Shown piece after piece: positions 1-64,000 of a stretch of DNA of 64,000 bases (positions within the stretch are counted from its first letter, which is position 1; every line of letters starts with the position of its first letter). A program made the position numbers and the translations under genes. The stretch comes from Aquabacterium humicola (GTDB taxonomy: Bacteria; Pseudomonadota; Gammaproteobacteria; Burkholderiales; Burkholderiaceae_C). The stretch is from positions 62,001 to 126,000 of the forward strand of contig NZ_JARGNB010000003.1 of assembly GCF_030167915.1 (NCBI RefSeq). The letters are read 5' to 3'. Under the pieces are notes generated by a model. It was not told where the DNA came from, did not search any database, and worked only from the letters and a program-made list of their open reading frames with translations.

Positions 1-327
1 CATGCAGGTCACGGCGCGCATCGCACGACGGACGAACGCTCGGTACTCGTGCGGACCGCCGCGCGCGGCGACGCTGTCGACCGAGTCCCCGGCGAGGCTG
101 AACTCGACCCGCACCGTGCCCTCGCGACCAAACATCTGCATCGCCGGCGAGAGTTCGCGCTCGAGGGTCTCGGCGATGTCGGGGCAGGCCAGCTCGACAT
201 CGACGCGAGCAGGGCCGGCCGGCTGCTGGCCGGTGATCACCGTCTGCTGCGGCTGTGCGAACGCCGGGCCGGACACGGCAACGAGGGAGGACGCCGCAAG
301 GGCGAGGCAACGGATGAAGTGGCGCAT
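1..327 (-). CDS. Secreted TonB-C-like protein, partial
   Basis: The reading frame starts at an ATG at 327 behind an AGGAG ribosome site and runs off the left edge, so only about 109 N-terminal residues are visible. The first 24 or so residues form a clear Sec signal peptide ending in an AFA-type cleavage site, so the product is periplasmic or exported. The mature part (VELACPDIAETLERELSP, then GREGTVRVEFSLAGDSVDSV) has the strand-helix-strand feel of a TonB C-terminal-like domain, as in small periplasmic proteins of beta-proteobacteria. Function is unknown. The family call is inference from a short stretch and could be wrong. Confidence 0.6.
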   Translation of the reverse strand, partial: MRHFIRCLALAASSLVAVSGPAFAQPQQTVITGQQPAGPARVDVELACPDIAETLERELSPAMQMFGREGTVRVEFSLAGDSVDSVAARGGPHEYRAFVRRAMRAVTCM

Positions 328-496
328 GACGAACTCCTGAGGAAGGTCGCGCCGGCTTGCCGGAGGGGATCTCGGGTGAGGACCGGGCGTGAGTCACTGT
401 CGCCCGGGACCGTTGGACCCAGCGTTGAACCCACCGTTGGAGCGCACGGGATCGGGCGTGCGCCCAACGAAGGTCGGGCTTCGGGGCGGCGGCCCC

Positions 497-1870
497 TCAG
501 CCGGCAGGATCGAACACCCTGAGGAACTCGCGCCGCGTCTTCGGCCCGTACGTCCTGAAGTGCGGATCGGGCTTCTCCAGGTAGGCCGCGCGCTGGTGGG
601 CGACCGCGTCGCGCGCCGTGTAGCGCTTCACGTCCGTCGGCGTCAGGCCGTACACGTTCGCGGCGTTGAGGCCGAAGATCCTGGCCCGCAGCGCCGGCGT
701 GATCTCGGGATACCCATGCTGCTCGCGCAATTCCGGCGAGATCTGGAACGCGCGGAAGGCCTGGATCTGGTCCTGTGGCGAGCCGTACCAGATCGAGTCG
801 GTGCCCCACAGCACGTTGTTCTCGCCGCACGCCACGATGAGTTTGCCCAGGGCGTGAGCGGCCTGCTCGGGGTCGCGCATCAGGAAGCGCCAGGTGCTGC
901 CCAGTTCCGCGTAGACGTTGCTGTTCGGCTTGACCTGGTGCTCGCGCAGGGACGTGATCAGCGTGTCGATGCCGTCGCGCTTGCCGCTCGCGTCATAGGC
1001 CCTTTCGGTCACCGTGCTGACGAATCCGGAGTGGTAGATCAGGAAGTTCACGTCCGGATAGCGCCTGGCGACGATGCCGATGTCGCTGCACTGGCTGTGC
1101 TCGTACGAGCGTGGTCCGAACGGCAGCCCCTTGTGGATGCAGATGTTCCGAACGCCCAGCGCGCGCGCCTTCTCGATGAATCGAATGCCGACGTCGTCGT
1201 GCAGGAAGTAGCCCTTGCCGCCCGGGCCGTACTGCGTGTAGGTCTTCCAGGCGCTGATGCCCCAGCGCTGGTGCAACTCGTCCATGCCTTCGAGGTCTCC
1301 GGGCTGGTTCGGGTTGACGCGCCCGTGCAGCAGCAGCCGGTGCGTGCCCTCCAGCTTGTCCACCAGGCGGCGGACTTGATCGGCGGCCTGGATCGTCACC
1401 GGTTCCGCGTCACGGGCGGAGGGGACGAAGGACAGCACCATCACGTCGGTGTCGCTGTCCATGAACACGTCCTTGAGAAAGACGTCCGCGTTCTTCGGAT
1501 GGCCCTTCGGCGTGCCGATGAAATGCCCCTGGACATCGAGGATGAACTCCTCCCTGGGCGGCCCGACCTGCGCCCGTGCCAGCTGCATGTCCAGCGCGGC
1601 ATCGGGGGCCAGCTCGAAGAAGCCGCCGGTTCTTCCGGCAGCGGCGTTGGCCGCGTTGAACGCCAGCAGCGTGCTTGCCGCGCCGCACGACGAGGTCAGG
1701 AACGCGCGCTTGGAGCACCCCAGGCGCCTGGCATTGATTGCGGCGGCTTCGTGCGCCAGGCGGTTGGCTTCGACGTTCGCCGGCCACAGCGGCACCGGCG
1801 CGAACTCGCCGTTCGAGGTGCTGTCCAGCTTGATGGGCAGTCGCTGGCCTTCGGGGTCGCTGTCGCGCAT
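497..1870 (-). CDS. Amidohydrolase-2 family metal-dependent hydrolase
   Basis: About 457 residues. I chose the ATG at 1870 because a GGGGGA ribosome site sits just upstream; an in-frame ATG at 1903 lacks one. Near the N-terminus SKRAFLTSS is followed by a hydrophobic stretch, which resembles a weak Tat-type signal, so export is possible but unproven. The body has features of the Amidohydro_2 TIM-barrel family: a metal-site-like DVQGHFIG segment, NICIHKGLPF in the middle, FLIYHSGF, and LWGTDSIWYG near the C-terminus, where the last Asp usually binds metal. Relatives include decarboxylases and lactonases acting on aromatic or cyclic acids. The substrate cannot be read from the sequence. It is divergent from the cyclase/ATPase regulator that starts at 1939. 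Confidence 0.8.
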   Translation of the reverse strand: MRDSDPEGQRLPIKLDSTSNGEFAPVPLWPANVEANRLAHEAAAINARRLGCSKRAFLTSSCGAASTLLAFNAANAAAGRTGGFFELAPDAALDMQLARAQVGPPREEFILDVQGHFIGTPKGHPKNADVFLKDVFMDSDTDVMVLSFVPSARDAEPVTIQAADQVRRLVDKLEGTHRLLLHGRVNPNQPGDLEGMDELHQRWGISAWKTYTQYGPGGKGYFLHDDVGIRFIEKARALGVRNICIHKGLPFGPRSYEHSQCSDIGIVARRYPDVNFLIYHSGFVSTVTERAYDASGKRDGIDTLITSLREHQVKPNSNVYAELGSTWRFLMRDPEQAAHALGKLIVACGENNVLWGTDSIWYGSPQDQIQAFRAFQISPELREQHGYPEITPALRARIFGLNAANVYGLTPTDVKRYTARDAVAHQRAAYLEKPDPHFRTYGPKTRREFLRVFDPAG

Positions 1871-1938
1871 GGTGTCCCCCTTTGCGATCCTGGAGTGTGG
1901 CACCCCGACGCAAGGGTCGCGAGGCTTACCATGAGGCC

Positions 1939-4900
1939 GTGGATCCGATTCCGCGAGCCCTCCTGCTGATCGATGTCGTCGGCAGCACCTCGCTGTCGCA
2001 GGCGTTGGGCGACGTGCGCATGGCCCAGGTGTGGGCGGCGCATGACCGGCTGGCCCGCGACCTTCTGGTGGCGCATGACGGCACCGAGATCGACAAGACC
2101 GACGGCTTCCTGCTGATCTTCGAGAACGCCCGCGACGCCGCCGCCTATGCCCTGGCCTACCACCGGGCGACAGCGGGCCTCGAGCCGCCTCTGCGGGCGC
2201 GCGCCGGTCTTCATGTGGGCGACGTCATCCTCACCCGGAATCCGGCGGCCGATGTCGCGCGCGGCGCGAAACCGCTGGAAGTGGATGGCCTGGCCAAGCC
2301 CATGACCGCGCGCATCATGGCGCTGGCCATCGGTGGGCAGACGCTGCTGAGCAAGGCGGCGCATGCCGCACTGGCGCCTGCGGGCGACCTGGGGTGCGTT
2401 CGCAGCCATGGCCACTACCGGCTCAAAGGCATCGACGAACCGGTGGAACTGCTCGAACTCGGCGTGCCGGGCGAATCGCCGTTCACGCCGCCGCCCGACG
2501 CAGAGCTGTCCTACCGCGTGATTCCCTGGCAGGACGCCTGGCGGCCGGCCCGGGACATCCCGCACGCGCTTCCCGCCGAACGCGACGAGTTCATCGGACG
2601 CAGCAAGGACCTGCAGGCGCTGGCCGGGCGACTCGACGCCGGCGAGCGGCTCGTGACGGTGCTGGGCATGGGGGGGTCGGGCAAGACGCGCCTGGTCCGC
2701 CGCTACGGCCGGGTGTGGCTGGGCGACTGGCCCGGCGGCGTCTACTTCTGCGACCTCTCGGAGGCACGCAGCGCTGCCGGCATCGCCTACGCGGTGGCCG
2801 CCGCGCTCGATGTGCCCCTCGGCACCGTTGACCCGGTCGTGCAGCTCGCCGGCGTCATCGCCGGCCGCGGGAAATGCCTGCTGCTGCTCGACAACTTCGA
2901 GCAGGTCAGCGCGCATGCGGCCGCCACGCTGACACCGTGGCTGGAGCGGGCACCGCAGGCCCGCTTCGTGGTGACGAGCCGCGAAGTGCTGGCGCTGCCC
3001 GCCGAGCACGTCATGCCGCTGGAGCCGCTGGACATCCGCGGTGCCGGCGTCGAGTTGTTCGCCGTGCGGGCGCGCTCACGCAAGGCCGACTTCGAGCTGA
3101 CGGCATCGAACCGGCCCGTCATCGAGGACATCGTCGCGCTGCTCGACGGCTTGCCGCTGGCCATCGAACTGGCGGCGGCCAGGGTGGTGGCGCTGGCACC
3201 CCGCCAACTGCTCGAGCGCCTGAAAGACCGCTTCCAGCTCCTCGTCGGAGCGCGCGGCGCGCCGGCTCGCCAGGCGACCTTGCGCGCGACGATCGACTGG
3301 TCGTGGGCGCTGCTCGCACCGTGGGAGCAGGCGGCGCTCGCGCAGGCGTCGGTGTTCGTCGGTGGCTTCACGCTCGAGGCGGCCGAGCACGTGCTCGATC
3401 TCTCGGCGTGGCAGCAGGCGCCACTGGTGGTCGACGTGGTGCAGTCGCTGGTGGAGCGCAGCCTGCTGCGCGTGCTGTCGTCCGGCACGGGTCAGCGTCT
3501 GGAAAGCGACGAGCCGCGCTTCGGGATGTACGTCAGCATCCAGGCCTACGCGGCCGAGAAGCTGGGCACGATGGGCGCCGCACCCAGCCCCGGCGAGACC
3601 GACGTGGCCGCCGGCGCCGCAGCGCGGCACGGGCGGTACTTCGCTCGATTCGGAACCGTCGAGGCCCTCGACGCGCTGAGAGCGCACGGAGGCGCCGCGC
3701 GCGCGCGAGCCATGGCGGGTGAGGTCGACAACCTGGTCGCCGCGTGCCGGCGCGCTGTCGACCGCGCCGACGGCGCCGTGGCCGTGCCCTGCCTGTCCGC
3801 CACGCTGGCGGTGCTGACCCGCCGAGGCCCCTATCGCGTGGGCGTGGAGTTGGGCCGCAAGGTCTTGGCACTCGACACGCTTCGGGCCGCCGACAGGGGG
3901 TCGGCCGCCTTCCTGCTGGGGGCGATGCTGCGACTCACCGGTGGCAACGACGAGGCGCTTGGCTTTCACGAACAAGGCCTCGCACTTCGACGCGAAATCG
4001 GTGACCGCCGCGCCCAAGGTCGATCACTTTATGCACTCGGAGAAACCTACCGAGCCCTCGGCCGCAGGGAACAGCTGCTGCAAACCCTGGAAGACGCCCT
4101 GTCAGCCGCTCGAGAAACGGGCGACTGCTTCATCGAGGCCATGTGTCTGAACGCGATGGCGAACAGCGCCAACAGCGACGGCCGTATGGACGAGGCCTGG
4201 CGCCTGTATTCGATGGCGCTGGCGTGCTGTCGCCAGCACGGCATGCGAACCGTCGAGGGAAACGTGCTCTGCAACATGGGCATCCAGCGGCGCGTGCTGG
4301 GTCATGGCGCCGAAGCGCAGGCGTACTTCGGCGAGGCCATCGAGATCGCGCGCGAGTGGGGCGATCGCCGAGCCGAGGGCCACGTGCTCGGCGACCGAGG
4401 CGCGATTCATCTGCAGCACGAGCGGCTGGCGGAGGCCTCGGCCGACTTCCAGGCGGCGTTGGCCATTGCGCTGGACACCGGCGACACCCTCTTCGAGGTG
4501 AACGTCCGCCAGATGCTCGGCGAGTTCCACGAGCACCGGGGTGAGCCGGTCGAGGCGCTGGGCCACTACGAGCGGGCGCTGGCACGATCGCGCGAGTGCG
4601 GGTATCGCATCGAAGAAGGGCGCTCGCTGGCCCGGTGGGCACACGTGCAAACCGGGCAGAGCGGGCAGGGTGCATTGACCCAGGCGCGCCAGGCGCTCGT
4701 CGAGGCCGAGGCCATCCTGCGCGAAGCGAACGACCCGATGGGGATGGCGACCTTGCATTGCTTCTTCGCCGACTGCGAGCACGCCGCCGGCGAGCTGACC
4801 GCGGCGCGGCGGCATCTGCAGGCGGCGGAAGGATTGGCGGTGAATCTGGGCGCGGGGGCGGAGAGCGAACTGGGGCGGTACGTGGCGAGGCTGCGGTCGA

Positions 4901-4986
4901 CCCTGGGCGGCTCGGGCGAGGGAGCGGGCGTTCGGCCCGCACGATCGCGATCCAATCCGCCGCCGGCCGCAGACGCCCGTCCCTGA
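1939..4986 (+). CDS. Class III cyclase-like / NB-ARC-type ATPase / TPR regulator
   Basis: About 1015 residues from the GTG at 1939. An upstream in-frame TTG at 1882 would run close to the divergent gene and has no ribosome site. Residues 1-175 are a nucleotide-cyclase homology domain: LLLIDVVGST and KTDGFLLIF supply the two metal-binding Asp positions. The usual transition-state motif VNxAxR is replaced by AKPMTARI, with no Asn, so cyclase activity is doubtful. A Walker A GMGGSGKT lies at about residues 243-250, followed by LLLLDNFEQ (Walker B) and GLPLAIELAA, typical of NB-ARC/AfsR-like STAND ATPases. The second half is TPR repeats. Such proteins act as cytoplasmic signalling switches. It is convergent with the peptide exporter, whose open frame runs antisense into this gene. 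Confidence 0.85.
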   Translation: MDPIPRALLLIDVVGSTSLSQALGDVRMAQVWAAHDRLARDLLVAHDGTEIDKTDGFLLIFENARDAAAYALAYHRATAGLEPPLRARAGLHVGDVILTRNPAADVARGAKPLEVDGLAKPMTARIMALAIGGQTLLSKAAHAALAPAGDLGCVRSHGHYRLKGIDEPVELLELGVPGESPFTPPPDAELSYRVIPWQDAWRPARDIPHALPAERDEFIGRSKDLQALAGRLDAGERLVTVLGMGGSGKTRLVRRYGRVWLGDWPGGVYFCDLSEARSAAGIAYAVAAALDVPLGTVDPVVQLAGVIAGRGKCLLLLDNFEQVSAHAAATLTPWLERAPQARFVVTSREVLALPAEHVMPLEPLDIRGAGVELFAVRARSRKADFELTASNRPVIEDIVALLDGLPLAIELAAARVVALAPRQLLERLKDRFQLLVGARGAPARQATLRATIDWSWALLAPWEQAALAQASVFVGGFTLEAAEHVLDLSAWQQAPLVVDVVQSLVERSLLRVLSSGTGQRLESDEPRFGMYVSIQAYAAEKLGTMGAAPSPGETDVAAGAAARHGRYFARFGTVEALDALRAHGGAARARAMAGEVDNLVAACRRAVDRADGAVAVPCLSATLAVLTRRGPYRVGVELGRKVLALDTLRAADRGSAAFLLGAMLRLTGGNDEALGFHEQGLALRREIGDRRAQGRSLYALGETYRALGRREQLLQTLEDALSAARETGDCFIEAMCLNAMANSANSDGRMDEAWRLYSMALACCRQHGMRTVEGNVLCNMGIQRRVLGHGAEAQAYFGEAIEIAREWGDRRAEGHVLGDRGAIHLQHERLAEASADFQAALAIALDTGDTLFEVNVRQMLGEFHEHRGEPVEALGHYERALARSRECGYRIEEGRSLARWAHVQTGQSGQGALTQARQALVEAEAILREANDPMGMATLHCFFADCEHAAGELTAARRHLQAAEGLAVNLGAGAESELGRYVARLRSTLGGSGEGAGVRPARSRSNPPPAADARP

Positions 4987-7219
4987 TCCGCGTCGCCGAG
5001 CGGCTGCGGTCCGGGTTGCTCCGGAACTCCACCATGCCGTGATCCGGGTCGAGGAAGACGTACGCATCGAACGAAGCGCCGGCCCGAGGTGATGAGCTTG
5101 CGCCGCCGCTCGGCTGGCGTGCCTGTGCGGGAACGTCGCCGGGCGGGGCCGGGCCCAGCACGATCACCCTGTCCGCCGATGCGATGGTCTCCGCCCGGTG
5201 GGCGACGATGACACGGGTGATGCCGAGCGCACGCACGGCATCGTTGACGCGGCGTTCGCAGTCGGCATCGAGGTGGCTGGTGGCTTCGTCAAGCAGCAGC
5301 ATCTGCGGCCGGCGATAGAGCGCACGGGCCAGCAGGATGCGCTGCTTCTGCCCGCCCGACAGCACCGACCCCATGTCGCCGACGAGCGTGGCATAGCCCA
5401 TCGGCATCGCGGCGATGTCCTCGTGCACGGCCGCGGCGCGCGCGCAGGCCTGCACCCATTCGGTGTCCGGCTGCGCATCGAAGAGCGCGATGTTCGCGGC
5501 GATGCTGCCGGCGAACAGCGTATCGTCCTGCATCACGCTGGCGACGGCGGCGCGGTAGCTATCCAGCCCGATCTCGTCCAGCGTGCGGCCACCGCAGGTG
5601 AGGCGGCCCGCGGTCGGGCACAACAGGCCGAGCATCAGCTTGACCAGCGTGGTCTTGCCGCAGCCCGAGGGACCGACGAGGGCCACCGATTCGCCGACCT
5701 CGATGTGCAGGCTGACGTCGTGCAGCACGTCGCGCTCGCCAGGCGCCCAGCGGAAGCTCACCCCGTCGAGCCGCAGTTCGCCGAGCGTGGCCACGTGGGT
5801 CGCCGCCGGCTCCGTCGCGGCCGCGGGCGCGCCTGGCTCGGGTGTACTGGCCAGCACGTCGGCGACGCGGTCGGCGTGCAGGCCGAGCAGGCGCAGGTCC
5901 AGCAGCTTGTCGGTCAACGCGGCGGCGCGCTGCACGAACTGGGTCTTGTAGGCCAGGAAGGCCACCAGCATGCCGATGCTGAAACCGTCGCCGTCGAGCA
6001 CCAGCAGCGCGCCCAGGCCGACGCTGGCCGCTGCTTCCAGCCCCAGCAGCAGGCCCTGGGCGCCCTGCAGGGCCAGCGCCAGGCGCTGTGCACGCAGGCC
6101 GGCATCGATCTGCGCCTGCAGCCGCGCGTCGAACTCGTCGGCGCGGCGCGGCTGGGCATTGAACAGCTTGACGCACTGCACGCCGCGTACCGACTCCAGG
6201 AAGTGGCTCTGCTGGCGCGCCTGCAGCACCAGCTGCTGCTCCACCGCCTCGCGCTGGCGCCGGTGCACCAGCACGCGCACGGTCGCCTGACCGGCCACCG
6301 CGGCCAGTGCCAGCAGCGCCAGCGGGGGGCTGTAGACGACCATCATCGCCAGCGTCAGCAGCGCCAGCGCACCGTCGACCACCGCTTCGGGCGCGCTGGT
6401 GGTCAGGCTGTTCTGCAGGTGCTCCAGCGACTCCAGCCGCGAGGCCACGTCGCCCAACCAGCGCTTTTCGAACCACGCCATCGGCAGCGCGAGCAGGTGG
6501 CGGAACAGCCGCGACGACATCTGCTGCCGCAACCGCGCGCCCAGCTGCGCCAGCAGCCAGCCGCGCAGCGCGGCCGTCACCACCTGCAGCAGCACGATCC
6601 CCGCGAACGCCGCTGCCAGCACGAGCACCAGCTGCTGGTCCTGGCCGTTCAGCGCGCGGTCCACGGTCCACTGCATCTGCAGCGGCAGCACCAGCGCCCA
6701 CAGCTGCAGCAGCAGCGCCAGGCCCAGCACGCGCAGTGCGCTGCCGGCATGCGTGCGCAGATCGCCGGTCATGGCACGCAAAGGCAGTGGCCGTTGCAGG
6801 CGCAGCGGCACGAAGTCCGGCCGCGGCGCCAGCTCCAGCGCCACGCCGCTGAAGTGCCGGGCCAGCTCGTCGAGGCGGAGGCTGCGCCGTCCCATCGCCG
6901 GGTCCAGCAGCTGCACCCGCGTGCCGCGCACCTGCGTCAGCACGACGAAGTGGTCGTCGTCCCAGTGCAGCACGCAGGGCAGGCGCAGGCCGGCCAGGTG
7001 GGCCTGCCCCAGCTTCAGCGCGCGCGGCTGCAGCGCCAGCTGCTCGGCGATGCGCAGCAGGTCGGCCAGCGTCGAGCCGCGCAGTGACACGGCCCAGCGC
7101 TCGCGCGCCGACGGCAGATCGATGTCGTGGCCGTGGTGGCCCGCCACCATCAGCAAGCAGGCCAGCCCGCACTCGGCCGACTCGGCCTGCAGGATCAGCG
7201 GTGTGCGACGGTGGCTCAC
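4130..7219 (-). CDS. Peptidase C39-containing peptide ABC exporter (LanT-like)
   Basis: The start is the GTG at 7219, which overlaps the dehydratase stop as GTGA, so translation is coupled. Residues 1-130 are a C39 double-glycine peptidase: the ECGLAC motif gives Cys17, HWDDDHFVV gives His89, and LLDPAMG gives Asp105. About six membrane helices follow, then an ABC domain with GPSGCGKTT, LSGGQKQR, LLLDEATSHLDAD and VIVAHRAE. It should cut the leader at the double glycine and export the core peptide. The ABC domain ends near 5150, a normal 690-residue length, but no in-frame stop occurs until 4130. The last 340 residues are Arg/Pro-rich antisense of the cyclase gene and are probably not a real domain. 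The 3' end looks damaged, or the true stop was lost. Confidence 0.85.
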   Translation of the reverse strand: MSHRRTPLILQAESAECGLACLLMVAGHHGHDIDLPSARERWAVSLRGSTLADLLRIAEQLALQPRALKLGQAHLAGLRLPCVLHWDDDHFVVLTQVRGTRVQLLDPAMGRRSLRLDELARHFSGVALELAPRPDFVPLRLQRPLPLRAMTGDLRTHAGSALRVLGLALLLQLWALVLPLQMQWTVDRALNGQDQQLVLVLAAAFAGIVLLQVVTAALRGWLLAQLGARLRQQMSSRLFRHLLALPMAWFEKRWLGDVASRLESLEHLQNSLTTSAPEAVVDGALALLTLAMMVVYSPPLALLALAAVAGQATVRVLVHRRQREAVEQQLVLQARQQSHFLESVRGVQCVKLFNAQPRRADEFDARLQAQIDAGLRAQRLALALQGAQGLLLGLEAAASVGLGALLVLDGDGFSIGMLVAFLAYKTQFVQRAAALTDKLLDLRLLGLHADRVADVLASTPEPGAPAAATEPAATHVATLGELRLDGVSFRWAPGERDVLHDVSLHIEVGESVALVGPSGCGKTTLVKLMLGLLCPTAGRLTCGGRTLDEIGLDSYRAAVASVMQDDTLFAGSIAANIALFDAQPDTEWVQACARAAAVHEDIAAMPMGYATLVGDMGSVLSGGQKQRILLARALYRRPQMLLLDEATSHLDADCERRVNDAVRALGITRVIVAHRAETIASADRVIVLGPAPPGDVPAQARQPSGGASSSPRAGASFDAYVFLDPDHGMVEFRSNPDRSRSATRIRDGRLRPAADWIAIVRAERPLPRPSRPGSTAASPRTAPVRSPPPRPDSPPILPPPADAAAPRSARRRRARSRRRSNARSPSPSGRSLRAGWPRPRRAPGAPGSMHPARSARFARVPTGPASALLRCDTRTRAIVPAPARSGPAPRPAHPGARGTRRASGGRSPRRGCRRCPAQWPTPPGSRPRPPPAARAADESRLGRRARGPRLGDRPTRARSRWPRRSTPALRRHDPARAAGCPCCRARFPRRFACRAGDSTPAPSNTGARPRPYGRRCWRCSPSRSDTWPR

Positions 7220-9258
7220 GGTGCCACCGACCGCGCCGGTCGCGCCTGTTGCGCGGGCTGCGCGCGCCGGGCCCGGCTGGCCGCCAGGCTGGCCGCGATG
7301 GTCTGCTGCTGGCGCGCCAGGTCCTCTTCTCCGCAGGCGTCGAGCTGCGCCATCACGTCGTTCCAGGACGCGCCCTGCAGCACCGCGGGCACGCAGCCGC
7401 CGGCGCCATCGTGCAGGCCGAGCGCGTCGGTGCGGCTGGCGAAGTACGGCACGTCCAGCTGGCCGAGGGCCGACTGCTCGCAGGTCAGCAGCGGCCAGGC
7501 CGCGCTGCGGCGACCGGCGCGCAGGAAGACGCAGCTCAGCCGTTCGAGCTCGATCGAGAAGTCCGCGCCGTTGCGCAGCGCCGCCGGCTGCAGCAGGTGG
7601 GCCTGCAACCCGGCATAGACAGCGGTGTCGCGGAACACATGCCTTACCGGCAAGCCGCGCCAGGCGGCCAGCGGGCCTTCGGGGGCGCGCAGCACCTCGC
7701 GCTGACGGACGACGAAGCGGTACAGGGTGTCGAAGCCGGCCCGCAGCTCGGGCTCGAAATCCTCGGGCGGCAGGCGAAGGTCGTCTCCGCAGCGGGGCGT
7801 GTGGTGCTGCGCCTGCAGCGGCTGCTGCGCGGGCACGCCCGGCCGCCGGTGCATCGCATCGGTGTTGAGGCCGATCCATCCGGGCTGCGCCTCGTCGGCT
7901 TCGTCGGACCCCGTCAGGCCGCTGACGTCGGCGCGGGCGGGCAACGAGCCCGGCTCCGCATCGAGTTCGGGCAGCAGGCCGGTGCGCAGCACGCCCTCGG
8001 CCGCGCGGGCCGATTGTTCGAAGTCCAGGTCGGGGCGCAGCTCCGGGTGGCACAGCGTCTCGGTGTCGACCAGCACTGGCTGCTCGCCATCGGCGATCAG
8101 GTTCTCGAGGTGCGCATCCGTGCCGCGCAGCAGGTGCAGCAGGGCCAGCAGCTGGCCGGCCCGGCGGTAGAAGCGAGCCACCGCGGCGCGATCGTCGCAG
8201 GGTCGGTTCGGCACGAAGGCGCACCAGCCGTAGCGGCCTTGGTCGAGCACCGCGACCGTCTCCATCGCCAGCAGGCCGTGGCGGGCGTTGCACCAGTCGA
8301 GCAGCTGGTTCCAGGCGACGTCCAGCGCCAGGCTCCGGGGCTTGTAGACCAGCCGCAGGCCGTTGTCGAACTTCAGCAGCACGGTGCCGCGCCCCCCGCC
8401 ATGGGCGTCGGACTGCGCGGCGCGCAGTGCCACCACCGGTCCGATCGGGCGGCCGCCGGCCGCGAAGCAGGCCTGCAGCAGGTCGCTGTCCTCGACCAGG
8501 CGCCCCATCAGCTCGGCGGTGGTTTCGACCCACTGGTCGATCGCCGTCGCCAGCAGGCGGCCCAGCACCGGGTAGCGGTGCAGCAGGCCGGCACCGCCGT
8601 CCTGCAGGATTGCCGCGACGAAACGCCGGTAGCGCAACGCACCGGCGTGCGGATCGAGCGGCCCGAAGCGCCGCAGCCAGCGCTCGCCGGCGGGCAGCGT
8701 GGCCTCGAACTCATGCTGCAGCGTCGGCGCGGCCACTTCCGCCAGCCGATGAAGCAGCGCGCGCGCCAGCTGATCGAGGGCCACGCCGGACAGCGGGTCG
8801 CGCCCGGGGCCGATGCGCGTCACGGCCGCGTGCTGGCGCAGCCGGCCGCGCGCCAGGCTCACCAGCGGCAGCAGCAGCGGGGCGAACGGCACGGCGGCCG
8901 CGGCATCGTCCGCCGGCTCGGACTGCCGCCAGGCCAGCGACAACGCGGCCAGCGTGCGCGCCCAGGCGGGCAAGGCTGCCCAAGGTGCTGGTCCATGCTC
9001 GCTCAGCAGCGTGGCCGCCCGCGGTTCATCGAGGCTGTCCCAGGCCAGGCGCAGGCGAAGGGCTTCGGCCGGGGCCAGCTGCGACGCGGCCAGCCGCTGC
9101 TGCCAGACCTGCAGGCGATGCTGCACGGCGGCTTCGTCGCGGCGGTCGATGCCGTCAGGTGCGGCGCTCGCGCGCTCCCATAGGTAGCTTGCTCGCCGGG
9201 CCAGCTCGTCGACCGGCAGTGCCGGCCGCTGGCGACGCGGGACGTGACGAGGGAACAT
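7216..9258 (-). CDS. Stand-alone LanM-type lanthipeptide dehydratase (DUF4135), no cyclase domain
   Basis: 680 residues; ATG at 9258 with AGGAGG seven bases upstream. LanM enzymes phosphorylate Ser/Thr of a precursor with ATP and then eliminate phosphate to give dehydroalanine/dehydrobutyrine; their C-terminal LanC half then adds Cys. The dehydratase half looks complete. VYKPRS gives the nucleotide-binding Lys306, GTDAHLEN gives Asp381, His383 and Asn386, VDTETL gives Asp398, and VFRDTAVY holds the Arg543/Thr545 elimination-type motif; DVPYFASRTD marks the domain end. The protein stops within about 70 residues of that point, and its TGA overlaps the exporter start. No LanC-like zinc motif follows here or elsewhere in the window. 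Full LanM proteins are about 1000 residues, so the cyclase is cleanly absent. It lies 66 bases after the precursor gene. Confidence 0.88.
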   Translation of the reverse strand: MFPRHVPRRQRPALPVDELARRASYLWERASAAPDGIDRRDEAAVQHRLQVWQQRLAASQLAPAEALRLRLAWDSLDEPRAATLLSEHGPAPWAALPAWARTLAALSLAWRQSEPADDAAAAVPFAPLLLPLVSLARGRLRQHAAVTRIGPGRDPLSGVALDQLARALLHRLAEVAAPTLQHEFEATLPAGERWLRRFGPLDPHAGALRYRRFVAAILQDGGAGLLHRYPVLGRLLATAIDQWVETTAELMGRLVEDSDLLQACFAAGGRPIGPVVALRAAQSDAHGGGRGTVLLKFDNGLRLVYKPRSLALDVAWNQLLDWCNARHGLLAMETVAVLDQGRYGWCAFVPNRPCDDRAAVARFYRRAGQLLALLHLLRGTDAHLENLIADGEQPVLVDTETLCHPELRPDLDFEQSARAAEGVLRTGLLPELDAEPGSLPARADVSGLTGSDEADEAQPGWIGLNTDAMHRRPGVPAQQPLQAQHHTPRCGDDLRLPPEDFEPELRAGFDTLYRFVVRQREVLRAPEGPLAAWRGLPVRHVFRDTAVYAGLQAHLLQPAALRNGADFSIELERLSCVFLRAGRRSAAWPLLTCEQSALGQLDVPYFASRTDALGLHDGAGGCVPAVLQGASWNDVMAQLDACGEEDLARQQQTIAASLAASRARRAQPAQQARPARSVAP

Positions 9259-9324
9259 GCGGCGGCCTCCTGGCAGACACGGCTGAAGGGCCGCGGGCGT
9301 TGGCAGCGGCGGCCCGAGAACGCG

Positions 9325-9603
9325 TCAGAAAGGCGCGGATTGCTCGTCGCTCGGGCTGACCCAGCGGATGGTCTTGCGAGTCTTCGTGCCGCCGCTCACC
9401 GCCAGCAGCTCGGCGGCGGAGAGCTCGCGCGGCCGGCCGGGGTCGTCCGTCAGGGCCTGGCGCGCAGCGTCGTGGCTCAGCCGGTGGCCCCGTGCGGCGG
9501 CCGTGTCGACCAGTGCGGCGACGGCGTCGCCGACGGAGCGCATCTGCATCAGGCGGCGCGCCAGCAGGGGGTCCGTCAGCAGGGATTCGATGGTGCTGTT
9601 CAT
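9325..9603 (-). CDS. Nif11-like RiPP precursor peptide, Cys-free core
   Basis: 92 residues from the second of two adjacent ATGs, which is six bases from an AAAGGA ribosome site; the first ATG at 9606 is also possible. The leader (about 72 residues) is predicted helical with TIESLLTDPLLARRL near the start and ELSAAELLAVSGG at its end. This is the usual Nif11-type leader ending in a double-glycine site. The predicted core after VSGG is the 20 residues TKTRKTIRWVSPSDEQSAPF, with three Thr, three Ser and no Cys. It is the obvious substrate of the neighbouring dehydratase and C39 exporter. Because there is no Cys, a lanthionine ring cannot form within this peptide. The cleavage site is inferred from the family rule. 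Confidence 0.85.
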   Translation of the reverse strand: MNSTIESLLTDPLLARRLMQMRSVGDAVAALVDTAAARGHRLSHDAARQALTDDPGRPRELSAAELLAVSGGTKTRKTIRWVSPSDEQSAPF

Positions 9604-9799
9604 CATGGGTCCTTTGCGGAAACGAAGATCCGGGACGTCCCCGGGGCCACGGGCCCTCGCTGTGTCGCGGGCGGGCCCGATTCGGAAGCCGCGGCCTCGA
9701 TGGCCCGCGACGCCTGCAAGAGGCTAGGCGAGCGGGCAGCGCCCGTCATGAGCCGGCGCTACCAGGGGCGGCAGCTTGTTCGCGCGCGTCGCGAAGTCA

Positions 9800-9815
9800 G
9801 GTGGTACGGGAGTAC
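9800..9815. promoter_or_regulatory. Perfect GGTAC/GTACC palindrome upstream of the RiPP precursor
   Basis: The sequence TGGTACGGGAGTACCA has perfect 6-base arms around a 4-base centre. It lies between the 33-residue peptide gene and the precursor gene, about 200 bases before the precursor start. It may be an operator for the nearby LuxR-type regulator, or a small hairpin in the transcript. No good sigma-70 promoter stands out around it. Function is inferred only from symmetry and position. Confidence 0.4.
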
Positions 9816-9839
9816 CAGACGCGGGCGCATGCAACCTGG

Positions 9840-9941
9840 TCAGAACATCGCGCTGATCACGCCGAACGACATCGCCGGGGCGACGAGGCCGAAGCACAGG
9901 ACGAAGGCGGCGGTGCACAGGTTGTCGAAGAAGGTGTTCAT
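9840..9941 (-). CDS. 33-residue hydrophobic peptide
   Basis: The ATG at 9941 has a good CAGGAG ribosome site eight bases upstream, and the frame closes after 33 codons. The peptide begins MNTFFDNLCTAAF and continues as one long hydrophobic helix with a second Cys, ending in VISAMF. It would sit in the inner membrane. It lies directly upstream of the RiPP precursor on the same strand and downstream of the LuxR-type gene. It has no leader-like acidic helix or double glycine, so I do not call it a precursor. An immunity or accessory peptide is possible. I recognise no family. Confidence 0.55.
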   Translation of the reverse strand: MNTFFDNLCTAAFVLCFGLVAPAMSFGVISAMF

Positions 9942-10060
9942 GGCGGGCTCCTGCTGCTGTTGCTGTTGCCGGTACGACAGTCGCGCCGGTCTGAGAACAA
10001 TGTAGGCAGCGGGTCCGCTACTTCCGAGACGAAGACTGCAAAGGCCGGCAGTGCGGTTTG

Positions 10061-10423
10061 TCACCATGCGCCGCGGCCGTAGCCGGCCTGGCGGGCCTGC
10101 ACGATGGCCTGGGCTCGGCGCGTGACGCCGAGCTTGGCGAAGATGCGCGCAACGTGGTTGCGCAGCGTGTGCGGGCTGATGCCGAGTTCGCTGCTGATCT
10201 GGCCGTTCGACTGGCCCCGTGCGATCAACTCCAGCACCTCGCGCTCGCGCGGGGATGACTGCGGCCTGTCGGTCGACGCGCTGGCCACGTGCCGGATCAG
10301 GAGCAGCCAGTTGGCAACGTTGGCGGCAGCGAAGGCCGTGCATGCCAGCGCGATCAGGCGATAGGCGAATGCCCGCCCGCGCTGCGGGTCGCCGAACCGT
10401 CGCAGAGTCCGTGCTGCCGCCAT
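10061..10423 (-). CDS. LuxR-type HTH regulator with a membrane segment
   Basis: About 120 residues from the ATG at 10423; the frame is open to 10576, and no start has a convincing ribosome site. Residues 20-46 are hydrophobic (FAYRLIALACTAFAAANVAN) and could form one membrane helix. The C-terminal 65 residues are a typical LuxR/GerE helix-turn-helix with SPREREVLELIARGQSN, IAxELGIS-like ISSELGISPHTLRNHV, and a final RRAQAIVQARQ helix. There is no receiver domain. It is the first gene on the minus strand before the 33-residue peptide and RiPP genes, so it is the best candidate for their regulator. It may be a shortened remnant of a longer protein, since the DNA just upstream carries gene fragments. 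Confidence 0.7.
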   Translation of the reverse strand: MAAARTLRRFGDPQRGRAFAYRLIALACTAFAAANVANWLLLIRHVASASTDRPQSSPREREVLELIARGQSNGQISSELGISPHTLRNHVARIFAKLGVTRRAQAIVQARQAGYGRGAW

Positions 10424-10535
10424 GCGGCGAGCACGCTGCGGCAGCTCAGGCCCCACTCGTCGACCGACGGACCCTCGACCAGGCTGCCGAAGTGCCTGAG
10501 CATCTGGAAGCTCGCTTCGGCACGCCGCCGAGGCC

Positions 10536-10985
10536 TTGCGAACCGGACTCGAACTCGTGAGGCTGCTCGAAGGCAACCGTCACCGCGGCCGCCTGACCAT
10601 CGCGCGCACGAACCTCATGCAGGCCTGGCTCGCCAGCGACGAGCCGGCGCAGGCGCGCGCGCTGGCGCTCATCGGTTGGCCGGAGGCGGCGGCCTACGCG
10701 AGCCGGGCGTCGTGGGCCGACGGCCTGTCGCTGCTGGCGGCGATGGAGCACCGCCCGCGTGCCAGCGCGATGCTGCGCGGTTATGCCGACGCCCCATATG
10801 CCGCCACGCAGAACACGCGCCAGGTCGCCGAAAGCATCACGGTGGAGCGCGCCGAACAGCTGGCGCGCCAATCGCTCGCCGCGGGCGAGTTCAAGCGCCT
10901 GAAGGCCGAAGGCGCGCTGCTGCGCGATGCGGACATCGCGGCGATCGCGTTCGGCGAGCGCGACGAGGGCACGCCGGCCTCCTGA
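10536..10985 (+). pseudogene. C-terminal fragment of an ATPase/TPR-type regulator
   Basis: 149 residues. The text WADGLSLLAAMEHRPRASAM and the closing EFKRLKAEGALLRDADIAAI match, from memory, the C-terminal end of large AfsR/NB-ARC/TPR regulators common in Burkholderiales. The expected DNA-binding, P-loop and first TPR parts are missing upstream, where the divergent LuxR-type gene sits. There is no good ribosome site at the ATG. I therefore read it as the 3' remnant of a larger gene. It could be expressed as a small protein, but nothing shows that. Confidence 0.5.
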
Positions 10986-10998
10986 GCGCGCCAGACGC

Positions 10999-11316
10999 TC
11001 AGCGCGCCGCGGCCCATTCCCGGTCCAGCCACCGGCCGAGCCAGTGGCCGATGGCCCGCCTGCGCCGGGCCGGCCGCTCGTCCACGGCGCGCTCCCAGCG
11101 CTCGACGCCCGCCTCGGCATCGCACGGCGAGGCCAGGGCGAATCCGTGCCGGCGCATGAAGCCGGCCATGCGCAGGTTCCCGGCCAGCACGTTACCGTAC
11201 AGCCAGCCCAGGCCCGCCGCGCGCGCCGCTTCCAGCAGCTGTTGCATCAGCTCGTCGGCGACGCCCCGGACGCGGCAGGCATCGCTGACGCAGATCGCGA
11301 ATTCCGCGGCGTCACC
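10999..11316 (-). pseudogene. Truncated GNAT acetyltransferase fragment
   Basis: The readable part covers the second half of a GNAT fold. AEFAICVSDACRVRGVADEL resembles the acetyl-CoA-binding motif A (strand 4 and helix 3), and GNVLAGNLRMAGFMRRHGF resembles motif B. An ATG at 11247 would give only 82 residues and would start inside motif A. Upstream in the same frame there is no usable start, and a stop appears at about 11371. The N-terminal half of the domain is missing, so this is most likely a broken gene. It adjoins the other gene fragment here and suggests past deletion or insertion. Confidence 0.55.
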
Positions 11317-11521
11317 TCGGACGTGACGGCCGGGCCGCGCCCTGCTGCCCGCTACCTGCTTCCTTGACCGTCATTTGCAAGCCGCCCACAATCGTTCGGC
11401 GCCGGCTGGGACCGAACACCAAGACAGTGCCTGTGGCCTCTCGGCTGGTGATTGCCCAGACGCTGCTGAAGGACGCGTCCGCAGCAGCGGCACCGCATTC
11501 ACGGCTCTAAGGACGCAGACC

Positions 11522-12130
11522 ATGTCCCTCAAGACCGTCGTTCGCGTTGGTGCGCGGTGCGCAGTACCGCTGTTGCTGGCCCTCGCGGCGCCGGGCATCC
11601 GAGCGCAGCAAGTGGCCATCGTGATCGACGTGGCGGGTAAAGCCGAGGTCGAGGAGAAGTCGGGCCGGCACCACCTCAGGCTGCTCGAGTCGCTGCCCGC
11701 CGGGACCCGCCTGAGCATCGGCCAGGCTTCGAAGGTGGACCTGCTCTATGTGAAGACGGGTGCCCAGTTCTCCGCCTCGGGTCCCAGCCTGGTGGAGTTG
11801 GCGCAGTCCGAGGTGACAGGCATCATCGGAACGATGCCGGTGCGGCAGCCGATCGCCGAAGGATCCGAACTGCGACTCAGGCGCGACAGAGTCGTTCAGG
11901 GCGGCATCGTGCTGAGAAGCCCGGACCCGCCCGCAGCCGCGTCGGTGGCCGCGCCGAAACCCTCCGAGCTGCAGCGGCGCAGGCCGCCAAAGGGCGCGCC
12001 CTTTGCGCGCCGCGTGGCCTATGCGCTCTGGCTCGAAGACGTCGGTGCACAGGCCGAAGCACGCGAGGCTTGGCGGCTCCTGGCGAAGGAGCGCCCTTCG
12101 GACGAAAGCATCGCCAGGCGCGCGCGGTGA
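11522..12130 (+). CDS. FecR-like periplasmic protein
   Basis: 202 residues from the ATG at 11522. Residues 1-28 form a signal peptide ending GIRAQQ. The next stretch (VAIVIDVAGKAEVEEKSG, then LRLLESLPAGTRLSIGQASK) has the pattern of a FecR/LysM-adjacent beta-rich domain as found in periplasmic partners of cyclases. The C-terminal 60 residues are helical (YALWLEDVGAQAEAREAWRL), like a single TPR unit. Its stop overlaps the next gene start as GTGA, so it is translated together with the CHASE2 cyclase. Joint periplasmic sensing is inferred from this pairing. The FecR label is moderately sure. Confidence 0.7.
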   Translation: MSLKTVVRVGARCAVPLLLALAAPGIRAQQVAIVIDVAGKAEVEEKSGRHHLRLLESLPAGTRLSIGQASKVDLLYVKTGAQFSASGPSLVELAQSEVTGIIGTMPVRQPIAEGSELRLRRDRVVQGGIVLRSPDPPAAASVAAPKPSELQRRRPPKGAPFARRVAYALWLEDVGAQAEAREAWRLLAKERPSDESIARRAR

Positions 12131-13920
12131 GCCGGCGATGGCTGCCCGCCGCCGGCGTTGAGCGCCGTCGATGGATAGTCGTGTTGCTGACCCTGCTGTC
12201 GGGCATGGTGATGCCGCTGCTGCCGTGGATGGAAGAGGGCGATCTGCGTTTGCTCGATGCACAGTTCGAAGCCCTGCGCCGCCAGCGGCATGCGACAGCG
12301 GACGACGCGATTGCCGTCATCACCATCGATGAGCCGACCCTTGCGGCCATCGCCGAGCCCTTGCCCCTGGTGCACGCCCGCTTGGGCAAGGTGCTGGCCG
12401 GGCTGGCCAACGCCGGCGCGCGGGCCGTGGCGCTGGATGTCATCCTGCCCGAGCGCAGCTTCGACGCCCTGCTGCCGGGCAACGACCACGATCTGATCGT
12501 CGGCATGCTCGCGGTGCGGCGCGCCGGTGTGCTCGTGCTCGCCCGCACCGTGGATGAAGCTGGCCGCCCGCGTCCGCTTCACGCACCTTTCCTCGCGGCC
12601 GCCGGACCGGACGGCACGGGCCTGGCGCTGCTGCCGGTGGACCGCGACGGCGTCGTGCGCCGATTCGACGAAAAGCTGGCTGAAGATGGCAGCGCGGTTC
12701 CGACGCTCGTGGGCACGATCGCACGACGGCTCGGCATGAAGCCCGACGCCGGGTTGATGGACTTCTCGCGCCGGGCGTCGATCCCGGTTGTCTCGCTGAA
12801 GCAGGTGCTCGATGCCCTGAGTCTCGGCAATATCGCGGAAATGCAGCGTCAGTTCGGCGGACGCATCGTGTTCATCGGCACGGCGCTGCCCTTCGTCGAC
12901 CGGCATCGGATCCCGCTGGCGGCCATGGGTGCCGACGGGGATCGCAACGCACCTGGCGTGATGATTCACGCCTGGGCCATGCAGGCCCTGATGGACCGCA
13001 GCCTGATCCAGCGGCTGCCGCCCGCGGCGGTGGCCGTGGCAGGCCTGGCTTGCGCCTTGAGCGCGCTGCTGGCCGTCACCGGGCTGCGCGCGCTGATCAC
13101 CATCCTTTCTTTCGTTGCACTGATCGTCGTTGGCTGCACGGCGCTGCTGGCGTTCGGATTCGAGGTGCCGACGCTCAGCCTGGTCGCCGTGGCGGTGGCG
13201 GCCGCGTTGGCTCGGATCGCATTCGAAACGATGGAGGAGATACTGGCGCGCAGGCGATTGCGCAGGGCGTTCGCCGGCTATGTGAGCCCGGCGGTGATGG
13301 ACGAGCTCGAGGCGGGCCGGCTCGACGGCATGAGCAGCGCGCGGCGCTTCCTGTGCGTCATGTTTCTCGACGTGCGCGGCTTCACCGGGCGCTCGGAGCA
13401 CGACGCCCCCGAGCAGGTGACGGCGGTGCTGAACGTGCTCTTCGAGCAGGTCACCGAGGTGATCCACCGGCATGGCGGCACGATCAAGGAGTTCATGGGC
13501 GATGGCGTCATGGCCTTGTTCGGCGCTCCGCAATCGCTGGCCGATCCGGTCGCGAGCTGCTTCGCGGCGGCGCGCGACATCGTGCGCGCGATGCCGGACA
13601 TCAATCGGCAGCTGACCTGGCGCGGGCAGGCTCCGCTGGACATCGGCATCGGTGCGGCCTGCGGCGAGGCCGTCGTCGGCCACATCGGCGCTGCGGCGCG
13701 CCATGCTTACGGCGCGGTGGGCGACTGTGTCAACGTCGCTTCGCGACTCGAGGGCCTGACCAAGGATCTGGGTTACCCGCTGGTGGTCTCGGAGGACATG
13801 GCGCAGCGCCTCGGCGGCGAGGGGCTGGCGGCGCTCGGTCGGCATGCCCTCAAGGGTCACAGCGCCGTTGCCGTGTACGGTTGGCGCCCGCTCGACGCGG
13901 GCCGCCAGCCCTCCGAGTAG
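12127..13920 (+). CDS. CHASE2-domain adenylate cyclase
   Basis: 597 residues from the GTG at 12127, which overlaps the previous stop by four bases. After a short cytoplasmic start there is one membrane helix (WIVVLLTLLSGMVMPLLPW), then a periplasmic CHASE2 sensor domain of about 290 residues (DDAIAVITIDEPTLAAI; RQFGGRIVFIGTAL). Three closely spaced membrane helices follow, then a class III cyclase domain. The catalytic residues are present: LDVRGFT and EFMGDGVMALFG give the two metal Asp, VNVASRLE gives the transition-state Asn and Arg, and the Lys/Asp pair (IKEF, VGDC) fits ATP as substrate. It should make cAMP in response to a periplasmic signal sensed with its upstream partner. Confidence 0.9.
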   Translation: MSRRWLPAAGVERRRWIVVLLTLLSGMVMPLLPWMEEGDLRLLDAQFEALRRQRHATADDAIAVITIDEPTLAAIAEPLPLVHARLGKVLAGLANAGARAVALDVILPERSFDALLPGNDHDLIVGMLAVRRAGVLVLARTVDEAGRPRPLHAPFLAAAGPDGTGLALLPVDRDGVVRRFDEKLAEDGSAVPTLVGTIARRLGMKPDAGLMDFSRRASIPVVSLKQVLDALSLGNIAEMQRQFGGRIVFIGTALPFVDRHRIPLAAMGADGDRNAPGVMIHAWAMQALMDRSLIQRLPPAAVAVAGLACALSALLAVTGLRALITILSFVALIVVGCTALLAFGFEVPTLSLVAVAVAAALARIAFETMEEILARRRLRRAFAGYVSPAVMDELEAGRLDGMSSARRFLCVMFLDVRGFTGRSEHDAPEQVTAVLNVLFEQVTEVIHRHGGTIKEFMGDGVMALFGAPQSLADPVASCFAAARDIVRAMPDINRQLTWRGQAPLDIGIGAACGEAVVGHIGAAARHAYGAVGDCVNVASRLEGLTKDLGYPLVVSEDMAQRLGGEGLAALGRHALKGHSAVAVYGWRPLDAGRQPSE

Positions 13921-13938
13921 CCGAGGGCTTCGCCGGAA

Positions 13939-15081
13939 TCAACAGGCCCAGGCGAAGCTCGTGCACATGTTGGACAACATGGTGCCCAGCCGCGAATCGA
14001 ACACGCTGCCACCCTGGTACATCGGCCCCGTTGCGGTGGACCCGTAGGAAACCACGGAGACCAGGCGGTTGGCATTGTTCTCGCTGGGTGTCGCCGTCGA
14101 CGAGGCGTAGCTTGCACGCAGGTTCAGCACCACGGCGCCGCCGCTGGAACCGCCCGACATGTCGGATCCCCACAGGCCGGTGCCGTTGGCGCCGGCGGTG
14201 GTCTGGGAGTCGATGCGGTGGTTGACGCTGCCGCTGTCGAGGTTGTTCGGATAGCCCAGCACCGTGACATGCCGGCCGACCAGAGAGGGGTACTGGTACC
14301 CCAGCCAGCCGGTGTAGTCGCCAATGCGGTAGCCGCTGCCGTTGCGGTTGAAGACGAGGAGTGCGTAATCGCCCGCATTGGGCACGCCGCCGCCGCCCGT
14401 GAACCACTGGTCGGTGGTGGTGGCCGTCGCCCAGCTGGTCCAGATGCCATACGGCGCTGCGCCGTTGCGGTAGCCGGGCGCGAACTGGAAGCTGCCATAC
14501 CAGCTGCCGCTGCCCGAGGCCACGCAGTGGCCCGCGGTGACGACGATGCCGGGCTTGATCATCGTGCCGGAGCGGACCGACCACTGGCCGCTGCCGGGCA
14601 CCTTCTCGAACCAGAGCTTGCCGGTGGCGCGCAGCGGGAAGCTGGTGTCGGCCTGAGCCGGATGAACCGCCGATGACGTGAAGTGCAAGCCTTGTGTGCC
14701 CACGGCGGCCGGCGCAACGAGCCCCAGCGCTTCATGCTGGGCGTCTTGCACGGGAGCGGGCTCGGCCACGCGCACCGCCAGGCCGGTCGCATCCAGCCCG
14801 CCGGGGTGGCCCGTCTCGCTGGCCTGGGTGACCGTCCGGCCGATGGCCGCGGCGGCGTTGTAGTCGAAGGCGCTGGCAGGCAACTGCTTGAACGTCGGCA
14901 TCGCGCTTTGCGCCCGCCAGTATTCCGGCTGCGAACGGGCTTGCGACAGGCTGGCCTGCCCGGCAGGCATCACCACGACGTCGAGCGACTTGGGTGGGGG
15001 CGCGGGTCGCGGGGGTACTGCGGCATGGAGCGAGCCCGCCATCAACAGCAGGGCGAAGGCGGGATGAGGCAGAGGGTGCAT
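13939..15081 (-). CDS. Secreted trypsin/V8-like serine protease
   Basis: 380 residues; ATG at 15081 with a GAGGA ribosome site. Residues 1-20 form a signal peptide. A propeptide-like region follows to about residue 150, then a chymotrypsin-fold protease domain. VVTAGHCVAS gives His185, NAGDYALLVF gives Asp238, and MSGGSSGGAVV gives Ser313, the complete triad with the usual GxSGG context. Two Cys near the C-terminus (NMCTSFAWAC) could form a disulphide. The protein is probably exported and self-processed. It is convergent with the cyclase gene, with 18 bases between the two stops. The substrate is unknown. Confidence 0.88.
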   Translation of the reverse strand: MHPLPHPAFALLLMAGSLHAAVPPRPAPPPKSLDVVVMPAGQASLSQARSQPEYWRAQSAMPTFKQLPASAFDYNAAAAIGRTVTQASETGHPGGLDATGLAVRVAEPAPVQDAQHEALGLVAPAAVGTQGLHFTSSAVHPAQADTSFPLRATGKLWFEKVPGSGQWSVRSGTMIKPGIVVTAGHCVASGSGSWYGSFQFAPGYRNGAAPYGIWTSWATATTTDQWFTGGGGVPNAGDYALLVFNRNGSGYRIGDYTGWLGYQYPSLVGRHVTVLGYPNNLDSGSVNHRIDSQTTAGANGTGLWGSDMSGGSSGGAVVLNLRASYASSTATPSENNANRLVSVVSYGSTATGPMYQGGSVFDSRLGTMLSNMCTSFAWAC

Positions 15082-15288
15082 AGGACGGTTCCTCGACGGT
15101 GGTGGGGTGTCGCCCTTGCGCGTGGTATTCGACTCCACGCACGACGTTCGACGGGGCCAGTGTGCGAAGCCGACCCCCTTCCTGTCGTTGATGTCCAGCA
15201 CTGCCGTGCCAGCGCAGATGTCACGCCGGGGAAGTGAACTGCTTCCGCGGGCAGGGACCTCGACCCGGCGTCGCGGGACAATGCGGCG

Positions 15289-15504
15289 ATGGATCCCCAC
15301 GACTTCGAGCAACGCTTGACCGACCTGGAGGTCAAGGCCACCTTCACCGAAGACGCGCTCGATCGCCTGAACGAGGTGGTCATCCGGCAGCAGCGGCAGA
15401 TCGATCTGCTGATGCGCGAGCTGATGGAACTGAAGCGCCAGCCCGCGTCCGATGGCCTCGACACCTTGCGCAGCCTGCGCGACGAGTTGCCGCCGCACTA
15501 CTGA
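15289..15504 (+). CDS. slyX: SlyX family protein
   Basis: 71 residues. The pattern RLTDLEVKATFTEDALDRLN followed by VVIRQQRQIDLLMREL is the standard SlyX coiled coil, and the ending ELPPHY is characteristic of the family. SlyX is a small cytoplasmic protein often found near slyD in gamma-proteobacteria; its role is not well defined. It stands alone here, divergent from the secreted protease. There is no strong ribosome site before the ATG. Confidence 0.9.
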   Translation: MDPHDFEQRLTDLEVKATFTEDALDRLNEVVIRQQRQIDLLMRELMELKRQPASDGLDTLRSLRDELPPHY

Positions 15505-15775
15505 ACCGCCAAGCGAAGCGCCTCGTACCCGTTGTCTGTCGGGCAACTCAACCGCTGCGCACCATGTACCGCCGTAGCTGCCTGCAGCACGGCAGTGCGG
15601 CGCAGGCAGTCTTGCCGCGCTGGCCGCCGCGTGGCAGCATCGTCGCCACGGCGCGAGCAGGGCGCCGCCGGATCCGCGGAAAGGGCTGAGCCCACCTGTC
15701 GACGCATCTGTCCGTCGTTCCCACCCCTGTGCGGCCTGACCGTGCGGATCGCAGGCGCATCGCATGGAGGTTCCT

Positions 15776-17302
15776 ATGAACGACCGCCCCACGGGCACGC
15801 GCGCGACGCTGCCCGAACACCCCGACACCGACCAGTTGCGCCGCCAGGCGCGCGAGTTGCTGCGCGCCTGGCGGTGCGGCGAGCCCAGCGCGCTGGCGCG
15901 CGCCACGCCGTACGCGCTTCCCGCACTGCCACGCCTTGCGCACGCACAGCTCGTGCTGGCGCGCGAGCTGGGTTTCGCGAGCTGGCCGAAGCTGTTGGAT
16001 GAGATCGAGCACCGGCGCGCGCTGGCGCTGCACGACGAGGCCTTCGTCGAACGCGTGCTGGTACTGGCGCTGGGCCGGGGCTACGCCGCGCCCCGGCCGG
16101 CGCAGGCGCTGGCACTGCTGCAATCGCGCCCGCGGCTGCGCCACGCCGCGCTGCGGCTGGTGCAGGGCGATGCGGATGGCGTCGACCCGCGGCATGCGCT
16201 GCCGCCGTGGCATGCGCCGCCCCTGGCGCTGGTGGCGTTCTCATCGCTGGCGACTCTCGACGACGCTCAAGACGCTGCGCTCTGCGCCGCAGCCGACAGG
16301 CTGCTGGCCGCTGGCGCCGATGCCAATGCCGGCCTCATCGACCCGGCCTTCACCGAGCGCCCGCTGCCCGTGCTCTATGGCGCGGTGGCCCGCGCGCGCA
16401 GCGCCGCACTGGTGCTGCGGCTGCTGGCGGCCGGCGCCGACCCGAACGACAACGAGTCCCTGTACCACGCGGTGGAGCAGGACGATCGCCGCATCGTCGC
16501 CGCGCTGGTGGCCGCCGGGGCGCGCTGGCCAGGGACCAACGCGCTGTTCCGCCAGCTCGACTTCGAGCCTATCGCGCATCTGCAGCAGGTGCTCGAACTC
16601 GGCGCAGATGCCGACGAATTGTCATCGAGCATCGGAACGCGCCCGTTGCACCACGCCGTGTCGCGTGGCCGGTCTCTCGCTCACCTGCAACTTCTGGTGC
16701 AGCATGGCGCCGACATCGCCGCGACCGACAGCCACGGCCACACGCTGGCCTGGCACGCGGCACGCGCCGGTCGCACCGACGTGCTGACCTGGCTGGCGCC
16801 GCTGGGGCAGAAGCCGCCCGACGGCGTCGTGGACCGCTTCCTGGCCGCCTGCGCCGCGGCCGACGAATCCACAGCGCGCGCGCTGCTGGCACGGCAGCCG
16901 AACCTGATCACCAGCCTGGCGCCCTGGCAGCGCACGCTGCTGCCCGAGCAGGCGCAACGCGGCGCACTGGCTTCGGTGCAACTGATGCTGGCCTTGGGCT
17001 GGCCCGTGGACGTGCCCGGGCCGTGGCAGGCCAGTGCACTGAACCAGGCCGCGTTCCGCGGCGACTCGGCGATGGTCGCGCTGCTACTGCGCCATGGCGC
17101 GCACTGGCACGAAAGGAACGGCTATGGCGGCGACGCGCTGGGCAGTTGCCTGCACGCCGGCTGCAATGAGCCCGTACCCGGCGGCGACTACGCCGAGGTA
17201 CTGCGTCTGCTGCTCGCCGACGGTGCACCGTCGCCGGAGATTGATGACCACTTGCCCGACGAGATGGCCGCCGTGGTCGAGGGCCTGGCTGACGCGCGCT
17301 GA
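15776..17302 (+). CDS. Ankyrin-repeat protein
   Basis: 508 residues from the ATG at 15776, which follows GGAGG at good spacing; an ATG four codons earlier lacks one. The first 70 residues are helical (QLRRQARELLRAWRCGEP; LARELGFASWPKLLDEIE), a module often seen at the N-terminus of bacterial ankyrin proteins. The rest holds several ankyrin repeats, such as RLLAAGADPNDNESLYHAV, TRPLHHAVSRGRSLAHLQLL and ALNQAAFRGDSAMVALLLRH. No signal peptide is present, so it is likely cytoplasmic and mediates protein contacts. No enzyme motif is visible. It is flanked by gene-poor DNA on both sides. Confidence 0.85.
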   Translation: MNDRPTGTRATLPEHPDTDQLRRQARELLRAWRCGEPSALARATPYALPALPRLAHAQLVLARELGFASWPKLLDEIEHRRALALHDEAFVERVLVLALGRGYAAPRPAQALALLQSRPRLRHAALRLVQGDADGVDPRHALPPWHAPPLALVAFSSLATLDDAQDAALCAAADRLLAAGADANAGLIDPAFTERPLPVLYGAVARARSAALVLRLLAAGADPNDNESLYHAVEQDDRRIVAALVAAGARWPGTNALFRQLDFEPIAHLQQVLELGADADELSSSIGTRPLHHAVSRGRSLAHLQLLVQHGADIAATDSHGHTLAWHAARAGRTDVLTWLAPLGQKPPDGVVDRFLAACAAADESTARALLARQPNLITSLAPWQRTLLPEQAQRGALASVQLMLALGWPVDVPGPWQASALNQAAFRGDSAMVALLLRHGAHWHERNGYGGDALGSCLHAGCNEPVPGGDYAEVLRLLLADGAPSPEIDDHLPDEMAAVVEGLADAR

Positions 17303-17834
17303 TCGCTGATCGCCGATCCGGACGTGCCGCTCGAACCCAACTGGCGCGGGGCGAGCGACGTCCAGAGCTGATCTGCCCAGCTTGACGCGGCGGAGTTGTC
17401 GGGGACATCCGCTGTCGGCCAGGAGCCGGTGATCACGACCGTCGGCTTGCGGGCATCTCACGCGCGGACACGAAGGCGACGCTGCGCGACGACGGCAGGC
17501 GGCGCCAGGAATCTGCCCTGTGCGGCGATCAAGCCGCCGCAGCCGGACCTCAGCGCTGAGGCAGCACCGCCGGAGGCTCCACGCACGACGCGCAACGACC
17601 TCTGTTGCGGCACCAAGGCTGCCTTCGAGGACAAGCACCTGCAGGCCGTGGTGGGCGCCATCGTGCGCATCAACGAGTGCACTGCAACCATCGATCCAGG
17701 ATCAGGCGACGGCACGAAGCCGGCGCGCCGGCTTCGCGTCGCTGCGCCGCGTGCTCAACCCCTGGACTGGGCGATTGGTCAAGAGGGCCTTCGGCCGACG
17801 CCCACGCGGACGGCGCAGACAAGTTGCAGCGAGG
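17303..17834. other. Gene-free stretch, possibly decayed DNA
   Basis: About 530 bases between two genes that end here from opposite sides. Open frames exist on both strands (for example 17396-17887 and 17458-17715), but their translations are Arg/Ala-rich with no domain, ribosome site or credible start. I see no terminator with a T-run, no direct repeats and no insertion-sequence ends. Base composition drops towards the right, where the low-G+C membrane-protein gene starts. It may be the decayed border of a transferred segment. Confidence 0.4.
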
Positions 17835-20417
17835 TCACGCTGGATCTGAACCTCGCGCCAACGCGGCTTGCAGATGACCGTCAATGACGCGTGCTGCGTC
17901 CGGGTCGAGGATCGAGAGGACCCGACTCTCGATCCTGAGCGATCGTAGCCACTCCTGCGCGGGCCTGCGTGACTCTGCCGTTGACACGAAGACCGTGCGG
18001 GCGAGCAGTCCTTCGTCCCGAATGAATGCGACTTCCCAAGCCAACCCTGGCCCACCTTCGCTGATGTCGACAACAATAAGGTTCGACGCCAGGGCCAGTC
18101 GCCGCACTAGTTCCTGCCAAGCATCCGTCGAAGCCGCGATGGTGAAGATCTTCGATCGCGAGCTTAGCCAGTTGAGGTTACGCAGCAACCACTGTTGGAG
18201 CCCTTCGATCGTCCGATCCACAGCTGGCGTTGCGTGAACCCGAGGCAGGCGGTAGGTCAGCGCCCAGATTTGAGGGGCCACCACCGGCCAGCGAACGTAC
18301 CATCGGTCGTAGAAGGCCGAATCCGAGAGCGTGTAGACCGGACCCCGCCGGGCCAGTACTGACCTGACAAAGCCGGCGGTCGCTTTGGCCAACTTGGCTC
18401 GATCAAAGGGCCTGAGCAAGAGAATGCTGGGCCGCCGGCCCATCGCCAGCCCGATCGGCAGAGTCAGTGGCAACAAGAGCAAGCCCGGTCCCAGTAGCGC
18501 CCAGAGCGCCAGGTGTGGCGACGGAATGCCGAAGAGGCTGTACTCCGCATAGGCGGTGATTGACGCGTCTGGCCTCCCCATCACCGTCCAGCCGTCCATG
18601 AACAAGACCAGATAGCAAACAACGACAATTGCGAGCCACGAGACCGCGGTGACAACCGTCTGAAGGATCAAGACACCTTGGGTCGCAGCCGTATGCCACC
18701 CCGCACCGAAACGGGTTGCCGCTCCGGCCTTGATCCACTGACGCTGTCGAGCCTCGGGGCGCAGGCCGACCGGCGTGACACCGGTACGCATCGACTGTCT
18801 TATCCAAGGTATGGCGATCACCAATGCAGCCAAGAAGCCGGACCGAAGCCAGGAAGCAAGGTAGCCGGTACTCTCGCTGAGGCCGTTCAATGAGCGTCTT
18901 ACGCTGCCCATCCCGCCCTCGACTGCGTTGTCGATGTATCGGATGGACTGCACAAGAACATCGCTTGCGAACGCGGCGATGCTCGCTAGCAATCCAAGGC
19001 TCAGGATGAGGCAAATTGCAGTTCCGCATGTGGCGTAGGCATCTCCTCGCCATCTCAACATTCCTGCCACGAGCGCCGAGAATATGACAATGGCGCCACA
19101 TGCCGTTAATGCGTGCAATAACACTAGACCGAGCATCTTCAAGCGGGTTGCGTTCCAACCGGTAGCCGGCATTTTTGGGTTGTAGTACGAGTCGATGCTG
19201 GCGCCGAACTGAGTGATTGAGCCAAGGGTGTTGGGCTGGGAAAAGTAGGCAGTCACAACCAGCACGGCCAAAAAGAGAATTGAAGCCGGCATGGTCCAAT
19301 TCGGTCCGGTCGGCATCCGCTGTCGTAGCGAGCCGATGACAAGCGCAAACAACGCGATGAAGCCCATCGTGGCGAACGGGATCCCGAATCTGCCGAATCT
19401 GAAGTCGGCCGGCGTGGAGACTGCCCTGAGCAGCTCGCCATTTTCAATGTCTGCGATCTTGAGCGAGACCCCTTGACCAATCGCGGCGACAGATACTAGG
19501 CTCATCGCGCACGCTATCGCTGTCAATCGACGACCGAGTCGTCCCGGTTCGTATCCGCATGCGACGATGAGTAGCAGTCCGCCGATCGGCAATGCCGCCT
19601 TGACGAGGATGAGTTGCCAAAGCGTGGCCAGTCCGACTTCGCGCGAGCCGCCGTTGAGCGCTGTTGAGATCTGAGCCAAGGCGCTAAGGTCAATACGAGC
19701 GCTGAGCATCACGCCGGCCAGTAGGATCAGGGCGAGTGCCGCCACCCCGATCGCTCTTGTCGGATCGGCGACGTAGCCCAGAATCTTCGTTCGCACCGCA
19801 GCCCTTCGTTCGGGCAGGCTGCGAGGCGTGGGACCCTCGCGGTCGGGCTTCAGCACCGACACGGCGATCGCCAGAAGCCCCATGTATAACAGCGGCTCGT
19901 TCGCAATTGCTGCCAGTCGACCCACCCAGGCCGCCACGAAGAAGGGATCGCCTGGCGCGACGAGTGGAAATTCGAGGTATCTGTTGTGGAGAACGGACTG
20001 TGCGATTGCGATCTCGTTAAGGCATCGCGCGTGAAAGAGGCACATCAGTAGTGCGCCCAGCGCGAATCCGGTGAGTCGCAACTCAACCGTGTGACGCGCG
20101 TGAAGCCCAGAGTCCGCGGTCACGCTTGTCTCTCGGTTGAGTAACCAGTAGCCTGCGGCTGTCAGGATGGCTAGTGGGAGGCCAAGCAGGGGCAGCGTGG
20201 TCAGCGATGAGAGGTAGTACGTAAGACCAACACAGGCTTGTAGCGCCGCACTTGCAAGGCCTGCAAGGCACGCACCGAGCAGGATCGGCTTGAGGGCGCC
20301 TCTTCCTGCACTCATGTCGGTCGCCAACGCCAAAACTCCGCATAGAGCTATCGCGCATGCAAAGCTCACGGCAGCTGCCACAGTCATGAGGGTTACGAGC
20401 AACCACCAGTCATTCAT
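17835..20417 (-). CDS. Polytopic membrane protein with TIR-like soluble C-terminal domain
   Basis: 860 residues from the ATG at 20417, which has a GTGGAGG ribosome site; an upstream in-frame start at 20477 is weaker. About the first 640 residues carry roughly a dozen hydrophobic helices separated by loops. The last 220 residues are soluble. RRPSILLLRPFD gives a first beta strand, GPVYTLSD a second, and LIVVDISEGGPGLAWEVAFI a later strand-helix unit. This order resembles TIR/SEFIR-like Rossmann folds on the C-terminus of membrane proteins. I do not see a confident catalytic Glu. The gene has clearly lower G+C and different codon use from its neighbours, as expected for transferred DNA. I do not recognise a named family; a sensor or defence role is a guess. 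Confidence 0.7.
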   Translation of the reverse strand: MNDWWLLVTLMTVAAAVSFACAIALCGVLALATDMSAGRGALKPILLGACLAGLASAALQACVGLTYYLSSLTTLPLLGLPLAILTAAGYWLLNRETSVTADSGLHARHTVELRLTGFALGALLMCLFHARCLNEIAIAQSVLHNRYLEFPLVAPGDPFFVAAWVGRLAAIANEPLLYMGLLAIAVSVLKPDREGPTPRSLPERRAAVRTKILGYVADPTRAIGVAALALILLAGVMLSARIDLSALAQISTALNGGSREVGLATLWQLILVKAALPIGGLLLIVACGYEPGRLGRRLTAIACAMSLVSVAAIGQGVSLKIADIENGELLRAVSTPADFRFGRFGIPFATMGFIALFALVIGSLRQRMPTGPNWTMPASILFLAVLVVTAYFSQPNTLGSITQFGASIDSYYNPKMPATGWNATRLKMLGLVLLHALTACGAIVIFSALVAGMLRWRGDAYATCGTAICLILSLGLLASIAAFASDVLVQSIRYIDNAVEGGMGSVRRSLNGLSESTGYLASWLRSGFLAALVIAIPWIRQSMRTGVTPVGLRPEARQRQWIKAGAATRFGAGWHTAATQGVLILQTVVTAVSWLAIVVVCYLVLFMDGWTVMGRPDASITAYAEYSLFGIPSPHLALWALLGPGLLLLPLTLPIGLAMGRRPSILLLRPFDRAKLAKATAGFVRSVLARRGPVYTLSDSAFYDRWYVRWPVVAPQIWALTYRLPRVHATPAVDRTIEGLQQWLLRNLNWLSSRSKIFTIAASTDAWQELVRRLALASNLIVVDISEGGPGLAWEVAFIRDEGLLARTVFVSTAESRRPAQEWLRSLRIESRVLSILDPDAARVIDGHLQAALARGSDPA

Positions 20418-20954
20418 GGCGCCTCCACTCGAATTGACTCCGATGCTTGCGGTCGCAAGGTGAAAAGTCAACTGCAAAGACCGCCGGCTTGTCGTGACCG
20501 CACTCGCCGCAGCGCGGCCTCAGAAGATGCTGACCGGCAGCCCCATACGTGGCAGAAGGCGCACGACGGCGCCCCACTACGAGCCCCACCCCCCTGAACA
20601 GACCCGTTGCACCGTCGGGTACGGCAGCGAGCCGCCAGCTTCATCGCGAACACCGAAGCCAGACCGGATCGGAGCTGCCGCGGTTTATCGCTCGACTGGC
20701 AGCTTCGCGCCGACGAGATTGGATCGACGTATTTCGCTTCAGGGTCGCCAGCGCAAGTTCGGGCCGGGGAGAAGCAGTCGGCGGCGCGGCATCGACTGGC
20801 ACGTGCAAGGCCTACCGCGAGACCGCCGGCGGCGTGTTCGCCTGATGCTCGACCTGGCGAGCGAGCGCGGCACGCGGTCTTCGTGCTGGTGTCGCATGGC
20901 GAACAGCAGGCGGCACGTTGCGAGCGCATGCGGCGCCTGGTGCAGGACGTTGAA
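20418..20954. other. Gene-free stretch upstream of the low-G+C gene
   Basis: About 540 bases lying between the start of the membrane-protein gene and the stop of a LysR gene. Frames on both strands give Arg/Ser/Ala-rich translations without motifs. One frame near 20860-20960 reads HAVFVLVSHGEQQAARCERM, which looks protein-like but has no start and no recognisable family, so it may be a gene remnant. I see no insertion-sequence ends or tandem repeats. The promoter of the membrane-protein gene should lie near 20420-20500. Confidence 0.4.
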
Positions 20955-21881
20955 TCACTGACGCCTGGGGCGGCGTCGGGGCATGCGCGGCGCGCCGTCG
21001 GCTGCGCCGACGCTCGCACGCAAGGCGTTGGCCATCGCGAGGCCGAGGGGGTCGCTGCTCGCGCCCAGCAGCGTGACCCAGAAGTAGGCGTAGCGATAGG
21101 CAATGGCGGGCCCGACCTGCACCAGGCGGCCGGCGGCGAGGGCCGCTTCGGCAAGCCGGCCCCGCGCCAGGGCGACGCCGAGGCCCGCTTCAGCCGCCAG
21201 GACCAGCGCGACCGGGTCTTCGATGACCACCGTGTGGAGGACTTCGGGACGCGGATGGTGCGTGGCCCATCGCAGCCATGAGTCCGACTTTGTGCTCAGC
21301 AGGTCGACCCCGCGCGGAAAGGTGCCCGCCTCGACGCGGCCCACCGCGCGGGCAAGGCCGGGCGCACACACAGGGACGAGCGTCTCGTCCGCCACCCGTT
21401 GTGCGTCGAGACCGGGCCAGCTGCCGTGGCCCAGGCGGATCGCGGCGTCGCAGCCCTCGCTGGCCAGGTCCACCGAGGCCGTGGCGGCGGCGAACACCAG
21501 CTTGCGCCCGTGCGAGCGGGCCACGCGCTGCAATTGCGGCAGCTGCGGCAGCAGCCACAGGCTGAGCGCGCTGGGGAGCACCGACAGGACGAAGCGATCG
21601 CGCTGGTGGCGTTGCAGCCCCTGGATCGCGCCTTCGATCTGCGTCAGTCCGGAGGCGATGGCCGGGATCAAGGCCTGGGCGGTCGGTGTCAGCGCGACGC
21701 TGCGTCCGACCTTCTCCAGCAGCGGCGCGCCGACATAGTCGGCCAGCGCCTTCATCTGCATGCTGATGGCCGAGGGCTCGACGTGCAGTGCCTCTGCGGC
21801 GTTGGTCAACGAGCCGTGCCGACCCACGGCCACGAGCACGCGCAATGCGTTGAAGGGCAACCGTGAGGCCGCGTTGACCAT
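20955..21881 (-). CDS. LysR-family transcriptional regulator
   Basis: 308 residues; ATG at 21881 with AGGAG upstream. Residues 1-65 form the winged helix (FNALRVLVAVGRHGSLTNAA, then AISMQMKALADYVGAPLL), closest in feel to the GcvA/AmpR branch. The rest is the periplasmic-binding-protein-like effector domain (FVLSVLPSALSLWLLPQLPQ). The likely target is not clear. The nearest divergent open frame is a doubtful short one, and the CoA-transferase operon ends in its direction. It therefore may regulate a distant gene. Confidence 0.88.
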   Translation of the reverse strand: MVNAASRLPFNALRVLVAVGRHGSLTNAAEALHVEPSAISMQMKALADYVGAPLLEKVGRSVALTPTAQALIPAIASGLTQIEGAIQGLQRHQRDRFVLSVLPSALSLWLLPQLPQLQRVARSHGRKLVFAAATASVDLASEGCDAAIRLGHGSWPGLDAQRVADETLVPVCAPGLARAVGRVEAGTFPRGVDLLSTKSDSWLRWATHHPRPEVLHTVVIEDPVALVLAAEAGLGVALARGRLAEAALAAGRLVQVGPAIAYRYAYFWVTLLGASSDPLGLAMANALRASVGAADGAPRMPRRRPRRQ

Positions 21882-22158
21882 TCAGGTCTCCTGAAGGAAT
21901 TGTCAGAGACTCGAGTGGTTCAGCTTCTGGCTGCGCAGGACATTGCCGAGCACCACCACCGACGCGAGGCATGATATGCGCAGCCACCTTGTGATGATTC
22001 CCTTGCCTCTGTTCATGCTGGCGCTGTCGACCGCGGCATTGGGCCCGGACAATGTGCAGCACTGGCCGATGACGCACTCCAGATTCGGCGTCAGGCCGGC
22101 TGTCCGACGGTGCATGAACGGCTTGGTCCGAGCCTGCCGTCCTGACACGTGACGTCCC

Positions 22159-23379
22159 TCAGCCCGGCCCGAGCAAGGCCCCGCGCTCGCGCAGGCGCCG
22201 CAGTTCGTCGTCGTCGAAACCCTGCGCCCGCAGCACGGTGTCCGAATGCTCGCCCCAGCCCGGTGCCGCGAACGCATCCGGCCCCGGCGTCCTTCCGAAC
22301 TTGATCGTCTGCGTCACGCCACGATAACGCCCGAGCGTCGCGTGCGCCATCTCGCCGACCAAACCTTCGGCCTGCACCTGCGGGTGGTCGAACATGTCCT
22401 CGATGCGGCGCGCGGCGGCGCAGGGCACTTCGTCGCCGAAGACGGTTTCCCATTCCACTGCGCTGCGCGTGGCCAGCGCCGCATGCAGCCGCGGCACGAT
22501 CTCGCCGGCGTGTTCGGCGCGTTGGCGCACCGTGGCATAGCGCGGGTCGGCGGCCAGCGCGTCCAGGCCGGTGTGGCGGCACAGCGCGGCCCAGAAGTGC
22601 GGCGTATTGGCCGACAGGTAGAGGTGCCCTTCGCGTGTCGGGTGGATGCCGGTGACGCCGCCCGAGCGCATGTCGCGGCCGATGTCGCGCGGCTCGCCGT
22701 CGGCCCACACCAGCCGCGCCGACTGCATCGCCAGCGCGCTGCGCAGCAGCGAGATGCCGACGTACTGGCCGAGGCCGCTCTTCTCGCGCTCGTACAGCGC
22801 CGACGCGACGCCGCCGGCCACCAGCGCGGCGGCGTAGTAGTCCACCACCGAGCCGTAGACGATCTCGGGCGCGCCGCCCGGCTTGCCCTGCAGCTCGCAG
22901 ATGCCGGTCATCGTCTGCAGCACCTGGTCGTAGCCGGCCTTGTCCTTCATCGGGCCGGTCTCGCCGTAGCCGGTGACGGCGCAGTAGATCAGCCGCGGGT
23001 TCAGCGCCTGCAGCGTCTCGAAATCCAGGCCCAGGCGCCTGGGCACCGCGGGGCGGAAGTTGTGCACCAGCACGTCGGCATCGCGCGCCAGGCGCAGCAG
23101 CACGGCCAGGCCGTCGGGCTTCTTCAGGTCCAGCACGAGGCCGCGCTTGCTGCGGTTCACGCCGATGAAGGCGCGGCTCTCGGCGGCCAGCGTCGACGGG
23201 TACTTGCGCAGGTTGTCGCCGTCGGGCGGCTCGATCTTCAGCACCTCGGCGCCCTGGTCGGCCAGCAGCGTGCAGCCGTAGGGGCCGGCGATGTAGGCCG
23301 ACAGGTCGAGCACGCGCACGCCGGACAGAGGGCCGGCCGGACCGGTGCGGGACGTCGAAGCGGAGGAGGGCATGCTCAT
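22159..23379 (-). CDS. CaiB/BaiF class III CoA-transferase
   Basis: 406 residues; the ATG at 23379 overlaps the GH127 stop as ATGA. The N-terminus GVRVLDLSAYIAGPYGCTLL and the segments LKIEPPDGDNLRKYP and LVHNFRPAVPRRLGLD are standard for formyl-CoA transferase-like family III enzymes. AGYDQVLQTMTG contains the catalytic Asp that forms the acyl-enzyme anhydride. These cytoplasmic dimers move CoA between carboxylic acids. It is the last gene of the catabolic operon, so a reasonable guess is activation of a carboxylic acid released from the imported substrate. The substrate is not predictable from sequence. Confidence 0.9.
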   Translation of the reverse strand: MSMPSSASTSRTGPAGPLSGVRVLDLSAYIAGPYGCTLLADQGAEVLKIEPPDGDNLRKYPSTLAAESRAFIGVNRSKRGLVLDLKKPDGLAVLLRLARDADVLVHNFRPAVPRRLGLDFETLQALNPRLIYCAVTGYGETGPMKDKAGYDQVLQTMTGICELQGKPGGAPEIVYGSVVDYYAAALVAGGVASALYEREKSGLGQYVGISLLRSALAMQSARLVWADGEPRDIGRDMRSGGVTGIHPTREGHLYLSANTPHFWAALCRHTGLDALAADPRYATVRQRAEHAGEIVPRLHAALATRSAVEWETVFGDEVPCAAARRIEDMFDHPQVQAEGLVGEMAHATLGRYRGVTQTIKFGRTPGPDAFAAPGWGEHSDTVLRAQGFDDDELRRLRERGALLGPG

Positions 23380-25349
23380 GCGTCGTGGTGGTCGATCGGC
23401 GGCTCGTCGGTCGGCGGCAGCTCGTCCGCCGGCGCCAACGAGAGCCAGGTCAGGCGCCAGGCACCGTGGCGGCGGCCGCCGGCGCGGTAGTACGGCGCGA
23501 AGGGGATGGGGGCGCGGTCGGTGAGCTCGAGCTGCAGGCGCGGGCCTTCGTCGTCGGCGCTCGCGGGCAGCGTGCGCACGCAGGACGACGCCGGCGTGTC
23601 GCCCGCGAGCACCGCGGCGGGCAGGCGGATGGTCTCGGCGGTCTTGTAGCCGTCGATCAGGCCGTCGGTCGCGTAGACCAGCGGCCCGCGCAGCAGCGCG
23701 ACGAAGTCCTGCCGCAACACCTGCTGGCGCACCGTCGCGCCGTCGGGCGCGCGCGATTCCTGCACGTTGCGGTTGAGCGCGCGCTCGAAGCGCGGCGCCA
23801 TCGGCAGCGTCAGCATCACGCGCGTTTCGCCGGACCAGGTGCGGTCGATGATCGTGTAGCCGCCGGCGTCGACCGGCTGCGGCGTGGTGTCGCCGACCTG
23901 CAGTTGCGCGCCGGCGGCCCACGGCGGCACGCACAGCTTCAGCGCCGCACGCAGCGGCGCGTCGCAGCGCACGTCGATCTGCAGCCGGCCGTCGAACGGA
24001 TAGGCGCCGGATGCTGTCACCGAAAGGACGCGGCCATCGGGCAGCGTCGCGTCGACCTCGGCCGGTCCGGGCAGGTTCATCGCCAGCGCCGGCACGGGGC
24101 CGGTGACGTCCAGCGACCACGCGGCGTCGGCCAGCTCTTCCAGCGCGATCGCGCCGCTGGACTTGCAGCAGCGCCAGTAGGTGGTGTGCACGCGCTGGCC
24201 GTTCGGGAAGACGTAGTAGCACCAGTCCTCGCCGTTCGGCGCGAAGGCACCCAGCAGGTCGTTGTACGCGCTGCGCTCGATCTCGTCGGCATGGCGGGCA
24301 TCGCCGGTCAGCGCCAGCAGCTCGCGGTTCAGCTGCACCCAGGCCAGCGTCGAGCAGGTCTCGACGTAGCCGTGCGGGCTGAATGTGCCCGGCGCGTTGA
24401 ACACCTCGCGCGAGCGGTGCGCAACGCCGCCCCACGGGCCGCCGCCGGGTGTCAGGTGGTGCGTGCGGATGCTGGTCCACAGCGTTCGCACCGCGCGCAG
24501 CAGCTCGTCGCGGCCGGTGGCGCGCCACAGCTTGGCCAGGCCGACGAGGTTCCACTGCAGCTGATACGCCTTGCCGGTGGCGATCTCGGCCGCGTCCGCG
24601 CCGGCCAGCGCCTGGCGCATCAGCGCAAGGCGCGGTTCGGCCTCGGCCTGTTCCAGGATGCGCCAGGCCAGGTCCAGGTAGCGCGGCTCGCCGGTGTCGA
24701 GATACAGCTGCGCCGCCGGGTCCAGCAGCACGGTGGCCGACATGCCGTGGTGGTTGCCGAGCGTCGTGACGTCGATGCCGCCGTCGGTCAGCGCGTGCAG
24801 GCAGAGATCGCCGATGCGGCACGCGGCATCGAGCAGGCGCTGCTCGGGGAAGTGGCGGTGCACCTCCAGCAGGCCGAGGATCAGGTAAGCGTGGATCCAG
24901 GCGTCCCAGGTGCGGCGGGCGGGGGCGCCGTCCCAGGTAACAGGCTTTGGCGGCTGCGGCACGGTGAGGCGATGGCTGGCCGCGTACGTTCCGAGGTAGC
25001 CGTCAGGCAGCTGCTGGTCGGCCAGCCAGCGCGCGGCGTGCTGCACACGGCCGCGCAAGCCGGCATCGCCGCTGCGCGCCGCGGCGCGGGCGGCGGCGAT
25101 CAGCCACTTGCCGGCGTGTTCGCCGTACCAGTCGCCTTCGGTGTTGCGGTCGCGGTGAGCGGGCGCGAACAGGCGCAGCGCCGGGCTCGTCTCGTCGACG
25201 ATGAAGCGCGACAGCCGGCCACGGCGGCTGGCGTCGAGCGCGTCGCCCAGCAGGCCGCGCAGGCGCACCTGCAGGCGGCCGGCGCTGCGCATCGTCGGGT
25301 CGGCGCTCATCGATTCACTCCGGCCGCTCCACCACCACGCCAGCGTCAT
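23376..25349 (-). CDS. Glycoside hydrolase family 127 (beta-L-arabinofuranosidase-like)
   Basis: 657 residues; ATG at 25349 overlaps the upstream stop as ATGA. An internal ATG at 25310 (MSADPTM) is an alternative. The first half is an all-alpha barrel. GYVETCSTLAW gives Glu330 and Cys332, and YWRCCKSSGA gives Cys394 and Cys395. These match the zinc-bound Cys3Glu site of GH127 enzymes, in which one Cys is the nucleophile. The family releases L-arabinofuranose from beta-linked conjugates, although DUF1680 relatives vary in substrate. No signal peptide is evident, so it probably acts in the cytoplasm on an imported compound. Confidence 0.9.
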   Translation of the reverse strand: MTLAWWWSGRSESMSADPTMRSAGRLQVRLRGLLGDALDASRRGRLSRFIVDETSPALRLFAPAHRDRNTEGDWYGEHAGKWLIAAARAAARSGDAGLRGRVQHAARWLADQQLPDGYLGTYAASHRLTVPQPPKPVTWDGAPARRTWDAWIHAYLILGLLEVHRHFPEQRLLDAACRIGDLCLHALTDGGIDVTTLGNHHGMSATVLLDPAAQLYLDTGEPRYLDLAWRILEQAEAEPRLALMRQALAGADAAEIATGKAYQLQWNLVGLAKLWRATGRDELLRAVRTLWTSIRTHHLTPGGGPWGGVAHRSREVFNAPGTFSPHGYVETCSTLAWVQLNRELLALTGDARHADEIERSAYNDLLGAFAPNGEDWCYYVFPNGQRVHTTYWRCCKSSGAIALEELADAAWSLDVTGPVPALAMNLPGPAEVDATLPDGRVLSVTASGAYPFDGRLQIDVRCDAPLRAALKLCVPPWAAGAQLQVGDTTPQPVDAGGYTIIDRTWSGETRVMLTLPMAPRFERALNRNVQESRAPDGATVRQQVLRQDFVALLRGPLVYATDGLIDGYKTAETIRLPAAVLAGDTPASSCVRTLPASADDEGPRLQLELTDRAPIPFAPYYRAGGRRHGAWRLTWLSLAPADELPPTDEPPIDHHDA

Positions 25350-27547
25350 GCCGCGGCATCGCCCGCGTCGACGACGCAGCGGAAGCCGATGCAGGCCGAG
25401 CGGTCCTTGCCCGGCGACATCAAGAGGTACTTGCCGTGCTGGTCCAGCCGTTGCGCCTGCGGGAAGTACCAGTGCGAGGTCTGCGGCAGGTAGCGGCTGC
25501 CGCCGCGCAGGATGGCGGCGCGGGTGTGCTCGTCCTCGTACTCGTCGGTCCATTGCCAGACGTTGCCGATCAGGTCCAGCACGCCGAACGGGCTGGCCCC
25601 TTGCGGGTGGGCGTCGACGTCGGCCGCCGGGCCGAGCACGCGCTCGCGCTGCGTCGGCGGCACGGCGCGCGGGTTCCACGCATTGCCCCAGGGGTAGAGG
25701 CGGCCGTCCGTGCCTTGCGCGGCGACCTGCCATTCCCATTCATGCGGCAGGCGCTTGCCGGCCCACGCGGCATAGGCGCGCGCGTCGTCCAGGCTCACCC
25801 AGGTCACCGGCTGCTTCGCGGTGCCCGGGGCCGGGGCGTCGTTGATCCAGTCGCGCAGGAAGTTGTGCGCGTCCTTCGGACGATAGGACGTCGCGCCGAC
25901 GAAGCGCTGGAACTGCGCGTTGGTCACCGGCGTGCGGTCGATGTGGAAGGCGGGCAGCGTGAGGCGGTGGCGGTGGAAGCGGCGGGCACTCGCCTCCCAC
26001 GGGTACTGCACGTCGACGCCGTCCCACTGCTGGCCTTCGATCTGAATGCCGTGCACGACGAAATCGAAGTCGCCGCCGGGGATCGTCACCATGCCCTCGG
26101 GCGCGGCGGCGACAGTCGCGGTGCGCGCGATCGGCACCTGGCGCTGCGGCAGCGAGCGCCAGGTGGTGGACAGCGACTGCAGCGGCGTGCGCGCGAGCCC
26201 GGCCATGCGGGCGAGGAAGGCGTCGAGGCCGTCGACGCCCGCCCCCGGCGCGATCGCCAGCACCGCGCCGTAGCCCTGCGCCTCGAGCGGGAAGCTGACG
26301 ACGTCGCGTGCGCCGTCGCGGCGTGGGGTCAGCTCGACGCCGTTCCACAGGTCGACATAACGCACACCGTCAGCGGCCGGCAGCGCCAGCTGCTCGCCGT
26401 CGATCGGCGACTCGCTGCGGTTGACCACGGTCCAGAGCGTCAACCCGTCGCCCGGGAAGCGGCTGGCGAACACGCTGCGCTGCAAGGTCGGGAAGTACGG
26501 CGCCCAGTCGGCGCTGACCACCAGCGCCGGGAATTGCCGGTAGATCGCCGCGATGCGCCGCAGCGTCTCGGCATCGCGCTCGACCAGCTGGTTCCACAGG
26601 CCCCAGACGTTCTCCCACGCGACATAACCGACGCCATTGAAGAAGCAGTACTGCAGGTCGTTCGTGCGCAGCCGGCCCCAGCGGTTCTCGACGTTGATCA
26701 TGTGGCGCGGTTCCAGCCACTTCCACTTGGCCACCGCGGGCACCAGGTCGGCGGGCACCTTCTTGCCCCAGCTCTGCACGTTCCAGATCAGCGCCTCCTC
26801 GGCCGACATCGTCGACTCCGGCTGCAGCACCACCGGGCAGCCCACCGCGTCGCAGGCGTCGTAGAAGGCGCGCGGCACGCCGTTGTAGGTGTCGCCGTTG
26901 AGGCCGTCGGCGCCGGTGGCCTTCACCACCTCGGCGATCGCGTGCCAGTCCTTCGCGCCCGTCGGCCGGGTGCCGTTGTCCCAGGGCTTGGTCGGCAGGA
27001 ATACGCGCACGCCGCGGCGGTGGAAGTCGGCGATCGCGCCCTTCAGGCCGGCGAGTCCGCCGGGCAGGTCGTGCGCGAGGTCGATCTGGTTGCGGTGATC
27101 GATGCCGATGTTCGGGTAGACGTACCAGATCAGCACGCTGTCGACGCCGCCATAACGCCGCTCCAGATCGTCCAGGTAGCGGTCGACGGTGTAGCGGCCT
27201 TCGACCGGGTCGTAGAAGTAGCGGTCCTCGACCATCATCTGCACGTGCACGAAGTTGGCTTGGGCCCACTGCAGCTCGGGCCGCCGGTAGGCCGCGTCGT
27301 CCCAGCCGATGCGGATCAGGTGCTCCTCGCGCCATTCGCGCAGGCCCTGGAGCCAGTCGGCCGACGCGGCGTTGACGTCGATCTGCCAGTGGCCGATCTC
27401 GGCGAAGGGCCAGCCGGGTGCCTTGCCCGGCGTCGGCAGGTAGCGGCCGGTGGTGACGTGCGAGAACTTGACGTTCGTGGTGTGGCCGGTGCCGGGCGCG
27501 AAGGCCAGGGCATCGCTGATGGCGTCGGACGGGTCGTGGTCGCTCAT
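25346..27547 (-). CDS. Glycosidase-like barrel fused to a SUMF1/FGE-type domain
   Basis: 733 residues; ATG at 27547 overlaps the kinase stop as ATGA. Residues 30-430 look like a glycosidase-type TIM barrel: VDSVLIWYVYPNIGIDHRN, RRGVRVFLPTKPWDNGTR, ATGADGLNGDTYNGVP and CPVVLQPESTMSAEEALIW, with several acidic residues at strand ends. Residues 490-730 are an FGE-sulfatase/SUMF1 domain (EGMVTIPGGDFDF, HIDRTPVTNAQFQRFVG, RLPHEWEWQVAAQG, LIGNVWQWTDEYEDEHTRA, ACIGFRC). There is no sulfatase in the window, so the SUMF1 part probably binds ligand or has another role. No signal peptide is seen. I know no characterised protein with this exact layout. Confidence 0.8.
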   Translation of the reverse strand: MSDHDPSDAISDALAFAPGTGHTTNVKFSHVTTGRYLPTPGKAPGWPFAEIGHWQIDVNAASADWLQGLREWREEHLIRIGWDDAAYRRPELQWAQANFVHVQMMVEDRYFYDPVEGRYTVDRYLDDLERRYGGVDSVLIWYVYPNIGIDHRNQIDLAHDLPGGLAGLKGAIADFHRRGVRVFLPTKPWDNGTRPTGAKDWHAIAEVVKATGADGLNGDTYNGVPRAFYDACDAVGCPVVLQPESTMSAEEALIWNVQSWGKKVPADLVPAVAKWKWLEPRHMINVENRWGRLRTNDLQYCFFNGVGYVAWENVWGLWNQLVERDAETLRRIAAIYRQFPALVVSADWAPYFPTLQRSVFASRFPGDGLTLWTVVNRSESPIDGEQLALPAADGVRYVDLWNGVELTPRRDGARDVVSFPLEAQGYGAVLAIAPGAGVDGLDAFLARMAGLARTPLQSLSTTWRSLPQRQVPIARTATVAAAPEGMVTIPGGDFDFVVHGIQIEGQQWDGVDVQYPWEASARRFHRHRLTLPAFHIDRTPVTNAQFQRFVGATSYRPKDAHNFLRDWINDAPAPGTAKQPVTWVSLDDARAYAAWAGKRLPHEWEWQVAAQGTDGRLYPWGNAWNPRAVPPTQRERVLGPAADVDAHPQGASPFGVLDLIGNVWQWTDEYEDEHTRAAILRGGSRYLPQTSHWYFPQAQRLDQHGKYLLMSPGKDRSACIGFRCVVDAGDAAA

Positions 27548-28461
27548 GGGGTCGGGGATTCAGGGCAGGGGGCCGCCAGCAGGGCATCGACCTCGCGCAC
27601 GGTGGGAATGCTGTCCTGTGCGCCGGGCCGGGTGCAGGCCAGCGCCGCGGCGGCACTGGCGCGGCGCAACGCATCGGCCAGGTCGTGGCCCTGGCTCAAT
27701 GCGGCGACCAGCACGCCGCAGAAGGTGTCGCCGGCCGCGGTGGTGTCGACCGGCTGCACCGCGAAGCCCGGCTGCCGGATGCGGTCGGTGGGCGTGCGGG
27801 CGATGCAGCCGCGTTCGCCGAGCGTGACGATGACGGTCGACACCGGCAGGCGCTGCAGGCGCTCGTCGAGCGGGCCGCTGTCGCCGGCCAGCGCAGCGAG
27901 CTCGCCTTCGTTGACGATCAGGATGTCGATCAGCGACAGCAGCTCGGCCGGCAGCGCCTGCGCCGGCGCCGCGTTCAGCACCACGCTGATGCCCGCGGCC
28001 CGCGCGGCCTGCGCATAGGCCATCACGGTCGGCAGCGGCGTCTCCAGCTGCATCAGCAGATGGCTGAACCCGGCCAGCGCCGGCAGGTGCCGCGGCTCGA
28101 GCCGGGCGTTCGCGCCGGGGGCCACGGTGATCGCGTTCTCGGCGTCGTCGGAGACACAGATGAACGCGGTGCCGGTCGGCGCGTCCACGCAGCGCACGGC
28201 GTCGAGCACCACGCCGGCGTCGCGCAGCGAGGCCTCGATCGATGCCGCGAAGGCATCGTCGCCGAAGGCCGCCAGCATCGTCGTCGGCGCGCCGCCGGCG
28301 CGGGCCGCCGCCACCGCCTGGTTCGCGCCCTTGCCGCCCGGGAAGGTGCGGAAGTCGCGGCCGAGCACGGTTTCGCCGGGCGCGGGAATGTGGGCCGCCC
28401 GCACGACGAAATCGAGGTTGGCGGAACCGGCGACGAGAAGGCGTTGGGAGGCGGAGGTCAT
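27544..28461 (-). CDS. PfkB-family sugar kinase, ribokinase-like
   Basis: 305 residues from the ATG at 28461, which gives the usual family N-terminus (RLLVAGSANLDFVV). An in-frame GTG at 28506 overlaps the upstream stop as GTGA and could instead be used, adding 15 residues. PfkB signatures are present: GGKGANQAVAAARAGG near the N-terminus and DTTAAGDTFCGVL with the catalytic Asp near the C-terminus. Ribokinases transfer phosphate from ATP to a pentose. In this operon it could phosphorylate the pentose released by GH127, but ribokinase-like enzymes have broad specificities. Confidence 0.9.
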   Translation of the reverse strand: MTSASQRLLVAGSANLDFVVRAAHIPAPGETVLGRDFRTFPGGKGANQAVAAARAGGAPTTMLAAFGDDAFAASIEASLRDAGVVLDAVRCVDAPTGTAFICVSDDAENAITVAPGANARLEPRHLPALAGFSHLLMQLETPLPTVMAYAQAARAAGISVVLNAAPAQALPAELLSLIDILIVNEGELAALAGDSGPLDERLQRLPVSTVIVTLGERGCIARTPTDRIRQPGFAVQPVDTTAAGDTFCGVLVAALSQGHDLADALRRASAAAALACTRPGAQDSIPTVREVDALLAAPCPESPTP

Positions 28462-28502
28462 CGGGCGAGTGTCCCGCGCGGCGCGCTGGCGCACCAGTCG
28501 GC

Positions 28503-29675
28503 TCACATCAGGCTTTGGTAGACGAGGTTCTGGAACGCCGCATACGGCCGCGGCAGGTCGTTCGGAACGCTGCGCGGCAGGTGCTGCATCAGCAGGATCG
28601 CGACGAGGCGCTCGGTGGGATCGATCGTGAACCAGGTCGTCGCCGAGCCGGTCCAGCCGAACATGCCGATCGAGCCGAGGCGGCCGTGCGCGGCCGGGTC
28701 GACCAGCACCGAGCCGCCGAGGCCGAAGCCGAGACCGGGGTTGTCGGGTATTGCCGGCGGGGGGAGCGTCGACAGGTGGTTTTGCATCATCAGCTCGACG
28801 GTCTTGCGCGCGAGCAGGCGCCGGCCCTCGTGCACGCCGCCGTCGAGCAGCATCTGCGCGAAGCGCGCGTAGTCGCCGGCAGTGGCGTACAGGCCACCGG
28901 CACCGCTGGCGTAGGGCTTCTGCATCGCACCGGCCGCGTGGCCCTCGTCGACACGCTGCAGCCGGCCGTCGGCGCCCATCGTCGTCAGCTCGACGACCCG
29001 GTGGCGCTGCGCCGGCGGCACCTCGAAGCCGGTGTCGGCCATGCGCAGCGGATCGAGAATGCGCTGCTGCACGAAGCGATCGAAAGACTGTCCCGACACG
29101 AGCTCGACGATGCGGCTCGCGAGCTCGGTGTTCACGCCGTCGTAGCCGAATCGCGTGCCGGGTTCGGCGGCCAGCGCCGTGCGCGCGACACGATCGGCAT
29201 GCTCGGCCAGGCTCGACGAGTCAGGTCCCGGCAGCAGTCCCGTGGTGTGCGTAAGCAGGTGGCGGATGGCGATCGGCCGCGCCGGCTTGCCGCCGCCATC
29301 CAGCGTGATCGATGCGAACGCCGGCAGGTAACGCGAAATCGGATCGTCCAGGCCGAGCCGGCCTTCTTCCATCAGCATCAGCACCGCTGCGCTGGCGATC
29401 GGCTTGCTCATCGAGCGGATGCGGAAGATCGCGTCCACGCCCATCGGCTTCTGCCGCGCCAGGTCCCGATGGCCGTGCGCGCGTCGGTGCAGCACGCGGC
29501 CTTCGCGCGCGATCAGCGCCACGGCGCCAAGGTAGCCGCCGGGCGCGGTGGTGCGGTCCAGGAACGCCGTCAGCCGCGCCAGCCGGTCGGGCGCGAGCCC
29601 TGCCGCCGGCTGGGTGCCTGCCAGCGCAGCCGTTCCCAGCAGCAGGCAGGCGAGCGCGAACCGGCGGTCGGGCAT
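28503..29675 (-). CDS. Secreted serine hydrolase, beta-lactamase/EstB fold
   Basis: 390 residues with an N-terminal signal peptide (ALACLLLGTAALAGTQPAAG). IRSMSKPIASA supplies the SxxK motif with the nucleophilic Ser and Lys near residue 90. FGYDGVNTELAS supplies the Tyr of the YxN-type motif, and GWTGSATTWF near the C-terminus stands where HxG/KTG is found. This pattern fits class C beta-lactamase-like esterases rather than true beta-lactamases. It would act in the periplasm. It begins nine bases after the TonB receptor stop, so it may remove an ester group from the compound brought in by that receptor. Confidence 0.85.
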   Translation of the reverse strand: MPDRRFALACLLLGTAALAGTQPAAGLAPDRLARLTAFLDRTTAPGGYLGAVALIAREGRVLHRRAHGHRDLARQKPMGVDAIFRIRSMSKPIASAAVLMLMEEGRLGLDDPISRYLPAFASITLDGGGKPARPIAIRHLLTHTTGLLPGPDSSSLAEHADRVARTALAAEPGTRFGYDGVNTELASRIVELVSGQSFDRFVQQRILDPLRMADTGFEVPPAQRHRVVELTTMGADGRLQRVDEGHAAGAMQKPYASGAGGLYATAGDYARFAQMLLDGGVHEGRRLLARKTVELMMQNHLSTLPPPAIPDNPGLGFGLGGSVLVDPAAHGRLGSIGMFGWTGSATTWFTIDPTERLVAILLMQHLPRSVPNDLPRPYAAFQNLVYQSLM

Positions 29676-29684
29676 CGGCTCAGG

Positions 29685-31832
29685 TCAGAAGGTCAGCGTG
29701 TGCGAGATCGAGACCACGCGGCCGCGGCCCGACCAGTAGTTGCGGAAGCCCGGCACCTGCGACCAGCTGAGGATGTAGTACTTGTCCGCCAGGTTCTCGA
29801 TGCCCAGCGTGAACTTGCCCCAGCGGCCGGTGTCCCAGTTCGCGCTGAAGTCGAACAGCGAGTAGCCGGTGGTGTGCTCCTCGTTCCCGCGGCCGACGTT
29901 GAGGTCGCGCGACAGCAGCTTGGTCATGCCCAGCGTCAGCTCCGCATTCGGGATCGGGCGCCAGTTGACGGTGGCGCCCACCTTGTCGGGGTTGATGTCG
30001 GTGGCGCCCATCTCGCGATCCAGCGGGCCGTTGCGCACGTACCAGGTCTTGCCGCGGATGCGCGAATACAGGCCGGTGAAGCGCCAGTCCTTCGTCGGCG
30101 TGAACTCGCCCGACAGCTCGACGCCCTTGATGTGCACCGGCGCGCGGTTCATCACGAAGTCGTTGGTCACCGGGTCGATGGTCAGCGACACGCCGAGGTC
30201 GGACTTCGAGTCGTAGTACGAGGCGCTGAACGAGCCCAGCTTGCCGCGCCAGCTGGCGCCGATCTCCTGGTTCTTCACGATGATGGCCTGCAGGTCGAGG
30301 ATGCCTTCGACCGACTGGCCCGGAACGCTGATGTTGCGCAGCGGGATGCCGACGTTGGGCAGCGTGAAGCCCTTGCCCGCCGAGACGAAGGCCGACCAGC
30401 CGCCCGGCAGCTTCAGCACCGCGCCGATGTTCGGCAGGTTCGCGGTGTAGTCCAGCGTGCCGCCTTCGACGAGCACGCGGTTGCGGAAGTAGGTGGTGCG
30501 GTAGGTGTCGACGTGCAGTTCGCCGTCCTCGCGGCGGATGCCGCCGGACAGGGTCAGCGGGCCGATCTCGTACGACAGCTGGCCGTAGGGCGCGACGCTC
30601 TTGTAGATCATCGGCGGCACCCACAGCCGGTCGGTCAGCGCGAGGCGCTGGTCGGCCTCGTCGCGTACCAGGTCGATGCCGGTGCGCAGCTCCAGCCCTT
30701 TCACGCCGGCGAGGTCGGGCTTGGACCACGCGGTACGCAGGCCCTGCTTCTTCGCGCGCACCTCGCTCTGGTCGATCAGCGTGCCCAGCGGCGCGATCAG
30801 CGGGTCCTGGCGGTCGGCGCCGTCCTCGGCCGGGTAGCGCATCGCCTGCTTCGCGGCGTAGGCGTTGATGCTCAGCGCGCCGCCGAAGAGGTTCAGGTGG
30901 TCGTACGAGACCTGCGCCTGCTGGAAGTCGTTGATCTCGGTCTTCGAGCCCAGCGGCCGGCCGGGGATCGAGACGTTCGGCAGGCCGCGTGCGCGGTCGC
31001 CGTCCACCAGGATGTAGTTGCCCTTGCCGGTGATCTTGAAGTCGGAGTACGAGGCCTGGATGCGCTGGTTGTTATCGGTGCCGAAGTTGACGCCGCCCTT
31101 GACGAAGACGTTGTTGGCACGCGAATCGGCGACCGAGCCGCTGGTATTCATGCCGATGCGGTTGCCGCGGCCGTCGTACGGGATGCCGCGGTCGACGTGC
31201 GACACGGCGGCCAGCAGGTCCCAGCGGTCTTCCTTGTGCGCGTAGTTGAAGCCGAGCTTCCAGCCGTCGGAGTCGTCCTTGAACTGCGTGGTGTAGCGGC
31301 TGACCAGCTGGAACTCGTCGCCGGTCTTGGTCGGCGTCTTCGAGATGTAGTTGATGATGCCGCCGGCCGCGCCGATGCCCTCGGAGGCCGACGGGCCGTT
31401 GATGACCTCGATGCGGCCGACCACGCCCATGTCGGTGAAGGTGGCGTTGCGCGTGCCTTCGCGCAGCGGCGAGCCTTGCGGCACGCCGTCGAACAGGCGC
31501 AGCGCGATGCGCCCGCGCAGGTTCTCGCCGGTATTGCTCATCGCCTGCGACGACTCCGAATAACCGGGCACCGAGCGCGCGAGCACCGCGGTGGCATCTT
31601 CGGTGATCGCCAGCGTGTGCGCCACTTCCTCCTTGCCGACGACGGTGATTGCGCCGGGGATCTTGTCGACGGCTTTCGCGGTGCGCGTGCCGGTCGTGAT
31701 CGTGACGGTCTGGACCTTGTCCTTGTCGTCCTTCTGCTCGGTGCCCGATGCGGTGGTCGAGGTCTGCGCATACGCCGCGTTCACCGCGGCGGCGAGCAGC
31801 AACGGGGTCAGCGTGGCCGGGAGTTGTCTCAT
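29685..31832 (-). CDS. TonB-dependent outer-membrane receptor
   Basis: 715 residues. Residues 1-22 form a signal peptide (LTPLLLAAAVNAAYA). The plug domain follows: VQTVTITTGTRTAK is a TonB-box-like start, and IPGAITVVGKEEV and VVGRIEVINGPSASEGIGAA are typical plug motifs. The rest is the beta barrel, ending in SISHTLTF with the C-terminal Phe needed for outer-membrane assembly. It is the first gene of the catabolic operon and is separated by 86 bases from a LysR gene on the same strand. It probably imports the glycosylated substrate of this operon, although siderophore uptake cannot be ruled out by sequence alone. Confidence 0.93.
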   Translation of the reverse strand: MRQLPATLTPLLLAAAVNAAYAQTSTTASGTEQKDDKDKVQTVTITTGTRTAKAVDKIPGAITVVGKEEVAHTLAITEDATAVLARSVPGYSESSQAMSNTGENLRGRIALRLFDGVPQGSPLREGTRNATFTDMGVVGRIEVINGPSASEGIGAAGGIINYISKTPTKTGDEFQLVSRYTTQFKDDSDGWKLGFNYAHKEDRWDLLAAVSHVDRGIPYDGRGNRIGMNTSGSVADSRANNVFVKGGVNFGTDNNQRIQASYSDFKITGKGNYILVDGDRARGLPNVSIPGRPLGSKTEINDFQQAQVSYDHLNLFGGALSINAYAAKQAMRYPAEDGADRQDPLIAPLGTLIDQSEVRAKKQGLRTAWSKPDLAGVKGLELRTGIDLVRDEADQRLALTDRLWVPPMIYKSVAPYGQLSYEIGPLTLSGGIRREDGELHVDTYRTTYFRNRVLVEGGTLDYTANLPNIGAVLKLPGGWSAFVSAGKGFTLPNVGIPLRNISVPGQSVEGILDLQAIIVKNQEIGASWRGKLGSFSASYYDSKSDLGVSLTIDPVTNDFVMNRAPVHIKGVELSGEFTPTKDWRFTGLYSRIRGKTWYVRNGPLDREMGATDINPDKVGATVNWRPIPNAELTLGMTKLLSRDLNVGRGNEEHTTGYSLFDFSANWDTGRWGKFTLGIENLADKYYILSWSQVPGFRNYWSGRGRVVSISHTLTF

Positions 31833-31918
31833 GTCTCGCGATTCGTTCTGGTGGAAGGCGAGGGCGAGTCTCGGGCAAGCCCCGGACCCGACAAATCACG
31901 GCCGGCTATGTTCAGCCG

Positions 31919-32881
31919 CTACTTTTTCTTGCTTGCCGAGCGGGGGCGGCGCGGCGGCTTCGATGCCGCCTTCGGAGCGGCCTTGGGGGCCTTCGCAACC
32001 GCAGGGGTCGCGGCCTTCGCCAGTGCCAGCGCCTCGTCGAGGAAGGCATTGACGAGGCGGATGCGCACCGTCGCACGCGACCACACGATGCCCATGCGGC
32101 GCGGCTCGAAGGGCATCGGCAGCGGGATGCGCACGAGCTTGAGGCCCTCCGGCCACGGGCGCGACCAGTCGGGCACCAGCGACACGCCCAGGCCCCGGTC
32201 GACCATCACCGCGATCGCATTCAGCGCATTGAGCTCGAAGCGTTCCTGGGGCGCGATGCCGGCCAGCTGCAGGTACTGCTCGGCGAGCCGGCCGCCCCAC
32301 TGCTGGCGGTCGAAGCGGATCAGCGGTTCGTTGGCCAGCAGCTCGTGCGGGTCGCGCCCGGCCATCGAGGCCGGCGCCAGCACCACCAGCGGCTCCTCGC
32401 GCAGCAGCAGCCAGTCGCAGGTCTTGGGCAGCGCGTAGGGCGCCTGCAGCACGATGGCCGCGTCGAGCTCGCCGCTTTCGACCGCGCGGTACAGCTCCGG
32501 CGAGAAACCGGGCTTGATGAAGACCTTGATGCGCGGGAAACGCTCGACCATGCGCGCCAGGATGTCCGGCAGCAGGCCGGTCAGCGCGTTGGTGCCGGCG
32601 CCCAACCGCAGTTCGCCGGCGGTGGCCTCGTCGTTGGCCAGCGCGCTCAGGTCGGCGACGTCGTGCAGCAGCGTGCGCGATCGTTCGAGGATGCGCGCGC
32701 CGGCCTCGGTGATGCTGACCGTGCGGCCCGCGCGCGCGAACAGCGGCGCGCCGATCTCGCGCTCGAGCGTGCGGATCTGCTGCGCGACGGCGGCCGGCGT
32801 GATGTTCAGCAGCCGCGCGGCCGCGGCCATCGAGCCCTGGTCGGCGACGGTGACGAAGGTGTGCAGGAACTGGGTGTCCAC
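31919..32881 (-). CDS. LysR-family regulator of the GH127 operon
   Basis: 320 residues from a GTG at 32881; no strong ribosome site is visible. Residues 1-60 are the winged helix (FLHTFVTVADQGSMAAAARL, then PAAVAQQIRTLEREIGAPLF). The effector-binding part follows, and the last 35 residues are a Lys/Ala/Pro-rich tail (AKAPKAAPKAASKPPRRPRS) that is unusual for LysR proteins and may add non-specific DNA binding. Its position directly before the TonB receptor suggests that it controls this operon. Confidence 0.88.
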   Translation of the reverse strand: MDTQFLHTFVTVADQGSMAAAARLLNITPAAVAQQIRTLEREIGAPLFARAGRTVSITEAGARILERSRTLLHDVADLSALANDEATAGELRLGAGTNALTGLLPDILARMVERFPRIKVFIKPGFSPELYRAVESGELDAAIVLQAPYALPKTCDWLLLREEPLVVLAPASMAGRDPHELLANEPLIRFDRQQWGGRLAEQYLQLAGIAPQERFELNALNAIAVMVDRGLGVSLVPDWSRPWPEGLKLVRIPLPMPFEPRRMGIVWSRATVRIRLVNAFLDEALALAKAATPAVAKAPKAAPKAASKPPRRPRSASKKK

Positions 32882-32909
32882 GCGGGGATGCTAGCCCGGC
32901 GTGGAAGAC

Positions 32910-33338
32910 TTACCCCAGCGACCGTCGCACGCGCAGGTCTTCGCGGCAGTCGTCGCGGACGGCCCGGTCCTTCTGCGCGCCGCAGCGTGCGGCCCCGTCG
33001 GAGACACCGCCGCCGTTGGCGCGGGCATCAGCCTCGCGGCGCGGCGTCTGCACCACCGTGCGCACCTCGGCGCCGGCCGTTCGTTCCAGCGGCACCGCCA
33101 CCTGCGGCAGCGCGGGGCGCTCGGGGCGCAGCGTGCCGGGCGCGGTGGCGCTGGCGCGTTTCTCGTCCGGCGTCAGCAGGCGCGGCTCCGGTTTGGCGGC
33201 CGGCGAAGGCGCCGGCGCCGAAGCGGCCGGGCGCACGATCACCGTCTGAGGGGTTTGCGCCGACAGCGGCAACGCTGCCAGCGACAGCAGCAGGGCCGGC
33301 AGGCACCGGCTGGCTCGTGACCATCGTGGCGTTTTCAT
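32910..33338 (-). CDS. Secreted hypothetical protein
   Basis: 142 residues from the ATG at 33338; the frame is open further upstream but with no better start. Residues 1-28 are a signal peptide ending LPLSAQ. The rest is low-complexity, rich in Pro, Ala and Arg (VIVRPAASAPAPSPAAKPEP), and ends with a charged region that holds two Cys (ARCGAQKDRAVRDDC). I recognise no domain. It probably sits in the periplasm. It ends 28 bases before the LysR gene on the same strand and is divergent from the lipase. Confidence 0.6.
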   Translation of the reverse strand: MKTPRWSRASRCLPALLLSLAALPLSAQTPQTVIVRPAASAPAPSPAAKPEPRLLTPDEKRASATAPGTLRPERPALPQVAVPLERTAGAEVRTVVQTPRREADARANGGGVSDGAARCGAQKDRAVRDDCREDLRVRRSLG

Positions 33339-33436
33339 GATGCTCACAGCCTGCGCGCGCAGGGGGCGGGCCTGTGTAGGACGAGGCGCTGTCGTCGTAT
33401 CGGTCGGCCGACGACGGCGGTCCGGTCGATGTGGAG

Positions 33437-33476
33437 GTACCGGAACGTACCAGCGCCGCTGGTACCAAGCCGTACC
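33437..33476. promoter_or_regulatory. Array of four GTACC repeats
   Basis: GTACC occurs at 33437, 33447, 33462 and 33472, giving spacings of 10, 15 and 10 bases. Two of the copies also form the near-perfect palindrome GTACCAGCGCCGCTGGTAC (33447-33465, 8-base arms). The array lies between a divergent secreted protein gene and the lipase gene. Helically phased repeats of this sort are typical of a multi-site operator. No regulator gene next to it is an obvious partner. Function is inferred from symmetry only. Confidence 0.45.
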
Positions 33477-33497
33477 CCCCCCCAAGATCGAAGGTCT

Positions 33498-33545
33498 GGA
33501 GAACCCTGGTTGCCTTGCAATTGGAGACCCAAACCAGGGTTCTCC
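33498..33545. promoter_or_regulatory. Perfect 14-base inverted repeat upstream of the lipase
   Basis: GGAGAACCCTGGTT (33498-33511) and AACCAGGGTTCTCC (33532-33545) are exact reverse complements around a 20-base centre. No T-run follows on either side, so it is not a standard intrinsic terminator. It may be an operator, an RNA hairpin in a long leader, or the trace of a mobile element. The remainder of the 560-base gap (33339-33900) shows no gene; frames there are Arg-rich shadows. Confidence 0.5.
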
Positions 33546-33900
33546 CGCAGCGCAGCAAAGTGAACGGTCGTACTAAATTTCGCACCGCGCCGGGCGGGCT
33601 ATCGTCCGATCGGTGCGGACCCCGGGGTGCTCCCGAAGCGCCGCCGGCGGTCGTCGCGTCGCAACGTTCGCGCCGCCGGCGACCGGCCTCCCCGCCGCGC
33701 ACCCGCGGTGGCTCTCGTGTCCAGATGGCCGCGGCCGCCGCGGTGGCTGTTCCCGTCGATGCCCTGGTTGCCAGGGTGCCCGGGATGGCCGCGTCCTGAT
33801 CGCGTTATCACGCTCAATCGTTGCCGTGCGCCGACCTCCGCTCTGCCGGGGTGCCGCGTGCGCGCGGCTGCCTGCACCCATTGTTTTCGGAGTGTTCGAG

Positions 33901-35262
33901 ATGATCGCATTGCAGCGCCTGCGGGCGCCCGTGTTCTCCCGGTTCCTGGCCAGCGTGGCGCTGGCGCTGTCCGCACTGACCGCCGGCCAGCCGGCCGTCG
34001 CGGCCAACAACGACCCCATCGTGCTGGTGCACGGTTTCCTCGGCTTCGGCCCGCACGAGCTGCAGGGCACCGGCTTCAAGTACTGGGGCGGGTTCAACGA
34101 CCTGCAGTCCTACCTGAGGACGCGCAACGGCTCGCACCCCGTGCACACGGCCACCGTCGGGCCGGTCAGCTCGAACTGGGACCGGGCCGTGGAGCTGTAC
34201 ACCCAGATCAAGGGCGGCTGCGCCGACTACGGCGCGAAGCAGACGGCCAAGTTCGCGGCCTGGGGCAAGATCCAGAAGCCGGCCGGCAAGTGCTGGGCCG
34301 CGGACCCGAACAACAACCCGAACAAGTACCCGCTGGCGCTGTATCCGCAGTGGGATGCCGCGCATCCGATCCACTTCATTGCGCACAGCCAGGGCGGGCA
34401 GACCGTGCGCACGCTGATCCAGCTGCTGGAGAACGGTTCGCCCAACGGCAACGAGGGCGGCAGCGCGCTCTTCACCGGCGGCAAGGTCGGCTGGGTCAAG
34501 AGCGCGACCACGCTGTCCAGCCCGCACGACGGCACCACGCTGCGCGACGTGATCATCGACTACGTGCCGAAGGTTTCCGAGCTGGCCGGCAAGATCGTCG
34601 AGGTCGCCGGCTTCGGCGGCAGCAGCGGCGCGCTCTACAACTTCGAGCTCGAGCAGTACGGCCTCTCGCAAGGCCCGGCGGAGAGCCTGCAGGACTTCAT
34701 CCAGCGCACGCGGGGCGCGGCGTTCTGGTCGCTGACGAACAAGGACGCGGCGCAGTGGGATCTGGGCCCGGACGGCGCGAAGCAGCTCAACAGCTGGGTC
34801 AAGACCTCGCCCAACGTCTACTACTTCTCGATCGGCAGCAAGGCGACCGAGCAGGGCTCGTTCTGCTGCAACGGCACCGACCGGATCATCGCGCCGATCC
34901 AGAGCAGCAGCTACCAGTACGCGCGCAACGACATGATCTTCTTCACCAAGCCGACCGCGGGCGAATGGGTGGTGCCCTCGATCTTCACGCGCGGCATGGG
35001 CTCGTACACGCAGTCCGATCCGAGCCGGGTGCTCATCAACAGCAGCTGGTTCCCCAATGACGGCGTGGTCAACACCATCAGCATGCGCGGGCCGAGCGGC
35101 CAGCCGTCGCGCAACCACAGCGGCGCGCCGGTGCGCGGCACCTGGAACTACCTGGGCTACTACAACCAGTACGACCACTTCGACGTGATCGGCTGGCTGC
35201 TGCCGGCGTCGTCGGTGTTCCCGATCTACGACAACATCACGAACATCCTCTACGGGCTGTAG
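33901..35262 (+). CDS. Secreted triacylglycerol lipase, thermostable-lipase family type
   Basis: 453 residues; ATG at 33901 with a GGAG upstream. An open frame reaches back to 33613 but without family similarity. Residues 1-35 are a signal peptide (SVALALSALTAGQPAVAA). NDPIVLVHGFLGFG begins the alpha/beta hydrolase fold and holds the oxyanion region. FIAHSQGGQT gives the nucleophile Ser163, FPNDGVVN the likely acid Asp, and YDHFDVIGW the likely His. The order and length match Geobacillus/Staphylococcus-like family I.5/I.6 lipases, which usually bind zinc and calcium. It is exported. It is followed eight bases later by a small helical protein. Confidence 0.88.
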   Translation: MIALQRLRAPVFSRFLASVALALSALTAGQPAVAANNDPIVLVHGFLGFGPHELQGTGFKYWGGFNDLQSYLRTRNGSHPVHTATVGPVSSNWDRAVELYTQIKGGCADYGAKQTAKFAAWGKIQKPAGKCWAADPNNNPNKYPLALYPQWDAAHPIHFIAHSQGGQTVRTLIQLLENGSPNGNEGGSALFTGGKVGWVKSATTLSSPHDGTTLRDVIIDYVPKVSELAGKIVEVAGFGGSSGALYNFELEQYGLSQGPAESLQDFIQRTRGAAFWSLTNKDAAQWDLGPDGAKQLNSWVKTSPNVYYFSIGSKATEQGSFCCNGTDRIIAPIQSSSYQYARNDMIFFTKPTAGEWVVPSIFTRGMGSYTQSDPSRVLINSSWFPNDGVVNTISMRGPSGQPSRNHSGAPVRGTWNYLGYYNQYDHFDVIGWLLPASSVFPIYDNITNILYGL

Positions 35263-35270
35263 GGCACGCG

Positions 35271-35720
35271 ATGGCAACGGCACGATTCCTGGGCTGGCTC
35301 GGCGCGGCATCGGCCGTGGCGATCGCCGGCGCGCTGGTCGCGGGGAACGACGAAGACGTCGTGCCGCGCGGGGTCACGACGGAACCGGCACCGTTGCCGA
35401 TCGTGCAAGCCGTCGCGCGCGTGCCTGCAGCGCCCATCGGCGCCGCGACGGCAGAACGGCCCGCGGCGCCGCCGGCTTCGGCGGCGGCGCGACCCATGCC
35501 GACGCCGGCGCGTCTGCACGAGATAGAACGCGAGGTGATGCGCCTGCGCGAAGCCGGTGGCAGCGACGATGACGCCTACCGCCTGCGCGCGCTCGCGCTC
35601 AGCACGGCATTCGCGGCGCAACAGGCGGAGAGGGAGGCGGCCGAACGCACCTGGCAGCACGAACAGGCGCAGCGCGCATCGATGGAAGCAGCGCCCCAGC
35701 CGCTGCTGGTGACGGAGTAG
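35271..35720 (+). CDS. Small membrane-anchored helical protein, possible short lipase chaperone
   Basis: 149 residues beginning eight bases after the lipase stop. One N-terminal membrane helix (FLGWLGAASAVAIAGALVAG) is followed by a Pro/Ala-rich linker of about 55 residues. A charged helical domain follows (LHEIEREVMRLREAGG; YRLRALALSTAFAAQQAERE). The topology and the position directly behind a lipase resemble the lipase foldase Lif, but Lif proteins are 280-350 residues with long helices and an RxxFDY-type motif, which I do not see. It may be a much shortened foldase or a lipase-specific partner. The gene call is firm; the role is inference. Confidence 0.65.
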   Translation: MATARFLGWLGAASAVAIAGALVAGNDEDVVPRGVTTEPAPLPIVQAVARVPAAPIGAATAERPAAPPASAAARPMPTPARLHEIEREVMRLREAGGSDDDAYRLRALALSTAFAAQQAEREAAERTWQHEQAQRASMEAAPQPLLVTE

Positions 35721-35738
35721 GCCGGGTCCGCCGCCGCG

Positions 35739-38147
35739 TCAGGTATCGCGGTAGATCGTCAGCCCCTTCAGCGACATCTTCGGTGGCGGGAACAGCCAGC
35801 TCGCCGCGTAGCCGATCACGATGCACAGCAGGATCGAGATCGCGAGGTAGAAGTACGGGTGCACGAGCTTGAAGACCCACGCGGTGGTCGTCAGGGCGAT
35901 GGCCGACGCGATGCCGATCGCCACGCCCGGCGCGTTCGCGCGCTTCGTGAACATGCCCAGCGTGTAGGCGCCGGCGAAGCCGCCGCCGAGCAGGCCGGCG
36001 AGCTCGATCGAGACGTCGAACAGCGAGTGGATGTCGTAGCGCGACAGCACCAGCGCGAAGGCGATGCCGATCAGGCCCGAGACCACCGTCATGATCTCGG
36101 CGAACAGCACGCTGCGGCGCGGGCTGGGGTTCTTGACCAGCTTCTCGTAGAAGTCGACCGAGGCCAGCGTCGAGACGCTGTTCATGATGCTCGACAGCGT
36201 GGCCATCGCGGCGGCGAAGATGCCGGCGATGATCAGCCCGGTGATGCCCATCGGCAACTCGGCGGCGATGAACAGCGGGAAGGTCGCGTCGATGCTGAGG
36301 TGCGGGTTCATGCGCTCGGGATGCGCCTGGTAATAGACGAAGAGCGCGGTGCCGATCGAATAGAACACGAAGCCGCCGGGGATCATGATCGCCGCGAAGG
36401 CCCAGATCGAGCGGCCGGCGTCGCGGTCGTTCTTCGTCGACAGCGTGCGCTGCATCAGCACCTGGTCCTTCGGGAAGGTCAGCACCACGTCGAACAGCAC
36501 CAGGAAGATGAAGCCCCAGACGGTGGCCTTGGTCAGGTCGAAGCTGAAGTCGAAGAGCTTGGTCTTGTCCTCGGCCACCGCGGTGTCGACGAACTGGCGC
36601 CAGCCGCCGTCGAGGCCCCAGATCATGAAGCCGATCGCGAAGATCGCGCCGCCCATCTTGACGACCAGCTGCACCACGTCGGTCCACACCACCGCCTTCA
36701 TGCCGCCCATCGCGGTGTAGACGATCGTGAAGCCGCCCATCATCAGCACGCTCCAGATCACGTCGATGCCGGTGATGGTGGCGATCGCCAGCGACGGCAG
36801 GAACAGGATCACGCTCATGCGGCTGCCCAGCTGCACCAGGATGCACAGCGCGCTGGCCAGCATGCGGATCACCGGGTGGAAGCGCGTCTCCAGGTACGAG
36901 AACACGCTCATCAGGTCAAGCCGGCGCAGCAGCGGCACGATCCACACCGCGACGAACATCAGCCCCAGCACCGCGACGAGGTTGTTCGTCATGTACTGCC
37001 AGTTGGTCTCGAAGGCCTTCGCCGGGATCGCGATGTAGCTGATCGAGCTGGTGTTGGCGGCGTACAGGCTGACGCCCGCGGCCCAGAACGGGATCGAACG
37101 GCCGCCGACGAAGAACTCGGCGGTCGACTGGCGCTTCTCGCGCAGGTAGAAGTACGCGCCGATGCCCAGCATGCCGACGAGGTAGACCACGATCACGATC
37201 CAGTCCAGCCACTTCAGCAGCAGCTTGCCGGCCTCGACCTCGATGCCACCGACCGCCGTCGTGCCGTCCGGCGCCGCGCGCGTGAAGACGAAGCCGTTGC
37301 GCCAGGGCTCGACCAGCCGCGCACCGTCGGCCTGCGGCGGCGGCAGCGCGCCCCAACCCTTGGTGATGGTGTGCAGCGTCATCAGCTGCGGCGCTGCGGC
37401 GTCGCCGGTGCGCACGAGGTACAGCAGGTGCGCCTGGCCGGTCGGCCGGCCGGCGCCGGGCAGCACGCGGCCGGGGGCCGGCGGGCGCGCCTGCCAGCCG
37501 TCGGTGGCCGACCAGCGCCAGACGAGCTCGACTTGCCCGTTCGGCACGGTGACGAAGAGCGCGCCGGTCTGGCCGATCAGCGTGCTGGCGGCCCCGGTCC
37601 CGGCCCCAGGCCAGGTCGGCAGCGCCGACCATCTGGGCTCGACCGACAGCGGATCGATGCGCAGCAGCGTCGGCACGCCGCCGCCATTCACCCCGGTCAG
37701 GAACAGCGTGCCGGTCAGCAGCGTGCCGCGCACGTCGGCCAGCGGCTCGGGCAGCGGCGGCAGGTCGCGGGTGGCCAGGCCGCCGTCCAGACCCGCGTCG
37801 ATGCGGGCGATGCGTTCGACGGCCCTGGCCGCGCCCATCAGAAGATAGGACTCTCCGCCCCGCTGCACCACGCCAAGCACCGGCTGCGGCGCACGCCAGG
37901 CCAGCGCCGTCCAGCGGGTGCGCGCGGCATCGAGCTGCCAGGCCTGCTGGCGGCCGAGGGCCAGCAGCTGCTCGCCCGCGGTCGCGAAGCCCACGATGTC
38001 GTCCGGCGTGGCGGGCAGCGCGGGCAGCGGCTGCAGGCGCAGCGTCGGCAGCGGCGCTGCGTGCGCGGCGGGCGTTGCCGCGAAGAACATCAGGCTCGCC
38101 AGCAGCGCGAGCAGCGTGGCCAGGCACGCAGGCGATCGAAAGCTCAT
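35739..38147 (-). CDS. Fusion of a propeller-like domain to a sodium:solute symporter
   Basis: 802 residues; the ATG at 38147 overlaps the CitE-like stop as ATGA. Residues 1-30 are a signal peptide. Residues 31-310 are beta-rich with repeated units (GEQLLALGRQQAWQLDAART; LTGTLFLTGVNGGGVPTLLR; QTGALFVTVPNGQVELVWRW), as in a Kelch-type or NanM-type propeller. From about residue 315 there is an SSS-family transporter with about 13 helices (DWIVIVVYLVGMLGIGAYFY; FFVGGRSIPFWAAGVSLYAA). Propeller-SSS fusions are known in sialic-acid and other sugar-acid uptake. Here it is coupled to a CitE-like enzyme, so an organic or sugar acid is a reasonable guess. Confidence 0.85.
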   Translation of the reverse strand: MSFRSPACLATLLALLASLMFFAATPAAHAAPLPTLRLQPLPALPATPDDIVGFATAGEQLLALGRQQAWQLDAARTRWTALAWRAPQPVLGVVQRGGESYLLMGAARAVERIARIDAGLDGGLATRDLPPLPEPLADVRGTLLTGTLFLTGVNGGGVPTLLRIDPLSVEPRWSALPTWPGAGTGAASTLIGQTGALFVTVPNGQVELVWRWSATDGWQARPPAPGRVLPGAGRPTGQAHLLYLVRTGDAAAPQLMTLHTITKGWGALPPPQADGARLVEPWRNGFVFTRAAPDGTTAVGGIEVEAGKLLLKWLDWIVIVVYLVGMLGIGAYFYLREKRQSTAEFFVGGRSIPFWAAGVSLYAANTSSISYIAIPAKAFETNWQYMTNNLVAVLGLMFVAVWIVPLLRRLDLMSVFSYLETRFHPVIRMLASALCILVQLGSRMSVILFLPSLAIATITGIDVIWSVLMMGGFTIVYTAMGGMKAVVWTDVVQLVVKMGGAIFAIGFMIWGLDGGWRQFVDTAVAEDKTKLFDFSFDLTKATVWGFIFLVLFDVVLTFPKDQVLMQRTLSTKNDRDAGRSIWAFAAIMIPGGFVFYSIGTALFVYYQAHPERMNPHLSIDATFPLFIAAELPMGITGLIIAGIFAAAMATLSSIMNSVSTLASVDFYEKLVKNPSPRRSVLFAEIMTVVSGLIGIAFALVLSRYDIHSLFDVSIELAGLLGGGFAGAYTLGMFTKRANAPGVAIGIASAIALTTTAWVFKLVHPYFYLAISILLCIVIGYAASWLFPPPKMSLKGLTIYRDT

Positions 38148-39025
38148 TCGGACGGTGAAGACGGTGGCGCGCCGGCCAGCAGGGCGCGCGCGCGGTCGAG
38201 GTAGGGAGTGTCGATCATGCGGTCGTCGACCACGAACGCGCCGCGTCCAGCGGCCTGCGCGGCCGCGGCGGCGTCCACCACCCGGCGCGCGAAGGCCAGC
38301 TCGGCCGGCGTGGGCGTGAACACCGCATGCGCCCAGGCCACCTGCTTCGGATGGATGCAGCTCTTGCCGACGAAGCCCAGGCCCCGCGCCAGGCGGGCTT
38401 CGGCGGTGAAGCCGGCGGCGTCGTCCAGGCCAGGCCAGGCGCCGTCGATCGCGTCGATGCCCGCTTCGGCAGCCGCCAGGCGCAGCGTGAACATCGCCGC
38501 GTGCACTGCCTGCAGGTCGTCGCGGCGGATGCCGGCGGGCTCGAACAGGTCGCCCAGCCCGAGCTGTAGCGCGCGCACGCGCGGATGCGCCTGCGCGAGC
38601 TCGGCGGCGCGGCGCAGCGCGCGCGGGGTCTCGATGGTCAGCAGCAGCTTCAGCGGTGGGCGGTCGGCGCCGGCGGCGGCCTCGGCGCGTTCGATGGCCG
38701 CCACGGCTGTGCGCAGCGAGGCGACATCGTCGATCTTCGGCAGGTTCAGCCACGCGGCCGCGCTGCCGGCGATGGCAGCGACATCGGACTCGAAATCCGG
38801 CGTGCCGACCGCATTGCAGCGCACGATCAGCGCCACCGGCGTCGTGCGGGCCGCGTCGCTGCGCAGGAACTGCGCGACAGACGCGCGCGCAGCGGCCTTG
38901 CCCTCGACCGGCACGGCGTCCTCCAGGTCCAGCGACACCGCGTCGGCGCCGACGGCCAGGGCCTTGTCGAAGCGCTGCGGCTGCGTGCCGGGCACAAAGA
39001 GCTTGCTACGCATGGACGGCCGCAT
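38144..39025 (-). CDS. HpcH/HpaI aldolase / citrate lyase beta-like enzyme
   Basis: 293 residues; the ATG at 39013 (MRSKLFVPG) is closest to the family start, and the ATG at 39025 adds four residues. RSKLFVPGTQPQRFDKAL, ADAVSLDLEDAVPVEGKA and LLLTIETPRALRRAAEL are diagnostic of CitE-like proteins. The Glu and Asp residues in these motifs bind magnesium, and SCIHPKQV closes the active site. Members cleave or form citramalyl-, malyl- or related CoA thioesters. The gene precedes, and overlaps, the symporter gene. The exact substrate is open. Confidence 0.88.
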   Translation of the reverse strand: MRPSMRSKLFVPGTQPQRFDKALAVGADAVSLDLEDAVPVEGKAAARASVAQFLRSDAARTTPVALIVRCNAVGTPDFESDVAAIAGSAAAWLNLPKIDDVASLRTAVAAIERAEAAAGADRPPLKLLLTIETPRALRRAAELAQAHPRVRALQLGLGDLFEPAGIRRDDLQAVHAAMFTLRLAAAEAGIDAIDGAWPGLDDAAGFTAEARLARGLGFVGKSCIHPKQVAWAHAVFTPTPAELAFARRVVDAAAAAQAAGRGAFVVDDRMIDTPYLDRARALLAGAPPSSPSE

Positions 39026-39231
39026 CGATCATCGGCGTGCAGTGTGGCGATTCGCCACCTACGAAACAGCCATTGCGAATAGCTTCAGACGATAGATTTC
39101 GTTGCCACCCGCTCAGGCGCAACGTCGATGACTTGCAAAGTACGCGGCCCCGTACGCGACCGGGTCGGGCTTGCCCTTGCGGCGACCTTCCGTCAACATC
39201 GCCGCATGCCGACCCACAGCCTGTGCCGCGC

Positions 39232-40227
39232 ATGCCCCTGATCCCCGTGGACCGGCTGCTCGCCGTGGCGAGCGCCGGCTTTGTGGCGCTGTGCCTCGCC
39301 GTGACGGCGCAGGCCGCGGAGTTACGCCTGGCGGTGGCCCGCGGCACGGTCTCGCTGCCGATCTACGTCGCGCAGGCCCGCGGCCACTTCGCGGCCGAGG
39401 GTCTCCTGCCCGAGCTGATCGATTGCAAGAGCGGCCGCCACTGCCTGGAGCTGCTGTCGCAGCAGCAGGCCGAGCTGGCGACCGGCGCCGAGTTCCTCGT
39501 CGCGCTGGATGCCGGCCGGTCGGCGGGCCTGAGCATCCTGGCGACGCTCAGTGCGTCGTCGCAGCAGCTGAAGGTGGTCGGCCGCCGCAGCGCCGGCATC
39601 CAGGCACCGGCGGACCTGCGCGGACACCGCATCGGTGCGCCGGCCGGCACCTCGGCACAGTACTTCCTGTCGGCCTGGCTGCAGCACCATGGGCTCGAGA
39701 CGCGCCAGGTGGTGCCGGTGAACCTGGGTGTCGACCGCCTGCTCGACGGCCTCGCGCGCCAGAGTCTCGATGCGGTGGCGATCTGGGAGCCGATGGCCTC
39801 GCAGGCGCTGGCGCAGCTGGGCAGCGACGGCGTGCTGCTGCCGAGCCCGCGCATCTACCAGCAGCACTTCGTGCTCGTGGCCTTGCGCGAGCTGAGCGCG
39901 CAGCGCGGGGCGGACCTGCAGCGGCTGCTGAAGGCGCTGGCGCGCGCGCAGCGCTGGATCGCCGAACGGCCGGACGACGCGGCGCAGGTGCTGGCCGAGA
40001 AGCTGCAGATCACGCCGGCCGCCGCGCGTGCCGCCGCCGCCGAGCACGACTACCGGCTCACGCTGACGCCGCAGCTGGTGCAGACGATGGACCAGCAGCT
40101 GCGTTGGGCGCTGCGCGAGGGGCTGCTCGGGCCCGCGGTGCGGCCGGGGGCGCTGCAGGGCGCTGTCGACCCGGGCCCGCTGCAACGCGCCGTGCCGGGC
40201 GCGGTGACCCTGTCGGGCCCGCCGTGA
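39232..40227 (+). CDS. NitT/TauT-type ABC substrate-binding protein
   Basis: 331 residues from the ATG at 39232, with a signal peptide ending AVTAQAAE. ELRLAVARGTVSLPIYVAQA and GHFAAEGLLPELIDC are the usual start of SsuA/THI5-like binding proteins, and DGLARQSLDAVAIWEPMASQ is the typical second-lobe segment. Family members bind sulphonates, nitrate or thiamine precursors in the periplasm. No permease or ATPase gene accompanies it here, so it may be an orphan component that works with a transporter encoded elsewhere. The ligand is unknown. Confidence 0.85.
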   Translation: MPLIPVDRLLAVASAGFVALCLAVTAQAAELRLAVARGTVSLPIYVAQARGHFAAEGLLPELIDCKSGRHCLELLSQQQAELATGAEFLVALDAGRSAGLSILATLSASSQQLKVVGRRSAGIQAPADLRGHRIGAPAGTSAQYFLSAWLQHHGLETRQVVPVNLGVDRLLDGLARQSLDAVAIWEPMASQALAQLGSDGVLLPSPRIYQQHFVLVALRELSAQRGADLQRLLKALARAQRWIAERPDDAAQVLAEKLQITPAAARAAAAEHDYRLTLTPQLVQTMDQQLRWALREGLLGPAVRPGALQGAVDPGPLQRAVPGAVTLSGPP

Positions 40228-40290
40228 CCTTCGGCTCGCTGCAGCCAGGCCGGCACGGTCTGCCCGCGGCGCGACGACCCGTAGCCGCGC

Positions 40291-43200
40291 TCAGCTGTCG
40301 CCGCGCTCGAGCGCGATCTCCCGCGCTCGGTGAGCCTTCAGCGCCACCAGCACGTCGCGCCTGAACAGGCGCTTGGCCTGGCAATAGCCGAGCGCACGAT
40401 AGCTTTCCCACTGCGCCTCGTCGAAGAACTGATCCGCCGTCGGCTCCTGCGGGAACGGCCGATGCGTGACGGCGTACTGCCGGACGTCCGCCGGCACGTC
40501 GGACGTCACGTGAGGCTTGATGAGCACGATCTGTGTCGGCCCATGGGAACGGCTTTGGCCGATCGGCCATGCGTAGAGCAGGACGGCGATCGGGGCACCG
40601 GCCGCGGGTTGCAGGGGCTTGCCGTCGGAGCCGATGAATGGCTTGAAGTCCTCAGGTTGTCCGTACAGTGCGGCGAGCGTCTTGTCGAGCGGCGCCTTGG
40701 CAAGGCGAACGTCGACCTGCATGTCGATTCGCGCCAGGCGGATCAGATTGGCCAGGTCGTCGAACTGGTAGGCGGGATCGGCGCCGTTGTCCGACACGAA
40801 GATCTGCTCGACCTTGCGATGCGGACGTAGCAGTTCGTACAGCCCGGTGTTCTCGAAATGCCCGCCGTCCGACAGGTACTGCCAGGTCCGATGCGTGCCG
40901 TGGAAACTGGCCCGCAGTTCGTACGACAGGTACCGTTGCGTGCGGAACAGAAGCCCGACGCCTTCACGCAACCATCGGGTGGACTTCGCGTCGGACGTGT
41001 TCGACGGCTGGTTCCCGCGCTTGTCCGCTCCCGTCGGCCACCAAGTGCCGAGGCGGACGTTGGCTGCGCCCATCAGCAGCGACATGCCGAGCGTCGTTTC
41101 GCGTCCGATGCCCGTCGAGAACGCGGCCCCCGACGTCCCGATCCATTGCCCGAGGTTCAGCGGGCGATCTACCGAGCTGGGACTCCATCGCTTCGGTGCG
41201 TCGAAGGCCCGGACGTCTTCTCCATCGAGCGACAGCCCGAAGGGCAGCACGGCCAGCGGTTGACCCTTGCGGTCGCGCTGGACGAGCTGCTCGGCCGGAT
41301 CGACGGTCTTGTTCACGCACACGTTGATGATGTGCAGTGGCGCCAGCGTGGTGATCTCCTTGCCGCAGTAGAAGTCGCTCAGCTGTATCTGGTCGCGCGC
41401 CATCGGTTCGGCCGCGCTGCGCTTGGCCTCGTTGGTGTCGCGGAACCGCTGGCCGTTGGAAGCGCCGAGGTAGGCCCGCGTCAGGCGCGATGCGTAGAAC
41501 GGCTGCAGGCTAGACATGTTGATGAAGCCGGGAAACAAGCCGGTGGCGAGCGCGATGGCGAATGACACCCCCACCAACCAACCGAGGATGGCCAGCTGCG
41601 TGTCGCCCAGCAACACCGTCGGATCCGGCACGGTGCCGCCCCAGATCATCACGTGGACTGCCATGGCCCAGAGCGCGCCGACGAGCACGAAGATCGCCAT
41701 GCCGGCGATGCCTGCCAGCGACATCAGCGGCAACTTGCGCAGCGCATCGGGCAGCTTGGCGCCGTTGCTCTTCGCCAGGCGCTGCGCCAACCATGACAGC
41801 GCCCCGGCCAGCGCGGCCGGCGACAACGTAGAGGCGACCGCGTGGCTCCTGAACGCGGCAAGGTACAGGGTCTGGCCGAGCGTGTCGATGACGGCCAGGA
41901 CGGCGATGACCAGCGAGGCGGTAAGCGAAGCCTGCAGACCTCGTGTCAGCAGCACCCGTTGCTTGGAAGCGCTGGGCCACCGGGCGATGATCAGCACGTA
42001 CAGCAGCGTTGCGCTCAGGGCGACCACGCCAATGACCAGCGTAACGACCATGCGCAACACCTCGCCCGACCGTTCGGCGTCCTCGAACTGCAGCTTGCGC
42101 CAGGTGAGGCTGAAGAGCGCCGGCGCGTGTTCGGGCCACTGCACGCAGGCGACCACCGTGAGCACCACGCCGATGAGGGCCATTGCCGCGACGCCACTGT
42201 TGGTGCGTCGGCTATTGCCTTTGGGGTCTTCGTGCACGAGCCAATAGGCAACACCCATCACGAGCCCGACCGTCAGCACCGGCATCAGCCACAGCACCGA
42301 CAGCGGACTCCACCAGATGTGATCGGTCAGTGCGCTGTCCTTGATCAGGCAGGCATTGCGGGCAGCCTCGAGCAGCGCACGTTCCCAATCCCCATAGGGG
42401 GACCAGTAGGTCGCCGCAAATGCGCGCAAGAGCGTCAACACCGAGACGAACGCGATCATCACGGTGCCAATGACGCAGTGAACCGACAGCCAGTTTCGCA
42501 GGCCGATCGCCATCACGTAGAGCGCATCGCCCGAGCCGGTAGGCATCAGGTAGCGGCCGTTCTCGCGCAACCAGCTGAGGGGAGCGCTCAGGATGCCCTC
42601 GCCGGTATAGATCGAGGCATCGGCGCGGATACGCTGTGGCGGGCCCTTGGTCAGGACTGCGAGGGCATCGTCGGCGGCCACCGCCATTGGTGACTTGGCG
42701 GGCGGGCCAGAAGGCGGGCCAGACGGTGCGCCGGCGCCGGGTTCCTCCGCAGCGTCCGCCCCGGGTTCGTGCGACTGCGACTCGGCGGGCGGTTCGGGCT
42801 GCGCTTCCGACTCGTGCGGCGACGCTGCGCCCTGCTTCTTCGACTTCGTCTCCCACCCCTCGCCGAGTGAACTCAGCTTGGCCCATGCCGCGCGCCACAA
42901 CGGCATGAGCCGCGCGCGCCATCCTTGCGAGGCGGGTGGTTCCGGCACGTTCGCCTTCAGCCGGCCAGGCAGGAAGAGGCTGCAGAGAAATCCTCCGAGG
43001 TAACCGCCGCCGCTGACCGTCGAGAGGTAATCGATGCGCGACAGCAGCGAGTCCTTGAATTCCCTGACCTCGGCGACGCCGATCCGCGGCGCCTCCGCCA
43101 TCGCCTGCACCACGCCAAGCGAGAACGTGGCGCTGCGGATGCCGCCGCCCGACAGCGCCAGCGCCACGCGCTCCTCGCTGTCCGACGCTGAATCGTCGCG

Positions 43201-43329
43201 AAGCTGCGCCAAGGAATCGTCGCGAAGCTGCGCCAAGGAATTGACGCGAAGCTGCGCCAAGGCAGCGCGCCGTGCGGCGATGGCGGAGTCCTCCGTCGGG
43301 GCTTCTTTCGGCGGTGATGGCGTCGTCAT
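40291..43329 (-). CDS. Patatin-like phospholipase with a polytopic membrane insert
   Basis: 1012 residues. The patatin domain is split. ALALSGGGIRSATFSLGV is the oxyanion loop and STVSGGGYLGG holds the nucleophile at Ser106 near the N-terminus; YLSDGGHFENTGLYELL gives the partner Asp in the last quarter. Between them lies a Pro/Glu-rich linker (about 165-220), then about ten membrane helices (for example VIGTVMIAFVSVLTLLRAFA). No signal peptide is present, so the lipase parts face the cytoplasm. It probably hydrolyses membrane lipids. The N-terminus carries an in-frame three-copy octapeptide repeat. It stands alone, convergent with the binding-protein gene. Confidence 0.85.
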   Translation of the reverse strand: MTTPSPPKEAPTEDSAIAARRAALAQLRVNSLAQLRDDSLAQLRDDSASDSEERVALALSGGGIRSATFSLGVVQAMAEAPRIGVAEVREFKDSLLSRIDYLSTVSGGGYLGGFLCSLFLPGRLKANVPEPPASQGWRARLMPLWRAAWAKLSSLGEGWETKSKKQGAASPHESEAQPEPPAESQSHEPGADAAEEPGAGAPSGPPSGPPAKSPMAVAADDALAVLTKGPPQRIRADASIYTGEGILSAPLSWLRENGRYLMPTGSGDALYVMAIGLRNWLSVHCVIGTVMIAFVSVLTLLRAFAATYWSPYGDWERALLEAARNACLIKDSALTDHIWWSPLSVLWLMPVLTVGLVMGVAYWLVHEDPKGNSRRTNSGVAAMALIGVVLTVVACVQWPEHAPALFSLTWRKLQFEDAERSGEVLRMVVTLVIGVVALSATLLYVLIIARWPSASKQRVLLTRGLQASLTASLVIAVLAVIDTLGQTLYLAAFRSHAVASTLSPAALAGALSWLAQRLAKSNGAKLPDALRKLPLMSLAGIAGMAIFVLVGALWAMAVHVMIWGGTVPDPTVLLGDTQLAILGWLVGVSFAIALATGLFPGFINMSSLQPFYASRLTRAYLGASNGQRFRDTNEAKRSAAEPMARDQIQLSDFYCGKEITTLAPLHIINVCVNKTVDPAEQLVQRDRKGQPLAVLPFGLSLDGEDVRAFDAPKRWSPSSVDRPLNLGQWIGTSGAAFSTGIGRETTLGMSLLMGAANVRLGTWWPTGADKRGNQPSNTSDAKSTRWLREGVGLLFRTQRYLSYELRASFHGTHRTWQYLSDGGHFENTGLYELLRPHRKVEQIFVSDNGADPAYQFDDLANLIRLARIDMQVDVRLAKAPLDKTLAALYGQPEDFKPFIGSDGKPLQPAAGAPIAVLLYAWPIGQSRSHGPTQIVLIKPHVTSDVPADVRQYAVTHRPFPQEPTADQFFDEAQWESYRALGYCQAKRLFRRDVLVALKAHRAREIALERGDS
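43190..43261. repeat. Three tandem 24-base units within the patatin gene
   Basis: The unit GAATCGTCGCGAAGCTGCGC plus CAAG occurs three times without gap (43190, 43214, 43238); the third copy differs by three bases. On the coding strand each unit encodes an octapeptide of the form LAQLRDDS. Because the unit is a multiple of three, copy-number change would lengthen or shorten the protein without shifting its frame. The repeat lies just before the catalytic oxyanion loop. Confidence 0.9.
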
Positions 43330-43459
43330 CCCGTCGAGGCTAGGTCGTGATCAGTGCGGCCGCGTCATCACTTCGGACGATGCGCGCGGCACCCACCGCC
43401 ATGCCAAGGGGACGAAGGGTGGCCGCCCGCGCCCGCGCCCGCGCATCGGCAGCGGCTGC

Positions 43460-43918
43460 TCAGTCGACGTAGCGGATCACGAGGAAGGTGGCTTCATGGC
43501 GCGTCAACGGCACGGCAGGTGCCGGCCCCAGCGCCGGCCCGCGTTGCGCCTCGGTGGCGGCGCCGGTGCCCAGCACGTGGTAGCCGGCGAACTGCGAGCC
43601 GCGGCTCAGCTGCACCAGCGCCTGGCCGCCGGCCTCCCGCGCCATTTTCACGACGCGTTCCTGCCAGCGCAGCTGCGACAGCACGCCACTGGCGCGCTGG
43701 TCGTCGATGCGGCCGATGACCTCGTACTTGCGCGGGGGGCCGTCGGCATCCCAGATCGGCATGCCGTCGACCACTACGTGCTCGCCGCCCTTGCCCTGAA
43801 CGGCCGAGCGCGCACCATCGGACGGCTTGAAGTCGGTGGACGCACAAGCGCCGCCCAGCAGGGCGGCGGCGACGAGCATCGAGACGAGGGCGGCGGGATG
43901 GCGGTGCGAGCGGGTCAT
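43460..43918 (-). CDS. Putative lipoprotein
   Basis: 152 residues from the ATG at 43918. LVAAALLGGACASTDF contains a signal-peptidase II lipobox (LGGAC), so the mature protein should be lipid-anchored at Cys, with no Asp at position +2 and therefore probably sorted to the outer membrane. The mature part (RKYEVIGRIDDQRASGVLSQ; QALVQLSRGSQFAGYHVLG) is a compact alpha/beta fold seen in small periplasmic lipoproteins of beta-proteobacteria. Function unknown. It is the second gene after the PRC-barrel gene on this strand, 20 bases away. Confidence 0.75.
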   Translation of the reverse strand: MTRSHRHPAALVSMLVAAALLGGACASTDFKPSDGARSAVQGKGGEHVVVDGMPIWDADGPPRKYEVIGRIDDQRASGVLSQLRWQERVVKMAREAGGQALVQLSRGSQFAGYHVLGTGAATEAQRGPALGPAPAVPLTRHEATFLVIRYVD

Positions 43919-43938
43919 GCCGCCATCGTAGTACGCCG

Positions 43939-44283
43939 TTACTGCCAGGCGACGCCGTAGTAGTCGTAGACCTTGCGGCCGTAGTCGTCGGAGTAGTCGG
44001 GCCGCTCGGCCTGCGCGTCGTAATGCGGCGCCTTGTCCAGCGCCACCTGGTCGATCGGCACCACATAGCCATCGAGTTCGGTGTCGTAGGTCAGCATGCT
44101 CCACGGCAGCGGGTAGCGGTCGGTGCCGATGCCGAGGAAGCCGCCGAATTCCAGCGCCGCGTAGCGCACGACGCCCGAACGCTTGTCGATCACCAGGTCG
44201 TCGATCGAGCCGAGTTTCTGGCCGGCGGGGTTGTAGACCGAGGTGCCGTGGACCTTGTCGGACGAGATGACGGGATTGCTCAT
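43939..44283 (-). CDS. PRC-barrel domain protein
   Basis: 114 residues; ATG at 44283 with CAGGAG upstream. GTSVYNPAGQKLGSIDDLVI and SGVVRYAALEFGGFLGIGTD are the standard PRC-barrel halves. A Tyr/Asp-rich tail (RPDYSDDYGRKVYDYYGV) follows. Stand-alone PRC-barrel proteins of this type are common in soil and plant-associated bacteria and are often stress-linked, but the role is not defined. No signal peptide is seen. It precedes the lipoprotein gene and may be transcribed with it. Confidence 0.88.
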   Translation of the reverse strand: MSNPVISSDKVHGTSVYNPAGQKLGSIDDLVIDKRSGVVRYAALEFGGFLGIGTDRYPLPWSMLTYDTELDGYVVPIDQVALDKAPHYDAQAERPDYSDDYGRKVYDYYGVAWQ

Positions 44284-44437
44284 GAGCTGCTCCTGCAGGG
44301 TTTGCCACCGGCCGCGACGACGCGCGGCCGGGCCATGCCGTGGTTATCGGCGGCGCGGCGCGATGCGGCCGTCGGCCCGGGTGCCGGCCGCCTGTAGGAC
44401 GGCGGCCAACTCCCGTCCCACGCCGTCACCGCGGCCG

Positions 44438-45529
44438 CTACAGGAACCCGTGCAGCTCGATGAAGACGTGGCGCCGGTTGTCGACGGGAATCTGCGGAAT
44501 GCCGTCGAAGCGCCGCACCCCGGCGCGCAGTTGCAGGAACGGGATCGGCGTCAGCTCGTAGACCAGGCTGTGGCGCACCTTGTGGTCGTTGGCGATGCGG
44601 CGGTCGGGGTCGAGGTACTCGGTCGTGAACTTCAGGTTGTGGCCCTGCCGGATCTTCCAGTTCGCTTCCCCGAGCGCTGCCAGCAGGCGGCGCTGGCCTT
44701 CGGGGTAGGCGGCATCGCGCACCAGGTCGATCTCGCCGAGCCAGGCCACCGGGCCGGTCCGGAAGCCGCCGAACAGCGCCATCGCGGTGCGGTTGCCGAT
44801 CGTCGAGTCGGTGGCGGCCAGGGCCGCGCCGACGCGGCCCCAGGGCTGCACCCATACGCCCTGCGTGGTCACCTGGCTGCCGGCGATGCCGGCGACGTTG
44901 CCGGGCCCGCGCGTGAAGGCCACCTGCGCCGACCAGTCGCCGACCTCCAGCCCGAGCTCGACGCCCTTGTCCGGTGTCGTCATGCTGATGCCCGAGAGCG
45001 AGCGTACGAACGAGGTGTTGTCCTGCAGCCGCCAGCCGAAGGGCAGGTAGAACTGGCCGGCCTTCGCGTACCAGCCGCGGTCGGCGCCGCCGATGCGCAG
45101 GTGCGCCTCCTGGCGCTGCGGATCGCCCGGCCGCAGCTGCTGGTCGACGTAGACGTTGAACAGCTCGTCGAACAGCGACAGGTCGGCATACAGCCGCGCC
45201 TGGTCCAGCCCCTTCAGCGACTGCTGCGCTTCGCCGGGCACGCGGGTGCGCGACGAGCTCCAGCGCACATCGCCGCCGAAACGCAGCCAGTCGGCGAGCT
45301 TGCCCGACCACGCCGGTACGCCCTCGGGCAGCTTGTAGGCGGCCATCTGGTTCTGCGTGTAGAACGCACCCAGCCCGTTGCGCAGGCCGCCGCCGGTGAC
45401 GTTGACATGGCAGGCGACGCACTTGTAGCCCTGGTCGACCGCGAGGTAGGGCTCGGCGTGCGCGGGGGACGGCGCCCACGCGGACCACCCCGCGGCGATC
45501 AGCAGCAGGACCTGCAGCAGAGGCTTCAT
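44438..45529 (-). CDS. Outer-membrane beta-barrel with an N-terminal haem motif
   Basis: 363 residues; ATG at 45529 with GGAG upstream. The signal peptide ends SPAHAEP. Right after it comes YKCVACHVNVTGGGLRNGLG, a single CxxCH haem c attachment motif. The remainder is made of alternating strands with aromatic ends (DWSAQVAFTRGPGNVAGIAG; RHVFIELHGFL), ending in a beta-barrel-type C-terminus. The combination suggests an outer-membrane barrel carrying a haem in its periplasmic end. It follows the cytochrome-like lipoprotein by eight bases. A role in electron transfer across the outer membrane is inference; the family is uncharacterised as far as I know. Confidence 0.8.
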   Translation of the reverse strand: MKPLLQVLLLIAAGWSAWAPSPAHAEPYLAVDQGYKCVACHVNVTGGGLRNGLGAFYTQNQMAAYKLPEGVPAWSGKLADWLRFGGDVRWSSSRTRVPGEAQQSLKGLDQARLYADLSLFDELFNVYVDQQLRPGDPQRQEAHLRIGGADRGWYAKAGQFYLPFGWRLQDNTSFVRSLSGISMTTPDKGVELGLEVGDWSAQVAFTRGPGNVAGIAGSQVTTQGVWVQPWGRVGAALAATDSTIGNRTAMALFGGFRTGPVAWLGEIDLVRDAAYPEGQRRLLAALGEANWKIRQGHNLKFTTEYLDPDRRIANDHKVRHSLVYELTPIPFLQLRAGVRRFDGIPQIPVDNRRHVFIELHGFL

Positions 45530-45537
45530 CGCCGCTC

Positions 45538-46011
45538 CTAGTTGTTCAGCGCGCCGGCGGCGATCCACTGGCGCACCAGCGCGATCGTGGCGTCGTCGAG
45601 GAAGGGGCCGCCCAGCGGCATGCGCGCGCCGACCGCCGCGCGGCCCTCGAGCTTGTGGACCAGGTAGCTGTCGTCGGGCCGGCCGGGCGCGACGCGCTGC
45701 AGCGAGCCGACTTCGCCGCTGGCCACGCCGACCAGCGCCGCATAGCTGTTGCCCGCGTCCAGCCGCAGCCCGACCGGCGCGCCGGCGCCGGCATGGCAGC
45801 CGGTGCAGCGCGGCGTGAAGACCTGCGCCTGCAGCGATGCGAAGGTGGGCGCCGCCGGGCCGCCGCCCCCGCCGCCTTCGCCGATCGGCCGGCCGCTGGC
45901 ATCCAGACCCTCGCCGCTGCCGCCGCCGCAGGCCGTGAGCGCCAGCGCCGCGATGGCCGCCGCCGCCAGGGCGCCCGGCGTGCGCGCGCGTGTCATGTGT
46001 GCATGGCCCAT
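45538..46011 (-). CDS. Cytochrome c-like lipoprotein
   Basis: 157 residues. AALALTACGGGSGEG contains a lipobox (LTAC) followed by a Gly-rich linker. The mature part has one haem c site (FTPRCTGCHAGAG) and downstream segments typical of small c-type cytochromes (DDSYLVHKLEGRAAVGARMP, with a possible axial Met; DDATIALVRQWIAAGALNN). It is probably anchored to the outer membrane and passes electrons. The next gene, eight bases downstream, encodes a barrel with its own CxxCH. The start could also be the internal ATG six codons later. Confidence 0.82.
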   Translation of the reverse strand: MGHAHMTRARTPGALAAAAIAALALTACGGGSGEGLDASGRPIGEGGGGGGPAAPTFASLQAQVFTPRCTGCHAGAGAPVGLRLDAGNSYAALVGVASGEVGSLQRVAPGRPDDSYLVHKLEGRAAVGARMPLGGPFLDDATIALVRQWIAAGALNN

Positions 46012-46115
46012 CGTGTTCTCCTCGGATTGCGTGTTTGAACGTCCGTGGGTGCCGGTATGGGCGCGTGCGGTTGCAGGGCCGTGATGTCACGCGTCGATAA
46101 CGAGTGATCGAAGCG

Positions 46116-47390
46116 TCACGGCCAGGCCGTCCGGCGCCGCAGCGCCGCGAGGCGGGCCACGGCGGCTCCGGCGTTGATGCTGGCGCCGCGGGGGGTGCCC
46201 GTCTCCGGTGCCAGCAGGCCGCGCAGCCCCTGCGCGTCGAGCTGCGGCTGCAGCGACAGCAGCAGCGCCGCGATGCCGCTGGCATGCGCGGCGGCGATCG
46301 ACGAGCCGCTGGCGAAGTCGTAGCGTCCGCCGGGCACCAGCGTCAGCACGTCGCGGCCCGGCGCGGCCAGCGCGCCGGCGTCGGCGGCGTCGTCGCCCAC
46401 GCTGCCGACCACCAGCACGCCGGGCGCACCGGCCGGGAAGCCTTCGGCGCGACCGCTGCGCGGCAGCGCGGCGATCACGATGCGCCGCTGGCGCAGCACC
46501 TGCTGCAGCAGCGCGCTCAACAGCGGATCGGCCGGGCCGCCGAGGCTCAGGTTGACGATGCGCGCGTCGCTGTCGAGCACCGCGGCCAGCGCCTTCGCGA
46601 GCGTGAACGAGTTGCAGCGCGCGGCCCCGTCGCGCGTGTACCAGCAGGCCTTGTACAGCGCCAGCCGCGCATCGGGGGCGATGCCGGCGATGCCCTGCGC
46701 GTTGTTGGCCACCGCGGCGATCACGCCGGCGACTTCGGTGCCGTGGCGGTCGCCGTCGAACGCGGCGGCATCGTCGCCGACGAGGTCGCGCCGCGATCCG
46801 ATGCGGCCCTGCAGGTCGGGATGGCGTGCGTCGGCGCCGGTATCGATGACCGCGATGGCGACGTCGCGGCCGGTGCTCGCGCGGTGCGCGGCGGCGGCGG
46901 CGGTCTCGGCGAAGCCGCGCTGCAGCGACAGGTAGGGGTCGTTGTACGGCGCGGGCACCGAGGCCGGCGTGGCCAGCAGCTCGAAGTCCTGCAGCGGCTG
47001 CGCGAGGCGCACGCGGGCATCGGCGGCCAGCGTCGCCAGCAGCGCCTCGCGCGAGGCCCCCTCCGGCAGCGCGAGCACCACGCAATGCAGGCCCAGCGCG
47101 GGGATCGGCCACGCGGCGGCCGGCTGCAGCCGGTGCTCGCGCTGCAGCGCAGCGAGCGTGGCGGCCGCCTGGGCGCCGACCACATAGGCCTGCGGCGGCG
47201 GCGCGTAGGCGGGCAGGCTGCTGCCGGCGCGCGTTGGCACGCGCTGCAGCGGGTTGTCGACCGCCAGCACGATGAAGCGGCGGCTGTCGTCGCGCATGCC
47301 GGCTTCGTCAGCCGTGCCGGCATCGGCCGCGCGGGCCGGCAGCACCGCCGCGGCCAGCACCAGCGCAACCAGCGCGAGCGCGGCCTTCAC
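46116..47390 (-). CDS. Subtilisin-like (S8) serine protease, sigma/anti-sigma linked
   Basis: 424 residues; the GTG at 47390 overlaps the anti-sigma stop as GTGA. Residues 1-21 are a signal peptide. AIAVIDTGADARHPDLQG gives Asp183, GDRHGTEVAGVIAAV gives His216, and ASGSSIAAAHASG gives Ser364, so the triad is complete. The oxyanion-hole Asn normally found in a segment like AAGN is replaced by AALPRSGRAEG, with no Asn. The protein is therefore either a low-activity protease or uses another group. Coupling to the anti-sigma gene suggests a role in signal-dependent release of the sigma factor, but that is inference. Confidence 0.85.
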   Translation of the reverse strand: MKAALALVALVLAAAVLPARAADAGTADEAGMRDDSRRFIVLAVDNPLQRVPTRAGSSLPAYAPPPQAYVVGAQAAATLAALQREHRLQPAAAWPIPALGLHCVVLALPEGASREALLATLAADARVRLAQPLQDFELLATPASVPAPYNDPYLSLQRGFAETAAAAAHRASTGRDVAIAVIDTGADARHPDLQGRIGSRRDLVGDDAAAFDGDRHGTEVAGVIAAVANNAQGIAGIAPDARLALYKACWYTRDGAARCNSFTLAKALAAVLDSDARIVNLSLGGPADPLLSALLQQVLRQRRIVIAALPRSGRAEGFPAGAPGVLVVGSVGDDAADAGALAAPGRDVLTLVPGGRYDFASGSSIAAAHASGIAALLLSLQPQLDAQGLRGLLAPETGTPRGASINAGAAVARLAALRRRTAWP

Positions 47391-48013
47391 GGCGTGATGG
47401 CCTCGGCGAAACGGATGCCCGGTGCGGCGCGCAGCTGCTGCAAGAGCTCGGCCGCCGGCGCCGCGCCGTCCAGCGGTGCCAGCGCATAGGCGCCGGCCCC
47501 GTTCGGGCCGTCGGCAATGCGCAGCCGGTGCTGCTGCAGCAGGACCTGCCATTGCTGCAGCGGCATCGTCGGGTCGGGCACCACCCGCAGCGTGGCCGCG
47601 GCGCCAGCCGCGGCGGCGGGCGGCGTGCTCAACACGGCATAACGTGCATCATCCCCGTCCATGGCGCGCCAGCCGAGCAGCGCGAGACCGATCGCCTGGA
47701 TCACCACCGCCGCGGCCAGCGCCGCCGGCAGCCAGCGGCGTGGCGCGGGTGCCGGCAGGTTCGGCAGCGGCTGCTCGGTCAGCTGGTCGAGCCGCGACAG
47801 CAGCCGCTGCAGGCCGGCGTCGGCCTCGCCGGCGACCGGCGCATCGTCCTGCGCGATCGCCCGCTGCAGCCGGCGCTGGGCGTCGAGCTCGGCGCGGCAG
47901 TCCGCGCAGTGCGCGAGGTGGTCTTCGGCGTCAGCCCGCTGCCCGGCGTCGGCGCGGCCGTTGACCAGCCAGGGGATCAGCGCCCAGGTGCGGGCGTGCA
48001 GGTCACCGTTCAT
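47387..48013 (-). CDS. Membrane-bound zinc-finger anti-sigma factor
   Basis: 208 residues. HLAHCADCRAEL in the first 45 residues is the HxxxCxxC zinc motif of zf-HC2/ZAS anti-sigma domains. A single membrane helix (WLPAALAAAVVIQAIGLALL) lies near residues 95-115, and the last 90 residues are periplasmic. It would bind and hold the ECF sigma factor encoded just upstream. The sigma stop lies 11 bases inside this gene, and this gene's stop overlaps the protease start, so all three are co-translated. Confidence 0.9.
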   Translation of the reverse strand: MNGDLHARTWALIPWLVNGRADAGQRADAEDHLAHCADCRAELDAQRRLQRAIAQDDAPVAGEADAGLQRLLSRLDQLTEQPLPNLPAPAPRRWLPAALAAAVVIQAIGLALLGWRAMDGDDARYAVLSTPPAAAAGAAATLRVVPDPTMPLQQWQVLLQQHRLRIADGPNGAGAYALAPLDGAAPAAELLQQLRAAPGIRFAEAITP

Positions 48014-48614
48014 GGTTGCCTCCTGCGGCGCCGTGCGCCGGTGCCCCCTGCCGGTCCGCCAGCACCGGCAGCAGGTGCCGCAGCTTGGTGCGCGCGTGGA
48101 ACAGGCGCGCCTTCACCGTGCCTTCGGGGCATTGCATGATCGCCGCGATCTCCTCGACCGAGTGGCCGCCGCCGTAGGCCAGCTCGAGCACCAGGCGCTG
48201 CTCGACCGGCAGTTTCAGCAGGCCCTTGGCGACCCAGTCGCGCAGCTCGTGCTCGGGCTGCGGGTCGTGCGACGGCTGCCAGGCGCCGTCGTCGTCGGCC
48301 AGCGGCTCCTCGCCGTGCTGGCGCAGCGCCTTCAGCGCGCAGCGGTAGGCGATGCCGAGGATCCAGGTCGACAGCCGCGCATCGCCGCGGAAGGTGGCGG
48401 CTTTCTGCCAGACGATCCAGAAGCAGTCGTTGATGACCTCGTCGACGATGTCGGCGCGCCGCGTCATGCGGCCGACGAAGCGCGCCAGGCGCCGGTGGTA
48501 GGCGCGGTACAGCGCGGCCAGCGCCGCGCGGTCGCCGGCGGGCAGCCGGGCCAGCAGCGCGCGCTCGGCGTGCTCGTCCGGGCGGGCGTCGGGGGGGAGG
48601 TCGGAATGAATCAT
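48003..48614 (-). CDS. ECF sigma-70 factor
   Basis: 203 residues from the ATG at 48614. Region 2 is RAALAALYRAYHRRLARFVG to DEVINDCFWIVWQKAATFRG, and region 4 is LPVEQRLVLELAYGGGHSVE followed by AAIMQCPEGTVKARLFHART. These are standard for extracytoplasmic-function sigma factors. It is controlled by the anti-sigma factor in the same operon. The porin-like gene upstream on the same strand, 48 bases away, could be part of the transcript or a target. Confidence 0.92.
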   Translation of the reverse strand: MIHSDLPPDARPDEHAERALLARLPAGDRAALAALYRAYHRRLARFVGRMTRRADIVDEVINDCFWIVWQKAATFRGDARLSTWILGIAYRCALKALRQHGEEPLADDDGAWQPSHDPQPEHELRDWVAKGLLKLPVEQRLVLELAYGGGHSVEEIAAIMQCPEGTVKARLFHARTKLRHLLPVLADRQGAPAHGAAGGNHER

Positions 48615-48661
48615 CGGCAAGCCGTGAGTGCCGGCGGGCGGCACCGCGGTTGCATGGTGGC

Positions 48662-49396
48662 TCAGAAATTCTTCGCCACCAAGGCCGACCAGCGCGCCGC
48701 GGCCCCGGCGCCGAGCCAGCGTCGCGCGGTGCCGTCGGCGCCCAGGCGGCCCAGTTCGACGCGCCAGCCGGCCGATTGCCAGGCCAGGCCGAGGCCGCCG
48801 TAGCGGTAGCGGCGCTGCGGGTAGGGCGGCAGGTCGGCCTCGCCGGCGCTGGCCGTGGCGGACCAGCCCCCGGCGATCGGCCAGCGCAGCCCGAGGTCGA
48901 GCGCCCACTGCAGCCCGCCGCGGCGGCCGGGCCAGGCGCGGTAGTCGATCGCCGTCAGGCCGATGCTCAGCACGTCGCGCCAGGCCAGGCCGCCGCCGGC
49001 CTCGACGCGGTCGTAGGCGCGGGCATACGCCTCGCCCGGGTAGGTGTACCAGGACAGGCCGGCGTCGAGCTGCCAGTCGTCGTCCAGCGGGCGGTAGTGC
49101 GACAGCCGTGCCGCCACGCGGGGCTGGTCGGAGCCGCCGATGCGCTGGCTGGCCGCCAGGCTCACCGCCCAGCGCCCCCGCGAGGCGCCCAGCGCGAGCT
49201 GCAGCGTCGGCCGCGGCGCGAACACCGCGAGGCCGCGGTCGGTCAGCGCCGAGGCCAGCGCCAGCTCGGCCTGCAGGTCCACCGGTTGCGCCGCGGCCGG
49301 CCCGGCCACCGTGCCCAGCACGACGCACGCCAGCAGTGCCCCGTGCGCGGGCGCACGCGGCAGCAACGACGGGCAGGCGGGGCGGACGAGGGGCAC
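48662..49396 (-). CDS. TorF-family putative porin
   Basis: 244 residues. A long N-terminal signal region (ALLACVVLGTVAGPAAAQ) is followed by alternating beta strands. LQAELALASALTDRGLAVFA, VFAPRPTLQLALGASRGRW and GLSWYTYPGEAYARAYDRVE are typical of the TorF/gcw_chp family of small outer-membrane barrels. The final residue is Phe, as required for barrel assembly. Ligand unknown. It lies between the homoserine dehydrogenase gene and the ECF sigma factor gene on the same strand. Confidence 0.8.
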   Translation of the reverse strand: MPLVRPACPSLLPRAPAHGALLACVVLGTVAGPAAAQPVDLQAELALASALTDRGLAVFAPRPTLQLALGASRGRWAVSLAASQRIGGSDQPRVAARLSHYRPLDDDWQLDAGLSWYTYPGEAYARAYDRVEAGGGLAWRDVLSIGLTAIDYRAWPGRRGGLQWALDLGLRWPIAGGWSATASAGEADLPPYPQRRYRYGGLGLAWQSAGWRVELGRLGADGTARRWLGAGAAARWSALVAKNF

Positions 49397-49439
49397 GAAG
49401 CGGCTTCGGGCGGCGAAGGCCCCGCATTCTGCCGACGCG

Positions 49440-50831
49440 TCAGGCCAGGTCCTCCACCGCCAGCCGCACCGGGGCGGCGCGCACGCAGCGCAGCGCGCGC
49501 AACGCGTCCAGCGCCTGGCAGGCGGCGTGCAGCGGCGCGGCCTGCGTCAGCAGCACGATCTCGCGGCCGCCGGCGCCGCCGGGCGAGTCATCCTGAGCCT
49601 CGGGGTGCGCGTCGTGGTGGGTCTGCACGACGAGGCCGCTGCCGGCCAGCGCATCGAGCAGCTCGCCGAGCACGCCGGCGCCGGCCTGCACCGGGATGCG
49701 CAGGTAATGACGCGTGACATGAGCGTCCGCCGGGACCAGCGGCCACGGCCGCAGCGCGTCGGCGTGGAAGGCCAGCGCCGGCACCTGGCTGGCCGGCCCG
49801 CTGCCGGCCCGGCGCGCGACGTCCACCAGGTCGGCGATCACCGCCGAGGCCGTCTCCTCGGCGCCGGCGCCGGCGCCGATGTAGCCGGTCAGCCCGGCGG
49901 CATCGCTCTTGACGACGATGCCGTTCATCGCGCCGTCGACGTTCGCCAGCACGCTGCCCGCGGGCAGCAGCGCCGGCCGCACGCGCAGCTCGATGCCGTC
50001 GCGCTGGCGCCGTGCCACGGCCAGCAGCTTGATGCGGTGGCCCAGCGCCTGGGCATGGCGGAAGTCCGCCGGCTGCAGCGCGCCGATGCCCTCGATGGCC
50101 ACCGCGCCGAAGCGCAGCGGCATGCCGAAGGCCATGCTGGCCAGCAGCGCGAGCTTGTGGCCGGCATCGATGCCGTCGACATCGAAGCGCGGATCGGCCT
50201 CGGCATAACCCAGCCGCTGCGCCTCGCGCAGCGCGGCCTCGAAGGTCCAGCCGCGTTCGCGCATCGCGCTGAGGATGAAGTTGCTGGTGCCGTTGACGAT
50301 GCCGGCCAGCCACTCGACGCGGTTGCCGGCCAGGCCCTCGCGCAGCGCCTTGACGATCGGGATGCTGACCGCCACCGCGCCCTCGAATGCCACCATCACG
50401 CCGCGTGCGCGCGCGGCGGCAAAGACCTCGTCGCCGTGCAGCGCCAGCAGCGCCTTGTTCGCGGTGACCACGTGCTTGCCGTGCGCGATCGCGTCGAGCA
50501 CCAGCGTGCGCGCGGCGTCGCAGCCGCCGATGGCTTCGACCACCACGTCGATCTGCGGGTGGCGCACGAGGCGCTGCGCGTCGTCGACCAGTTCGACCTC
50601 GGGGCCGAGCAGCGGCCGGGCGCGGGCCAGGTTGCGCGCCGCGGCCATGCACAGCGCGATGTCGCGGCCGCTGCGGTCGCGGATCAGCGCCCGGTTGCGC
50701 GCGAGCACGCGGGCGGTGCCCGAGCCGACGGTGCCGACGCCGAGCAGGCCGACACGAAGCGGCGCTGGCGCGGGCCGGGACAGCGGACCGGCGGAAGGGG
50801 ACAGCGGGGACAGTGAAGAGGCGGCGAGCAT
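49440..50831 (-). CDS. hom: Homoserine dehydrogenase
   Basis: 463 residues; ATG at 50831 with GGAG upstream. RVGLLGVGTVGSGTARVL is the NAD(P)-binding Rossmann motif, KHVVTANKALLALHG and GIVNGTSNFILSAM are the catalytic-domain signatures, and the last 90 residues are an ACT domain (RHYLRIPVQAGAGVLGELLD). It reduces aspartate semialdehyde to homoserine, the branch point to threonine, isoleucine and methionine. Its 5' leader contains a Thr/Ile-rich peptide and an intrinsic terminator, so expression is probably set by attenuation. No threonine synthase gene follows it, unlike the common hom-thrC pair. Confidence 0.95.
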   Translation of the reverse strand: MLAASSLSPLSPSAGPLSRPAPAPLRVGLLGVGTVGSGTARVLARNRALIRDRSGRDIALCMAAARNLARARPLLGPEVELVDDAQRLVRHPQIDVVVEAIGGCDAARTLVLDAIAHGKHVVTANKALLALHGDEVFAAARARGVMVAFEGAVAVSIPIVKALREGLAGNRVEWLAGIVNGTSNFILSAMRERGWTFEAALREAQRLGYAEADPRFDVDGIDAGHKLALLASMAFGMPLRFGAVAIEGIGALQPADFRHAQALGHRIKLLAVARRQRDGIELRVRPALLPAGSVLANVDGAMNGIVVKSDAAGLTGYIGAGAGAEETASAVIADLVDVARRAGSGPASQVPALAFHADALRPWPLVPADAHVTRHYLRIPVQAGAGVLGELLDALAGSGLVVQTHHDAHPEAQDDSPGGAGGREIVLLTQAAPLHAACQALDALRALRCVRAAPVRLAVEDLA

Positions 50832-50864
50832 TCGGTTTTCTCCGTTCTGGTGCCGCGACGAACG

Positions 50865-50902
50865 GGGAAAACAACAAGGCCCCGTCCATCGCTGGCGGGG
50901 CC
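50865..50902 (-). terminator. Intrinsic attenuator terminator before hom
   Basis: On the minus strand, GGCCCCGCCAGCGATGGACG plus GGGCC (50902 to 50878) forms a 7-base perfect GC stem (GGCCCCG/CGGGGCC), with additional pairing inside. It is followed by TTGTTGTTTT, a U-rich tail in RNA. It lies 33 bases after the leader-peptide stop and about 34 bases before the hom start. The leader segment GCGGGCCG (50952-50945) could pair with the first terminator arm as an antiterminator; this pairing is inference. Confidence 0.85.
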
Positions 50903-50935
50903 TGGGGTTGTGAAGCGATTGTCAGTCGCGCATGT

Positions 50936-51010
50936 TCACCACCACGGCCCGCACCAGGCGGTCGTGGTAATGGTGGTAATGGCGATGAGGGTGCGGACTG
51001 GCGGACGCAT
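50936..51010 (-). CDS. Thr/Ile-rich leader peptide controlling hom
   Basis: 24 codons from the ATG at 51010 to TGA at 50936. The middle reads TLIAITTITTTA, so six of 24 residues are Thr and three are Ile, packed into codons 7-17; it ends WCGPWW. This matches the logic of the enterobacterial thr operon leader, in which Thr and Ile codons stall the ribosome when either amino acid is scarce. The downstream intrinsic terminator and the hom gene (needed for both amino acids) fit this role exactly. No strong ribosome site precedes the ATG, and the predicted transcript start is very close to it, so the leader could be translated from a nearly leaderless RNA. Confidence 0.75.
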   Translation of the reverse strand: MRPPVRTLIAITTITTTAWCGPWW

Positions 51011-51019
51011 CGGGCCGCG

Positions 51020-51049
51020 ATGATGCCTTCGGCGGCGTACCGGCGTCAA
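51020..51049 (-). promoter_or_regulatory. Possible sigma-70 promoter for the hom leader
   Basis: On the minus strand TTGACG (51049-51044, five of six to the -35 consensus) is followed after 18 bases by CATCAT (51025-51020, four of six to the -10 consensus). Transcription would begin close to 51013, a few bases before the leader-peptide ATG. The match is fair, not decisive. Confidence 0.45.
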
Positions 51050-51070
51050 GACTGACTGCTGCGGATCGGC

Positions 51071-51670
51071 TCAGGCGCAGCGGCGCACCGCCAGGTCGAG
51101 CAGGTCTTCCATCAGCGCGAGCATCGCCCCGCGTGCGTCGACCGCGTCCCCGGCGGCAGCGAAGGCCGCGCCTGCATGCGTGCTGGCCGGTCCGACCCCC
51201 AGCATGCGGTGCAGCGGCACGCCCGCCGGGGCCGACGGCGGCCTCCAGAAGGCGCCGTCGGCCAACGGGGGCGGCGGCGCCACCGGCAGCAGTCCGGGCC
51301 GGTCGCACAGGTCGATCATCGTGCCCACCATGCGCGTCGCGGTGCCGCGGTGGTCGCGCGCGGCGACCCGGCCGCGCGACAGCACCTGCCGGTAGCCGCC
51401 GCCGGTGCTGCGCAGGCGGAAGCGCATCTCGTAGGTTGGCGTGTAGCCGTCGAGGTGCTGGCGCAGCGCGTCCATCATCGGCTTGAGGTCTTGCGGGTGC
51501 ACGCGGCAGCGCCAGAAGGACGTGCTGTCCGCATCGTCGATGTCCGGAAAGCCGAGCCGCGCCTTCCACTGCGGCGAGTAATGGACCATCTCGAGGCCGG
51601 GATCGAGGTCCCAGACGCCGAATGCGCCGGTGTCCAGCGCGGTCTGCCAACGACATTCCTGACTTGTCAT
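51071..51670 (-). CDS. PAS-domain protein
   Basis: 199 residues from the ATG at 51670; GTGAG lies just upstream. DTGAFGVWDLDPGLEMVHYS, WKARLGF and FWRCRVHPQDLKPMMDALRQ, then YEMRFRLRSTGGGYRQVLSR, form a complete PAS_3 fold in the first 130 residues. No kinase, cyclase or DNA-binding domain follows; the C-terminal 70 residues are Pro/Ala-rich and then helical (AMLALMEDLLDLAVRRC). It may sense a small ligand or redox state and signal through another protein. It is divergent from the manganese-riboswitch gene and lies upstream of the hom leader on the same strand. Confidence 0.8.
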   Translation of the reverse strand: MTSQECRWQTALDTGAFGVWDLDPGLEMVHYSPQWKARLGFPDIDDADSTSFWRCRVHPQDLKPMMDALRQHLDGYTPTYEMRFRLRSTGGGYRQVLSRGRVAARDHRGTATRMVGTMIDLCDRPGLLPVAPPPPLADGAFWRPPSAPAGVPLHRMLGVGPASTHAGAAFAAAGDAVDARGAMLALMEDLLDLAVRRCA

Positions 51671-51805
51671 GCTCACGGGCGGCTGCCTTCGCGATGCGTT
51701 GGGCGCATCGTACCCGGGCGCGCGGGCTCCGCTCGCGCGGCCTTCGGGTTGCCGGCAGTTTCGTGCGGCTTGACGCAGCGCAGCCCCGTCCGACAGGGTG
51801 CCTCG

Positions 51806-51811
51806 TATACT
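51806..51811 (+). promoter_or_regulatory. Probable -10 element of the Mn2+ riboswitch transcript
   Basis: TATACT matches TATAAT in five of six positions. It lies about 13 bases before the first base of the riboswitch aptamer, the right distance for a transcript start there. I see no good -35 at standard spacing; a TTGACG at 51770 is 30 bases away, which is too far. Confidence 0.5.
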
Positions 51812-51818
51812 GCGCGCC

Positions 51819-51942
51819 TCGTCATCGGGGAGTAGCCGCCCTGCACCTCCCTCAGGGGCCCGCGTCAACACACTTGGTCTTCGTCCGGAGGCCATGGCAC
51901 GGGCAGCGCCGAAGTGCCTGGCAAGACCTTTGACCGCATGCC
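51819..51942 (+). ncRNA. yybP-ykoY manganese riboswitch
   Basis: The diagnostic pieces are present in order. GGGGAGTAGC at 51827-51836 is the first conserved loop, CGTCAACACACTTGGTC follows at about 51863, and GGCAAGACCTTTGACC at 51920-51935 closes the second loop. This arrangement matches the yybP-ykoY aptamer as usually seen in beta-proteobacteria, where the two loops dock around Mn2+. It precedes a TMEM165/GDT1-type gene, the most common partner of this RNA, so Mn2+ binding should turn on efflux. The exact ends are estimates. Confidence 0.92.
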
Positions 51943-51949
51943 CCCGGTT

Positions 51950-51990
51950 CGGGCCGGGCGGGCGTGTGGTCTTCGGTTGCTGCCGGCCCG
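51950..51990 (+). promoter_or_regulatory. Riboswitch expression-platform hairpin
   Basis: CGGGCCGG (51950-51957) and CCGGCCCG (51983-51990) are exact complements. The hairpin ends directly before TGGAG, the ribosome site of the downstream gene, whose GTG is at 52005. No T-run follows, so control is more likely at translation than at termination. The other half of the switch, pairing between the aptamer end and this stem, is not worked out here. Confidence 0.55.
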
Positions 51991-52004
51991 TGGAGTCCCC
52001 TCTC

Positions 52005-52577
52005 GTGGAAGCCTTCCTGATCTCCACCGGCGTCGTCGCGCTCGGTGAAATGGGCGACAAGACCCAGTTGCTGGCCATCGTGCTGGCGACGATGTTCCGC
52101 AAGCCGCTGCCCATCGTGGCGGGCATCCTCGTGGCCACCCTGCTGAACCACGCCGGCGCGGGCCTGCTCGGCGGCTGGGTCGCGCAGGCGCTGGGTCCGG
52201 ACGTGCTGCGCTGGATCGTCGGCGGCTCCTTCGTCGCGATGGCGGTGTGGATGCTGGTTCCCGATCAACTGGACGACGCCGCCGCCGGCGGCCGCCAGCG
52301 TTTCGGCGCCTTCGGCACCACGGTGGTCGCCTTCTTCCTCGCCGAGATGGGCGACAAGACGCAGATCGCCACCGTCGCGCTGGCCGCGCGTTATGCCGAT
52401 ACGTTCGCGGTGGTGATGGGCACCACGCTGGGCATGCTGCTGGCCAACGTGCCGGCGGTGTTCCTCGGCGAGAAGATCGCGCAGAAGGTGTCGATGCGCG
52501 TGGTGCACGGCATCGCCGCGCTGATCTTCGCGGTGCTGGGCGTGCTGACCCTGCTGAACGTCGGGCAGCTGTTCTAG
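52005..52577 (+). CDS. TMEM165/GDT1 (UPF0016) family manganese transporter
   Basis: 190 residues from the GTG at 52005, nine bases after GGAG; a GTG at 51990 is also in frame but lies in the hairpin. The family signature ExGDKTQ occurs twice, as VALGEMGDKTQLLAIVLAT and FFLAEMGDKTQIATVALAA, in the two inverted halves, each with three membrane helices. Bacterial members such as MneA export Mn2+ from the cytoplasm. The upstream manganese riboswitch supports the same role. Confidence 0.92.
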   Translation: MEAFLISTGVVALGEMGDKTQLLAIVLATMFRKPLPIVAGILVATLLNHAGAGLLGGWVAQALGPDVLRWIVGGSFVAMAVWMLVPDQLDDAAAGGRQRFGAFGTTVVAFFLAEMGDKTQIATVALAARYADTFAVVMGTTLGMLLANVPAVFLGEKIAQKVSMRVVHGIAALIFAVLGVLTLLNVGQLF

Positions 52578-52596
52578 CGGCGCCGCGCGCCGGGCC

Positions 52597-53517
52597 TCAG
52601 CGCGCGGCGGCCGCGCCCGCCGACAACGATGCGAACAGCGCCGCCATCGTCTGCCGCAGCCACTGGTTGCCGGGGTCGGCATTGAAGCGCTCGTGCCAGT
52701 GCTGCTTGACCTTGTAGGCCGGCAGCGGCACCGGCGGCTCCAGCAGCCGCACGCGCTCCTGCGCGGCGAGCGCGGTGCCCAGCAGCCGCGGCACGATCAC
52801 CAGCAGCTCGGTCTGCGCGACGATGCGCGCGACGCCCAGGAAGCTCGGCACGCGCAGCACGACGCGGCGCTCGACGCCGTGCCGCGCCAGCACCTTGTCG
52901 ACGATCGAGTGCCCGGTGCCCGACGCGCTGACGACCAGGTGGCCTTCGGCGCAGAAGGCGCGCCGCGTCGGCTTGATGCGCACGCGCGGATGGTCCAGCG
53001 ACGCGAGGCAGACGAAGTTCTGCGCGAACAGCGCCTGCTGGTAGAAGCCGGCCTCGAGGTCCGGCGTGAAGCCGACGGCGATGTCCACTTCGCCGGCTTC
53101 GAGCTGGCGGCGGCTGTCGGGCGAGATCTTCTCGGCCTCCACCGTCACGCCCGGCGCGGCGGCCTGCAGGTGGTTGATCAGCGTCGGCAGCAGCACCAGC
53201 TCGCTGATGTCCGTCATGCCGATGCGGAAATGGCGCTGCGCTTCCAGCGGCGCGAAGCGGCCGGGCCGGCCGCGCGCCTTCTCGATGCGCTGCAGCGCCT
53301 CCAGCAGCTCGGGGTAGATCAGCTCGGCGCGTGGCGTCGGCAGCATGCCCTGCGAGGTGCGGGTGAAGAGGCGATCGTCGAAGTGCCGGCGCAGCTTGTT
53401 CAGCGCGATGCTGGCGCTGGCCTGCGCGAGGCCCAGCCGCTCGGCGGCCAGCGACACGCTGTGCGTGCGGTAGACCTCGACGAACACGCCGAGCCAGTCG
53501 AGATCCAGCTTCGCCAT
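52597..53517 (-). CDS. LysR-family regulator of the gentisate operon
   Basis: 306 residues. Residues 1-65 are a winged helix (DWLGVFVEVYRTHSVSLAAE, then ASIALNKLRRHFDDRLFTRT), in the NahR/NagR-like branch. The effector domain carries the VAAPGVTVEAEKISPDSRRQ type of segment seen in aromatic-acid sensors. It is divergent from the 3-hydroxybenzoate hydroxylase gene with about 110 bases between starts, the classic arrangement for LysR control. It probably responds to 3-hydroxybenzoate or gentisate. Confidence 0.88.
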   Translation of the reverse strand: MAKLDLDWLGVFVEVYRTHSVSLAAERLGLAQASASIALNKLRRHFDDRLFTRTSQGMLPTPRAELIYPELLEALQRIEKARGRPGRFAPLEAQRHFRIGMTDISELVLLPTLINHLQAAAPGVTVEAEKISPDSRRQLEAGEVDIAVGFTPDLEAGFYQQALFAQNFVCLASLDHPRVRIKPTRRAFCAEGHLVVSASGTGHSIVDKVLARHGVERRVVLRVPSFLGVARIVAQTELLVIVPRLLGTALAAQERVRLLEPPVPLPAYKVKQHWHERFNADPGNQWLRQTMAALFASLSAGAAAAR

Positions 53518-53526
53518 CGCGGCCCC

Positions 53527-53579
53527 ACTATTGCAAAACGATATCCGGAGTATTCACGAGCCGCTCTTGGCGCAATAGT
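53527..53579. promoter_or_regulatory. Inverted repeat in the LysR/gentisate intergenic region
   Basis: ACTATTGC (53527-53534) and GCAATAGT (53572-53579) are exact complements, 45 bases apart from arm start to arm start, about four DNA turns. The pair sits between the divergent LysR and hydroxylase genes. It resembles the spaced half-sites to which a LysR tetramer binds. A GGAGTATTC segment between them may be part of a promoter. Assignment is inference from symmetry and position. Confidence 0.5.
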
Positions 53580-53626
53580 CCCCGGCGACCATCATTGCGG
53601 CAGATCAAGCACAGCAGGAGCCAGCC

Positions 53627-54829
53627 GTGGCAGCGACGTTGAAGACGAGGGATCCCGTGCTGGTGGCCGGCGGCGGCATCGGTGGCATCGCCGCGGCGCT
53701 GGCGCTGGCCCGGCGCGGCTTCGCCGTGAAGGTGCTGGAGCAGGCGGCGCAGCTCGGCGAGATCGGCGCCGGCATCCAGCTGGGGCCGAATGCCTTTGCC
53801 GCCTTCGATGCGCTGGGCATCGGCGAGATCGCCCGCGGCCGCGCCGTCTACACCGATGAGATGGTGATGCACGACGCGCTCGACGAAGCGCTGGTCGGCC
53901 GCATCCCCACCGGCGAAGCCTTCCGCGCGCGCTTCGGCAACCCCTACGCGGTGATCCACCGCGCCGACGTGCACCGCTCGCTGCTCGATGGCGCGCAGGC
54001 CACCGACCGCGTGCAGCTGCTGACCTCGACCGCGGTGCAGCGGGTGGAGCAGGACGATGCCGGCGTCACCGTGTTCGATACGCAGGGGAACCGGCACCGC
54101 GGCGCCTTCCTGATCGGCGCCGACGGCGTGAAGTCGGCGGTGCGGCGGCAGTTCGTCGGCGACGAGGCGCGCGTCTCGGGCCACGTCGTCTACCGCGCGG
54201 TGGTCGACCGGCGCGATTTCCCCGCCGACCTGCAATGGAACGCCGCCAGCATCTGGGTCGGCCCGGACTGCCACCTCGTGCACTACCCGCTGCGCGGCGG
54301 CGAGCAGTACAACGTGGTCGTCACCTTCCACAGCCGGCAGGTCGAGCAGTGGAGCGTGCGCGAAGGCAGCCGCGAAGAAGTGCAGGGCTACTTCGAGGGC
54401 ATCTGCGCCCGTGCGCGCCAGCTGATCGAGCTGCCGAAGGACTGGAAGCGCTGGGCCACCGCCGACCGCGAGCCGATCGCGCAGTGGACCTTCGGCCGCG
54501 TGGCGCTGCTGGGCGACGCCGCGCACGCCACGCTGCAGTACCTGGCGCAAGGCGCCTGCATGGCGATGGAGGATGCGGTGACGCTGGGCGAGGCGCTGCG
54601 CGCGCACGACGACGACGTGCCCGCGGCCTTGGCGCGTTATCAACGCTCGCGTGTCGCGCGCACCGCGCGGGTGGTGCTGTCGGCGCGCGAGATGGGGCGC
54701 ATCTTCCACGCCAAGGGCGTCGAGCGCCTGGTGCGCAACGAGCTGTGGAAGGGCCGCACGCCGGAGCGCTTCTACGACGCGATGGAATGGCTGTACGGCT
54801 GGACGGCCGAGCGCTGTCTGGCCGAGTAG
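53627..54829 (+). CDS. 3-Hydroxybenzoate 6-hydroxylase, FAD-dependent
   Basis: 400 residues from a GTG at 53627 with AGGAG upstream. VLVAGGGIGGIAAALALARR is the FAD-binding GxGxxG motif, FLIGADGVKSAVRRQ the DG motif, and RVALLGDAAHATLQYLAQGA the GD motif of group A flavin monooxygenases. The overall sequence is closest to 3-hydroxybenzoate 6-hydroxylase and salicylate hydroxylase. The next gene encodes gentisate dioxygenase, so conversion of 3-hydroxybenzoate to gentisate is the better call. Confidence 0.88.
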   Translation: MAATLKTRDPVLVAGGGIGGIAAALALARRGFAVKVLEQAAQLGEIGAGIQLGPNAFAAFDALGIGEIARGRAVYTDEMVMHDALDEALVGRIPTGEAFRARFGNPYAVIHRADVHRSLLDGAQATDRVQLLTSTAVQRVEQDDAGVTVFDTQGNRHRGAFLIGADGVKSAVRRQFVGDEARVSGHVVYRAVVDRRDFPADLQWNAASIWVGPDCHLVHYPLRGGEQYNVVVTFHSRQVEQWSVREGSREEVQGYFEGICARARQLIELPKDWKRWATADREPIAQWTFGRVALLGDAAHATLQYLAQGACMAMEDAVTLGEALRAHDDDVPAALARYQRSRVARTARVVLSAREMGRIFHAKGVERLVRNELWKGRTPERFYDAMEWLYGWTAERCLAE

Positions 54830-54843
54830 AGAGGAGCAAAGCG

Positions 54844-55884
54844 ATGACGACGACCCTCGGCACCCTCGACGACCTGCCCGCCGACTACCGCGCGGCGCTT
54901 GCCGAGCAGCACCTCGTGCCGCTGTGGCCCAGCCTGCGCGCGCTGCTGCCGCCTGAGAAGCCGCAGCCGCGCACGCGGCCGACGCACTGGTGCTACGAGG
55001 CGCTGCGCCCGCTGCTGCTGCGCGCCGGCGCGCTGACGCCGATCGAGAAGGCCGAGCGCCGCGTGCTGGTGCTGGCCAACCCGGGCTTCGGTGCCGACAG
55101 CATGCAGGCCAGCGCGGCGATGTACCTCGGCATGCAGCTGCTGCTGCCCGGCGAATGGGCGCCGTCGCACCGCCACACGCCGAACGCGGTGCGCATGGTG
55201 GTCGAAGGCGAGGGCGCGTACACGACGGTGGACGGCCAGCAGTGCCCGATGAAGCGCGGCGACCTGATCCTGACCCCCACCGGCCTGTGGCATGAACACG
55301 GCCACGACGGCGACCAGCCGGTGGTGTGGCTCGATGTGCTGGACCTGCCGCTGGTGCACTACCTCGAGGCCTCGTACCACGTCGACGGGCCGCGCCAGGT
55401 CGTGTCGCCCGGCCACGGCGAGCGCACGCATGCGCACGGCGGCATCGTGCCGGCGCCGCTGTTCGAGCGCGGCGACGCGGCCTTCCCGGTGCTGCGCTAC
55501 CCGTGGGAGGCCACGCGCGCGGCGCTCGAGGCGCTGGCCGCCGACCAGCCCGGGCTGGCCGCGGTGCAGGTGGCCTACGTCAACCCGGCCACCGGCGGCG
55601 ATGCGCAGGCCATGCTCGGCTACCACGCGCTGATGTTGCGGCCGGGGCAGCGCCTGCAGCTGCCGCTGCGTTCGCCGGCGCTGGTGCTGCATGTGATCGA
55701 AGGGGGCGTCGACGCGCAGATCGGCGACAGCACCTTCAGCCTGGCCGAAGCCGACACGGCCTGCGCGCCGGGCTTCACGGCGGTGCGCCTGGCCAACCGC
55801 TCGGCCAGCGCGCCCGCCTTCGTCTTCCTGGCCGACGAGACGCCGCTGCACAAGAAGCTGGGCCTCTTCGAGAACCGCGGCTGA
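54844..55884 (+). CDS. Gentisate 1,2-dioxygenase
   Basis: 346 residues; ATG at 54844 with GAGGAG upstream, 14 bases after the hydroxylase stop. It is a bicupin. APSHRHTPNAVRMVVEGEGA gives the two N-terminal His and the Glu region that hold Fe(II), and TPTGLWHEHGHDGDQPVVWL gives the next His. The C-terminal cupin (VNPATGGDAQAMLGYHALML) has lost most metal ligands, as usual. It opens the gentisate ring to maleylpyruvate. Length and motifs fit the family. Confidence 0.93.
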   Translation: MTTTLGTLDDLPADYRAALAEQHLVPLWPSLRALLPPEKPQPRTRPTHWCYEALRPLLLRAGALTPIEKAERRVLVLANPGFGADSMQASAAMYLGMQLLLPGEWAPSHRHTPNAVRMVVEGEGAYTTVDGQQCPMKRGDLILTPTGLWHEHGHDGDQPVVWLDVLDLPLVHYLEASYHVDGPRQVVSPGHGERTHAHGGIVPAPLFERGDAAFPVLRYPWEATRAALEALAADQPGLAAVQVAYVNPATGGDAQAMLGYHALMLRPGQRLQLPLRSPALVLHVIEGGVDAQIGDSTFSLAEADTACAPGFTAVRLANRSASAPAFVFLADETPLHKKLGLFENRG

Positions 55885-55909
55885 TCCCTTGCAACGAGAG
55901 CCCCCCTCC

Positions 55910-56617
55910 ATGTCGAATCCCACCTACCTCTGGACCCCGCCGCCGGTGCCGTCGCTGCCGGTGCAGGGCCGCGTCGAGCGCCTGCCGGTGAACCGCCTGT
56001 TCTTCGTCGGCCGCAACTACCACGCGCATGCCATCGAGATGGGCCGCCCGGTCGACAAGGCCAGCGAGCGCCCGTTCTACTTCACGAAGTCAGCGTCCAC
56101 GCTGGTCGAATCGGGCGCCACCGTCGCCTACCCGCCGGGCACCGCCGACTACCAGCACGAGATGGAACTGGTGGTCGCGATCGGCGCGCCCGGCTTCCGC
56201 GTCTCGGCCGGCGACGCGCATGCGCTGGTCTACGGTTACGCCTGCGGTCTGGACATGACGCGGCGCGACCTGCAGCTGGCCGCGCGCGACAAGGGCCGGC
56301 CCTGGGACCTGGGCAAGGACGTCGAGCAGTCGTCGGTGGTCTCGGCGATCGTGCCGATGCCGGGGCGGGTGCTCGACACCGGAGCGCTATCGCTCGACGT
56401 CAGCGGCCAGCCACGCCAGCGCTCGGACATCGCCAGGCTGATCTGGAACATCCGGGAGCTGATCGCCGACCTGTCCGGCTTCTACCACCTGCAGCCGGGC
56501 GACCTGATCTTCACCGGCACGCCCGAAGGTGTCGGCCCGGTACGGCCGGGCGACCGGCTCGACGGCCGCATCGAGGGCGTCGGTGACATCACGCTGCACA
56601 TCGGCAACGCCGAGTGA
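55910..56617 (+). CDS. Fumarylacetoacetate hydrolase-family enzyme (fumarylpyruvate hydrolase)
   Basis: 235 residues; ATG at 55910, 25 bases after the dioxygenase stop. NRLFFVGRNYHAHAIEMG and PFYFTKSASTLVESG begin the FAH fold. DYQHEMELVVAIGA gives the acidic metal ligands, and GDLIFTGTPEGVGPVRPGD closes the active site. In gentisate pathways this enzyme cleaves fumarylpyruvate to fumarate and pyruvate; some members act directly on maleylpyruvate. No maleylpyruvate isomerase gene is present between 52 and 64 kb. Confidence 0.92.
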   Translation: MSNPTYLWTPPPVPSLPVQGRVERLPVNRLFFVGRNYHAHAIEMGRPVDKASERPFYFTKSASTLVESGATVAYPPGTADYQHEMELVVAIGAPGFRVSAGDAHALVYGYACGLDMTRRDLQLAARDKGRPWDLGKDVEQSSVVSAIVPMPGRVLDTGALSLDVSGQPRQRSDIARLIWNIRELIADLSGFYHLQPGDLIFTGTPEGVGPVRPGDRLDGRIEGVGDITLHIGNAE

Positions 56618-56655
56618 ACAACCCCGCCTCGTCCGAACACCCTGGAGACTGCCCG

Positions 56656-57627
56656 ATGCCCGTCACCCGCCGCCTGCTGTGCGCCGCCGCCGCGCTGCTG
56701 CCCGTTGCCGCCTTTGCCGCCGAGCCCTTTCCGTCGAAGCCGGTGACGGTGGTCACCGCCTTCGCGCCCGGCAGCGGCCCGGATGCGGTGCTGCGCCTCG
56801 TCGCCGACAAGCTGTCGAAGACCTGGAACCAGCGCGTGCTGGTCGAGAACAAGCCCGGCGGCGGCGGCTTCATCGCGATCGAGGCCGTGCGCCGCGCGGC
56901 GGCCGACGGCTACACCTTGCTGCAGCTGGACAGCGAACACCTCGCCGCGCTCCCGCACCTGTACAAGGCCAAGGGCTTCGAGACGCTGAAGGCCTTCGAG
57001 CCGGCCGCGGTGCTGTTCCGCACGCCCTTCATGGTGGCGGTGTCGTCGACGTCGAAGTGGAAGTCGATGGGCGAGCTGGTCGCCGCGGCGAAGGCGCAGC
57101 CGGGCCAGGTCACCTTCGGTTCCTGGGGTGTCGGCAGCCCCGGCCACCTGGGCGGCGAGCAGCTGGAGATGAGCACCGATACCAGCATGCAGCACGTGCC
57201 CTTCCGCGAGGTGTCGCAACTCTTCACGTCGGTGGGCGGCGGCGATGTCGCGTGGAGCTTCGCGAGCATCCCGTCGAGCCAGGGGGCCTACAAGTCCGGC
57301 AAGCTGCGCTACCTGGCGGTGGCCGCCGGCAAGCGCATTGCGCAACTGCCCGAGGTGCCGACGGTCGCCGAGGCCGGCGGTCCGGCCGGGCTGGAGGTCA
57401 ATTCCTTCGTCGTGCTGGTCGCGCCGCGCGGCCTGCCGGCGGCCGTGCGCGACAAGGTGCATGCCGACGTGCAGAAGGCGCTGGCCGAGCCCGACATCAA
57501 GGCCCGCTTCGACACCTTCGCCTTCGAGACGCTGGCGTGGAACGCGGCCGAGATCGAGCGCCAGGCGCAACTGAAGTCGGCGATCTACGCGGACCTGGTG
57601 CGGCGCAAGAACATCAGCCTGGAGTAG
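56656..57627 (+). CDS. Bug/TctC-type tripartite tricarboxylate transporter binding protein
   Basis: 323 residues; ATG at 56656 with GGAG upstream. The signal peptide ends AAFAAEP. PSKPVTVVTAFAPGSGPDAV and NQRVLVENKPGGGGFIAIEA are the classic start of Bug proteins, and VPTVAEAGGPAGLEVNSFVV the classic second lobe. They bind carboxylated ligands in the periplasm. It is the fourth gene of the gentisate operon, so an aromatic acid ligand is likely. No TctAB membrane genes are in the window, as is common for Bug proteins. Confidence 0.9.
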   Translation: MPVTRRLLCAAAALLPVAAFAAEPFPSKPVTVVTAFAPGSGPDAVLRLVADKLSKTWNQRVLVENKPGGGGFIAIEAVRRAAADGYTLLQLDSEHLAALPHLYKAKGFETLKAFEPAAVLFRTPFMVAVSSTSKWKSMGELVAAAKAQPGQVTFGSWGVGSPGHLGGEQLEMSTDTSMQHVPFREVSQLFTSVGGGDVAWSFASIPSSQGAYKSGKLRYLAVAAGKRIAQLPEVPTVAEAGGPAGLEVNSFVVLVAPRGLPAAVRDKVHADVQKALAEPDIKARFDTFAFETLAWNAAEIERQAQLKSAIYADLVRRKNISLE

Positions 57628-57668
57628 TCCAAGAGGGGGGCTTTCATGCGCGCCGGTACATTGCGCGC

Positions 57669-59039
57669 ATGACCGAAGAGCAAGCCCGCGCCGTCGTGCT
57701 CGTGCAGGCGTTCGAGTCCGGCGAGCCGAGCTCGCTGTGGACGCCGGACGACCGCGCCTGGGCGACGCGCGTCGCGCGCGAGGACGCGGGCCGCGCGGCC
57801 GATGACTTCGCGGGTTTCGTCGTCGCGCGCGCGACGCACGCGCTGCAACGACTGTTGCCGCGCGATGCCGCGGCGCGGCACTGGATCGATCGCCGGCGCT
57901 GGTCGCTCGGCACCTGGCTGCCGGCCGCGGCGTTCGTGGCGCTGCTGCTCGGCCTGCTGGCCGACCGCATCGGCGCGCAGCAGCAGATCGACCTGTTCGC
58001 GCCGCCGGTGGTCGCGGTGGTGGCCTGGAACCTCGCGATCTACCTGGCGCTGCCGTTCTCGCACAGCGCTGGGCGAGCGCAGGGGGGCTTTCGTCGCCTG
58101 CTGCTGCGATGGCGCGCACCGGTGCCCGGGCCGGCGGCGGCCGGCGCGACCTGGGCGGTGCAGGCCGCGCCGCTGAGCCTCGCGCGCCTGGCCGCGCTGC
58201 TGCATGCCGCGGCCGCGGCGCTGGCGCTCGGCCTGATCGCCGGCCTCTACGTGCGGGGCCTCGGCCGCGACTACCGCGCCGGATGGCAGAGCACCTTCCT
58301 CGACGCGCCGGCGGTGCAGGGGTGGCTCGAAACGCTGCTGGCGCCCGCCGCCGCGCTGACCGGCATCACGGTGCCCGACGTCGCGCCGCTGCGCGTGCTG
58401 CCCGGACAGGCCGCGATGGGCGACGCCGCGCCGTGGATCCACTTGTTCGCCGCGACGCTGCTGCTCGTCGTCGTGCTGCCGAGGCTGCTGCTGGCGGCGT
58501 GGTCCGCCTGGCGCGCCGCATCGCTCGCGCGACGTTTTCCGCTGGCGCTCGACGGCGCGTACTTCGACCGCCTGCGCCTGCAGCACCGCGGCGCGCGGCG
58601 GCCGGTCGCCGAGGTGCTGCCGCACGGCGCGGCACCGTCGGCCGGCGCCGTGCTCGGCCTGCGCACGCTGCTGGCGGCGGAGCTCGGTGCCGAGGTGGAA
58701 CTGCGCTTCGCCGCGGCCGTGCCCTACGGCGATGAAGAGGGCGTCGCAGCGCCGGCCGCGGGCGCCACGTTGCGCATCGCGCTGTTCGACCTGTCCGCCA
58801 CCCCCGAGGCCGAGACCCACGGCCGCCTGCTCGACCGCCTGGCCGGCCCCTTGCCGCGGCTGGCGGTGATCGACGAGACCACCTTCCGCCGCCGCTTCGC
58901 GTCGATGCCCGAACGACTGCGCGAACGCCGCGCGCTGTGGCAATCGCTGGCCGCGGCGCATGGCGTGCGGGCCGTCTGCGTCGAGCTCGAAGGCGACGTG
59001 CGGGCCGCGGCCGCCGAGATGCGAAGCGCCCTGGCATGA
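57669..59039 (+). CDS. DUF2868 membrane protein
   Basis: 456 residues. The N-terminal 75 residues are helical and charged. Four or five membrane helices follow (LPAAAFVALLLGLLADRIGA; PPVVAVVAWNLAIYLALPFS; LAALLHAAAAALALGLIAGL; HLFAATLLLVVVLPRLLLAA). The C-terminal 170 residues are soluble (THGRLLDRLAGPLPRLAVID). This matches DUF2868, a family of unknown function usually paired with the next gene. The stop overlaps the GTPase start as ATGA. Confidence 0.85.
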   Translation: MTEEQARAVVLVQAFESGEPSSLWTPDDRAWATRVAREDAGRAADDFAGFVVARATHALQRLLPRDAAARHWIDRRRWSLGTWLPAAAFVALLLGLLADRIGAQQQIDLFAPPVVAVVAWNLAIYLALPFSHSAGRAQGGFRRLLLRWRAPVPGPAAAGATWAVQAAPLSLARLAALLHAAAAALALGLIAGLYVRGLGRDYRAGWQSTFLDAPAVQGWLETLLAPAAALTGITVPDVAPLRVLPGQAAMGDAAPWIHLFAATLLLVVVLPRLLLAAWSAWRAASLARRFPLALDGAYFDRLRLQHRGARRPVAEVLPHGAAPSAGAVLGLRTLLAAELGAEVELRFAAAVPYGDEEGVAAPAAGATLRIALFDLSATPEAETHGRLLDRLAGPLPRLAVIDETTFRRRFASMPERLRERRALWQSLAAAHGVRAVCVELEGDVRAAAAEMRSALA

Positions 59040-60532
59040 CGCCGACGAGCCCGCCCGCGCCCGTGCACCTGTCGCTGGTGTCGCACACCAACGTCGGCAA
59101 GACCACGCTCGCGCGCACTTTGCTCGGGCGCGACATCGGCGAGGTGCGCGATGCGCCGCACGTCACCGAGTTCGCCGAGATGAACCGCCTGCTGCGCAGC
59201 GAGGCCGGCGACGAGCTGCAGCTGTGGGACACGCCCGGCTTCGGCGACAGCGTGCGCCTGCTGCGCCGGCTGAAGCACCGGGGATCGCCGCTGGGCTGGT
59301 TCCTCGCCGAGGTCTGGGACCGCTGGCGCGACCGGCCGTTCTGGGCCAGCCAGCAGGCGCTGCGCCATGTGCGCGAGACCAGCGACGTCGTGCTCTACCT
59401 CGTGAATGCCGCGGAGTCGCCGGCGGGCGCGGCCTACGTGCAGCCCGAGCTGGAGCTGCTGTCGTGGGTCGGCAAGCCGGTGATCGTGCTGCTGAACCAG
59501 ATGGGCGCGCCGCGCGCGGCCGCGGAGGAAGCCGCCGACATCGAACGCTGGCGCGTGCGGGTCGTCGACAGCGCCGCGCCGGTGCGCGACGTGCTGCCGA
59601 TGGACGCCTTCGCGCGCTGCTGGGTGCAGGAGGGCGTGCTGCTGCAGGCGATCGGCCGCGCGCTCGGCGATGGCACCGGCGGCACCGGCGGCGATGCGCG
59701 GCTGCAGCGCCTGCACGCGGCCTGGGCGCGCGAACGGCTGGCGCGCTTCGACGGCGCGGTGCGCGAGCTGGCGGCCAGCCTCGCGCGCATCGCGAGCGCC
59801 CGCGTGCCGCTGGCCGACGACCAGCGCATGCTCGCCAGGCTGCTGCCCCGGCGCGGCGCATCGGACGCGGCGACGGCGCTGGCGCTGGCCGAGGCGCTCG
59901 ATGCCGAGGTGCGCGCCAGCACGCAGCGGCTGCTGGCGCTGCATGGGATCGAAGGTCGCGCCGGGCCGGCGATCCTCGACCGCGTGGCCGCGCAGGTGCG
60001 GGTGCGCCGCTCGATCGGCGAGTCGGCCGCGTCGCTGATCGGCGGCGTCGTCGGCGGTGCGCTGTCGGGCCTGGCGGCCGACCTGATGGCCGGCGGCCTC
60101 AGCTTCGGCGCCGGCATGCTGGCCGGCGGCGTGCTGGGCGCGCTGGGCGGCGCCGGTACCGCGCGTGCGATCAACGTCGTTCGCGGCACCGGCAGCGGGT
60201 TCGCGTCATGGGACGACGCCGCGCTGACGCCCATCGTGCAGGCCACCGTGCTGCGTTACCTGGCCGTCGCGCATTTCGGCCGCGGCCGCGGCGAGTGGGT
60301 CGAGGGCGAGGCGCCGGCGCACTGGGTGCCGCTGGTGCAGGACGTGCTCGCCACCTACGACGAGGCCTTCGCCGGGCTCTGGGACGAGCGCACGGCGGCA
60401 CGGGACAACCCCGGCGAAGCGCAGGCCCTCGCCGCGCGCCTGCATCCGCTGCTCGGCGACGTGCTGGCCGAAGTGCTGCAGCGCCTCTACCCGGGCACCT
60501 GGCCGGCCGACGACGACCGCTGGGCGGGCTGA
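59036..60532 (+). CDS. DUF3482 GTPase
   Basis: 498 residues from the ATG at 59036. LVSHTNVGKTTLARTLLG is the P-loop (G1), VTEFAEMN lies near G2, LWDTPGFGDSVRL is G3, and VIVLLNQMGAP replaces the usual NKxD (G4). The C-terminal half has a Gly-rich membrane hairpin (ASLIGGVVGGALSGLAADLM; GAGMLAGGVLGALGGAGTAR). The pair DUF2868/DUF3482 is conserved in proteobacteria but has no defined role. A membrane-remodelling or envelope function is a plausible guess. Confidence 0.88.
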   Translation: MTPTSPPAPVHLSLVSHTNVGKTTLARTLLGRDIGEVRDAPHVTEFAEMNRLLRSEAGDELQLWDTPGFGDSVRLLRRLKHRGSPLGWFLAEVWDRWRDRPFWASQQALRHVRETSDVVLYLVNAAESPAGAAYVQPELELLSWVGKPVIVLLNQMGAPRAAAEEAADIERWRVRVVDSAAPVRDVLPMDAFARCWVQEGVLLQAIGRALGDGTGGTGGDARLQRLHAAWARERLARFDGAVRELAASLARIASARVPLADDQRMLARLLPRRGASDAATALALAEALDAEVRASTQRLLALHGIEGRAGPAILDRVAAQVRVRRSIGESAASLIGGVVGGALSGLAADLMAGGLSFGAGMLAGGVLGALGGAGTARAINVVRGTGSGFASWDDAALTPIVQATVLRYLAVAHFGRGRGEWVEGEAPAHWVPLVQDVLATYDEAFAGLWDERTAARDNPGEAQALAARLHPLLGDVLAEVLQRLYPGTWPADDDRWAG

Positions 60533-60533
60533 C

Positions 60534-60872
60534 TCAGGCCTGCCAGACGCCATAACCGGCCTCGCGCAGCCCGATCGCCAGCTCCACCTCCATCTCGCAG
60601 GCCGCGTGGTAGGGCATCGGGTTGTAGACCTCGTACAACGCCGGCAGCAGCCGCAGGCCATAGTCCTGCACGAAGCGATTGGCCTTCAGGCCGGCCTTGT
60701 GGCGATCGAAGCGCAGGTCGGGATCGAGCCCGGTCATGCCGACATAGACGAAGGGCTTGCCGAGCACATGGTCGGGGTTGGCCCGGCGAAAGCGCGGCTC
60801 GTTCCACACGCGGTCGCTCAGCTCCACGACGTACACGTGGTAGCGGTGGCGAGGCGCGCGGCGGGTGGGCAT
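60534..60872 (-). CDS. Small GIY-YIG-like protein
   Basis: 112 residues from the ATG at 60872. YHVYVVELSDRVW and KPFVYVGMTGLDPDLRFDRH carry the two strands and the YVG/YIG-type turn of a GIY-YIG nuclease domain. RFDRHKAGLKANRF supplies the Arg and helix that usually follow, and EMEVELAIGLREAGYGVW gives the late Glu. No zinc finger or other domain is attached. Whether it cuts DNA is unknown. It is convergent with the GTPase gene, one base between stops. Confidence 0.75.
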   Translation of the reverse strand: MPTRRAPRHRYHVYVVELSDRVWNEPRFRRANPDHVLGKPFVYVGMTGLDPDLRFDRHKAGLKANRFVQDYGLRLLPALYEVYNPMPYHAACEMEVELAIGLREAGYGVWQA

Positions 60873-60957
60873 CGGGGCGCAGTCTAGGGCGGCGGGTGGC
60901 GCCGCGCCGATGGTCAAATGCCGGCCGAGGAGGCGCGCACCCTCGCGCCCGACCGGC

Positions 60958-61377
60958 ATGCACCAGCACCACACCACCCTGCAAGTCACGACCCGCGGCC
61001 GCGGGCTGGTCGAGATCACCCGCCCGGTGGCCGACTGGCTGCGCGGCACCGGCCTGCGCGACGGGCTGCTGACGCTCTTCATCCGCCACACCTCGGCCAG
61101 CCTGCTGATCCAGGAGAACGCGGACCCCGACGTGCAGGCCGACCTCGAACGCTTCCTCGCCCGCCTGGTGCCCGACGGCGATGCGCTGTTCGTGCACCGC
61201 AGCGAAGGCCCCGACGACATGCCCGCGCATGTGCGCAGCGCACTCGGCCAGGTGCACCTGGCGATCCCGGTGCTGCAGTGCCGGATGGCGCTGGGCACCT
61301 GGCAGGGCGTGTACGTGCACGAGCACCGCACGCACGGCCAGACGCGGCAGGTGCTGCTGCACGCGATGGGGGAGTGA
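60958..61377 (+). CDS. YjbQ family (UPF0047) protein
   Basis: 139 residues from the ATG at 60958. HTTLQVTTRGRGLVEITRPV, LLTLFIRHTSASLLIQENAD and WQGVYVHEHRTHGQTRQVLL are the standard segments, including the conserved His and Glu residues of the central pocket. Some members show weak thiamine-phosphate synthase activity; the true role is not settled. It is divergent from the GIY-YIG-like gene and lies close upstream of the TonB/TolA-like gene. Confidence 0.93.
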   Translation: MHQHHTTLQVTTRGRGLVEITRPVADWLRGTGLRDGLLTLFIRHTSASLLIQENADPDVQADLERFLARLVPDGDALFVHRSEGPDDMPAHVRSALGQVHLAIPVLQCRMALGTWQGVYVHEHRTHGQTRQVLLHAMGE

Positions 61378-61383
61378 ACACCG

Positions 61384-63315
61384 GTGCAGCGCGCGCCGGC
61401 CCCGACCGTTGCCAAGGCACGATCGCGCGTGCCCGATGGCTGGCCGCCGCGCGGCGCCGGCATCGGCGGGCAGGGCCGGCGATTCAACACGGCGCTGCTG
61501 CTGTCGCTGGTGGTGCATGCGGCGCTGCTGAGCCTGAGCTTCGGCGAAGGCCACGGGCTGCCCGGCTTCGGTTCGCCGTGGCGCGAGCGGCGCGTCGAAG
61601 TGCCCGAGCTGCGTGTGCGCATCGAGCCGCTGCCGCCGCCGGCCACGGCACCAGACAACGCACCGGCGATGGTCGGTGGCCTCGATGGGGAGCCGCCCGC
61701 CGACGTGCCGCCGCCAAGCCCCGCGTCCCCGAGTGCACCGCGCGATGCCGCGGTCGTCGAGCTGATCGACGCGGCACCGCCGCCGCACGCTGCGGCCGAG
61801 CCGCCGACGGTTGCCGCAGCGGTCGCAACGCCCGGGCTGCCGAGCGCTGAAGCCGCTGCCGCGCGCGTCCGGCCGGCTCCGCCGGAGTCCGCGCCGACAA
61901 CTGCGCCTGAACCCGCGCCTGAACCTGCGCCTGAACGCGCGCCGACACCCGCGCCGGCTGTGATCGCCGTCGATCGCGCCACGCCGCCCGCACTGGCCGT
62001 GCCACCCCCGCCGCCGGTGCTGCCGGAGCCGGTCGCCGTCGCGGCTGAGCCGAGTGCGTCCAGTCCGGCGCCGCTGCCGCCCACATCGTCGGTTATCAGA
62101 CCGGACGAGCCGGCGTCAGCCGTGCCCGCAGAGCCCGATCCGGCCGAACGGGCTGCACGGCAGCGGGCCGAGCAGACAGAAGCCGCGCGACTGGAAGCGG
62201 CGCGGGCCGAAGCCGCTCGCGTGGAGGCTGCGCGCGCCGAAGCTGCGCGCCAGGAAGCCGCGCGTCAGGAAGCCGCGCGCGCCGAGGCGGCCCGACAGGA
62301 GGCGACCCGGCAGGCTGCGGCCCGCGAGGAGGCCGAGCGACAGGAGGCGGCGCGCCAGGCCGCGCAGCGGCGTCAGGCTGAACAGCAGGAGGCGGCCCGC
62401 CAGGAGGTGGCGCGCGCCGAAGCCGCCCGCGCCGAGGCTGCGCGGATCGAGAAGGAGCGCCAGGAGCACGCCCGGCAGGCCGCGGCGCGGCAGGCCGCCG
62501 AGCAGGAGGCCGCTCGCCAGCAGGCACAGCGTGAAGCAGCGCGCCAGGAGGCCGAGCGGCAGGCTGCGCAGCGCCAGGAGGCTGAGCGGCAGGCCGCGCA
62601 GCGGCGGGAGGCGGAACAGCAGGCCGCGCAGCGGCGGGAGGCCGAACAGCAGGAGGCTGCGCGCCAGCTCGCCGCCGCACGCGCCGAGGCTGCGCGCCGG
62701 GAGGTCGAACGCCAGGAAGCCGCACGTCAGGAAGCCGCACGCGCCGAAGCGGCCCGCCGCGAGGCGCAGCAGCAGGAAGCCGCCCGCCAGGCCGCGGCGC
62801 GTGACGAGGCCGCGCGCCGTCGCGCCGAGGAGGACGAAGCGCGCGAAGCCCGCCGCCGCGCGATGGGCCGCCAGCTGGACGAGGAAGCCGCGCAGCGCCA
62901 GGCCGCCGAGAAGGCGCAGGAGGCCGCGCGCTCGACCAGCCTGCTGCCGCATTCGTGGAGCACCGCCCGGCGCGGCCGCCTGTTCGGCCGCATCGACCCG
63001 CATGCCGCGCTCGTGGCCTATGGCGAGGCCTTCGCGCGCAAGATCCACGAGAACATGACGATCGACATGGTGCGCGAGGCCGCGAAGCGCCCGCACGTCG
63101 ATCCCGTCGTCACCGTCGCGATCCGCCGCGACGGCTCGGTGGAGTCGATCACCATCGTCGTCTCCAGCGGCGTGCCCGAGATCGACGACGCGGTGAAGCG
63201 CATCGTGCACAGCCAGGTGCCGTACCGGCCGTTCCCGCCGGCGCTGGCGCAGGACTACGACGTGGTCGAGATCCGCCGCACCTGGCACTTCGACGTCGCG
63301 GTGCGCCTGCAATAG
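61384..63315 (+). CDS. TonB/TolA-like protein with a very long Ala/Glu/Arg helix
   Basis: 643 residues from a GTG at 61384. One membrane helix (NTALLLSLVVHAALLSLSFG) anchors it. Residues 75-250 are Pro/Ala-rich. Residues 250-520 are a nearly unbroken helix built from QEAAR, AEAAR and RQAAQ-type units, like the TolA middle domain. The last 120 residues form a TonB/TolA C-terminal domain (VDPVVTVAIRRDGSVESITI; RPFPPALAQDYDVVEIRRTW). It would span the periplasm and connect the inner membrane with outer-membrane partners. Partner ExbB/ExbD or TolQ/TolR genes are not seen nearby. Confidence 0.85.
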   Translation: MQRAPAPTVAKARSRVPDGWPPRGAGIGGQGRRFNTALLLSLVVHAALLSLSFGEGHGLPGFGSPWRERRVEVPELRVRIEPLPPPATAPDNAPAMVGGLDGEPPADVPPPSPASPSAPRDAAVVELIDAAPPPHAAAEPPTVAAAVATPGLPSAEAAAARVRPAPPESAPTTAPEPAPEPAPERAPTPAPAVIAVDRATPPALAVPPPPPVLPEPVAVAAEPSASSPAPLPPTSSVIRPDEPASAVPAEPDPAERAARQRAEQTEAARLEAARAEAARVEAARAEAARQEAARQEAARAEAARQEATRQAAAREEAERQEAARQAAQRRQAEQQEAARQEVARAEAARAEAARIEKERQEHARQAAARQAAEQEAARQQAQREAARQEAERQAAQRQEAERQAAQRREAEQQAAQRREAEQQEAARQLAAARAEAARREVERQEAARQEAARAEAARREAQQQEAARQAAARDEAARRRAEEDEAREARRRAMGRQLDEEAAQRQAAEKAQEAARSTSLLPHSWSTARRGRLFGRIDPHAALVAYGEAFARKIHENMTIDMVREAAKRPHVDPVVTVAIRRDGSVESITIVVSSGVPEIDDAVKRIVHSQVPYRPFPPALAQDYDVVEIRRTWHFDVAVRLQ

Positions 63316-63385
63316 GCACGCCACGGGATGCCGATGCCGCGGCATTGCGGCATGATCGGCCGCCCCCCCCTTGCGGGAGAAATCC

Positions 63386-64000
63386 ATGCCCAACGTCATC
63401 TCCGACGGCGTGTCGATCCACTACGAGGTGCGCGGGCAGGGCACGCCGGTGCTGCTGCTGGCGGGGCTGGCGGGCATCGGCGCCTCGTGGGGTCCGCAGA
63501 TCGATCTGTTTGCCGCGCACCACCGGGTGATCGTGCCGGATCACCGCGGCACCGGCGCGTCCGAGCACACGGCGCAGGGCATGACGATCGCGCAGCATGC
63601 GCGGGACATGGCACGGGTGATCGACGCGGCCGCCTGCGGGCCGGTGCATGTGGTGGGCTCGTCGACCGGCGGTGCGATCGCGCAGCGGCTGGCGATCAAG
63701 CATCGCGAGCTGCTGCGCAGCGCGACGATCATCTCGTCGATCGCCCGCGCGGACGCTTACTATCGGCGTCAGTTCGAGATGCGCCGCCGCATGCTGACCG
63801 ACTCCGGCCTGCGCGCCTCGACCGAGGCCAACGCCCTGTTCCTCTTCAGTGCGCGCTTCATGCGCGAGCAGCCCGAGCGTGTGCAGGCCTGGGTCGATGC
63901 CGCGTCGGCCGGCCCCTTCGAGCCCGAGATCGCCTTCGCCCGCATCGACATGATCGTCGGACATGACGCCTGGGACGATCTGCCGTCGATCACGACGCCG
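63386..64000 (+). CDS. Alpha/beta hydrolase, partial at the right edge
   Basis: The frame starts at an ATG at 63386 and is still open at the window end (about 205 residues seen). SIHYEVRGQGTPVLLLAGLA gives the N-terminal strands and the HG-type oxyanion position, IVPDHRGTGAS the second strand turn, and VHVVGSSTGGAIAQ the nucleophile elbow with the catalytic Ser. The acid and His should lie beyond the edge. The overall pattern recalls RutD/3-oxoadipate enol-lactonase-like enzymes, but the substrate cannot be named. Confidence 0.88.
   Translation, partial: MPNVISDGVSIHYEVRGQGTPVLLLAGLAGIGASWGPQIDLFAAHHRVIVPDHRGTGASEHTAQGMTIAQHARDMARVIDAAACGPVHVVGSSTGGAIAQRLAIKHRELLRSATIISSIARADAYYRRQFEMRRRMLTDSGLRASTEANALFLFSARFMREQPERVQAWVDAASAGPFEPEIAFARIDMIVGHDAWDDLPSITTP

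What the first reader, a model, noticed from the sequence alone, without database searches (positions are those of the whole stretch)
7216..9603. RiPP locus with a cyclase-less LanM dehydratase and a Cys-free precursor
Seen: a complete LanM-type dehydratase (Lys306, Asp381, His383, Asn386, Asp398, Arg543/Thr545) that stops within about 70 residues of the domain end, a Nif11-like leader ending in a double glycine, and a 20-residue core with six Ser/Thr and no Cys. Known: class II lanthipeptides need the LanC half and Cys to form rings. Inference: the product is a linear peptide carrying dehydroalanine/dehydrobutyrine, or these are used by another chemistry. Loss of both the cyclase and the Cys in the same locus argues for a designed pathway and not random decay. 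I cannot recall a characterised example with this exact pairing.
Basis: partly seen in the sequence, partly recalled or inferred. Interest (0 to 1): 0.92.

Follow-up and report, generated by a model that had tools for sequence, protein, structure and literature searches.

The report
Ring-less lanthipeptide-like peptide gene cluster
A bacterial gene cluster appears to make a small exported peptide with an enzyme that should remove water from its serines and threonines but lacks the half that closes rings, acting on a peptide without the cysteine that rings need; a few such ring-less relatives are already known.

Summary
A 680-aa LanM dehydratase (7216-9258, minus) has no cyclase half. It follows a Nif11-leader, double-glycine precursor with a 20-aa Cys-free core (9325-9606) and overlaps (GTGA) a C39 peptidase-exporter. 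The pairing is not unprecedented. Phospeptin (EmbA/EmbM) pairs a Nif11-leader, Cys-free precursor with a cyclase-less LanM, but EmbM has mutated elimination residues and only phosphorylates. PoyF is a cyclase-less dehydratase. A 2024 paper describes a Pseudanabaena LanM without zinc ligands beside a Cys-free precursor. Added here: among 61 related LanM ORFs with a Nif11/NHLP precursor nearby, a core with two or more Cys lies near 49 of 51 with an intact zinc site and 0 of 10 (8 loci) with a lost one. Tree-corrected support is weak: two well-supported independent contrasts, both concordant. Best reading: a linear dehydroamino-acid peptide, possibly with an N-terminal ketoacyl cap from Thr1; untested. 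The genome's one other LanC-like gene is probably unrelated.

The parts
9388..9606 (-). precursor leader, 73 aa, Nif11 family, ends ...ELSAAELLAVSGG
   Evidence: translation; held-out HMM E 1.2e-7; leader alignment A2
9328..9387 (-). precursor core TKTRKTIRWVSPSDEQSAPF (20 aa, 3 Thr, 3 Ser, no Cys); stop codon at 9325-9327
7216..9258 (-). single-domain LanM-type dehydratase, 680 aa, no cyclase domain; D284 H286 R539 T545 (elimination) and K306 D381 H383 N386 D398 (kinase)
   Evidence: predicted model pLDDT 84.1, pTM 0.88; best PDB matches LicM2 and CylM
5000..7219 (-). peptidase-containing ABC exporter (C39 peptidase, ABC membrane, ATPase); GTG start overlaps the dehydratase stop; codon-position signal fades near 5000 while the in-frame stop is only at 4130
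9840..9941 (-). 33-aa ORF MNTFFDNLCTAAFVLCFGLVAPAMSFGVISAMF, role unknown; GC at third codon position 0.97
   Evidence: no Pfam or NCBIfam match
10061..10576 (-). LuxR/NarL-type HTH regulator, partial matches only, start uncertain
   Evidence: all listed matches below the curated cut-offs
9802..9817 (.). perfect palindrome TGGTACGGGAGTACCA between the 33-aa ORF and the precursor, possible operator
   Evidence: 28 of 100 shuffles hold at least one match at up to 2 mismatches, so weak

Best explanation
A small RiPP operon. The Nif11-type leader brings the precursor to a single-domain LanM dehydratase, which phosphorylates core Ser/Thr and then eliminates the phosphate, giving a linear peptide with dehydroalanine/dehydrobutyrine. 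The C39 exporter cuts after GG and secretes it. Because Thr is the first core residue, dehydration there would leave an N-terminal dehydrobutyrine after cutting, which should hydrolyse to a 2-oxobutyryl cap. Shown here: the gene set and order, absence of the cyclase half, the nine catalytic residues, the leader family and the Cys-free core. Inferred: catalysis, the number of dehydrations, cutting and export, the cap, and the biological role, most likely a secreted antagonistic or signalling peptide.
For: All nine CylM-type residues present. The model of the enzyme is confident and closest to LicM2 and CylM. The dehydratase half of CylM alone (1-625) dehydrates efficiently (PMC4550811 passages), and PMC10676384 cites excised CylM, HalM2 and NukM dehydratase domains as sufficient (passages). 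The leader is related to leaders that lie beside LanMs. Relatives in the same gene order, precursor-LanM-C39 exporter, exist in Nostoc (L018). LanM ORFs with lost zinc sites keep all nine dehydratase residues and lie beside Cys-poor cores. No second LanM in the genome and no second precursor by the A2 profile (own second hit E 0.126).
Against: EmbM was also predicted to dehydrate and did not. The excised dehydratase domain of CcaM was inactive. No close ortholog was found, so purifying selection could not be tested. The enzyme sits on a long branch among full-length LanMs. The exporter has no in-frame stop at its natural end. Nothing was measured.
Confidence: 0.6

Rival explanations
1. Phospeptin-like: the enzyme phosphorylates Ser/Thr and the phosphopeptide is the end product.
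For: Same architecture as EmbA/EmbM: Nif11 leader, GG, Cys-free core, cyclase-less LanM as sole maturase.
Against: [quoted passage not shown]
Confidence: 0.15
2. Dehydration followed by a non-Cys crosslink, for example lysinoalanine between Lys2/Lys5 and a Dha, spontaneous or by an unlinked enzyme.
For: Core has two Lys and six Ser/Thr. Lysinoalanine is discussed for the Cys-free Pseudanabaena precursor (PMC11356792 passages).
Against: No second modifying enzyme between exporter and regulator. No DurN/CinN-like search was made here.
Confidence: 0.1
3. A decaying lanthipeptide locus that lost its cyclase recently.
For: Only 1 of 21 genomes of the genus has a DUF4135 match. A Chrysosporum relative looks truncated by rearrangement (L093), and G846 has broken pieces (L118). 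The exporter lacks an in-frame stop at its natural end.
Against: Open frames with strong codon-position signal in all three genes, clean GTGA junction, intact catalytic residues in dehydratase; no leftover cyclase sequence.
Confidence: 0.1
4. Ring closure in trans by the LanC-like protein on contig C40, on this or another peptide.
For: One LANC_like match in the genome (E 5.5e-14); its sequence holds YCHG and LCHG motifs.
Against: Different contig, beside a class-V aminotransferase; LANC_like matches in 4 of 20 other genomes of the genus, all without DUF4135. The core has no Cys.
Confidence: 0.04

Closest known systems
Phospeptin EmbA/EmbM (Ca. Eudoremicrobium malaspinii; PMC9259500, PMC9505594)
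   Same: Nif11-type leader, double glycine, Cys-free core, one LanM-like maturase without cyclase domain
   Different: EmbM's elimination site is mutated and it makes a diphosphorylated peptide; here the four elimination residues are present.
PoyF of polytheonamide and PoyF-like dehydratase in L010 (G235)
   Same: cyclase-less LanM dehydratase, Cys-free precursor; PoyF dehydrates the N-terminal core Thr (PMC9505594 passages)
   Different: proteusins have a nitrile-hydratase-type leader and several other maturases (L010: radical SAM, methyltransferase-like); none here
Cyanobacterial Nif11/LanM clusters (cyanotins, PMC7268733) and Pseudanabaena galeata pPg_03 (PMC11356792; my L020)
   Same: leader family and gene set; some cyanotins lack Cys; P. 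galeata LanM has no zinc ligands and its precursor no Cys
   Different: there the cyclase domain is still present as a polypeptide; here it is absent
Class II lanthipeptide synthetases CylM and LicM2
   Same: dehydratase fold and catalytic residues
   Different: no cyclase half, no Cys in the substrate

Membership tests
Class II lanthipeptide system | LanM dehydratase domain with kinase and elimination residues | tested here: met
Class II lanthipeptide system | LanC-type cyclase domain in the same protein | tested here: not met
   LanM profile matched only to 532 of 932; next gene starts inside the stop codon
Class II lanthipeptide system | Cys in the core for thioether rings | tested here: not met
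   no Cys in the 93-aa precursor
Nif11-type RiPP precursors | leader over the curated TIGR03798 cut-off | tested here: not met
   16.1 bits against 32.3
Nif11-type RiPP precursors | leader homologous to known LanM-associated Nif11 leaders, ending in GG | tested here: met
   held-out HMM E 1.2e-7, first of 457 ORFs
Phospeptin-type pathway | Nif11-like leader, Cys-free core, cyclase-less LanM as sole maturase | tested here: met
Phospeptin-type pathway | defective elimination site, phosphorylated end product | tested here: not met
   elimination residues D284, H286, R539, T545 present; the product itself could not be tested
Proteusin (PoyF-type) | nitrile-hydratase-like leader and radical SAM maturases | tested here: not met
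   leader is Nif11-type; no such gene in the operon

The most novel reading that the evidence does not exclude
The cluster belongs to a recurrent but largely uncharacterised class of dehydratase-only LanM pathways, in which cyclase function and core Cys are lost together again and again, and it is the minimal form: cyclase deleted, elimination site intact, one maturase. Its product would be a linear dehydropeptide with an N-terminal 2-oxobutyryl cap made from Thr1.
Probability: 0.35. Interest if true: 0.62.

Novelty: new variant of a known kind. Interest (0 to 1): 0.45.

Why it matters
If right, this is a natural single-domain dehydratase acting on a short linear substrate: a simple source of Dha/Dhb peptides and a direct test of what such peptides do without rings. 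Set beside phospeptin, it asks whether the presence or loss of the elimination residues decides between dehydropeptide and phosphopeptide. The association of zinc-site loss with Cys-poor cores suggests a predictable class that lanthipeptide mining discards (PMC7268733 did not count Cys-free precursors as lanthipeptides; passages).

Tried and rejected
LanC in trans: one LANC_like gene elsewhere, judged unrelated, not excluded. Second precursor in the genome: none by the curated model (which did not list the window precursor either) nor by profile A2. Single-protein scan of genome contigs found no relative. tblastn of the precursor and of the 33-aa ORF against plasmids: no match. Viral-contig scan: 1 weak relative of 54 stretches. 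Empty site in the genus: the flanking gene's relatives were at most 47% identical, so no orthologous site. PADLOC: only exporter ATPase similarities. Promoter and terminator scan: nothing above chance. Myxococcota-type sample around L104: 1 of 235 genomes, the centre itself. L091's second LanM-like ORF looks like an inverted duplicate in a MAG contig and was not read as a cyclase-less gene. Independent-contrast test is underpowered: 2 supported pairs, sign test p 0.5.

Rows dropped before counts: ORFs open at a contig end and nine ORFs of loci with short flanks (L004-L006, L023-L028). Of 85 ORFs kept, 72 had an intact zinc motif; 21 of these and 3 of the 13 others had no precursor within 3 kb. 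The ten zinc-lost ORFs lie in 8 loci (three in L086, partly sharing peptides). In one search, six Proteobacterial-side loci were scored for Cys by hand, and window and L010 were added. Partial DUF4135 hits in G138, G165, G279 and G659 were not resolved.

Full report
What is there. The minus strand carries, in order, a LuxR-type HTH gene (10061-10576), a 33-aa ORF (9840-9941), a precursor (9325-9606), a LanM-type dehydratase (7216-9258) and a C39 peptidase-exporter (7219 to about 5000). Dehydratase and exporter overlap by GTGA, so a cyclase cannot hide in between. The three main genes show high third-position GC (0.90-0.92). The exporter's coding signal fades near 5000, but the frame has no stop before 4130, antisense to the neighbouring gene; I leave this open.

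The enzyme. DUF4135 scores 360 bits and the LanM model stops at position 532 of 932. CylM's kinase residues are K274, D347, H349, N352, D364 and its elimination residues D252, H254, R506, T512 (PMC4550811, passages). Their equivalents here are K306, D381, H383, N386, D398 and D284, H286, R539, T545. Across 105 aligned dehydratase domains these sites are mostly invariant, with T512 the least so (98 Thr, 4 Ser, 1 Glu, 2 gaps). The AlphaFold model is confident (pLDDT 84.1, pTM 0.88) and Foldseek ranks LicM2 and CylM first (TM by query 0.65 and 0.64). CylM 1-625 alone dehydrates efficiently. Against generalising: CcaM's excised dehydratase domain was inactive (PMC10676384 passages).

The precursor. 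The curated Nif11 model misses its cut-off, but a held-out profile of ten leaders from LanM loci finds the ORF at E 1.2e-7, first of 457. The relatives' cores shown in A2 contain Cys. The core here is TKTRKTIRWVSPSDEQSAPF.

Relatives. DUF4135 is rare around this genome. Matches, own genome included: 1 of 21 in the genus, 7 of 399 in the family, 8 of 399 in the order, 9 of 398 in the phylum. Among them I recognised one other cyclase-less enzyme, in G235 (L010, about 610 aa), in a proteusin-like locus with an NHase-type leader, radical SAM and methyltransferase-like genes; two of these domain matches are below the Pfam cut-offs. G846 holds broken pieces; several partial hits were not resolved. 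A genome-contig scan with a 5-sequence alignment found 206 relatives and kept 80. Of these 80, 76 have more than 250 aa after the dehydratase match; L085 and L102 run off the contig, L105 is split and L093 is truncated. The window enzyme lies on a long branch among full-length LanMs, its exact place unresolved.

Cyclase and Cys go together. I read the zinc motif (WC.G and C[CH]G) of 85 LanM ORFs and the Nif11/NHLP precursors within 3 kb. With intact zinc motif and a precursor: 51 ORFs, all 51 with at least one Cys core, 49 with a core of two or more Cys. With lost motif: 10 ORFs in 8 loci, none with a two-Cys core, 3 with one single-Cys core, 7 with no Cys (Fisher 7e-10 for two or more Cys, uncorrected for kinship and shared loci). 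Five other settings of distance, strand, E-value and core length keep the pattern. None of the zinc-lost ORFs has a substitution at the nine dehydratase sites. On a dehydratase tree of 69 rows the state changes at least six times, but only two independent contrasts lie on well-supported branches; both agree for two or more Cys, and 1.7 of 2 on average for any Cys; the sign test cannot reach significance. Ser/Thr at core position 1 occurs in 10 of 31 peptides beside zinc-lost ORFs and 5 of 94 beside intact ones; the 31 include many from two loci.

What is known. Paoli et al. (PMC9259500; passages, section 8) and a review (PMC9505594; passages, section 9) describe phospeptin: Nif11-like leader, GG, no Cys, sole maturase without cyclase, mutated elimination site, diphosphorylated product. 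The review names PoyF as another LanM-like dehydratase without cyclase, acting on the N-terminal core Thr. PMC7268733 (passages) notes that some cyanotin cores lack Cys. PMC11356792 (passages) describes P. galeata's zinc-less LanM beside a Cys-free precursor, the plasmid I fetched as L020 (its locus tags are shifted against those in my table). In ten paper searches I saw no characterised Nif11/Cys-free pathway whose sole maturase is a cyclase-less LanM with an intact elimination site; the library holds open-licence papers only.

Elsewhere in the genome. One LANC_like match lies on another contig beside a class-V aminotransferase; 4 of 20 other genomes of the genus have such matches and none has DUF4135. 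The own genome has one DUF4135 gene.

Conclusion. A single-maturase dehydratase-only Nif11 pathway, most likely yielding a linear dehydropeptide; the phosphopeptide outcome of phospeptin is the main rival. The N-terminal cap is inferred from Thr1 and from PoyF's chemistry, and is not tested.

Noticed in passing
L158 (G417:C17:50000-69500), peptide near 8929-9282: In another genome of the genus without DUF4135, a Nif11-like leader (E 1.1e-4) carries a Cys-free, Ser/Thr-rich core QVTTTTTQASSGASTSARRRSAGGLI beside Stealth-type, APH-like, 2OG-oxygenase and (by eye) glycosyltransferase, HlyD and C39-exporter genes; perhaps a sugar- or phosphate-decorated RiPP.
   Followed up: partly
L121 (G896:C1:428000-446000): Same family as the window genome: several Nif11-like precursors with Cys around a full-length LanM of 1117 aa.
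   Followed up: no
L072, L083, L101, L107: A LanM clade whose kinase residues are substituted (D347 N/K, H349 D/G/Q) while the zinc motif is kept: the mirror image, possibly cyclase-only.
   Followed up: no
L014, L015: Partial DUF4135 matches in proteins of about 720-775 aa, each after a small ORF that by eye resembles a type III secretion chaperone; untested.
   Followed up: no
window 4130-5000: The exporter frame stays open about 290 codons past its coding signal, antisense to the gene at 1939-4986: overlap or sequence error.
   Followed up: partly
window 9840-9941: 33-aa hydrophobic ORF with two Cys and a plausible ribosome site between regulator and precursor.
   Followed up: partly
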